NCBI GenBank assembly: GCA_963971535.1
Contig: OZ020599.1
Span: forward strand, 96,373,357 to 96,437,356
Reading direction: 5' to 3'
DNA length: 64,000 nucleotides
From: Notolepis coatsorum
Lineage: Eukaryota > Chordata > Actinopteri > Aulopiformes > Paralepididae
Position 1 is the first letter of the stretch. Each line of letters opens with the position of its first letter. Shown here piece by piece: positions 1 through 64,000 of this stretch. The notes beneath the pieces were generated by a model, which saw nothing but the letters and a program-made list of their open reading frames with translations, was not told the DNA's origin and made no database searches. The translations under genes were made by a program, and so were the position numbers.

Positions 1-521
1 GTGTACAATACCAACATAAGTACAAATAAGTAGGCTATAAGTAAATAATAGAAGTACACATTAGACAAGTTAAAGATAATTGCACATTATATTGATGCAG
101 ATGCACTATAGGCCTACTATAGGGTGCTGTGTGAAGTTGCCCAAAACTATAACTATAGACTTGTTGCGCGGAGCTTCATTTATTTTTCATAATGCGGTTT
201 CCTATTTCTGTTAGGGTTTGAAACCGACCTCAACAGCACGGCACAGACAGGTAGTTCAGAGTTAGCCAAACACTAGGGCGTATTTATTACAGAATCAAAA
301 AGAGCCAAATAACAAATCTGAATCAACAAAAAAGGAGAATGCCTTCGGCAGAGTTGTCTGCGGCTCTGCAGATCCTCCCGGTGTTAGAGGTGGGGAATCG
401 GCATAGGAGCCGCTGCGGCTCTGCAGATACTCCCAGATCCAACTCGGAGTGGAAACGGAGAGAGAGAGAGAGATCAACAACAGTCCAACAGTACACAGAG
501 GCAGTGCAGTTCAGTCCTCCC
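1..521. other. Unassigned repeat-rich start of window
   Basis: I see no gene here. Two copies of a CTGCGGCTCTGCAGAT module lie near 356-376 and 414-434. The same module ends longer repeats at 19640, 51510 and 53730, so this stretch is probably repeat-derived. A short GAGA run lies at 460-473. Confidence 0.5.
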
Positions 522-757
522 TTAGCTGAGTCCAGTATGAAATACAAGTGACTTGATCTTCGGTGTAAACTACACACAAGTTAGCTGAGTCCAGTACAAA
601 ACAAAACGGTACTTCTTTAGTGTTATCCAAACACACAATTTAGCTGAGTCCAGTACAAAACAAAACGGTACTTCTTCAGTGTTATCCAAACACACAATTT
701 AGCTGAGTCCAGTACAAAACAAAAACGGTATTTCTTCAGTGTTATCCAAACACACAA
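522..757. repeat. Tandem repeat, unit about 59 bp, four copies
   Basis: The phrase TAGCTGAGTCCAGTA recurs at about 522, 582, 641 and 700. Each copy is followed by a similar tail ending in TTATCCAAACACACAA. The first copy is divergent and the last three are nearly identical. Short frames that read through it are repeat translations. Confidence 0.85.
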
Positions 758-1319
758 AAACAGATAATCCAAAAAGGTTTGTTTCCAAAACTCACCAAAG
801 CGCAAACGCGTAAAGCGGGCAACGAGGCGCAGCTCCAAACGGATGATCAAGATATTCACCAGCGGCGATCCAAAGATGTCCTGGAGGGAAAGTAGACGAG
901 GCACAACAACGGGGGGAGGGAACAGGCAGTAGCAGTAGTAATCAAAACGACCCGACCACGATTGAAAGACGGTCCGAGTATATGAAGCCTCTGGAGCGCT
1001 AATCACAAACTACGACAGGTGCGTGATGGAATTGGTAATCGCTCCTGAAGCGTGTGGCGGGGAATGCACCAATCAACACAGTACCTTGAAGAAGCGTGTG
1101 GCGGGGAACGAGCCAATCCTCACAGAATCCTCACAATTTCCATGAAACGGATTCCTAGAAAAACACATACGAAGTAAGTAAATGGCGCAGACTACATTAA
1201 GCCAAATGTGACCCTGTTTGCTTTGGTAACGGCGTCATGCCCAGCCCACTGACTGTAGCGGGGGCATACCTCACAATAATGTCCCCCCCCACACCCCCTT
1301 CTGTCCCCCTGGGAATGGG
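758..1319. other. No recognised feature
   Basis: No supported gene. A local near-duplicate, GAAGCGTGTGGCGGGGAA, occurs at about 1046 and 1091, followed each time by a related CCAATC stretch. Confidence 0.4.
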
Positions 1320-1450
1320 AATTACTATTTTTAGAGGCTAGTAGTTTATATAGTATAGTAGTTTATACATTATTTTAGAATTTATATCTTGACTGTGTAT
1401 TATTATTATCTGTGGTGCTGAATTTCCCTCGGGATTAATATGTACTTCTA
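1320..1450 (+). mobile_element. Possible LINE 3' end
   Basis: The run ending in GAATTTCCCTCGGGATTAAT at about 1420-1439 resembles the 3' end of a common fish LINE, in which this phrase is followed by a short tandem tail. No reverse transcriptase remains, so the clade (perhaps RTE/Rex3) is a guess. Confidence 0.4.
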
Positions 1451-1875
1451 TTCTATTCGATTTATGTCAACACATATTTCACCTATGTACGCCCCCCCTC
1501 GCCCACCAGTCGTCGCCACCGAGGCAGATGGCAGGTACTTTCCACAACCACAGATCGGTGGCACAGCAGGTCCCTGTGCTAATAGTGGTGCCGTGCTTTG
1601 AAATGTTTGCAACGGATGCGGTTGAACCTGCTGACCTATATGTTTGGTTGAAAACACACTGGAAATGAAACAGTGGTGGTATCCGCTTTTTGGCTCATTC
1701 CTCTCAGCATATTTTCATTTCAGGAGCGGGCGCTGGCTCGGCGACATTTTACATAATCATTCGTAGGCCCAAATCAACCGTGTAAATAGAGCGTTGCTTT
1801 CGTTGCTGTACAAAGCAACAGTTGCACTCATTACTACGAATGCAGGGGCTTGTCTAAATGTAGGCTGGACAAGAT
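1451..1875. other. No recognised feature
   Basis: The short frames here have no domain that I recognise, and I see no repeat structure. Confidence 0.4.
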
Positions 1876-2182
1876 ATGCCTCCTAAAGTGTGTAAACGGA
1901 AGTACAGGCTTTCCGGTTTCGACAAAACAATTATAGAAACGTGTGAAGTGCACAATAGTTCCTCGTTTAAGCCACTGCAACAGCTTTGCCTGAAGAATTT
2001 ACTACATGACCGGGACGTTCTAGCTTGTTTGCCGACAGGATTTGGGAAAAGTTTGGTCCATTCGGAGGCAGCTTCCAGGGGAAGTACATACACCGGAAAT
2101 TCTACCCCATACACACTTTCGGCTGTAGTTCTTTACCAGGCTTTATCTCACAGAGGAGATAAAACTGGGAACGAGGTTAGTC
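1876..2182 (+). pseudogene. RecQ-type helicase N-terminal fragment
   Basis: The frame opens with an ATG and about 45 residues later carries KPLQQLCLKNLL, then RDVLACLPTGFGKSLV. This is the motif 0/Walker A arrangement of RecQ-family superfamily-2 DNA helicases, which use ATP to unwind DNA. After the Walker A lysine the sequence stops resembling a helicase, and by 2183 it runs into the 3' end of an inverted LINE, followed by an assembly gap. No DEAH box or further motif is present, so the piece is cut off after its first 60 or so recognisable residues. It could be a first coding exon whose remainder lies elsewhere, or a gene fragment carried by mobile DNA. The motif is seen in the sequence. 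Function and integrity are inference. Confidence 0.5.
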
Positions 2183-2370
2183 TACAATTACATTTACATT
2201 TAGTCATTTAGCTGACGCTTTTATCCAAAGCGACTTACATGTTCTGTACAACAAGTCATCAAGAAGGGCACAACTCTATCAGCTGAGTAACAATGTTCAT
2301 CAAAGTGTTGAGTGCTACAGTGTAGGTTAGTTTATTAGGACAAGTGCATGACAGTAAGGTTAGTTAGGCC
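2183..2370 (-). mobile_element. LINE 3' end (family A), truncated by the gap
   Basis: ACATTTACATTTAGTCATTT followed by GACGCTTTTATCCAAAGCG is a very common fish repeat. The same 3' sequence follows a reverse-transcriptase C-terminus at 16385-16800 (minus) and 53040-53330 (plus). That shows it is the 3' untranslated end of a LINE, here in minus orientation. It runs into the Ns at 2371. Confidence 0.7.
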
Positions 2371-2570
2371 NNNNNNNNNNNNNNNNNNNNNNNNNNNNNN
2401 NNNNNNNNNNNNNNNNNNNNNNNNNNNNNNNNNNNNNNNNNNNNNNNNNNNNNNNNNNNNNNNNNNNNNNNNNNNNNNNNNNNNNNNNNNNNNNNNNNNN
2501 NNNNNNNNNNNNNNNNNNNNNNNNNNNNNNNNNNNNNNNNNNNNNNNNNNNNNNNNNNNNNNNNNNNNNN
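2371..2570. other. Assembly gap of 200 Ns
   Basis: The sequence is N from 2371 to 2570. The left edge of the duplicated copy A is hidden in it. Confidence 1.
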
Positions 2571-2675
2571 CAGTATATCGGTAGTGATGACGTGGTATCG
2601 AGGCATCGCCAACAGTTGTTTTTGAGGTGACACTTTAGCAGACTGTGAAAGTGAAAGTGCAGTTCTCGTTCTCAC

Positions 2676-2766
2676 CATCATTTGCTACCTGCACGTATAC
2701 GACACATTTACGGATGACGATGTAGGTGTCGTAGGCAAAGATCAGGCCAGCAATCAAGCCAAGCAC
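2676..2766 (-). CDS. plp2-like: PLP2-like copy A, exon 4
   Basis: The acceptor TTTAG precedes GTGCTTGGC and the donor is GTGAGA at 2670-2675. The first 15 codons (fourth membrane helix) match copy B with one change. The last 15 codons (IVIRKCVVYVQVAND) are unrelated to copy B's 17. The sequence after the donor is again identical. If unspliced, the frame reads to TAA at 2635-2637. Confidence 0.8.
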
Positions 2767-2789
2767 CTAAAGAGAAAAAAATGAAAAAA

Positions 2790-3350
2790 ATATTATTTAT
2801 ATTGTATATAAGCTGCATTATGATAACATGTACAATGATACTGTATATACCGTATATATATATTCTATTATTCTTATATACAGTATATCTATCCACATCT
2901 GTCTGAATATACCTGCATACAATCCTTCTATACCTATTTATACACCTGCATATAACACATATAACTCTGTATGATAGCATGTTGTATAATAATGCTGTAT
3001 ATACAGTATATATTTATTCTACCGTATATCTATCTATCCACATCTTTCTTTACATACCTGCATATAATCCTTTTACATATCTGTAGATACTACAGCTATA
3101 TCTGTACATATCCCTTATCTTTATACCTGTATCACTGTACATATTAATACTACTCTCTTTACCTACACCTGATTAGCACTATACTCAGTAGTACCAATTT
3201 ATATATTTTATACCTAGTTTAACCAACTGTACATTGTATATTACACTTTACTGTTACATTTGCACTCTGGTTGGATGCCAAACCCCTTTGTGTTGTACTG
3301 TACTTGTGCTGTATAATGACAATACATTTGAATCTAATCTAATCTAATAT
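2790..3350 (+). mobile_element. AT-rich LINE-type 3' end with AATCTA tail (intron 3, copy A)
   Basis: The segment ends in CATTTGAATCTAATCTAATC, a tandem tail typical of LINE insertions. Related tails lie at 35310-35390 and, inverted, at 35708-35760. The body carries repeated phrases such as CTGTATGATAGCATGT at 2822, 2970 and again at 5134. It is shared with copy B (30445-31075). Confidence 0.6.
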
Positions 3351-3884
3351 ATAGCCATGATGATGCACCATATGAAAGCTAAATGCCCCTATACCTTGAT
3401 ATAGTGCCCTCCATCAATGCCTGATTTCCTGTCTCCTTCTCTTAAAAGGTTGTTCAGGGCTCTATCTGTCCCGTTTGTCTCTGCCCTCGTCATCTCCGCA
3501 CATGCTGTTCCTCACACTAGCTCCAGCTAGTTAGCCAAAGTGTTAATATTACACAGCAAACAAAGCTCGCTGAAATCTACTTTGCGTGCAATGTGTAGAG
3601 TCGATTTCAAGTCGTCTTCACTCTAGGGTCAGGCTAGGGTTCCAACAAGTCAAAACGATTCCCCTAAAGTGGTCATATCTATAATAAGGTTGGACGGAAT
3701 AAGCAACCAGCTGATGTTTGTTGACAGTCAAAACTCTGGGGTTGTTGGAACATAGAACAATGTGCTTTTGAATTCCTATTTTCACAACATCACCGTCAGA
3801 CGTATGAAGAACCGATAACAAAAGCAGGTCCCGTGTTTGTAAAGGTTCCGCCTGTGTACAGAAACACAAGTGGGAGCTGCAGGG

Positions 3885-4090
3885 GTTTTAACCCTTTCAC
3901 TGCCACACTACAGAAGGTTAACCCTTTACTATGTCGGTAGTGTGATAGTAAAGGGTTAACCTTCTGTAGTGTGGCAGTGAAAGGGTTAACCCGCTGTCGT
4001 GTGGCAGTGAACGGGTTAACCTTCCATGTATTGTCGCAGTGATTGAAAGGGTTAACCGTTTGGTAGTGCGGCAGTAGTGAAAGGGTTTAA
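3885..4090. repeat. Palindromic GGTTAACC minisatellite, intron 3 of copy A
   Basis: Units of about 30-35 bp are built on AAAGGGTTAACCCTTT plus a CACTRCCACACTAC spacer. Units lie in both orientations: forward at 3885-3935, then inverted from 3940. The array can therefore fold into a long hairpin. It ends five bases from the exon 3 donor. Confidence 0.9.
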
Positions 4091-4095
4091 CTGAC

Positions 4096-4194
4096 CCCGC
4101 CTGCGATACGGGCCCGATCCCCGCAGGCATTAATCACGGCGATCAGAGAGATGACGATGTGAAGGACCGCGCCGACAAACGCACGTAAAATATC
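4096..4194 (-). CDS. plp2-like: PLP2-like copy A, exon 3
   Basis: These are 33 open codons between the acceptor CTACAG and the donor GTCAGT. Against copy B I count 21 differing bases of 99, and only one (GCT/GCG) is silent. The last ten or so codons (ARIAGG and the bases before it) and both intron flanks are almost unchanged. Confidence 0.85.
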
Positions 4195-4263
4195 CTGTAG
4201 AGAAGAGGGAGAGGACAGTAGTTGTATAAGCAATGACAAATGATGATTGTGAGAGTGTATGCC

Positions 4264-4265
<2 letters not shown>

Positions 4266-4318
<53 letters not shown>

Positions 4319-4323
4319 TGTGG
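4266..4323. repeat. (GT)n microsatellite, intron 2 of copy A
   Basis: About 23 uninterrupted GT units followed by a short imperfect part. The matching array in copy B is at 32020-32069. Confidence 0.95.
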
Positions 4324-4329
4324 TACATC

Positions 4330-4660
4330 CATTTCAAGTTTCAAGTTTTGTTTTATTTCTCACATATAAAAAGTACATGTACATTATAGTGATTATAGTA
4401 CATGCTTGGTTCTGTATGAGCCTCGTGAAATGTGCTTCGTACAGTCAAAAGGAAAATAATAAAGACCAAACACTATACAAAATATACAAATACAAAACTA
4501 AAATGTACAAAATGCAAAGACTACTAAATGCTAAATGCAAAAATGAGGTAGAGAGGTAGTGCAAAAATGTTTAGTAATAAATAGATACAAATATGGTGTA
4601 GTGTTAAAGAGTGTTTAAAGTGAACGTCAGAGGTGAATGTTTAAAGCGAGCCGAGGCAAG
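4330..4660 (-). mobile_element. Inverted LINE 3' end in intron 2
   Basis: The segment begins CATTTCAAGTTTCAAGTTTT, the reverse complement of a (GAAACTT)n tail, followed by an A/T-rich 3' untranslated-like sequence. It is shared with copy B at 32075-32385, so it predates the duplication. Confidence 0.55.
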
Positions 4661-4673
4661 CGGATGTACTCAC

Positions 4674-4831
4674 AGTCCCAGTGACCACTACGATCTCTGC
4701 ATTCTCCATCTCCCGGTTCGTCATGAAGAGGCCAAGAAGACCATGGAAAAGATCATGGTAAGGATAGCCACTGTGCAGTAAGCGGCGCTCTGCGACGCGG
4801 CATAGCAGATGAGGATGATAAAACTGATCAA
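4674..4831 (-). CDS. plp2-like: PLP2-like copy A, exon 2 (frameshifted)
   Basis: Acceptor TTTTAG and donor GTGAGT match copy B. The first 30-odd codons align with copy B and differ at about 19 bases, none silent. After the one-base deletion the frame reads LASS and stops. The distal third bears no clear relation to copy B's QFLLVNWLWT. Confidence 0.75.
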
Positions 4832-4896
4832 CTAAAAAAAAGAGAGAGAGAAGGGTGGGTTATAGCAATCATAGTAATCAGTCATCAGTAATGGGG

Positions 4897-5100
4897 GTGA
4901 CAGTGGCTCAGGAGGGAGATCAGTCGTCTGGCAACCGGAAGGCTCCCTGGTTCGATTCCGGCTCCTCCCGGCAGCGCGTCGATGTGTCCTTGAGCACTTA
5001 ACCCCCTAACTGCTCCCGATGAGCAGGTCGGCACCTTGCATGGTTGCCTCCGCCGTCGGTGTGAATGTGTGTGTGTGAATGGTAATGGATTTAATCATAA
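4897..5100 (+). mobile_element. tRNA-derived SINE
   Basis: The head reads GTGGCTCAGGAGGGAGATCA (A-box-like) and then GGTTCGATTCC (B box). Next come the common fish SINE body (GTCCTTGAGCACTTAACC) and GTGTGAATGTGTGTGTG. The copy in the other duplicate is at 34933-35125. The 8 bp GTGACAGT at 4897-4904 is the empty target of the hAT element found in copy B. Confidence 0.75.
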
Positions 5101-5753
5101 CTACCTACCTCATACTATAGTCTACCATATAACTCTGTATGATAGCATGTACAATAGTACTGTATATCTGTCTGAATATACCTGCATATAATCCTTCTAT
5201 ACCTATTATACACCTGCATAACCCATACAACTAGTGTAGAACCGGATTTATGTTGTAGACGGATCTTCGTGATCAATATAGGTTTAATAGTGAAACACAA
5301 TAGTACATATAGGATAAATGAGCTTGGGTTAAGAGGAGTGCTCTCATCCTGGCCACCTAGGAGAACACTGAGGGAGAGGTGAGGGCACTGAGTTTAAGGC
5401 CATGTCCAGACTAAACCGATTTTGGTCGTATCAGTCAAAGTATTTTATCGTATGCACCTTTCATCCACACGGAACTGCGTTCTGGGAGCCTGAAAACGCT
5501 ATTTTCTGTGGCACGCACTTATTTCTTGAGACAATTCCGTTTTTACGGAAACCTTTTTTTAAATGAAAACGAAAAAGATCAAAATCAAGAGGGGGTGGGG
5601 TCTTTAGCCCTCTCATCAAGGTGTGAGATTGAAGCTATTGTTGGGATGACCAAAAGGGATTCCTCCACATAACTCTGTATGATAGCATGTACAATAATCC
5701 TGTATATACCATATATATATTCATTCTTACCGTATATATATATATATATATTA
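5101..5753. other. Copy A-specific filler
   Basis: No gene. Positions 5127-5230 repeat the phrases of 2810-2960. Positions 5395-5540 resemble a fish repeat that begins GCCATGTCCAGACTAAACCG. This stretch has no counterpart in copy B. Confidence 0.4.
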
Positions 5754-6233
5754 GTGCTGTCAGGCGATTAAATTTTTTTATCGAATTAATTACAGGATTT
5801 GTAATTAATTAATCAAATTAATCGTATTTGAATCGCATAACCATTTTAGGCCCGATATTTTATATTCTATAATCATATTTCAAATTGCATGTGTCCGGAT
5901 GGCAGAATTCAGTACTGTATCTACAAAACCTTCTGTTTAATCATCTTCCCTTTATTCATTTGCTTAGATTCTTCAGGTCTGGTCAATTTTAGCATGCTGT
6001 TATTCACAGTAAAAAAAATATATATATTTAATTGATATTCTCATTTGGTTCATTACAATTTACTCAAGCTTAGTAACAGACACAGTATTTCTGACACTGG
6101 GAATACATTCCCTGAGATCCATAGATGTCCCTTTTTAAAAAAAAAAGTTTGTAAATGTTTATTCTATGTTCTTAATTAATTTTGAGTTAATTTTCATAAC
6201 GCGATAATTTGCTGTGTAATTAATTTCCTACAC
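5754..6233. mobile_element. Non-autonomous hAT-like element (probable)
   Basis: The left end TAGTGCTGTCAGGCGATTAA is the terminus of a very widespread fish non-autonomous element. The body is rich in TTAATTAAT. The right end (AATTAATTTCCTA) is decayed or cut, and I found no target duplication. Confidence 0.45.
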
Positions 6234-6236
6234 AAA

Positions 6237-6452
6237 GACTCTATTCTGGCCTCGGCCCACTGCTGTGTGAGGGCAGCGGAGCTACTGAAGGAGGCCGAGA
6301 AACACCCACTAATAACACAAGGGTCCTTCACGACAAGAAAGGCTCCGATGTTGACACCTTTATGTCAGAACACACAGCTTTTTAGAGCCATCTGTATGGG
6401 CCTGGCTTCAAAAGACCCCGGTTCAGATTTATTCAGGTCCGCATAATGATTG
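6237..6452 (+). pseudogene. Open stretch of unknown origin, LLKEAEKHPL
   Basis: A 70-codon open frame without its own start reads through CVRAAELLKEAEKHPLITQG and stops at TAA. The copy B version (44503-44700) has indels that break this frame. I do not recognise the protein. It may be a relic exon or chance. Confidence 0.2.
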
Positions 6453-7175
6453 GCTCTTTCGGAGCGGACTGGCGGAAATAGTGAGTGTAATTATAGTCAA
6501 TAGCGGCATGAGTGCCAGGAGCAGGAGGCCTGCCCATGGAACGGGGAGACACCAAACAAGTCACAACAACTGTTACTATGGAACTTCCTTTTCTTATAAT
6601 TTCAGTTCAGTCCGGTCTTTATTATTATGCCAGAGGACAGCAGTAAAACCCAAAATATGGGCCGGCTTGTCCGGGCGCTCCGTGAGTCAGTGGATTGAGA
6701 CACGTTCTTTGCACAAGCAACTCCGGTTCAGTAGAGCCATGTCACACGTCGATGACATACTCTCTTGTTTACATTCTCTCCTGTCCCTTTCCACTGCTGT
6801 CCAATTAAGAAGAACAGCTACAAGTATGATCTGAAAAGAATTTGACCATGTGACCATTTTGTATTTATAATTGCATGTACAGCAGTTCAACAGAATAGCT
6901 CTGCGTGACTCACCCTGCATTCCGTTCATCATTACTGACCGCCTAGAATTACAGTATCACAAAGGAAGGGGTTTGATCTAACTGGGTGTGTTTGACTATG
7001 TCGTGATGCCATGTGTCACTCTGCAACTTAAAGACTGACGTGTTCAAGACTGGTCATGTCTCTGTTGATCTTTGAAGTATGTTAAAAAAACAAAACAAGT
7101 GGACTCAAATTGGATTTGTAGAGGTATGGAAAACTTGCCGTCCAAACTTGCTGATGGAGCATAACGTCACAGTAC

Positions 7176-7355
7176 TGTTAACCCTTTCACTACCACACTA
7201 CCAAAGGGTTAACCCTTTCACTGCGACAATGCAGAAGGTTAACCCTTTCACTGCCACACGACAAAGGGTTAACCCTTTCACTACCACACTACAGAAGTTT
7301 AACCCTTTCTCTACCACACTACAGACAGTTAACCCTTTCACTACCACACTACAGA
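7176..7355. repeat. GGTTAACC minisatellite, intron 1 of copy A, first array
   Basis: Six units of 30 bp, AACCCTTTCACTACCACACT plus a linker, lie in one orientation. The 30-bp period gives a spurious frame with repeated VNPFTTTLQ. Copy B holds the same array, split by a solo LTR. Confidence 0.9.
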
Positions 7356-7760
7356 CTCAGAGTACTCAGATGAATGAGCTGGTTGTGATACCAAAGACAA
7401 AAGCAACCAATGAGCTTTAAATAATCAATCAGCTGTCCTTTTTGGAGCCAGGAACACACACAGCCATAGTTTGTAAAGTCTTTTTACGTTTAAAATATAT
7501 ATTTTTTAACTTTTGGTGTGGGGTAGCCAGGCAAGGAAGGGAATAACAAATGTAATATGTTGGCTAAGCAACATATGATGAGTGCCAGAATCTCTGGTCA
7601 AGTGATTAGGAGACCAAGCCGAGTCAAGGGAAACCGAACCATTGATATTGGAAAATGAGCAAATGAGCATTCCCAGTTACGATAAACCCTAATACGGAGT
7701 GATGAGAACGACTTCCTGTGTTTAGCTTCGCACAATCATTCGTCTTCCGGCACTAGTGAA

Positions 7761-7943
7761 CTATTTCCGTCCATCCCAGGTGAATTCCATAGCTTTTATC
7801 AAGCCACTGGGATGGTCCAGGGGGCGGTAATCAAGCACAGCCAGTGAAGTGTGTAACTGTCCTTGAATGCCATGCCATAGATGGGAGCTAAAGCCTTCTT
7901 TGTTCCAGACACGGAACCTCACACATCGGCCTGGATTTTCCAT
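7761..7943 (-). CDS. Short open frame MENPGRC, shared by both copies
   Basis: A 60-codon frame begins ATGGAAAATCC just downstream of TTTTTGTTTGTAG, which looks like a 3' splice site, and reads to TAG. The copy B version (47591-47773) differs by one residue (D/V). I do not recognise the product. With copies so alike, conservation says little. It could be an alternative exon of the PLP2-like gene or chance. Confidence 0.25.
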   Translation of the reverse strand: MENPGRCVRFRVWNKEGFSSHLWHGIQGQLHTSLAVLDYRPLDHPSGLIKAMEFTWDGRK

Positions 7944-8089
7944 TACCCCCTACAAACAAAAAAAACTGTTAATGTGGGTGGGTGACCTAATGACCGCCGA
8001 GATCGAGTTGTAGGACCCGTTTCACAATGAGGTTGTTGAGTTACAAGAGAGTCTGTACTTATTCGGTGACCTACACGGAGCACCCTTCT

Positions 8090-8156
8090 CACTTTTAGAA
8101 ACACAGTTTTATCAATGGTTCCGATAAAGCAGTCACTGTTTTCTAAAAGTGAGAAA
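8090..8156. repeat. Short inverted repeat in intron 1
   Basis: TTCTCACTTTTAGAAA and its complement TTTCTAAAAGTGAGAA are separated by about 35 bp. The same hairpin is at 47916-47987 in copy B. Confidence 0.7.
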
Positions 8157-8497
8157 GGTGGTCCGTGTGTGCGACATTATTACCACACAAGTGATGTCAG
8201 CACTCAGCATGTTATGATATGTTATATTATGATTGGTTGGCTACGTGTTGGGGGTGTATGCCGCTCTCTAAAACGAGCTGACATGACTCGTGTGGTAATA
8301 ATAAGAATGTGGTGTAAATGTTACATTTTAACTTCAGAACGTTAAAGAAGTTAACAACTAAAAAGGTGGAAACCGCTCCGCCAGTCTTTGGAGAACACTG
8401 TGACGTGAAATGCAACCAAAATGTGACCTAACGTGAACCTTGTGGTCACGGGAAACGGGTCTACGTGGGACGTCCCGTGCCAGGATGTGCAATCAGC

Positions 8498-8690
8498 TTT
8501 AACCCTTTCACTTACCACACTACCAAAAGGTTAACCCTTCCATGGCGACAATACAGAAGGTTAACCCTTTCCCTGCCACGCGACAAAGGGTTAACCCTTT
8601 CACTGCCATGCGACAGACGGTTAACCCTTTCACTAGTAGTGTGGTAGTGAAAGGGTTAACCTGCTGTAGTGTGGTAGTGAAAGGGTTAAA
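8498..8690. repeat. GGTTAACC minisatellite, intron 1 of copy A, second array
   Basis: Four forward units are followed from about 8636 by two inverted units (GTAGTGAAAGGGTTAACC), which makes a palindrome. The match is at 48690-48850. Confidence 0.9.
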
Positions 8691-9520
8691 CTGGAGACTT
8701 GATGATGATTGGGGACAGGGGGAGTGAGTGACTCAACGTCAAGTCCATACCTCACGTTAACTGGAGCCAGATGTGCAACGCATAATGTGGAAAAAGAGTA
8801 AAACGTCACTTTATAGGCCTGTATATAGTATGGTGAATGTGATGCGCGTTGCATTTTACTCTCTCCTCCATTGGACTAAAGCCACTAATCATATGGTCAT
8901 ATACAGCCTACTGTTGTCAACTGACAACACAGAATACCATTCGAGTAAGGGGTGGGGGTGGAACGAGTGAAATTGAAAGTCCCTGGGACAGAGTCAACAC
9001 GTGTGAGTGTGACCTTCTCATCTGTCATTAACAAGACAGCATTTGTCTGTTTGGTGCCAAATGGGAAAACAGTGAGGGACAAGTGACAGGTGGCTATTAG
9101 CCTCTTGTCTTGACCCCCCCGCCCCCCGCCCCCCAACCCTAAAACCACATGGTCTCCATTCATTGCCTTGGTATTTTCCATCATATTCCCAGACAGAATA
9201 TTTTCCAAATAGAATGGTGTAAGAGACTGTTACATTTGGTGACAGAGGAAACTAGTCTACATTCGATTAGGCTACGGGCCTACGTTTTTTCTACAGTACT
9301 TTTGAGATGAATTAGCCTAGTAGTAGTAACTGTTAATAAACTGGTAACAATGAACCTAAACTGAACCCATAATAGTATATGAACACTAGAAGAGGACCGA
9401 GGTGACCAAAATGCAAAGCATAGGCACTGTTATTATTTTTATTTAATGTAGTTGAGCTGTTATGGTTATTTTTTTGCATACATTTGCCTTTTGGCTACGT
9501 TATATAAAAAATGTACTTAC

Positions 9521-9592
9521 TATTTCTGCAGTGAGAATAATACCCCTTCGGGTCTTGGCGTAGACCTCCAGCTTCTCCATGCAATTGGCCAT
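9521..9592 (-). CDS. plp2-like: PLP2-like copy A, exon 1
   Basis: The ATG at 9590-9592 opens 24 codons ending TAEI before the donor GTAAGT. The three substitutions against copy B all change residues (E/K, R/Q, R/K). Nine codons after MA (DTAPSSTDG in copy B) are absent in frame. Confidence 0.8.
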
Positions 9593-9665
9593 TCTGAACC
9601 AACTACTAAGGTATTGTTTCAAACTATTGAAGAAAAGGCTGGAACCAAGTGGTTTGTGGAGCAAT

Positions 9666-10374
<709 letters not shown>

Positions 10375-10377
10375 AGT

Positions 10378-10585
10378 CAGGTCCCCCCCCCCCCTCCCAG
10401 CTAGAGCAGGGAGCTGGGACCTTTGAGTCAGGACCCCACCCCCCCTAGCTAGAGCAGGGCCCCCCCCTAGCTAGAGCAGGAAGCTGTGAGTCAGGACCCT
10501 GCCCCCCCCCCCCCCCTAGCTAGAGCAGGAAGCTGGGACCTGTGAGTCAGGACCCTGCCCCCCCCCCCAGCTAGAGCAGGTACCA
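10378..10585. repeat. Tandem repeat with poly-C, four units
   Basis: CTAGAGCAGGAAGCTGGGAC with GTGAGTCAGGACCC and a C run of 6-14 bases recurs four times. Units are about 45-60 bp, varying mainly in C-run length. Confidence 0.85.
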
Positions 10586-10941
10586 GGCCTTAGTCCCTGG
10601 TGCTGATATTAAAGGTCCCCTGTCTTATAAATAGCCTTTTCCAGTGTTTAGCATTGTTTTCTAGCAATCTGGGGTTGTATCATTATATTATGTCTATCTC
10701 TCTAATTCTCATTTTGGCGCACTCCTCCAGTTCAGATCGCAGGAGATTCTCCCACACTGAACTAAGCCATTCGAATTTGACTGTTTTGCTGACGTAGAAA
10801 TAATTCTCATCTGCATAGTAACACCCCTCTATGTTTGAAACCACTGCGCACACTCAACCATTATTTATTGCAGTATGCAAGCAAATGCGTGGAATTGAAG
10901 TTTAACAGTTAGTTAGCATTGGGTTAGCATTTAAAAACGTT

Positions 10942-11140
10942 ATGAACAAAACGGGCAAGATATGTTGTGCTGTTCCTGACTGCCAAGCAGCGAATACGTC
11001 CTTGCATTAATTTCCTGAGGATGTCATGATCCGCCAGCAATGGGCCAAGTTTGTTTTGTTTTTGGAGACCCGCCGAATGTGTACCGCACATTTTTGCAAC
11101 GAGGACATTGAGAATCAAGGACTTTATAATGCTGGGATGA
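10942..11140 (+). pseudogene. THAP zinc-finger fragment
   Basis: From the ATG at 10942 the frame reads KICCAVPDCQAANTSLH, then a TAA at 11008-11010, then FPEDVMIRQQWAKFVLF and RRMCTAHFCNEDIE. This is the C2CH THAP order: CxxxxxC, the conserved P and FP, the W, then CxxHF. THAP domains bind DNA in transposases and transcription factors. One in-frame stop and the LINE insertion after residue 66 make it non-functional. Confidence 0.7.
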
Positions 11141-11169
11141 TTTCCAGGATGATTTCCAGGATGTTACTA

Positions 11170-12286
11170 AAGAAGGGAGCTGGCGGGATGGTGCCAGGAA
11201 AACAGCCTCTCCCTGAACGTCAGCAAAACAAAGGAGATGATTGTGGACTTCAGGAGGTCGGGGGTCAAGGACTACAGCCCCCTCAGCATCGACGGGGCAC
11301 CGGTTGAGAGAGTCAACAGCTTTAAGTACCTCGGAGCCCACATATCCGAGGACTTGACATGGACCACACACATTGACAGTGTTGTGAAGAAGGCACGACA
11401 ACGCCTCTACTTCCTCAGGCGCCTAAGGAAGTTCCAAGTCAGTCAGAAGATCCTTAAGAACTTCTACTCATGTACAATAGAGAGCATCCTGACTGGCAAC
11501 ATCACCTCCTGGTTTGGGAATAGCACTGCACAAGACCGAAGCAGACTACAAAGAGTGACACGTTCAGCCGAACGCACAATTGGAGGGGGGCTCCCCACCC
11601 TCCAGAACATTTACAACAAGCGTTGCAGGGGCAAGGCTAAGAGAATCATTAAGGACTCCAGTCACCTGAACAACTGCCTCTTTGAACTGCTGCGGTCAGG
11701 CAAGCGATACCGGAGTCTCAAGGCGAGCACAGAAAGACTCAGGAGAAGCTTCTATCCCCAGGCCATCAGGTTGCTAAACGAACAATGAACACTACACAAC
11801 AACAACCATCAAACGCACATAGCACACACATCCACACGCACACACTCACTTTAAACAAACACACTGTAGCACCCACTCCACACACTTTATAGCACACACT
11901 CACTTTAAACAAACACACTGTAGCACCCACTCCCCACACTTTATATTTATTGATGAATGATTGCACTACAACTCGTACACCTTACTGTAAATTGTACCTA
12001 AATTGTACCTCATCCCATTTCTGCTTTGCACTATATAGTACTGTACATTAGTACACTGCATAGTATTGTATATTATATGGTAATTCAGTTACGTCTATTC
12101 TGCATCGAACATTGTACATATGTCTATACTGAACACTGTGACCTCATTTTCTACTTCTAAATTACATGTTATTTGATACTATCTTGTCTAGCACAGTCTC
12201 TGGAGCGTAACAGTAAGAAGCATTTTGTATGAAAGTATTCTGTACTTCTGTATGACAACTATTAAAGAAACTTGAAACTTGAAACT
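11170..12286 (+). mobile_element. L2-type LINE, 5'-truncated
   Basis: An open frame from about 11178 to 11788 reads WCQENSLSLNVSKTKEM, VDFRRS, FKYLGAHISEDLTW and ends RLLNEQ. This is the C-terminal third of a fish L2/Maui-type reverse transcriptase, lacking the catalytic palm. A 3' untranslated region follows and ends in the tandem tail (GAAACTT)n at 12269-12286. It sits inside the Kolobok-like element. Confidence 0.85.
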
Positions 12287-12525
12287 ACTGAGTAATCAAG
12301 TATTCGGGTTGGTGACTATCACTCAAATCGCTTTGCGAGTATGGGCGGAGCCCAGCCCAAAACAGCTTGAAATCTTGAAGTGAAAAAATGCTGCTTTAGA
12401 GTACTTGATTAGAAATGCAAAACAATGAATTTTTTGGAGACAAAAAAAAACGTGTTCCATAGACTCACAGGAATTGTGTAAAATTGCCCAAATAGTGAAA
12501 GGAATAGCAAAACATGGGACCTTTA

Positions 12526-13014
12526 AAACCAGTCCAGCTTGGGATTGTCTGATTCTCTGTATCCGTTTTCCTTGCAAGTGCCCACACCAGGTTCTTCTTC
12601 CAGGCAAGAAGAGCAGCTTCCTTGGTTTCCTCCCCTGGTTGGGAGAGGCTGTGGGCCCACACTGGCACCTGCTACATATACTCCCAGTTCTTGGTCCTCA
12701 ATGGTGACCGATCTCTGCTTCAGTTTCTCAATGTGTGGAAGCTCAGCTCTTGGCAGTTGTGGTCCATAGACATTGGCCATTGACTCTATGTGATGTGCCC
12801 TTTCCAGTGAGAGTTTCCTCAAGTCTATCGATGTTGTCCCATGCAAGATTGGTGAAGACATGAGGCTTGATTGATGCTGGGCTGACCTTCGAATTCTTTT
12901 TTGGAATTCGAAGCTTCGGGGCCGAGATTCGTTATGTTGTGGGACTTGTACAGCACTTTGTTCAACTTTGGCAGTGCTGTAAAGTTTAAACCTTTTTAAA
13001 TCGTAGACAAACAA
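12526..13014 (-). CDS. Unrecognised open frame, 163 residues
   Basis: A minus-strand frame opens MFVYDLKRF near 13014 and stays open to a stop at the TTAA beside the Kolobok-like element. It contains SMANVYGPQLPRAELPHIE and EELGVYVAG-like stretches. No domain is recognised. The codons are not obviously repetitive. The stop TAA is formed by the target-site bases. It could be a transposon-borne or decayed host frame. Confidence 0.25.
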
Positions 13015-13181
13015 AACACTTTGCTTTCATGAAATATTGTAAGCCGTCATTTGAGGCTTTATAAAAGCAGCACAATGAACACAAATCTGTCAGTGCAGAG
13101 TCCGACCTCATCTTAAATAACAAACAGCATTGCTTGTTGTAGTTAACAAAGGGAGGGAGAGTTGATTTTGCACACAAAAAA

Positions 13182-13222
<41 letters not shown>
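13182..13222. repeat. (TA)n microsatellite
   Basis: About 18 TA units lie just left of a TTAA-flanked element. Confidence 0.9.
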
Positions 13223-13223
<1 letters not shown>

Positions 13224-13230
13224 CTTTTAA

Positions 13231-14181
13231 CACTTTAATCGCCATGGGTTAAATTCATAATTTACCATCCCTCGCCAGCTCTATTTGTCTATGGAGAAGT
13301 TCCCCTTCTTTGCAGGGCTATAACTTTTTTAATTCTATTGCTAAATTGCCATTATTATGGCCCATTCAATGTCCTATATGTATTGTTCAGGGTGTAGCAA
13401 CGTTAAACTTTTTCATTCACATATTCATACTAAAATATGGTCTAAAGTATAAGTATGTTTTTATCATTTTCTGCAGCTTTCTTCAGAACGTGATTTATAG
13501 CCCTAAATGCATTATATTGATGATCAAATACAGTTTGGTAGGAATCTGTGCGAGATAAAAAATGTCAACTGGACGTGGTTCTAGAAGTTTCTACGCATCA
13601 TCTGATGATGACCGGATGGGCGGGGGATCGTTTATAATTCCGTGGGCAGCGTTAGATGATTCATCCAGAGTGGGTCATATGTTCATCAGATCAGTTAGTA
13701 TAGAAGACGTTAGAAAATAACGCTGAATCTTACCGTGGCTTCCTCGCGCCGCTGGCAGATGAGCGTGGAACAGAATTTTTTCTATTATGGGATGGAGAAA
13801 TGCCCGATCCATTTCCAGGTTGTATAATAGTATATACGTCCAAATCATGTTGTTTTTTCGAGTTATTTGCACCGATCGATGTTCACTGTGTCAATACGGA
13901 GTCTCTCTAACGATAGCGAGTGCCCGGACCACATATGGATGAGCACTACCGGTTCAAAGGTTAATTTCCGGTTGGCGATCTGCCGATCGGCCACCAGATG
14001 GCGCTCTTGAACCGCTAGAGAATTGAGTGGAGCTTTGCAGTGTGTCTCAGGGCTCCGGAAAGGAAATATGATTTCGATGACAGATTTTTGAAATATTTAC
14101 ATCAAAGACGAGTTACGGCGTCTTCGGCAGAATGAGCATGGCTAGGAATGACGTGTAATCTCGTCCACGGCGATCATAGTG
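13231..14181 (-). mobile_element. piggyBac-like non-autonomous element 1
   Basis: TTAA at 13227-13230 and 14182-14185 flank inverted ends beginning CACTTTAATCGCCATGG and, from the right, CACTATGATCGCCGTGG. The interior is homologous in reverse to 24119-25057 and to the ends of 39753-41529. No transposase frame is present. TTAA plus a CACT terminus suggests piggyBac kin. The family call is inference. Confidence 0.65.
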
Positions 14182-14185
14182 TTAA

Positions 14186-14704
14186 TAATCAAATTTTATT
14201 TTCATATTCGAATCCCATGCCCATTGAACGAAGCTTCAACGTATTTAAGACAGCCCTAAGCCCAGGGACACACCTCTTGGAGAACTCTAGTTGTAATTGG
14301 TTAAAAACACTTCTCTGTTACGCACACATTAATTTATCACACACCTGGCCTTACTTACTGTTAATGGACTTCTGGAAAACAGGTCTGACCTTATTCTACC
14401 TTGTCTTAATGTTATCAGGGCCCTAACACAACCTTCTAATGGATTTCAAACAGTCAGAATGACTCAGCATTTTAAATGTGCACACACTTCAAACTAGATA
14501 GAGGAAGAATGAATTCATTATCATTAATACATTGCTTTAATGCTGTTATTCTCATATTTGGGGTCATAACAGGGGTAATCTTTCTCAATTAGAGATATCT
14601 AATATGCTTCTATGTGTAAAGAAATGCAGCAAATCAAGTCTTCTTTTCTTTTTATCTCTGGTTTTATCTGTGGTGTTAGATTTGTTGGAATCCGATTGTA
14701 GTAG
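14186..14704. other. No recognised feature
   Basis: AT-rich, without a supported gene or repeat structure. Confidence 0.35.
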
Positions 14705-14925
14705 TGTAGTAGTGTAGTGTAGTGTAGTGATTGTACATATGTCTAAACTGAACACTGTGACCTCTTTTTTTTTTTACTTCTAATTTTACTATGTTTTTAT
14801 TTCATACTTATCTTGTCTTGCACAGTCTCTGGAGCACAACAGTAAGAAGCATTTTGTACAAAAGTATTCTGTACTTCTGTATGACAACTATTAAAGAAAC
14901 TTGAAACTTGAAACTTGAAACTAGT
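14705..14925 (+). mobile_element. L2-type LINE 3' end
   Basis: It matches 12105-12286 (ACATATGTCTAAACTGAACA through the GAAACTT tail). Only the 3' untranslated part is present. Confidence 0.75.
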
Positions 14926-15037
14926 ATCTCCCATACGATGGACCGATATCCGTACTTATACGAGTATCGGTACTGGTGCGTCCTTACACATTTTTTTTTT
15001 TAATATTTATTTTTTGCATTTTTACAGCTTTTATGGT

Positions 15038-15280
15038 CAGACATGACCGACAAAGGAGAGGGAGAACGGGAGAAGATGTAGGGGAGGACATGACCGACAG
15101 AGGAGAGGGAGAACGGGAGAAGATGTGGGGGAGGACATGACCGACAGAGGAGAGGGAGAACGGGAGAAGATGTGGGGGAGGACATGACCGACAGAGGAGA
15201 GGGAGAACGGGAGAAGATGTGGGGGAGGACATGACCGACAGAGGAGAGGGAGAACGGGAGAAGATGTGGGGGAGGACATG
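15038..15280. repeat. Minisatellite, 47-bp unit, five copies
   Basis: GACATGACCGACAGAGGAGA plus 27 further bases repeats five times with almost no change. It reads open in several minus-strand frames because 47 is not a multiple of three. Those frames are artefacts. Confidence 0.95.
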
Positions 15281-15477
15281 CGGCAAATCCGTCCGGGAGC
15301 GGGAGGCGGACCCGGGTCGGCCGCCTATTGCTTAATAACAGCGGAGCAGTGCTGCCTTTGCTTCCGCGTTTTCCCTGATTGGCTGCGACACGCCCCGCGG
15401 CAGGCGCGGCAACCGCAGAGCGGAGCGGCAGAGCTTGCGGAATTATGTAACCTCCCTAATCCGCCATGATTTTCATT

Positions 15478-15545
15478 CGGCGCTTCAGCTCACCTGGCAG
15501 AGCAGCGGTCCTGCGGTCCGTTGTTGACGAGTTCGAATCCCATTA
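15478..15545 (+). tRNA. tRNA-like pseudogene or SINE head
   Basis: TCAGCTCACCTGGCAGAGC (A box and D arm) is followed by an anticodon-arm-like CGGTCCTGCGGTCCG and the B box GAGTTCGAATCCC. The acceptor stem does not pair. I read it as a tRNA relic rather than a working tRNA. Confidence 0.4.
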
Positions 15546-15589
15546 AATTGTTTTTTTTAACGTGATTTTTTTTTAACGTGTATTCTTTC

Positions 15590-15870
15590 GCCGGTTAAGG
15601 TTAGGCATGGTTAAGGTTAAGGTTAAGGTTAGGCATTGTTTCGGAGTTGGTTAAGGTTAGAACGGTTAAGTTTAGGCGCTGTTAAGGAGCTGGTTAAGGT
15701 TAGAGTTTGTCTTAGAGAATGGCAATATTCTTTCTATGGTTAAGGTTAAGGTTAGGCATGGTTAAGGTTAAGGTTAAGGTTAGGCATTGTTTCGGAGTTG
15801 GTTAAGGTTAGAACGGTTAAGTTTAGGCGCTGTTAAGGAGCTGGTTAAGGTTAGAGTTTGTCTTAGAGAC
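15590..15870. repeat. GGTTAAGGTTAGG repeats, duplicated block
   Basis: A block of about 130 bp, rich in GGTTAAGGTTAGG and ending GGTTAGAGTTTGTCTTAGAG, occurs twice (15590-15715 and 15735-15868). It resembles degenerate telomere repeats. Its GTTAGAGTTTGTCTTAGAG end also occurs inside three hAT elements (near 22190, 33460 and 49560). Confidence 0.8.
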
Positions 15871-15949
15871 AGCCTATTTCCGCACTGCCACACTCCCGCG
15901 TTGCCGCGGTCACATGGTCAAATTGTCACATTCTTGCACTGCTCCGCTG

Positions 15950-16940
15950 TTAAAAAGCAACACGCGGTCTGGACAAGTATTTGCACTACTGCGCACTATT
16001 TTCAACTTCACTTTCGTCTCGTTTACATAGATCCCCCATTTTCAACTTACCTTCCCCCATTTTCAACTTAACTTTCGTCTCGTTTACATAGGTACATAGA
16101 CAGTAATGTTACATCTAGACATTTATGACATACCAGATCTAGTAATAATAGAGTAAACTTAACTTTCGTCTCAGTAACAATGTTCATAAAGTGTTGAGTG
16201 CTACAGTGTAGGTTAGTTTATTAGGACAAGTGCATGACAGTAAGGTTAGTTAGGGTTAGATTTTTTTTATTCAGATAATGGTTGAAGAAGTGAGTCTTTA
16301 GTCGACGGCGAAATAATAGAGTAAACTTAACTTTCGTCTCGTTTACATAGGTACATAGACAGTAATGTTACATCTAGACATTTATGATTAGCCGACGCTT
16401 TTATCCAAAGCGACTTACAAGTTCTGTACGACAAGCCATCAGGAAGGGCACAACTCTATCAGCTGAGTAACAATGTTCATAAAGTGTTGAGTGCTACAGT
16501 GTAGGTTAGTTTATTAGGACAAGTGCATGACAGTAAGGTTAGTTAGGGTTAGATTTGTTTTATTTAGATAATGGTTGAAGTAGTGAGTCTTTAGTCGACG
16601 GCGAAAGATTGGACGGGTTTCGGCTGTCCTAACTGGGGTGGGTAGTTCATTCCACCATTGTGGGGCAAGGACTAAGAATAGGCGACTTCTCTTTGATGAC
16701 CCGACTTCTCTTTGATGACCCTCCCGGAGCTTGGATAGGAGTAGGAATAAACTGTACATATACAGCACTGTTTGAACCTGGCACACAACATACTTCACAT
16801 GTCATTTTTCTTTTTGTGGAGACGAAGATGATGAGTACCGGTCTTCTCCTCAGACATATAAAATCAGTTTTTCAATACAAGTACGACTCAAGACACAGAA
16901 CATTAGTATGCAAAATAAAAAATGAACACAGATTTTGAGT
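15950..16940 (-). mobile_element. Composite repeat with LINE family A 3' part
   Basis: Read on the minus strand, 16800-16600 encodes LREGHQREVGSSKRSRLFLV and APQWWNELPTPVRTAE, the C-terminus of a LINE reverse transcriptase, followed by its 3' region to about 16385. The whole stretch is the reverse of 52936-53660. Positions 16140-16240 and 16320-16560 are internally duplicated. Confidence 0.7.
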
Positions 16941-16941
16941 G

Positions 16942-17060
16942 TGAATGAAAACTTTATTTCAACAAGATTGCAGAATGGGTACAATACAGTACGGCTCAAT
17001 ACACACAATTGTTAAGGGGATGCAGACCAGAGAAAGAAGTTTTGTCTTGTCTTCTCGTAC
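16942..17060 (-). mobile_element. LINE family B 3' end fragment
   Basis: It carries AGATTGCAGAATGGGTACAA through GATGCAGACCAGAGAAAGA, the 3' untranslated end also seen at 43886, 54755, 55630 and within 21500-25090. Confidence 0.7.
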
Positions 17061-17190
17061 TGAAAACGTGACTGTTAGCACAGAGACGGCTGCAGTTACA
17101 CACAGGGCCATTTTCGTTTCGTTTTCAGGGTCAGTTTCGCTTTTCAGAACGCAACGTAATGGCAGGCAAGTTAGGCCCAGTCCACACAAG

Positions 17191-17455
17191 CAGGGGTGTA
17201 GCTCCAGATTCTGGGCCCCATGAAAGAATGTATTTGTAGGCCCCCAGTGAATGCGAGCGCGCGAGCGAAAAAAATTTTGGCAATTTTTTTATTGATGAAA
17301 ACGCATAATATGGTTTTTACCTATACATTCGGATCAGCAGTTCAGCACCTGCACTGTTGGTGGGTGAGCCTAGTAAAGGATGTCGCATTGCGTTCATCTT
17401 CAATGAATGGACCAATGCAATAGTCTACCAAAGCCCCCCCTCTCTCTCTATATAT

Positions 17456-17542
<87 letters not shown>

Positions 17543-17700
17543 CAGAAACAAACATAGTATCAATGAGAGCATCAATAATACACCTGAGTGATGTCTAGTA
17601 AAAAAAAAAAAAAAAAAAAAACATTTTTTTTTTGGGGGGGCCCCCAGTGCTGGGCCCTTGGAATCATCCTAAGCTACCCCCCCCCCCAGCTACGCCTCTG
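17191..17700. mobile_element. Non-autonomous hAT element, 510 bp
   Basis: The 8-bp duplication CACACAAG at 17183-17190 and 17701-17708 flanks inverted ends CAGGGGTGTAGCT and, from the right, CAGAGGCGTAGCT. The interior holds an (AC)n array at 17458-17540 and A, T, G and C runs. There is no coding capacity. Confidence 0.85.
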
Positions 17701-17708
17701 CACACAAG

Positions 17709-18391
17709 CGCTGGATTTAATATAACCATGATTGTATGTGCGCAGTTGCACTGTTCGGCCACACACAACCGGGGATTTGCTACACTGCAACCCCGGTCTT
17801 TGAAAACCGGAGTCCAGGGTGAAGTTTTGCGGTTTTGTGTGGTGGGCATAGCAACCAAGGTTATTCCCAGTGTTTACAGCAGAGCTGTCGCAATTATTTC
17901 CCATGTTCACGGCAGACTGTCAAAAAACAATAGCAAGTTAGCAACCGAGCGCGGGGTAGAAAGATTAGTGTCTCGTTTACATCAGGGTCATATCGACCCT
18001 GTACCCGTTGCTCTTGAAGGGTTCATCTATTAGACAAGTACAGTACAATGAGAGAGGCCTCTGGCTGGCCTCTTCGTATCGTTATGTGGTCCTGGAAAAA
18101 AGAGAATATAATTACTTTCAAAATATGAATAAAAGGTTGTGCCTCTAATCACCACATCACTTGCCCACTTGGAGATGGCTTACTACTACACCATGTACTT
18201 GCAAGTTTATATTTAGTAAAGATAGCAGTCCTACTACACCATGTACTTGCACGTTTATATTTAGTAAAGATAGCAGAGAGAGAAAGAGAGAGCCAGTTAG
18301 CTAATTAAATTCGATTGCACAGCTGGTCTGGTTTTTACTGAAAGACATCTTGTTCTGCCGGCGCAGTGCGCGCACACCACACTGTGAAAGA
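17709..18391. other. Unassigned
   Basis: One frame reads FCVVGIATKVIPSVYSRAV without a recognisable domain. A 55-bp phrase (CTACTACACCATGTACTTGC) is tandemly duplicated at 18180-18280. No other feature is seen. Confidence 0.4.
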
Positions 18392-18526
18392 GTTCTTCTT
18401 CTTCTTCTTCTTCTTCTTCTTCTTCTTCTTCTTCTTCTTCTTCTTCTTCTTCTTCTTCTTCTTCTTCTTCTTCTTCTTCTTCTTCTTCTTCTTCTTCTTC
18501 TTCTTCTTCTTCTTCTTCTTCTTCTT
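18392..18526. repeat. (TTC)n microsatellite, about 45 units
   Basis: Uninterrupted TTC/CTT units. Poly-lysine and poly-leucine frames here are artefacts. Confidence 0.97.
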
Positions 18527-18689
18527 GTTGTGATGTGAGAAAGAGTTAGGAAAAAATGGACTCTTTATACTCTCACGTGCTCCAGTCCACACGCATGCGC
18601 ATACACATTGCGCACTCCAACACATAGCGAGAGAGCCCCCCCCCCCCCCCCTCATCCGCAATACATGACCTTCTCTCGCTCTCGAGCTA

Positions 18690-19583
18690 ATACAGCTGTC
18701 CCCCCGATTCTGACACTGGAAGGGACATGCCTTGACAAAGTAGCATCCTATAAATATCTGGGCATATGGATTGATGAAAAGATGGCCTTTGATGTTCATA
18801 TTGGGAACCTACTGAGAAAACTTAGACCTAAACTGGGCTTTTTCTTCCGGTTAAAGAAATGTTTCCCGTCTGAAGCCAGGAAGAGAATTGTGCAGAGTTC
18901 CTTTCTGCCTGTATTAGACTATGGCGATGTAATCTATATGCATGCTCCTTCCTCCCTGCTTAAAAAGCTGTATTCTGCGTACCATACTGCCATACGTTTT
19001 GTAACAGGTGCAGGCTCTCGCACCCACCACTGCACTTTGTATCAGTCATTAGGATGGTCCTCTCTGTACCAAAGAAGACAATCACACATGTTGATTTTTA
19101 TCCTTAAGTCATTGCTAGGTAAGCTGCCCTTATATATCTCCAGACTTCTGTCCTTTTATACTTGCTTTTTTAATACCAGACGAGCAGCAAATGGGATGCT
19201 GTTAAATGTTCCTTTGATGCAGTCAGAGCTTGGTAAAGCTGCATTCTCCCACTATGCTCCCTTTTTATGGAATACGCTGCAAGTGAAACTTTGTCTACAG
19301 GCACTTCCTACTGTGAATGCTTTTAAAGGTATGCTACGATTAGCCCTTTATGAAACATGTAACTGTTTTACCTGATGCTATTGTTGATGTGATTATGCTC
19401 CTTGCCACTGCACAAATGACCCTCTGTATTTATATTTGAATTGTATGTTTTTTGTTTAATGCCCTGTTTTATGTTGAAACTTGTTGTGTGCTGTGTTGGT
19501 CAGGACTCCCTGGAAGAAGAGATCTTGTATCTCAATGGGACATTCCTGGATAAATAAAGGATAAATAAAAATAAAATAAAAAT
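18690..19583 (+). mobile_element. LINE reverse-transcriptase C-terminus with 3' end
   Basis: An open frame of about 230 codons reads ASYKYLGIWIDEKMAFD, then KRIVQSSFLPVLDYGDVIYM, then FLWNTLQVKL, and ends CNCFT. This is the thumb and C-terminal part of a CR1/L2/Rex-superfamily LINE. The 3' region ends ATCTCAATGGGACATTCCTG followed by AAATAAA repeats at 19555-19583. The catalytic part is missing. Confidence 0.8.
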
Positions 19584-19584
19584 A

Positions 19585-19870
19585 CTTGTCCAGACCACTA
19601 ATACTTGTCCAGACCACGAAGCCCCGCCTCCAACCCGTCCAGCCTGGCTCTGCGGCTCTGCAGATACCCCCTACTCGATTTCTCACCTCCAGGTTCACCA
19701 GAACTGTTGTACCGGGTGACTTGGCTGTTCCATTAAGGACAAGTACATTTAGCAAATCAGCCCTCTCCGTGAGAGCTGGCAAGACCTGGAACTCCATTCC
19801 AAGTTACATGCTGCCTGGGCATAACAAGGATCACCTGAGGCCAAGGGCTTGCTCTACGAGGGCATGATGA
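19585..19870 (+). mobile_element. Dispersed repeat joined to another LINE C-terminus
   Basis: Two tandem ACTTGTCCAGACCACTAA units and the module GGCTCTGCGGCTCTGCAGAT match 53655-53750. From 19680 a frame reads FSKSALSVRAGKTWNSIPSY, a LINE C-terminal motif. Confidence 0.55.
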
Positions 19871-20735
19871 GACTGAGTCAGAGTTAATCAAATCGTGGAA
19901 ACTTTTTAGAGCTACTATGTACATTGTTTTCAAAGCAGCTTCACATTGAAAGTGATCTCACAGACAAACTTAAAGCAGAAAAGATCATTGATGGGCGAAA
20001 CGTCGCATTTTCTTGTTGCATTAAGGTAAGACAATGGTTAATCATATGTCTTCATTTGAACAATTAATTTGCACTATATGAAATGAGTGGGGCTCGCTGT
20101 AGTAGCCTAGTGGGTGTGTGTATTGTATGAAATCAGAACCTGGACAGCACCGTTTGCATGCACCGTTTGCGTGCAAGCAAAAAAGAAAAAGGAAAAATGG
20201 ACCTCTGTAACTATTTGTAACTATTAAATTATTTTTTAATAAAAAATATTATAATTTTTTTTTATTTTTTTTTTGTTTATAGAAATATCACAATATAAAT
20301 GTACACTCGGGAGTTGAAAATGTCCGGTAATGTCTGATGTTTGGCAAAGGTACTCCCCCCTGCATCGCTACTTGGTCGCTTCTGCCCAGCCAGGGGACAT
20401 GCAGGTGGCTTTGCTTTGAACTAACGTTACTTATTCAAAGCATGCGCGCGCTTGTGACAGAACAGCAGGCATAGCGAGTGTGTGCACCACTGTGTATTTA
20501 TATAACTGTGATAGAATGTGATGGTAGGCCGTGCGTGATGATTTGAACAGTGTGTGTAGTTCTGTGCATCCCGCAACGGCGTGGTACAAGCGCAACAACA
20601 CCAGGGATTCATTTGCAAAACAGCCAGTGTTCTTCTGTGTGACCCCAAACAAAGGATGATTCTTCTGCCGTGAATTTAATAGTCTTAATGACCGAGAAAT
20701 GTAATAGGAATTTAAATGGAATCAACATTGTTTTA
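19871..20735. other. No recognised gene
   Basis: Mixed sequence with T and A runs at 20230-20280. There is no repeat boundary that I can define. Confidence 0.35.
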
Positions 20736-21625
20736 ACAGTGCACTGTTAAACAAACTGGTCAGACTACTACTTGACCTTACTCCTAGAACCCACCTCACC
20801 CCTGCCCACTTTGACTACCTAGTATGGCTTAGAGTAGAAAACAGAGTACAGCAACTTGCAATGGGCCTGGTCTACAAGATACACTACACGACTAAGGTAC
20901 CCATGTACATGTCAAAATACTTCCCAAAGGTCAGTGAATACCACAACCACAACACCAGAGGGAGCTCCACAAATCACGTTAAACCCAGATTCTGCTCAAA
21001 CAAGGGACTAAACACGTTTAGCAATTATGCCACCACATCAATGTGGAACGCCCTACCCAAAGCTGTAAAGGAATGTGAATCACTACCCACTTTCAAAACC
21101 ACTCTCAAAGAACACCTACGGGAGACTGCAATTCGAAACTGGCCCCTGTAAATGTCCTAACCCAACCCCCTCCAATGTACAGTAAATGACCTAACCCAAG
21201 AATACACGAGACCCTCTTCTTAGAACCAAGTATGGTTTCGTCGATATTCCAATGTATAGTTTTGCTTGTACAGTTGTACAGTTTCCCCCACCCCGCCTAC
21301 CCAACCCCCCCCACCCAACCACCTCCAATGTACAGTTCCCCCCCTACCCCACCTACCCAACCTCCTCCAATGTACAGTTTCTACATCAAATGTATATACT
21401 GTACTCTTTTTTTTAGACTCTTTTTGTATCACAAACAGTACTGTATTTGCAAATCTGGTATGTCATAACTGTATAGATTTAGCAGTACTGTCTATCTGTA
21501 TGTCGTGTATGTCATATGATGAATTGAAAATGGGGGACCCTGATGTAAACAAGACGAAAGTCTTTCTCTGGTCTGCATCCCATTAACACTTTGAATGCCC
21601 AACCCGAGTTTTCTTGGGTTTACCC

Positions 21626-21912
21626 CAGTGGTGGCCGGTGTAAACTACATTTGGGTGGGCGCGGGGGGGGGGGGGGGGTGAAGGGGGGGGCAAGCGGACA
21701 GCTGACCAAGTGGACAGCTGACTCGACATAACGTTACCAAAGTTAAGTCGAGACTCGAGTTCATTCATACTACACTAGTACACGTATGATCAATGCAATA
21801 ATGAACACATATATATATATATCTTGTCATTTTAAACAAGTTACCATTCATTCATTCATTCATCCATTATGCGTCACCCACTGCGAAATTAACAACAACA
21901 ATAACACGCTGT

Positions 21913-21956
<44 letters not shown>

Positions 21957-22760
21957 CATTAACTCACTGTTTAGTTGAAACGTGGTCCAGGAGGGCTTGA
22001 TAAAGTGTATATGTCCACTGTCCCACAGTCCCAGACTGTTGATGTATATCCACTGTCCAGATAGCTTATTGTTAGCACAACACAACAATACTGTGATGAG
22101 CTGTGTCTTACTACTGTCTTTGCCCATTTCCGCGTCGAACAGCCTGCAAACTACCTGGCGTTCTATCGCCCTGCTCTAAGACAAACTCTAACCTTAACCA
22201 ACTTTGAAAGAGTGCCTAAGCTTAACCTTCGAAAGAACTTGCCGTCACGCTCTAAGACAAACTCTAACCTTAACCAACTTCGAAGAGTGGCTACAGTGTA
22301 GAAACTGACGTCGGCCAATCAAAGAGCGTCTCCGAGAAATGCGGCTACGGAAAGTATAGACGCTGCTTGCTTAGATGATATAGACCGCTTGAAAACGCGC
22401 CCGGCTTCCATCATAATACATCATATTTCAACGCACAGCGCGTTACGCACTGATTGGCTGCGACGGATACAGCGATGAAACCAGTGCACGCCCACTGTAA
22501 GCGCTATTGCGTCTAGCCCGAGAGAAATGCGGCTACGGAAAGTATAGACGCGGTCAGACAGTCACTTCCTGTTAATGAAAACAATTATTTATATTTGATA
22601 TATTAACGTTATATTGTGCATTGGAAACACAAACATACTTAAAATGAGTAAATATTATTCATTTTAAACATGTTTATTTTATTTCTAAAAAATTCTTCTT
22701 CTTCTTCTTTTAACCAGAGAGGGCGGCGCTCTAGCGCCCACTATCGGCCGGCCGCCACTG
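21626..22760. mobile_element. Non-autonomous hAT, 1135 bp
   Basis: The 8-bp duplication GTTTACCC (21618-21625 and 22761-22768) flanks inverted ends CAGTGGTGGCCGG and, from the right, CAGTGGCGGCCGG. The interior has (TA), (CATT) and (GA)n runs and the GTTAGAGTTTGTCTTAGAG module on the minus strand. It is the same family as 48880-50151, in opposite orientation. No transposase. Confidence 0.9.
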
Positions 22761-23124
22761 GTTTACCCCCCGCGGGGTGAATGCCGATAACGAGAATATA
22801 TATTTTTTTTATTAGCGATCTGAATTCATATTTCATCAACCGAGTCTACCGTTGGTAAATCAGCCACCCCAGGCGATCAGATGTGGAAAAAAGCGCCCCC
22901 TATCGTCTCCCAGATGGTAATTCACCCTTTTGGATTGGACTCAATGAAAATGAATGAGAAAAAAAAACCCGGATTCCACATTTTACTTCTCACTCATGTA
23001 ACCGGGGTCAGCTTCATGCTGGACCCTCAGAGCAGCGGGGATTATGTGTTTTACAGTATACGCGTGGGATCAATAAAAGGATCGATTTTCGGAATGGCGA
23101 TCAGGAATTGGAATAATCCATTTG

Positions 23125-23585
23125 GATAATAATAATAATAATAATAGATTGAATTTTAAGAGAGAAGCGCCTTTCTCAGACTCAAGGACACTGTACAAGG
23201 AAAGGATGGAAAAAAATAAAAGTAAGTAATAAAATTGAAAAAATATATATAATAAAATACATAAAAGATCTGTGTATAGTAACAACAAGAAAAAACAAAT
23301 AAGATAAGAGATAAAAATAAATAAAAAAAGGAGGCAAGTTCTGTCCAATTGGATGAAGTGGTTAAAATTAACAAACAAACAAACAACAAAACAAAACAAA
23401 ACAACGGAATCTGTGGCTTAAAAGAGTCAGGGGTGGGCTACTTGGGAGCGGGGCCGTGTTGCGTGAAGGCAAGTGTGAACAGGTGGGTTTTTAGCTTGGT
23501 TTTGAAGAGGTTGATGGTGTCAGAGCCTCGGATGAGGGGGGAGAGGGAGTTCCACAGTCTGGGGATACCATCTGATCTCAGGTAA
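23125..23585. mobile_element. Fish interspersed repeat inside piggyBac-like element
   Basis: It starts with (AAT)n and GCGCCTTTCTCAGACTCAAG and ends with GTTCCACAGTCTGGGGATAC, a phrase pair typical of a widespread fish repeat. The family is not fixed. Confidence 0.5.
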
Positions 23586-24118
23586 GGAATCTATTTTACC
23601 AGTCTTAGGATAATCAGACCCGTTTTCACGGAGATATAAGCTTTTTTATATGGCTGTTTGACTCTAAGAGCGATCAGGAACTGAGAGAATCGATTTTCAG
23701 CGCGCGGCATCAGCGTGCACACGTACACATATACTATCGATAATCTAGCGTTTATTTGAAAACGATTCATAAATAGGCCGAAAAATGACAACGTTCTAGA
23801 ATATTACAGTACAGGGCGATTATCATGGCATCTCTTCTTTTTTCCGTGAAAACGAGGGCTTTTCAAAATGCTATCAAACGGAAATGAACCGATAAAAAAA
23901 CAATCCGCTTCGACAATGTTGACTGGAAATGGGTCATTGATAATGCGACAGGCAGATTAGACACATAGCCATAATTTAAAACATAGATTATGTGATATTA
24001 ATGCTAACATTGAAGTGGATGTGGGCATTCAAGCACTAAATGAGCGCCCCCTGCTGGGCACTGAGTGTTAACAATTGTGTGTATTGAGCTGTACTGTACC
24101 CATTCTGCAATCTGTTAA

Positions 24119-25057
24119 CACTTTGACTGCCGGAAAACGCTTTACAGCGTCATTCCCGGCCATGCTCAAGTTGCCGGAGGACGCTTTACAGCGTCCTTAT
24201 ATCAATATTTCAGAAATCTGCGATCGGATTCATATTTCCCCTCCGCTGGCCTGAGATCCACCAGGATCCACCACTGAGCTCTCTGGCGGTTCAGGAGCGC
24301 CATCTGGTGGCCGATCGGCGCAATCGTCAAACAGGAAGTGCTATGGAGGTTGTGCTGGTCGGCCATATTACTTCCGGGCACTCTGTTTGGCTACCGGGAC
24401 TCGATCTCGACACAATACATAGCGATCGATTGCCAATAACTCGATAAACAACATGATTTGGACATATATACTATTATACAAGCTGGAAATGGACCCGATA
24501 TTTCTACATACCATAATAGGTAAATGACTGTTCAACGGCGCGAGGAGGATACGGTAAGATTCAGCGTTATTTTTGATCGTATTCCATATAAACTGTTATG
24601 ATGAACATATCACCCACACTAGATGAATGATATAACGCTGCCCACGGAATTATAAACGATCCCCCGCCCATCCGGTCATCATCAGATCATACGTAGATCA
24701 TTCTAGAAGTACGTCCAATTGAAATTTTTTATATCGCCCCGATTGCCATCAAACTGTATTTCATCATCAATATAATGCATTTGGGGCTATATATCACGTT
24801 CTGGAGAAAGCTGCAGAAAGAGATGAAAACATACTTATACGATTAGACCATACTTTACTATGAATATGTGAATGAAAAAGTTTAACGTTGCTACACAATG
24901 AACAATACATATAGGACTTTGAATGGGCCCTAATAATGGCAATGTAGCAATAGAATTTAAAAAGTTATAGCCCTGCAAAGAAGGGGAATTTCTCCATAGA
25001 CAAATAGCGCTGGCAATCCACAGTCATTTTCCGGATTTCTGGCCGGCACCCATAGTG
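24119..25057 (+). mobile_element. piggyBac-like non-autonomous element 3
   Basis: TTAA at 24115-24118 and 25058-25061 flank ends CACTTTGACTGCCGG and, from the right, CACTATGGGTGCCGG. It is homologous along its length to 13231-14181 in reverse. There is no open transposase frame. Confidence 0.7.
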
Positions 25058-25504
25058 TTAATAAAGTTTTCAATCAATCAATCACTGCATACCCCCAGAA
25101 TTCTATAATGCCATTTAAATCGAGAGCATGAGATATGTTGCTATAGCAACTCACTCCTCAATTCTGTCAAAACAGAATTCCTGGATTTCCATCAAATAAA
25201 TAAACAATATCTTATTGTCTGCATCGTGCTGCTGCATTTGTTACACTGTGTCTACACTGAAACACATACTATATAGGCTATTTATCATACATTGACCAGT
25301 AGCCAGATGATAGGCTTGTGATGCCTGATTGCTTCCATCTAGTGGCAATGCTACAGAATACATGCTATTCAGAACTACATTCCTACAGTATAACCCAGTC
25401 AAACATGTAAATCATGTAACCATGAATATGCACAATAACTGAATTACCAAGATAATAGTCAAGTTATCAAAACAGATTATTGTTGAACATAGGTATGTTT
25501 CCAG

Positions 25505-25740
25505 CCATATATGTAGTCGGATGTATGGAAAGTAAAGGCTACACATCATTGTATGTAGTTGGATGGACATGGAAAGTAAAGGCTACACATCATTGTATGT
25601 AGTTGGATGGATGTACATGGCAAGTAAAGGCTACATCATTGTATGTAGTTGGATGGATGTACATGGCAAGTAAAGGCTACACATCATTTCGTATGTAGTT
25701 GGATGGATGTACATGAGAAGTTAAGGATACACATAATTTT
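25505..25740. repeat. Minisatellite, about 48-bp unit, five copies
   Basis: GTATGTAGTTGGATGGATGT followed by AAGTAAAGGCTACACATCA recurs five times with small length changes. Confidence 0.9.
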
Positions 25741-27700
25741 GTTTGTAGTAACAATGGCTTTTATTCCCAAAGCATTGCCGTCTCAAAAAGTCAACATTGG
25801 AAACTCTTGTGACGTTAGAAACACAACGTTGAGGCACAATTTTACTTGGACAAATAAACAATATTCAGGGTGGAATACAATTTGACAGAAAATATTATAA
25901 CAGCGATGACGCCTAAAATACCAATTAAAACAATACAATTTCTTAATCTCTCTTGTCATATAGGGCAAGCAATTAAAAGGCACTAATTGAGAAAACGTTT
26001 CCTTTTAGATGTATACAATTTCTGACACCTTGGAAATATGTTACAAACAACACGAGTAAGAAACACACGTGACCTGCGTAAGAATACAAAAAAGACCAAG
26101 AAGATGAACATTTGTTTCAAAATTATTTCCCAATTGCGATAGTGAGCAGGTCTTTGGTTGTGCTTAATGGATGTCTAGCCTGACTAGAATCTGACGAGTC
26201 ATGGTTCTAGAAGAGGGGAAAAAGACTGCTGCTCAATGACGTTAGACTGCTTCAAAACTTTAAGTTTCCTAGTGTAAAAGAAGTAGGCCGTTCGGTAGAG
26301 ATATCAACGGACAAGCACTTAACTTAAGATTAATACTGACCAGATAACAAGGCACAGTTTGATTATATCACAAGGGGAACATTAACCCTTTTTGTTTCAC
26401 AATCGCACATGTGAGATTACAATTTTGAGAAGCAAACTCAATTGGTAGAGACCGAGAGGCTGAATCGTAGAGATACAATTATAGAGAAGACATTTCTGTT
26501 GACGGGAGTGGAATAAAAATGCGGCCATCTTACCCTGGTAAACTATTCCTAAATCATCAATCTCCATAGCAACCAGTGTTATTTCCGTCAGCAATAGAAT
26601 GCTTAAACTAAAACAGTGAGAGAAATGTTCAAAATCCCCAGCTCAATTGAAACCTTTATTCATTTCATCCCTTAAAAGTATTTTCTTGAGCTACAGTATA
26701 GTTTGCATTTTCTTGTTTACCACTTGAGAAAATACAGCTGGGAGATGCACTTGGAATTATTTCCCTCGTTAGTTCATCTCTACTTCAAAAAACTATTAAT
26801 ATTTAAAACTATTCATAAGTCATCATTATCTTGACCACTATTAGCAAATCCCATAACTAGGGACAAACCTCATTGTCTGTTATGTTCACCTAAGAAAGTG
26901 AAATACGGAACACCTATAAAAACAATTACACAAAGAAAATGCATTTAGGTTGTACTTCCATGTTAGCTCATCTGTAGAAAATGTATTCCAGTAAGATATT
27001 TCCAGCTATTACGGACACCTTAGGTGGTTACAAATATAATGCAATGCATTATAACGGTTAATGAAATGTTTATGTAAAAACAGGAGAAGAAAAAGCACCA
27101 TACATGCTAATTGTCTCATTAGCTTCAGTTTAGAACTGGACCAGGTAAGATGGCCGCCATATGGTTCCATCCCAGAACGGCAATTCATTATGACACGTTG
27201 CATCTAATGTTTTACATCTATGGTCTGAATGTTCTGGTAATCCTTACTGGAAATGTAAAAAAATTAAATAAAAAATCATTAAGAGGACAACAATGATAGT
27301 AAATCCATTCTTAGCACATATTCATATGTAAATTATTTCTTCAATCTAAATACCTACAACATACCCTCAACTGTGGACATGAGTACGACACTGTCATCAC
27401 TTCTAAAACAACAGTCCATTAGAAACAGTAGAAACCAAATACAATACTACTGAGCACAACAAGCTGCAACACAGTAGCCTACTGACCAAAGCTTTCACAC
27501 TGCCTATTATATACATCCCTCTCTTTTTAAACAGACCAAACATTGAGCAATGGATACACTGAGGTGGGAGGAAAGGTGGTTGTTTTTTTCTCCTAGAAGG
27601 GAATCCCTTCCGTGATTCTTCCCAACCTACAAGCACAGATAAACCACTTACTAATATCATTCATAATCTCACTGCAATGTAGGCTGTGTGGTGTCCTCCT
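25741..27700. other. AT-rich, apparently unique sequence
   Basis: I find no supported coding frame or transposon end. One possible TTAA-type terminus (TTAACCCTTTTTGTTTCAC) lies at 26384. This is the least repetitive part of the window and may hold untranslated or regulatory sequence. Confidence 0.35.
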
Positions 27701-27814
27701 CTCAGGAGCGCAGGGCCCAAAACGGATAACCTCTGTCCAGGAGAGACATCAGAGATCTGTTCCAGAACACTGGACCACATTGATTAAAAAGGGAATCAAC
27801 TTTATTTACGACTA

Positions 27815-27895
27815 ACTTTTCGACGCAGGGTACATCTTCATTGATCAAAAGACAATGACGACTCTGATGAAGACGCACCCTGCGTCGAAACGTTA
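27815..27895. repeat. Foldback repeat
   Basis: TTTCGACGCAGGGT at about 27817 and ACCCTGCGTCGAAA at 27878 are complementary, with TCTTCATTGATCAA and TGATGAAGA continuing the stem. The sequence type (CTGATGAAGACGCACCCTGC) is a known fish dispersed repeat. I cannot name the family. Confidence 0.6.
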
Positions 27896-27959
27896 TAGTC
27901 ATACATTTAGTTTATTGCCTTTAATGCGTGTGCTCCGGTGTTATACTCTGAACCAAAGC

Positions 27960-28480
27960 CCTGAATACTCTCCTGGATTCAACATGACCCTACTCTGTGA
28001 GAGCACCGGACAGGCCTTACACTTCCTTTGATGTGGTTTGGTTGAAGCGTGTGTAACTCCTCCTTTACGTAACCTCTCTCCTCTGCTCAGACCATGACGT
28101 TGGCGAAATTTATTTTGTAATCCGTTCGTTTCAAGCATCCTTCTCCTTCTCCAATCTGCTCCACTCTCGCCCTCCTCTCTCCTGCATCAACTTCCCCTGC
28201 TTCCCTTCTTATCGCGTGGACTTGACAGAGGCACAGGTATCTGGGAGTGGTTAGACTTTCTCATCTGTAAGCCACAGACAAGACATTGAGGGGGAACAAA
28301 TATATAAATCACACTTGAAATAGCTGGCTGCAAATACATCATCAGGTCTTAAGTCATGTGAAAGTGGCCCAAATCAGAATTGAAAAAAAAAATCAGATTC
28401 CATGTGATTTGTGCTGTTCACACTGTCAGATCTGACTCACATATGAGCAAAATAAATCAATACTCAATGTCACAGAGCGG
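27960..28480. other. No recognised feature
   Basis: C/T-rich at 28140-28200, otherwise unremarkable. Confidence 0.35.
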
Positions 28481-28604
28481 AGCGGCACTGCAGATTTACC
28501 CTACTCTTGGAATTCATTACCGGCCAGATCCTCATAGGGGCGCTGTCTCGATAATGCAGTGTTATTAAAGCAGCGTGTAATCGATGGCCTGGAAGCGTCA
28601 ACGC

Positions 28605-28660
28605 GGAACTGGAAATCCGTTGGTAAAAAAATAGACGCGGCCTGGAATAGTTTTTGGGAC
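28605..28660. repeat. Single arm of a dispersed foldback repeat
   Basis: GGAACTGGAAATCCGTTGGT is one arm of the palindrome that is complete at 33310-33630. Here it interrupts a gypsy gag relic. Confidence 0.55.
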
Positions 28661-29060
28661 GCTGAATTCGCAGTAAAGGAATATAGTTGCGGTTTCCTTT
28701 TGCATGTCGGTGATGTATGCGGGGAACGAATTGCAGAGAGAGGACTGACTGAAGTGGAGAGCTGTCGCCCATTCTAACGCAGGACCCTTGAGCAGACCAG
28801 ACAGGTAAGCGATTTTAGATGTATCACTTTGGAAGGTGTGCGGCTGTTGTCCGAATACTAGTGAACATTCAAAAATAAAGGCACGACATTTAGAGACGTC
28901 CCCCGTCGTAGCGTTCTGGTGCGGGGACATGGGGCTCCCTGTACGGGGGCGCGACAGGTGGGGTAGGCTGGGCAGAGATGTATGCATCAAAACGGTTACA
29001 TTGTTTGTCTCGCTCGGCAGAGCTGAGCGTGAGAGCGCGGAGTTGGGCAGTGGTCTCCTC
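28660..29060 (-). mobile_element. Ty3/gypsy gag relic
   Basis: A minus-strand stretch contains KCRAFIFECSLVFGQQPHTF, then IAYLSGLLKGPALEWATAL. This is the core Gag pattern of sushi-type fish gypsy elements. It is an old, broken fragment: only part of gag is present, and another repeat cuts it at the 28660 side. I saw no LTRs. Confidence 0.7.
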
Positions 29061-29193
29061 TAGTGAATGAGTGTTGGTTTACCAGAGTGGTAAACCTATG
29101 ACGTTATTATATCACTTATCTCAGCACCCCCAATGCTGACTGACTTCCCGCGGCCCTGAGTAGACCCTGAAGGTAGCAGTACAATTGATCTAT

Positions 29194-29293
29194 CTCAAAC
29201 CCTGCCCTCTTTTCTTGATCCTCCAATCACAACTGTTTGTCAGAGAAAAGCAAGAGTCGTGATTGGAGGATCGAGAAAGGAGGGCAGGGTTTG
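29194..29293. repeat. 100-bp foldback element
   Basis: AAACCCTGCCCTCTTTTCTT and, at the other end, GAGAAAGGAGGGCAGGGTTT form a stem that continues through TCCTCCAATCAC and GTGATTGGAGGA around a loop of about 30 bp. Confidence 0.75.
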
Positions 29294-29296
29294 ACT

Positions 29297-29432
29297 TAAG
29301 ATAAGATAAGATATTCCTTTATTGATCCTTACAGGTATCAGTGTAAACAAAGGTGCAGATAAGGGTCTGTATGCCCGATTTATTATATTATGTTACAATA
29401 AATATAGGCAATAAAGTATTTGAATCTGAATC
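29297..29432 (-). mobile_element. Inverted LINE 3' end
   Basis: AAGATATTCCTTTATTGATC then AAAGGTGCAGATAAGGGTCT matches 37482-37720. It is an inverted 3' region of an RTE-like LINE. The clade is uncertain. Confidence 0.5.
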
Positions 29433-29781
29433 TGTTCTTAGGGATGCAACATTACGAGTAATGGTACTGGTTATCTGGCCGATAACAGGGTACAATAGGG
29501 TATAGTTATTGAGAGACCCCCCCCCCCACCCCATGCTAAAACCTGATACCAGAAGCCATGTGTAACATGTCAAAAGCAATGAGATTAGATTTTTTTTGGA
29601 TACACAAATATGTTAGATGTGTCTAATGGAGAAAACAAATTATATCACAATCAATTTTATCCAACGACCCCAAATTAAAAAGGGGCTGTACGTGTTATTA
29701 GTTTGTTTAATTAAGTGTTAAGTAGCTCTACATTCCAACAGCTATCACTGATATAGACTGTTTGGTCAGTAAAATTAAACT

Positions 29782-29963
29782 TTATCCAATCAGGAGAGAG
29801 AACCCTAGATATTTTTACTTATTTCAAGAAATCTTGCCAAGGCAAATTTGCTTACAGCAGATTGTTTTACTTGTTTCAAGCACATATTTGCTTAAAACTC
29901 ATTTTCCTTTCTTATTTTTGTCATACCATTTTTGCAGTTTAGTTCTCTCTCCTGATTGGATAA
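29782..29963. repeat. Foldback repeat with near-perfect 20-bp arms
   Basis: ATCCAATCAGGAGAGAGAAC at 29783 and GTTCTCTCTCCTGATTGGAT at about 29942 are exact complements separated by about 140 bp. It looks like a small MITE. No clear target duplication. Confidence 0.7.
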
Positions 29964-30319
29964 TGTGGGAACGGGATACCAGGAAATTTATTTTCTGTTT
30001 ACTGCAGAGCGGAGGTACTGAGAGACCCATGTTACTGACCAGACACTATCAGTGATGGCAAGTTATTATCTTTTGTTATATTATAACAAGGAAATACCAC
30101 TTACAGCTCCTTTATTGGTTTAAACTTTAAATCTATACAGTTCACTTCGGTAAAACTAATGGATTGGATCGGTACTCTGAATCAGACGACACGTAAAAGT
30201 TTCATAATCAGAATCAGTATATCGGTATTGATGACGTGGTATCGAGGCATCGCCAACAGTTGTTTTTGAGGTGACACTTTAGCAGACTGTGAAAGTGAAA
30301 GTGCAGTTCTCGTTCTCAC

Positions 30320-51057
<20,738 letters not shown>

Positions 51058-51094
51058 TCTGAACCAACTACTAAGGTATTGTTTCAAACTATTG

Positions 51095-51265
51095 CTATTA
51101 TTTATTCTTCTAGGCTCGTTTCTGGCGACGGCGGACGCGCGCAACTTGATCAAACCAACTTCACTACGCGCCCGTTTCCTTCGCTTGTTGTTTCTCTCCT
51201 GTTGCGTCTCTGTCGAATGAATCAGCTTCCTCAACGCGGCTAGGTTCTGGATCCGTTCGGAGGAG
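51095..51265 (-). promoter_or_regulatory. Upstream segment kept only in copy B
   Basis: 171 bp lie between ATTG and AAGAAAAGG, which are directly joined in copy A (9629/9630). It is about 40 bp upstream of the ATG and moderately CpG-rich (GGCGACGGCGGACGCGCGCA), as expected for a 5' leader or promoter. The role is inferred from position only. Confidence 0.35.
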
Positions 51266-51761
51266 AAGAAAAGGCTGGAACCAAGTGGTTTGTGGAGCAA
51301 TCAGCTTCCTCGACGCGGCGTCGCCCTGACCAAACGCTTTTTTAAAAGACAGATCTGTGTATGGAAAAAGATCTGCGCTCCTTTTCTTCGGTAGTAGCCT
51401 AGGAGGGAGGGGATTCGGGGAATAAACAGACAGAGCGGGGCGTTGGCTTTCACTTTTCTCAAGAGATCGTGCGCGCGCGTGTGTAGTAAGGAGAAAATCG
51501 GAGTAGGGGGTATCTGCAGAGCCGCAGAGCCAGGCTGGACGGGTTGGAGGCGGTCTGGACAAGTATTAGTGGTCTGGACAAGTATTTGCACTACTGCGCA
51601 CCATTTTCAACTTCACTTTCGTCTCCTTTACATAGGTACATAGACAGTAATGTTACATCTAGACATTTATGACATGTAATAATAGAGTAAACTTGTAAAT
51701 AGACAGTACTGTTACCAGCGTTGCGTTGTTATTATGGGCTGAGCCGCCACGCAGGATAATG

Positions 51762-51820
51762 ACGCCGCGCGCACGCGCGCGCGCACACGCACGCGCGGCC
51801 CCGCGCGCATGCGCATATGT
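51762..51820. repeat. Alternating CG/CA tract
   Basis: GCGCGCACGCGCGCGCGCAC and onward is almost pure alternating purine-pyrimidine, prone to Z-DNA. It lies in the loop of the inverted-repeat unit. Confidence 0.8.
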
Positions 51821-52395
51821 TCCCTCGCGCACAATAATACACTTTGTTTGTATAGCCTTTCATACAGAAACTGCAGCTCAAAGTGCTTCACAACAGAATT
51901 AAGACAGGCATAAAATGAGCACATAAAGTGCAGACATATAAAATCAGTTTTTCACATTAGGATCTAACATCCCAACAGGCAACCTTGTTTATGGTTTGAT
52001 TCAGTTTTAATATAAATAATAAAAATAAAGAGAAGATTAATTAATTATCTACTCAGTCCCGAAGTTTGTGATGTAGATATGGAATGTCCCGGGTTGCTGC
52101 TGTTTGCAGAGTGTGTTGTTGTCCGGGGGTGAGTGGTGGTGGGTGGGGGGTTGAACAAAGAGTCCCAGACTGGTTGAAGACACCAGCCTATAGCGGCTAT
52201 TGTTATGATAATGCGAGGTAGCGCCGCAGGTAAACACAACGATCCGAGCCGAGCGCAGCGCGTTCTCGCGAGCGCGTGCATGTGCGTGCACGCGCTTCTG
52301 CTCAAATCTTTAATACTCAGTGAGGTACCACTGAGTGGTACCCCGTGCCATGAACAACGCATGCCTGACTGTTACATCTAGACATACCAGATCTA

Positions 52396-52398
52396 GTA

Positions 52399-52431
<33 letters not shown>

Positions 52432-52432
52432 G
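52396..52432. repeat. (TAA)n microsatellite
   Basis: About 11 units, just before an exon-like piece. Confidence 0.9.
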
Positions 52433-52447
52433 TCCCTCAAACTGCAG

Positions 52448-52663
52448 GACATGTAAACAGTCAAGTTGCAGAACAACTGTTTGCACAAATGAGAAAGAAC
52501 AATTACTTTTTAACGCAGCAACTACCATCGACCCATCTGTTCCTGATGAGAAACATCCTAGAACACTTCAACAACAACAAAAACAAGAAGCGAATGGACA
52601 ACATCAAAAAGTTATTTGGGACAACAGCGGTGGCAATAAACAGCTACCACCAGGCTGTATTGG
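52448..52663 (+). CDS. Exon-like piece, possible KDZ-type transposase C-terminus
   Basis: After AAACTGCAG the frame reads HVNSQVAEQLFAQMRKNNYF, then THLFLMRNILEHFNNN, then AINSYHQAVLG up to GTACAT. An N-S-x-x-x-E-Q motif followed by an aromatic-rich helix recalls the end of KDZ (Kyakuja-Dileera-Zisupton) transposases, which occur in fish. This is recollection, not a search. The donor is weak. Confidence 0.4.
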
Positions 52664-52804
52664 GTACATTTTCTACTTGCACTTGCATTAAAGATATTTA
52701 ATGCATTAATCCTGTTTTTAATTGATCTAGGAAATAATGTATAAATGTCTTCATTCATCAAGTTCACTGTTCCTTACTAAGCTGTGTTTGTCATCTGCTT
52801 ACAG

Positions 52805-52870
52805 TGTCACTGGAAGCAGCTCAAGGTGTGCTCCCTGAAGCGGGTTCAGGTCTGCCCCCAGCAATGACAA
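52805..52870 (+). CDS. Exon-like piece following 52448-52663
   Basis: Between CTGCTTACAG and GTAAGT are 22 codons reading VSLEAAQGVLPEAGSGLPPA in the phase set by the preceding piece. Confidence 0.4.
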
Positions 52871-52935
52871 GTAAGTGGAATTGCATGCCTGGGTCCTTAG
52901 AAAGTCTTAAAATGTATTGTATTGAAAAACTGATT

Positions 52936-53330
52936 TTATATGTCTGAGGAGACAAGACCGGTACTCATCATCTTCGTCTCCACAAAAAGAAAAATGACAT
53001 GTGAAGTATGTTGTGTGCCAGGTTCAAACAGTGCTGTATATGTACAGTTTATTCCTACTCCTATCCAAGCTCCGGGAGGGTCATCAAAGAGAAGTCGCCT
53101 ATTCTTAGTCCTTGCCCCACAATGGTGGAATGAACTACCCACCCCAGTTAGGACAGCCGAATCCCGTCTAATCTTTCGCCGTCGACTAAAGACTCACTAC
53201 TTCAACCATTATCTAAATTAAAAAAATCTAACCCTAACTAACCTTACTGTCATGCACTTAATCCTAATAAACTAACCTACACTGTAGCACTCAACAAGTT
53301 TACTCTATTATTACTAGATCTGGTATGTCA
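52936..53330 (+). mobile_element. LINE family A reverse-transcriptase C-terminus
   Basis: The frame reads SKRSRLFLVLAPQWWNELP, TPVRTAESRLIFRRRLKTHY and ends HYLN, then continues into the 3' region. Reverse counterpart of 16400-16860. Confidence 0.75.
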
Positions 53331-53530
53331 TAAATGTCTAGATGTACACTTTATGAACATTGTTACTGAGACGAAAGTTAAGTTTACTCTATTATTACTA
53401 GATCTGGTATGTCTAGAGATGTAACATTACTGTCTATGTACACATCATGTCTAGATGTACACTTTATGAACATTGTTACTGAGACGAAAGTTAAGTTTAC
53501 TCTATTATTACTAGATCTGTTATGTCTAGA
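53331..53530. repeat. Repeated TCTAGATGTAACATTACTGT segments
   Basis: A stretch of about 120 bp with ACTCTATTATTACTAGATCT and GAACATTGTTACTGAGACGA occurs twice here and again at 16140-16400 in reverse. Confidence 0.75.
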
Positions 53531-53939
53531 TGTAACATTACTGTCTATTTACAAGTTTACTCTATTATTACATGTCATAAATGTCTAGATGTAACATTAC
53601 TGTCTATGTACCTTAAACGAGACGAAAGTGAAGTTGAAAATGGTGCACAGTAGTGCAAATACTTGTCCAGACCACTAATACTTGTCCAGACCACTAATAC
53701 TTGTCCAGACCGCCTCCAACCCGTCCAGCCTGGCTCTGCGGCTCTGCAGATACCCCCTATTGGAAAATCGGGTCAGTTCCAATAGTATGCAGCTGCAGAG
53801 CCGCAGAGCCAGCTGCTCTCTCAGGGAGTAGCCTCCAGCTGCAGCCTCGGAGATTGTTCCAGATTGGGCAACTTCCGCCCGCTCCCACGACATTTCTCCC
53901 GCTGACAGGACAATGCGCTGATTGGCGGAAAGTACGGAA

Positions 53940-54006
53940 GTATCTCGAAGTACGTCTGACGTATCTCGAAGTACGTCTGACGTATCTCGAAGTATGTCTG
54001 ACGTTT
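53940..54006. repeat. 21-bp tandem repeat, three copies
   Basis: GTATCTCGAAGTACGTCTGAC repeats three times. The same flanking GC-rich repeat lies inverted at 55430-55610. Confidence 0.85.
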
Positions 54007-54251
54007 CTCTACGTTAGCGAACGTTAATTGAACGTTGTATTCATAAGATAAGATAAATTCAGCAGCATGGGGAGGGGAGGTACAGGTAGTAGAAGACATA
54101 GAGGTACAGGTCACATAATTATAGTACAGTGGAGAAGTAAAAATAGAATAAAAAGGCAGTGTAAACAATATACAATATTATTAACTCTGGAATATATATT
54201 TATTTATCGTATAAATAAAATGTATTATGTTGTCCTTTTGTATTGTTTCAG

Positions 54252-54324
54252 TGAGGTGGAGGAATTTGACCGGAGGATCAACAAGCAAATGAAGAAGGAA
54301 GGGAGACCATTTTGGACCATATAA
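54252..54324 (+). CDS. Candidate terminal exon
   Basis: After TGTATTGTTTCAG the frame reads EVEEFDRRINKQMKKEGRPF and ends WTI, TAA. A plausible 3' region follows, with AATAAA at 54672-54677. The phase does not match the exon ending at 52870, so an exon is missing or they are separate. Product unknown. Confidence 0.35.
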
Positions 54325-54740
54325 TAATACTGTAGTTGTGGTGAATGAGGTGTTGAAGGAATAGCATTATGTGTCTGATATGCACCAGTAACCTGTTTGT
54401 TCAGTGGTGAACGAGGTGTTGATGTTGCTCCTACACCACATCATGTTCATATTAACATTTGTATTCTGTAGAATTATTTCTAGTCATTATTCTTTCTTTA
54501 TAATTTCTACATATTGATTGGTTTGGTAAAGTGAATGGGGGTTGAAATGGTTCTTTTAAAATATTTGTATATTAATAATAAGTGTCAGTTGTAACCTTTG
54601 TTTATTTTCAGTTGATGATGATTTATTTCCTACTTTCCTGCCCATACAATACAATACAGTAATAATAATACAATAAAGACACAGTTGTTTAAATGTTTAT
54701 TTTCTTAATTTAATTTCCTATACAATGTAGGAACCGCACA
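54325..54740. other. Possible 3' untranslated region
   Basis: AT-rich, with no frame. Poly(A) signal AATAAA at 54672. Confidence 0.3.
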
Positions 54741-54744
54741 AGTG

Positions 54745-55215
54745 ATTGATTGGATGAAAATTGTATTAACAGATTGCAGAATGGGTACAATACAGTACGG
54801 CTCAATACACACAATTGTTAAGGGTATGCAGACCAGAGAAAGACTTTCGTCTTGTTTACATCAGAGTCCCCCATTTTCAATTCATCATAAGACATACACG
54901 ACATACAGATAGACAGTACTGCTACATCTATACATTTATGACATACCAGATTTGCAAATACAGTATTGTTTGTGATACAAAAAGAGTCCAGAAAAGAGAG
55001 TATATACATTTGACGTAGAAACTGTACATTGGAGGAGGTTGGGTAGGTGGGGGGGGGGGCTGTACATTGGAGGTGGTTGGGGGGGGGGGGGGGGGGGGGG
55101 GGTCGGGTAGGAGGGGTGGGTGGGTGGGGGACACTGTACAACTGTACAAGCAAAACTGTACATTGGAATATTGACAAAACCATACTTGGTCATTTACTGT
55201 ACATTGGAGGGGGTT
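54745..55215 (-). mobile_element. LINE family B 3' end
   Basis: It runs from TGATTGATTGGATGAAAATT (inverted tail) through AACAGATTGCAGAATGGGTA to GTACATTGGAGGGGGTTGGG. It contains a G run at 55079-55102. Confidence 0.8.
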
Positions 55216-55619
55216 GGGTTACAACACAGGAGCAGAGTATAAACAACAGTACAGGAATGAGAAACAGTCTAAATGGGTTTTAACATTTTAGTTTATTTCA
55301 TGCGGATATGATCTGTAATACCTGATCGGTACAATATCTACTAACCTGATCAATACAAGCCCCCCCCCCCTCTCATGGAACAAGGAACTCTTCAATCAAT
55401 CACTCAACAACCGCACATCAGCGCAGACGTACTTAACACGTTCGCTAACGGACGTAGAGAAACGTCAGACGTACTTCGAGATACTTCCGTACTTTCCGCC
55501 AATCAGCGCGCATTGTCCTGTCAGCGGGAGAAATGTCGTGGGAGCGGGCGGAAGTTGCCCAATCTGGAACAATCTCCGGGGCTGCAGCTGGACCCTATTG
55601 CTCTCAGGGCCGCGCTCTG
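55216..55619. other. Mixed repeat
   Basis: Positions 55430-55610 are the inverse of 53820-54030 (CCGCCAATCAGCGC, GGAGAAATGTCGTGGGAGCG). No gene. Confidence 0.5.
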
Positions 55620-55951
55620 ATTGATTGATTTAAAAGTTTATTAACAGATTGCAGAATGGGTACAGTACAGTACAGCTCAATACATACAATTGTTAAGGGG
55701 ATGCAGACCAGAGAAAGACCTTCGTCTTGTTTACATCAGGGTCCCCCATTTTCAATTCATCATAACATATGACACACACATGACATACAGATAGACTGTA
55801 CTGCTACATCTATACATTTATGACATACCAGATTTGCAAATACAGTACTGTTTGTGATACAAAAAGTGTCCAGAAAAAGAGTGTATATACATTTGACGTA
55901 GAAACTGTACATTGGAGGAGGTTGGGTAGGTGGGGTGGGGTGGGGTTGGGT

Positions 55952-55982
<31 letters not shown>

Positions 55983-57170
55983 CTGTACATTGGAGGTGGG
56001 GGGGGGGGTTGGGTAGGGGGTGGGTGGGGGATACTGTACATTGGAATACTGACAACGCCATACTTGGTCATTTACTGTACAACTGGGTTAGGACATTTGT
56101 AGGGGCCAGAGTGTTTTTGAAAGTGGGTAGTGATTCACATTCCTTTACAGCTTTGGGTAGGGCGTTGCACATTGATGTGGCATAATTGCGAAACGTGTTT
56201 AGTCCCTTGTTTGAGCCGAATCTGGGTTTAACATGATTTGTGGAGCTCCCTCTGGTGTTGTGATTGTGGTATTCACTGACCTTTGGGAAGTATTTTGACA
56301 TGTACATGGGTACCTTGGTCGTGTAGTGTATCTTGTAGACCAGGCCCATTGCAAGTTGCTGTACTCTGTTGTCTACTCTAAGCCATCCTAGGTTTTCAAA
56401 GTGGGCAGGGGTGAGGTGGGTTCTAGGAGTCAGGTCAAGCAGTAGTCTGACTAGTTTGTTTTGAGATGCTTGTAATTTGTTTTTTAGTGCCTTTGAGGTG
56501 CTTTGGTACCATGAGGTGCAAGCATAGTCGTAGTACCCTTGAATGAGTGCTCCTGCCAGAGTCTTCAGGGTATTCTTGTTTACCAGAGAGGAGATCCGGT
56601 ACAAGAATCGAGTTCGTTGGTTGACTTTTTTTTATTACATTGGATGCCATTTTGTCACAGGAAAGATTAGCCTCTAGGATGGAACCCAGGTAGGGTTCGT
56701 CGGTCTTGCTGAGTTTGTTATTTGAACCGAAGAGAATGGACTCTGTTTTGCCCATGTGTAATGATAGTTTGTTGTCGGCGAGCCATATGCAGATTTTGCC
56801 TATAGTTCCGAGCTGAGGGTTTTTTCAACCTGTAACTTGTTCTTGTCAGAGACCAGCAGGGCTGAGTCGTCCGCAAACAGGAACAAGTTGCAGTCACAAG
56901 CTGACGACATGTCATTTGCATAAATTAGGAACAGTAGCGGTCCTAGTATGCTTCCTTGTGGAACCCCACAGCTCACTGGGAGGGGGGGGGGGGTAGGGTA
57001 CCGTTTACCTCTGTGGTAGATTTCCGTCAAATAGCAAACTGTGTATGTGTACAACAAAGCAGAATGGCAGAAACACCAAGAGGTAAAATACATCACTATT
57101 TTCCCCTGCTCCTCTACCTCTATGAACATAAGAAACGAGACACATCGCTGACTTAATAACGCAGCTGCTT
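55620..57170 (-). mobile_element. LINE family B, longest copy
   Basis: Minus-strand pieces read YLTEIYHRG and SCGVPQGSILGPLLFLIYA (about 57020-56930), then FLFADDSALLVSD (56895-56850), the reverse-transcriptase palm with its FADD. After a frame change comes MYRISSLVNKNTL through LAMGLVYKIHY, HNTRGSSTN and NALPKAVKECE to about 56100. The 3' region contains long G runs and ends in TGATTGATTGATT (inverted tail) at 55619. At least two frame changes separate the pieces, and it is cut at its 5' side. Confidence 0.85.
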
Positions 57171-57199
57171 GGCTCAAGACTTCCTAAAAGGGGTGTTGA

Positions 57200-58024
57200 A
57201 CAGGCAGACGCTGATTAAGTGAGAGATAGTGATCGTTTGATCTTCCTGGGAAAGTCAACAAAATGGGTGATTTTACAACCCAGGGCCCTAGGCCCATCTG
57301 GTCCAAACAGATTGAATACAAAGAAACTGCCTTGGGAGATGCCAGACTGTCTCTTCTGAAACAAAGGACCAGTTGATCAAAGAAAGACCATTTGAATCCA
57401 CTTCGTGACCTAAATCAGTTCAAAACGTCACGGTAGTGAGTTAGCCAATGAGAGCTGAGAATAAGTGTTCTCCAATAGGAACGCTCGAGGCGAGTTTTGG
57501 AAACGCCCGCTTGCCGTAAAATTGAGCCTAAATTGGATATAACCAAAACTCCTCGCCAGGAGAGACACACAACAGACCCACAGACCAGACCAGGAAGCCA
57601 CTACCAAAACACACCCTTTTTCTCCACTAGATATTGAGGACCACGAGCAGAGAGACCGACGCAGCAAAAACATCCTTGAAGAACGAACAACGAGCAGCTA
57701 CAAGCTTTTTAGATATTGAACGTTTAGACTGAATTCTACTGTCCTTCGGCATAGCGATTGCTTCCGGTAGAATTCATTGCACCATTCTTTCAAATATTTG
57801 ATTTGTAATCTGATTGAAATCCTTTTTTCATTAAAAACGGATCCTTTTCAAACTGCTCCGACTTCGCTTCATTTCAACGGCCGCGCCGTGTGCTCTCTCA
57901 GGGTAAGCAGAAACCAGATTAAACATTGGTTATCTGCATTTGGAAAGAGTAGTTCTTCTAAGAAGCTTTGTAAGATTTAAATCACAACGCAGAGCACGAC
58001 GATTAAAGCTAGGAAGTTACTACA
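57200..58024 (+). promoter_or_regulatory. 5' LTR (left edge uncertain)
   Basis: CCAAT-type boxes at about 57436 and 57471, a TATA-like GGATATAAC at 57534 and ATTAAA at about 57829 are in U3-R order. The LTR ends ACTACA just before the primer site. The start lies somewhere between 57170 and 57250. Confidence 0.55.
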
Positions 58025-58026
58025 TT

Positions 58027-58044
58027 TGGTGCCGGACTTTAGAA
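58027..58044 (+). promoter_or_regulatory. Primer binding site
   Basis: TGGTGCCGGACTTTAGAA follows the LTR end after two bases, matching the usual ACA-TT-TGG arrangement. Which tRNA it uses is not determined. A donor-like GAGGTGAGT follows at 58161. Confidence 0.6.
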
Positions 58045-58253
58045 TCAGAGCGCTCGTTTTGTCGCCACAACAAAATAATTTTTTTTTCTTTCTTCACGCC
58101 GATCAACGAGGAAAACAACTGATCGATCGATCGTCTTCAAGTGACTGGAGAGGTTACTAAGAGGTGAGTGTGATGATGTATTTGAGTGCTCTATTCGAAC
58201 CATGGAGGGGGTTGCTAAGAATTTAACCTCATGTAAGCATGAAGTAGAGAAAT

Positions 58254-58692
58254 AATTGAATTGAATGTTCTGGTTGGAAAGGGCAGCTCTATAAACGGCG
58301 TGCATGGTATGTTCTATAGTAGAGCTAAAGCACAGAAAACGGAGCACCGTTGCCATTCAGGACATTCAAGTCAGTTATGGTGGAGGTCGACACCGCCGGA
58401 CTGGTTCGCGAGATAGGTTAGAGGGCGTCGTGTCGCGACAGGCTAAGGTTCTCCAGGCCAGGGGACCACAATAGTCCTGTGTGCGGGCGATAGGTGCGCT
58501 GCCCAAGAGATTACCGGATCCCTAGAAGGTGATGCTTGGGTCAGGAGGCGCGATTATTAAGGAATGATTTGTATGTTCTGACTGGTAAGCGCAGCTCTAT
58601 AAATGGGGTGCGTTGTATGTTCTAAAGTAGGGCTTAAGCACGGGGAATATGGGGAGAGAAAACGGAGCGCTGTTACCATTCAGAACATACAA
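58254..58692 (+). repeat. Duplicated hairpin in retroviral leader
   Basis: Two related segments (58254-58362 and 58564-58692) each begin TTGNATGTTCTG, contain GCAGCTCTATAAA and GAAAACGGAGC, and end in the complement of their start. So each can fold into a stem-loop. Confidence 0.65.
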
Positions 58693-59904
58693 ATTGAGCG
58701 GGTGAGTATAGTGGAACCTTCGGAACCAGGGGGTGGCGTGCGGAGTTACAGGTCTATACGTGGCTATTTGATAGAAGCGGGGTCTGGATTCGTGCTCAGA
58801 GTTGAACCATGGTACGTGTGCGGCAGACCAAAGGGTCTAGTTTAACTTTGTGCACAGCAGGCGTGTTAATTAGACTGCGTTAGGCTGTAACAAAAAATAG
58901 TACTTAATGAAGAGTCGATTAAAAAGCTATAGGAAACGATATGGTAAACTTAAACACTGTCTAAAGTACGGAGGGTAAAATATGCCCAGTGGTTGTTGAC
59001 GGGATGTGGAGTTATACCGCGCGCGTCAGGGACCATAATAATAATGTTGCAAGCTATGGTTAAACATTTGTTGGTGTATGATGTTTGTGTATGAGTGAAA
59101 GGACTTATGGTTATGTTGAACATGTGTGATATATATGGATTAAATCTGTAAATTGGCACTTAAAATATGACTGAGAACGGTTTTTAGTATTGAACCTGGT
59201 GCACGCAATGTCCACTGCGCCACTCAACTATGCGTGGAGGAGAATCGCGTTCTCGTCAGAACTCGTGCGTATCGTAGCGCGCGGCTAGGTTAAAGCTACA
59301 TGCTACAATAGCTCGTCGTGGCTCGCTTTATTGCAGTATAACTGTATTATCTTTAATAAGGAATGGGCTAATGTTTACAAAGTATTGGCTGGATGTTTAG
59401 ACATGTTTAAGGATGCACGATGAATGAGTGGGCCGCTTTAGAGAGGTTAGGAATGAATGAAAGAAACGGATGTATTTGTAAACAAATGGAAAGTCCCGTG
59501 ACAAAGCCTCGCGTTGTGCTATTCTGGAGACCAACGAGATCTCAGAATTGCGGACGTGACGTAATTTCGGTGACGGGGTCTAGCAGGAAACCGGCCTGCG
59601 AGACGAACTACAATTCGGTGCAGGGGATTCTGGGTGTTGGGGTTAAAAGTTGAGTGGGCACGTGGGCTGGCGTTGAGGAGGCGTGGCGGCGTGATGACGC
59701 GCGTATTGTTAGAAGGTTGGGGGCGCCTCCTGCAGGATGTTGGGGGGTACTGTGGTGCAATAGGCGTGATGTGCGAAAAAGGGCAGCAGGGGGCGATATT
59801 GTCTTAGGAATTGTTATAGCCTATTTGTTTCCACAGTCCCTCTGGTGTAAATGTGTGGGGTGCTTTCAAATCGCTAGCCCTGGTGCGCTCCCTCAAGAAA
59901 CCCC

Positions 59905-60870
59905 TCCTCTCACTCCCCTCCCCTTCCTCTCTCTCTCTCCCCTCCCCTTCCTTTCTCTCTCTCCCCTCCCCTTCCTCTCTCTCTCTCCCCTCCCCTTCCT
60001 CTCTCTCTCTCCCCTCCCCTTCCTCTCTCTCTCTCCCCTCCCCTTCCTCTCTCTCTTTCCCCTCCCCTTCCTCTCTCTCTCTCCCCTCCCCTTCCTCTCT
60101 CTCTCTCCCCTCCCCTTCCTCTCTCTCTCTCCCCTCCCCTTCCTCTCTCTCTCTCCCTCCCCTTCCTCTCTCTCTCCCCTCCCCTTCCTCTCTCTCTCTC
60201 CCCTCCCCTTCCTCTCTCTCTCTCCCCTCCCCTTCCTCTCTCTCTCTCCCCTCCCCTTCCTCTCTCTCTCTCCCCTCCCCTTCCTCTCTCACTCCCCTCC
60301 CCTTCCTCTCTCTCTCTCTCCCCTCCCCTTCCTCTCTCTCTCTCCCCTCCCCTTCCTCTCTCTCTCTCCCCTCCCCTTCCTCTCTCTCTCTCCCCTCCCC
60401 TTCCTCTCTCTCTCTCCCCTCCCCTTCCTCTCTCTCTCTCCCCTCCCCTTCCTCTCTCTCTCTCCCCTCCCCTTCCTCTCTATCTCTCCCCTCCCCTTCC
60501 TCTCTCTCTCTCCCCTCCCCTTCCTCTCTCTCTCCCCTCCCCTTCCTCTCTCTCTCTCCCCTCCTCTTCCTCTCTCACCCCCCTCCTCTTCCTCTCTCTC
60601 TTCCCTCCTCTTTCTCTCTCTCTCCCCTCCCCTTCCTCTCTCTCTCTCCCCTCCCCTTCCTCTCTCTCTCTCCCCTCCCCTTCCTCTCTCTCTCTCCCCT
60701 CCCCTTCCTCTCTCTCTCCCCTCCCCTTCCTCTCTCTCTCTCCCCTCCTCTTCCTCTCTCACCCCCCTCCTCTTCCTCTCTCTCTTCCCTCCTTCTTCTC
60801 TCTCTCTCCCCTCCTCTTCCTCTCCATCTCCCCTCCTCTTCCTCTCTCTCCCCCTTTTCTCTTTTTCTAG
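59905..60870. repeat. CT-rich minisatellite, about 1 kb
   Basis: Units of about 20-24 bp, CCCCTCCCCTTCCTCTCTCT with variable CT count, repeat more than 40 times. Higher-order variants (CTCCTCTTCC) occur from 60560 on. Frames of hundreds of codons on both strands are repeat artefacts. Confidence 0.95.
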
Positions 60871-60979
60871 CTTTCTTGCTGTTCTCTCTCTCTTCCTCCT
60901 TCTCAAATAGGAGGCGTTTGGGCAGTGCAGAGTATGGCATATAGTGTAATGTGTTTTATGGGTTGGAACAGGTCTGTTC

Positions 60980-61165
60980 CAAAGACCCCCCCCCCCTCTC
61001 CTGATTTTCCTTTAAACCCCCCCCCCCCTCTCCTGATTTTCCTTTGAGACCCCCCCCCCCTCTCCTGATTTTCCTTTAAACCCCCCCCTCTCCTGATTTT
61101 CCTTTGAGACCCCCCCCCCCTTTTTTTTTTTCCTGATTTTCCTTCAAACCCCCCATCCCCCCCCC
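60980..61165. repeat. C-run tandem repeat, five units
   Basis: Poly-C followed by TCTCCTGATTTTCCTTTAAA or TTTGAGAC recurs five times, about 35-40 bp each. Confidence 0.9.
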
Positions 61166-62608
61166 CCCCCCCTCCTTTGCAGCCCACGCGGGAGGACTCG
61201 TGGGAGGGCTGGGGTCAAAGTTGGTTGGGCTATATAGGATGGACAATTGCTAAGTATTTGCTGTGTGCTGTGGTGATGTTTGCAGTTATAGTAGTTTGTG
61301 TGAATGTTATCAGGGTGTGTGTGACGTACGTGTTCAAGACTCTCAGCGCGGCTGGTTCTGCGTCTGGGGACCCACACCGCTCGGTTGCACCTGCGTATGC
61401 AATGATGGTGATAAGGGATGGCGCGGAGGGTGGCAGGGTGGGTGTGGGCGTTCCAATAAAGCCGAGGTGCCCGGCGTCCGCGCTGGCAACTATTTTCTGA
61501 TCTGGGTGGTGGACATTCAGGGTTGGGGAGTGGGAGGGCCGGGGCGTGCGTGTGGGTGTGAGGCGGGGGACGTTCCTGGACGACCGTGCGTTGCCGTTGG
61601 CAGGATAGGGTTGTGTATGCAATTGTGTTTTTTCCCCATAGTAGGTACGTTTGATTTGACTGTGTGATGGGGGGCGGTGTACCCGGGGTTCGGTGTTGGG
61701 TCTGGGCGGCTATGCATGGCCGTCCGGCAGGGCACTGGACTCTGGGGATGCTGGCCTGAAGGACGGGTGAGGTTGCCGGGATGCTGACTGCCTTGTACCT
61801 GTGGTGAGGTGGGTTTAGACCGCTGTGGAGGGGCTGTCAAGGTCTCTTCAGTAAACAGGGTTGACACCTCACGGCGTGCGTGGCGCGGCGTCCGTGGCAT
61901 TCTTTAGGTTACCTCTGGGGGACACGTGTCTGGGTGACAGGTGTCCCCTGGGGGGTGTGGTACTAAATAATGGAAAAGAATGTGAAAAATGAATGTAACT
62001 ATATTAATCAAGATGTTTTGGTTTTCCGAGGAGTGTCAGAATTGGAGCAGGATCAAGCGGAAGTAAAGGAGAGCGGAGATTCAACAAAAAATAGGAACCC
62101 AGTGTGTTGACAGAGATCGAACGAGATAAGCTGTATCGTTATATCGTTATTTTCAAACAGATCACACTGTGTCTCTCTAAATATTTTAGTATAGTGTTGC
62201 CCGACATTTCCAATGCATAACGAATAGTGGAAATAACAGGGAAATGCCACTGTATTAAGTCTGGATGTTTTTGCTTTCTTTCTGTACAGGTGCTCGGCTG
62301 GACAGGAGCTCTGAACGATTTCCATAACCATCTGGGGAAACGGCTGTAATGAGCCTTGGTATAAGTATGAATGATAAGCCAGTTATCAATCCTTGTCTGC
62401 ACAGTAAAAATTTGACAGTGTGAGTGTTTTAACTTAAGTAAGTAGAAATAGTGAAAGACAGAGAAACTTGTTTTTTCAAACGGTGTTGCAGGAGTGTTTG
62501 AAAGGGTGGAGTGAATGACAGTAACATAGGAAGTTCACCTTAGTGGAACATTGATAGGAACAACTGAAGCGTTAAATGTAATAACAATAGAATAACAACA
62601 ACAACAAT
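61166..62608 (+). other. GT-rich 3' half of the leader
   Basis: No frame here has a recognised domain. Several short frames on both strands overlap and are probably chance in G/T-rich sequence. Confidence 0.4.
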
Positions 62609-63721
62609 ATGGAGAAGGGCCTTAGTGATCAGGCCAGTGGGGGGAGAAGGCCGAGAGCCTCTGCAGACATTTCCCAGATAGACTTTACCAGTGATAATGA
62701 TCTGATTGATTGGGACTTCTCTCATGTGACCAGTACGACAGAAGGACTTGAAATGTTGACTTTGGTTCCAATACAGGGGAGTGAACCAGTGACAACGGTG
62801 TTACTCCAACCAGAACCGATTCAAGCTGGAGTGTCCATTGCAGGCGACTGCGGTTTAACCAAGGGGCAGAAAAAGAGACTGAGGTTACAGCAGTCCCACG
62901 AAGTCCACTCTGGCCGGAGGGCTGGAACTGAGACCGACAGCAGGTATGGAATACTACACGAACAGTTTCTACAGCCCACCCGTTTCCCATGTCCACCCTG
63001 CCCTCAGCACCAAAGCCAAGATGAGAGGCGGAGCCCAGCGATGGGAAGTCAAACCGCCAGTGCTGAGATGGGGGAAGAGGCAGCATACTATAGACAACAG
63101 AGAGCGTTTGTGACAGCGTTCGAACAACACGAGGCAGTTCATCGAGATCTGATGAAGACACAGCTGGAGATCGGTCAAGCCGCACACGAGACTCAGAGAT
63201 TGGAACGAGAACTGGCAAGAAAGGCTGCGCTACTAGAAGCGACAGCTGTTGAGATCATGCTTCGGGCGTCTGACCTAGGCCGCCGGGATCAAAGAGTGCC
63301 CTGTGCCCCGTTGCCCGGACAGGGAACTGGGCCGCGACAGGGTGAACAGAACCGCAGGAGGGGTGAGTTTCTAGGCCCCTCCCAACAGGAGAGGGCCCGA
63401 GGAGAGGCAGCAGAAAAGGACAGGTATGCCCCTCTCTCCTCCAGGCAACAGGACATGCGACCAGAGGACAGGAAAGGGGTGGACCTGGCGAGGACTGTGG
63501 GAGGCCAGCCGAGAGACTGTGGGAGTCGTGGTAAACTGGAACCCCTGGGATGGCCGGCGTCGGCTGTGTGCTGGGATTGTGGGGAGGTTGGCCATTTCGC
63601 TCGGTCATGTGACAAAGGGTGGAGGGCTCAGCAAGAGTCCAATAGAAAGCAAGAGTCCATCAGAAAACAGAGTTGCTGGAAATGTGGAGAGTTGGGACAT
63701 TTTCAGAGGGGGTGTAAATAG
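62609..63721 (+). CDS. Gag-like protein with two zinc knuckles
   Basis: An open frame of 370 residues begins MEKGLSDQASGG. Its middle (about residues 150-215) is helical and charged, with EQHEAVHRDLMKTQLEIG and ETQRLERELARKAALLEA, probably coiled coil. The C-terminus has two CCHC knuckles, CWDCGEVGHFARSC and CWKCGELGHFQRGC, the nucleic-acid-binding signature of retroviral nucleocapsid. I see no clear capsid homology. It follows the LTR and leader in the same orientation. The frame looks whole, and TAG ends it at 63719-63721. Confidence 0.75.
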   Translation: MEKGLSDQASGGRRPRASADISQIDFTSDNDLIDWDFSHVTSTTEGLEMLTLVPIQGSEPVTTVLLQPEPIQAGVSIAGDCGLTKGQKKRLRLQQSHEVHSGRRAGTETDSRYGILHEQFLQPTRFPCPPCPQHQSQDERRSPAMGSQTASAEMGEEAAYYRQQRAFVTAFEQHEAVHRDLMKTQLEIGQAAHETQRLERELARKAALLEATAVEIMLRASDLGRRDQRVPCAPLPGQGTGPRQGEQNRRRGEFLGPSQQERARGEAAEKDRYAPLSSRQQDMRPEDRKGVDLARTVGGQPRDCGSRGKLEPLGWPASAVCWDCGEVGHFARSCDKGWRAQQESNRKQESIRKQSCWKCGELGHFQRGCK

Positions 63722-64000
63722 GGGGTGTCTGCATAGGTCATAGGTTGAATAAGAGCGAAGCGGAAATGCACAAACAAAGCCTTTTGGGTGCTCGAATAAA
63801 TAGAGTTATTGATAAATTAAAGTGGAAAAATGAGACTGATTAGAATAAGGATAGAGATGAGGATACATAGATAAGGTTTGATTAGGTGTGCGAGTTACTA
63901 AAATGGTTTGGAAGACTAACCAGGGTAAGTTGGGGCTATAGAGGGATGACGTAACTGAATATTGCATGGGCTAATCAAACTAACAAAATTAATGGTTTTA
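63722..64000 (+). other. Sequence after gag
   Basis: No protease or polymerase motif is visible before the window ends. Confidence 0.4.

Follow-up and report, generated by a model that had tools for sequence, protein, structure and literature searches.

Coding exons of tandemly arrayed plp2b genes in a fish genome have diverged faster than their introns, in a pattern pointing to selection for altered proteins

The window analyzed in the present study is a stretch of fish DNA 64,000 nucleotides long (G000:C44:96373357-96437356), which carries two genes on the minus strand, designated A and B, the best homologues of which are teleost proteolipid protein 2b (plp2b). Each gene has four coding exons, and a tblastn search of the window revealed, beyond chance-level matches, only A and B and no further copies. 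Features are listed by window position; C1 and C3 are copies elsewhere on the same contig, and A-type and B-type are the two exon types described below.

9521-9592, minus strand: copy A exon 1, the same sequence as C1 exon 1, without 27 bases found in B
4674-4831, minus strand: copy A exon 2, 158 nt, A-type, the frame broken by a one-base deletion private to copy A
4674-4721, minus strand: replaced A-type segment forming the 3' end of exon 2; a genome search revealed no donor
4195-4673, minus strand: copy A intron 2, differing from B at 5/453 aligned bases
4096-4194, minus strand: copy A exon 3, differing from B at 21/99 bases
2767-4095, minus strand: copy A intron 3, differing from B at 22/1,324 aligned bases
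2635-2766, minus strand: copy A exon 4, coding part, with a conserved fourth transmembrane helix (TM4), a replaced tail, and final codons common to B
2674-2721, minus strand: replaced A-type tail segment within exon 4, for which a genome search revealed no donor either
2371-2570, no strand: 200-N gap, the junction of the C1-C3 block and the A-B block
50959-51057, minus strand: copy B exon 1
32407-32562, minus strand: copy B exon 2, B-type, 156 nt
31850-31948, minus strand: copy B exon 3, B-type
30279-30416, minus strand: copy B exon 4, coding part, B-type

The C-terminal extension common to A and B is not found in the consensus of other plp2b proteins; at window ~2638-2662 it comprises a TTTCAC repeat, of which C3 has one unit fewer. 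A recurring motif around AACCCTTTCACT was observed in both orientations in the introns of copy A (3890-4090, 7180-7360, and 8500-8690), and a minisatellite with a period of ~24 bases, open in several frames, occupies window positions 59903-60900.

In the alignment of A with B, which starts at 2571/30215, near-identity was found in introns 2 and 3 but not in the exons. When the intron 1 sequence nearest the exon and the 3' UTR were added to introns 2 and 3, 29 of 1,916 bases differed (1.5%), in agreement with the intron identity of about 98% given in a preliminary description of this DNA, although intron 1 is less similar farther out (2.8%, 3.2%, 4.5%, and 11.5% difference in four aligned blocks). 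The count of 21 differences in the 99 bases of exon 3 was reproduced exactly. That description had also counted about 43 substitutions in exons 1-3, one of which was silent; in the alignable codons of these exons we obtained the same total of 43, with 41 in residue-changing codons and two, not one, silent. By the Nei-Gojobori method over 117 codons, replacement differences amounted to 40/264 sites and silent differences to 5/87, the latter number exceeding two because of path averaging in multi-hit codons and the inclusion of one exon 4 codon. Replacement sites exceeded introns with an odds ratio of 11.6 (Fisher p=1.4e-20), which bears out the roughly tenfold faster divergence of exons claimed previously, and they also exceeded silent sites (p=0.026, Nei-Gojobori dN/dS 2.8). 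The Nei-Gojobori dS of 0.060 is itself above the intron value (raw counts, p=0.014).

The changes are unevenly distributed along the coding sequence, with few replacement changes in exon 1 (pN 0.054) and TM4 (0.031) and none in the last 13 codons (0). No base-by-base alignment of A with B is possible over the 3' third of exon 2, and exon 4 is also affected in that the 48 bases following the conserved TM4 have been replaced. At the end of exon 2 and in the tail of exon 4, exon segments have been replaced by unrelated sequence, as in the process termed ASSET in snake toxin genes; outside these two segments, change has occurred by point substitution. Searches of the genome with each segment gave three matches, all in the array described below, and hence no donor outside it, and searches within the window gave weak matches only. 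Differences in exons 2 and 3 start at the fourth base of each exon, and intron mismatches within 60 bases of exons (7/280) were compared with those farther off (22/1,548; p=0.19). Introns that are more conserved than exons are what accelerated exon evolution among paralogues predicts. The coding parts have changed approximately 10 times faster than the introns, almost always with alteration of the protein; such a pattern is indicative of strong selection favoring novel forms of a protein that is usually stable.

A DNA search of the genome with window positions 3100-4210, in which the best 40 of 5,094 candidates were scored, identified five full-length places, all on contig C44, namely A, B, and the following three copies.

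C44 96234743: copy C1, A-type, open frame
C44 96277892: copy C2, mosaic, open frame
C44 96321668: copy C3, B-type, open frame

The same search returned 48 matches, the 43 others being pieces of ~90-260 bases. A protein search of the genome with B gave 14 exon matches, every one in the C44 array, and thus no slowly evolving plp2b or plp2b-like match outside it. A Pfam MARVEL search of the genome gave 26 matches, none inside the array, which was missed because its exons are short. As a separate observation from the Pfam searches, seven RAG1 (PF12940) matches, all short pieces, were found on the small contig G000:C1750 only. A further set lies on the opposite strand, and a tandem repeat directly follows the N-terminal piece; introns that interrupt RAG1, a duplication of the gene, or poor assembly may account for this arrangement.

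The copies fall into two exon types, the A-type represented by C1 and A and the B-type by C3 and B. C3 and B are identical across exons 1-3, the C3 tail being two codons shorter. Frames are open in B, C1, C2, and C3 and shifted in A alone, and one broken copy out of five is not the picture of an array of pseudogenes. C2 combines a B-type exon 1 with an A-type exon 2 (B-like at one of 37 sites), an exon 3 in which 15 B-type sites are followed by five A-type sites and then one B-type site, and an A-type tail with an ending of its own, while 18 of the 19 diagnostic sites in the introns flanking exon 3 carry the A-type state. C2 exon 3 carries C95 and M105, two residues of B that hardly any of 150 homologues possess; it is therefore more probable that this sequence was transferred from a B-type copy than that it was retained. 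Type-diagnostic sites number 60 in ~300 exonic bases versus 19 in ~1,950 intronic bases. Seventeen intron sites separate C1, C2, and A from C3 and B, matching the exon split, and three sites in intron 3 join C2 to C3, counter to it.

The preliminary description had regarded A and B as a pair of paralogues. Both are indeed plp2b genes; however, the assembly holds five copies, A is frameshifted, and A and B may belong to a second haplotype. The A-B and C1-C3 blocks are collinear overall at 96-99.8%, across the 200-N gap, and the sequence following C3, together with window positions 1-2370, aligns collinearly at 96.5-99.8% with that following B, except for ~10.5 kb present in one only. The upstream flank of A matches that of C1 at 98.7-99.3% over ~3.8 kb and at 97.4% over 5 kb with gaps counted. 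It appears somewhat likelier that the A-B block is the other haplotype of the C1-C3 block, A and B being alleles of C1 and C3 and C2 being present on one haplotype only, than that the block was recently duplicated. This reading alters the copy number and not the existence of two types, because an A-type and a B-type copy both lie within the C1-C3 block, a stretch of ~87 kb from C1 to C3 that was read in parts. Window positions 1-2370 were also observed to recur downstream of the window at 99.4-99.8%.

Regarding the identity of the encoded proteins, B gave 293 matches in the protein database; among the 120 listed, the best showed 76-78% identity, and the named ones were mostly proteolipid protein 2 or 2b. 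C1 gave 94 matches, the best with 63% identity over 82% of the query, in which named proteins were again mostly proteolipid protein 2 or 2b and a few were hypothetical or unnamed; no A-like protein of another species was among the matches listed for C1. Since the matches listed include nothing close to B (best 78%) or C1 (63%), they give no sign of expression. By their closest homologues, the copies belong to plp2b. B (31.4 bits, E 2.3e-7) and C1 (20.4 bits, E 5.7e-4) each match the nearly full-length Pfam MARVEL profile PF01284 below its curated cut-off of 32.8 bits, and homology rests on the protein database matches.

Residue changes were polarized with 150 of 159 listed homologues, those of 148-157 residues. 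Among the 32 alignable residues that differ, 15 are derived in the A-type, five in the B-type, and four in both, with eight being ambiguous. Of the 56 alignable columns with a conservation of at least 95%, eight are altered in the A-type (K18, K25, E58, Y97, I99, G108, G112, and F120), whereas the B-type, tail extension aside, alters one strongly conserved column (I106, I106V). A DKQ...NWxW stretch, invariant in 35 aligned homologues, is kept by B and missing from the A-type; similarly, E58 in TM2 is kept by B and lost in the A-type, which gains H97 and R112. Changed residues among those alignable are distributed as follows, the region limits being approximate as they were taken from a model of a Pungitius homologue with a mean pLDDT of 64.1.

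N-cytoplasmic region: 1/14
TM1: 5/21
Loop 1: 3/8
TM2: 6/18
TM3: 13/22, the most changed helix
Loop 2: 2/4
TM4: 2/22

The changes thus extend beyond exposed or extracellular loops. At the helix positions that exons 2 and 3 encode, the A-type preserves hydropathy, the limits of the four helices being those of the Pungitius model only.

Values of dN/dS above 1 were obtained by both approaches used, with differing statistical strength. The Nei-Gojobori ratio of 2.8 was significant (p=0.026), while pairwise maximum likelihood (ML) with our own GY94-type script gave omega values of 2.1 for 122 codons (p=0.11), 2.9 for the 70 codons of exons 2 and 3 (p=0.059), and 0.85 for the 52 codons of exons 1 and 4 (p=0.86). 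The pairwise ML values above 1 fall short of significance at 0.05, and silent sites are few. C1 and B encode the same residue in 90 of 122 codons, and silent differences in these codons occupied 2/65.3 sites, a level similar to that of introns (p=0.27); differences were more frequent in the 32 residue-changing codons than at these silent sites (one-sided p=0.025). In a neutral simulation, in which the same 39 substitutions were placed in 210 nt, 7.0 silent-only codons were expected versus one observed (P=0.0046), the mean helix-position hydropathy was 2.25 observed versus 1.34 expected (P=0.0005), and a stop was gained in 50% of simulations. A comparison of C1 with A gave 6/386 exonic versus 3/1,807 intronic substitutions (p=0.0015), and a comparison of C3 with B gave 0/384 versus 16/1,795 (p=0.09; tail indel left out), which indicates that the A-type is still evolving rapidly and the B-type is not. 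The rate contrast, the simulation, and the further copies of the same two types consequently uphold the accelerated exon evolution proposed in the preliminary description, even though dN/dS is less decisive than it had implied.

The pattern is genuine, strong, and out of the ordinary, and we consider positive selection on a recently duplicated plp2b gene, the A-type, to be the best explanation and a probable one, with selection rather than mutation appearing to be the driver. Several observations were counted against it. The dS of 0.060 above the intron level is what a conversion model leads one to expect, the ML tests gave p>0.05, mismatches are slightly commoner in introns near exons, and three intron sites are shared by C2 and C3; moreover, copy A is broken, and C1 and B score under the Pfam cut-off. 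The conversion model, in which the exon types are old, introns have been homogenized by gene conversion, and exons have been held apart by selection, as in opsins, accommodates the greater divergence of exons, the elevated dS, and the exchange visible between copies in C2 exon 3 and the three intron sites. Nevertheless, it is unlikely, because dN in the array is 2-3 times dS, whereas in gibbon L/M opsins dN was not above dS (PMC3213168). In addition, silent differences in same-residue codons equal those of introns (p=0.27), 17 type-specific intron differences agree with the exon type, and the differences in exons 2 and 3 start at the fourth base. The opsin signature of a dS far above introns without an excess of dN is, therefore, absent with respect to dN and mixed with respect to dS. 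GC-biased conversion was also considered: among 45 differences between the types, G/C is found in the A-type at 22, in the B-type at 16, and in neither at seven; it was rejected because this is not a strong bias and the process would not spare silent sites.

That a diverged cDNA from a retrocopy, or an unknown segment switch, replaced the exons without selection is very unlikely; it would fit the outright replacement of two segments and the confinement of change to exons, but a diverged donor would have brought silent changes as well, and the genome yields no donor for either segment (three matches each, all in the array). A decaying A-type pseudogene is highly improbable despite the frameshift in copy A and the loss of residues conserved in other fish, because decay would strike introns and silent sites equally and C1 and C2 are open, while the shortage of silent-only codons (P=0.0046) and the high hydropathy (P=0.0005) are incompatible with neutrality; the preliminary description had likewise dismissed a loss of constraint, and the simulation substantiates this. 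It is hardly credible that an assembly artefact created the pattern, as distinct from the copy number. Copy A adjoins the 200-N gap, and the C1-C3 sequence recurs in the A-B block at 96-99.8%; however, both exon types occur within the C1-C3 block, where gaps are possible in the ~87 kb read in parts, and errors would neither keep to exons nor favor replacement changes.

According to the selection model, plp2b would have been recently duplicated in tandem on contig C44, after which positive selection may have turned the product of the A-type lineage into a new protein. The changes acquired by its exons 2 and 3 and cytoplasmic tail would be nearly exclusively replacements, in addition to two segment replacements, with introns, silent sites, and TM4 remaining almost unchanged in the meantime. 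The B-type lineage may have undergone some replacement changes after the split and is now apparently conserved, and short exchanges between copies, as in C2, may have generated further variants. The A-type protein would then keep the membrane topology of PLP2 with altered partners within the membrane and at the cytoplasmic face, having lost the DKQ...NWxW stretch as well as E58, and the loss of E58 in TM2 and the gain of H97 and R112 are consistent with changed membrane partners. This account of how the A-type works is suggested with less assurance than selection itself; the protein could serve as a new trafficking adaptor or permit escape from an exploiter of PLP2, such as a virus.

As to the cause, plasmolipin, a related MARVEL protein, is a receptor for a mouse endogenous retrovirus, and a role as a virus receptor or in gamete or mucosal recognition may be envisaged for the array. 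An arms race is a tentative suggestion. A broader scheme, which we regard as doubtful, is that the array is a diversifying recognition locus, in which plp2b is the host side of an arms race (e.g., with a virus exploiting PLP2) or a gamete recognition factor, selection acts on intramembrane helix-helix contacts, new variants come from replacement substitutions, switched exon segments, and short exchanges among the copies, and copy number and null alleles vary by haplotype. In a 2013 study, human PLP2, the role of which was termed unclear, was bound and required by the herpesvirus E3 ligases K3 and K5 for export from the ER, and charged residues in membrane helices were proposed as contacts (PMC3836740). 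The fish copies belong to the same family as this human host factor, the link to viruses being a finding in human cells.

The venom phospholipases A2 of snakes are an example of accelerated exon evolution, and, to our knowledge, exons evolving faster than their own introns are known mainly in secreted toxins and recognition proteins. The small serum protein genes SSP-1 and SSP-2 of Protobothrops have a KA/KS of 1.739 and an intron KN of 0.0649 (PMC6609765). The plp2b array resembles such snake gene arrays in its tandem arrangement, low intron divergence, and excess of replacement changes, and its intron divergence (1.5%) is below that of the Protobothrops SSP genes; in contrast to these arrays, which encode secreted proteins, plp2b encodes a four-pass membrane protein with changes inside its transmembrane helices. 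In snake toxin genes undergoing ASSET, short exon segments are swapped for unrelated sequence while introns remain alike (PMC2474615, PMC2711939). A-type plp2b has two such segments; unlike these genes, it does not encode a toxin, has changed by point substitution elsewhere, and is most altered in TM3. Similar to the L/M opsins of primates, the array consists of tandem duplicates with exons more diverged than introns; however, in gibbons dS was greatly above introns and dN not above dS (PMC3213168), and the reverse applies to plp2b. Among the papers listed by searches of the open-licence literature for PLP2, plp2b, or MARVEL duplication or selection, none described accelerated evolution of a MARVEL protein, in line with the preliminary description, which knew of none. 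The array may serve as a natural set of variants for probing the function of PLP2, and a clear instance in a conserved four-pass membrane protein would imply that transmembrane helices can be subject to selection as strong as that on toxins. Thus, as far as our searches of the open-licence literature show, the process is known from snake toxins, and the class of protein is new to it.
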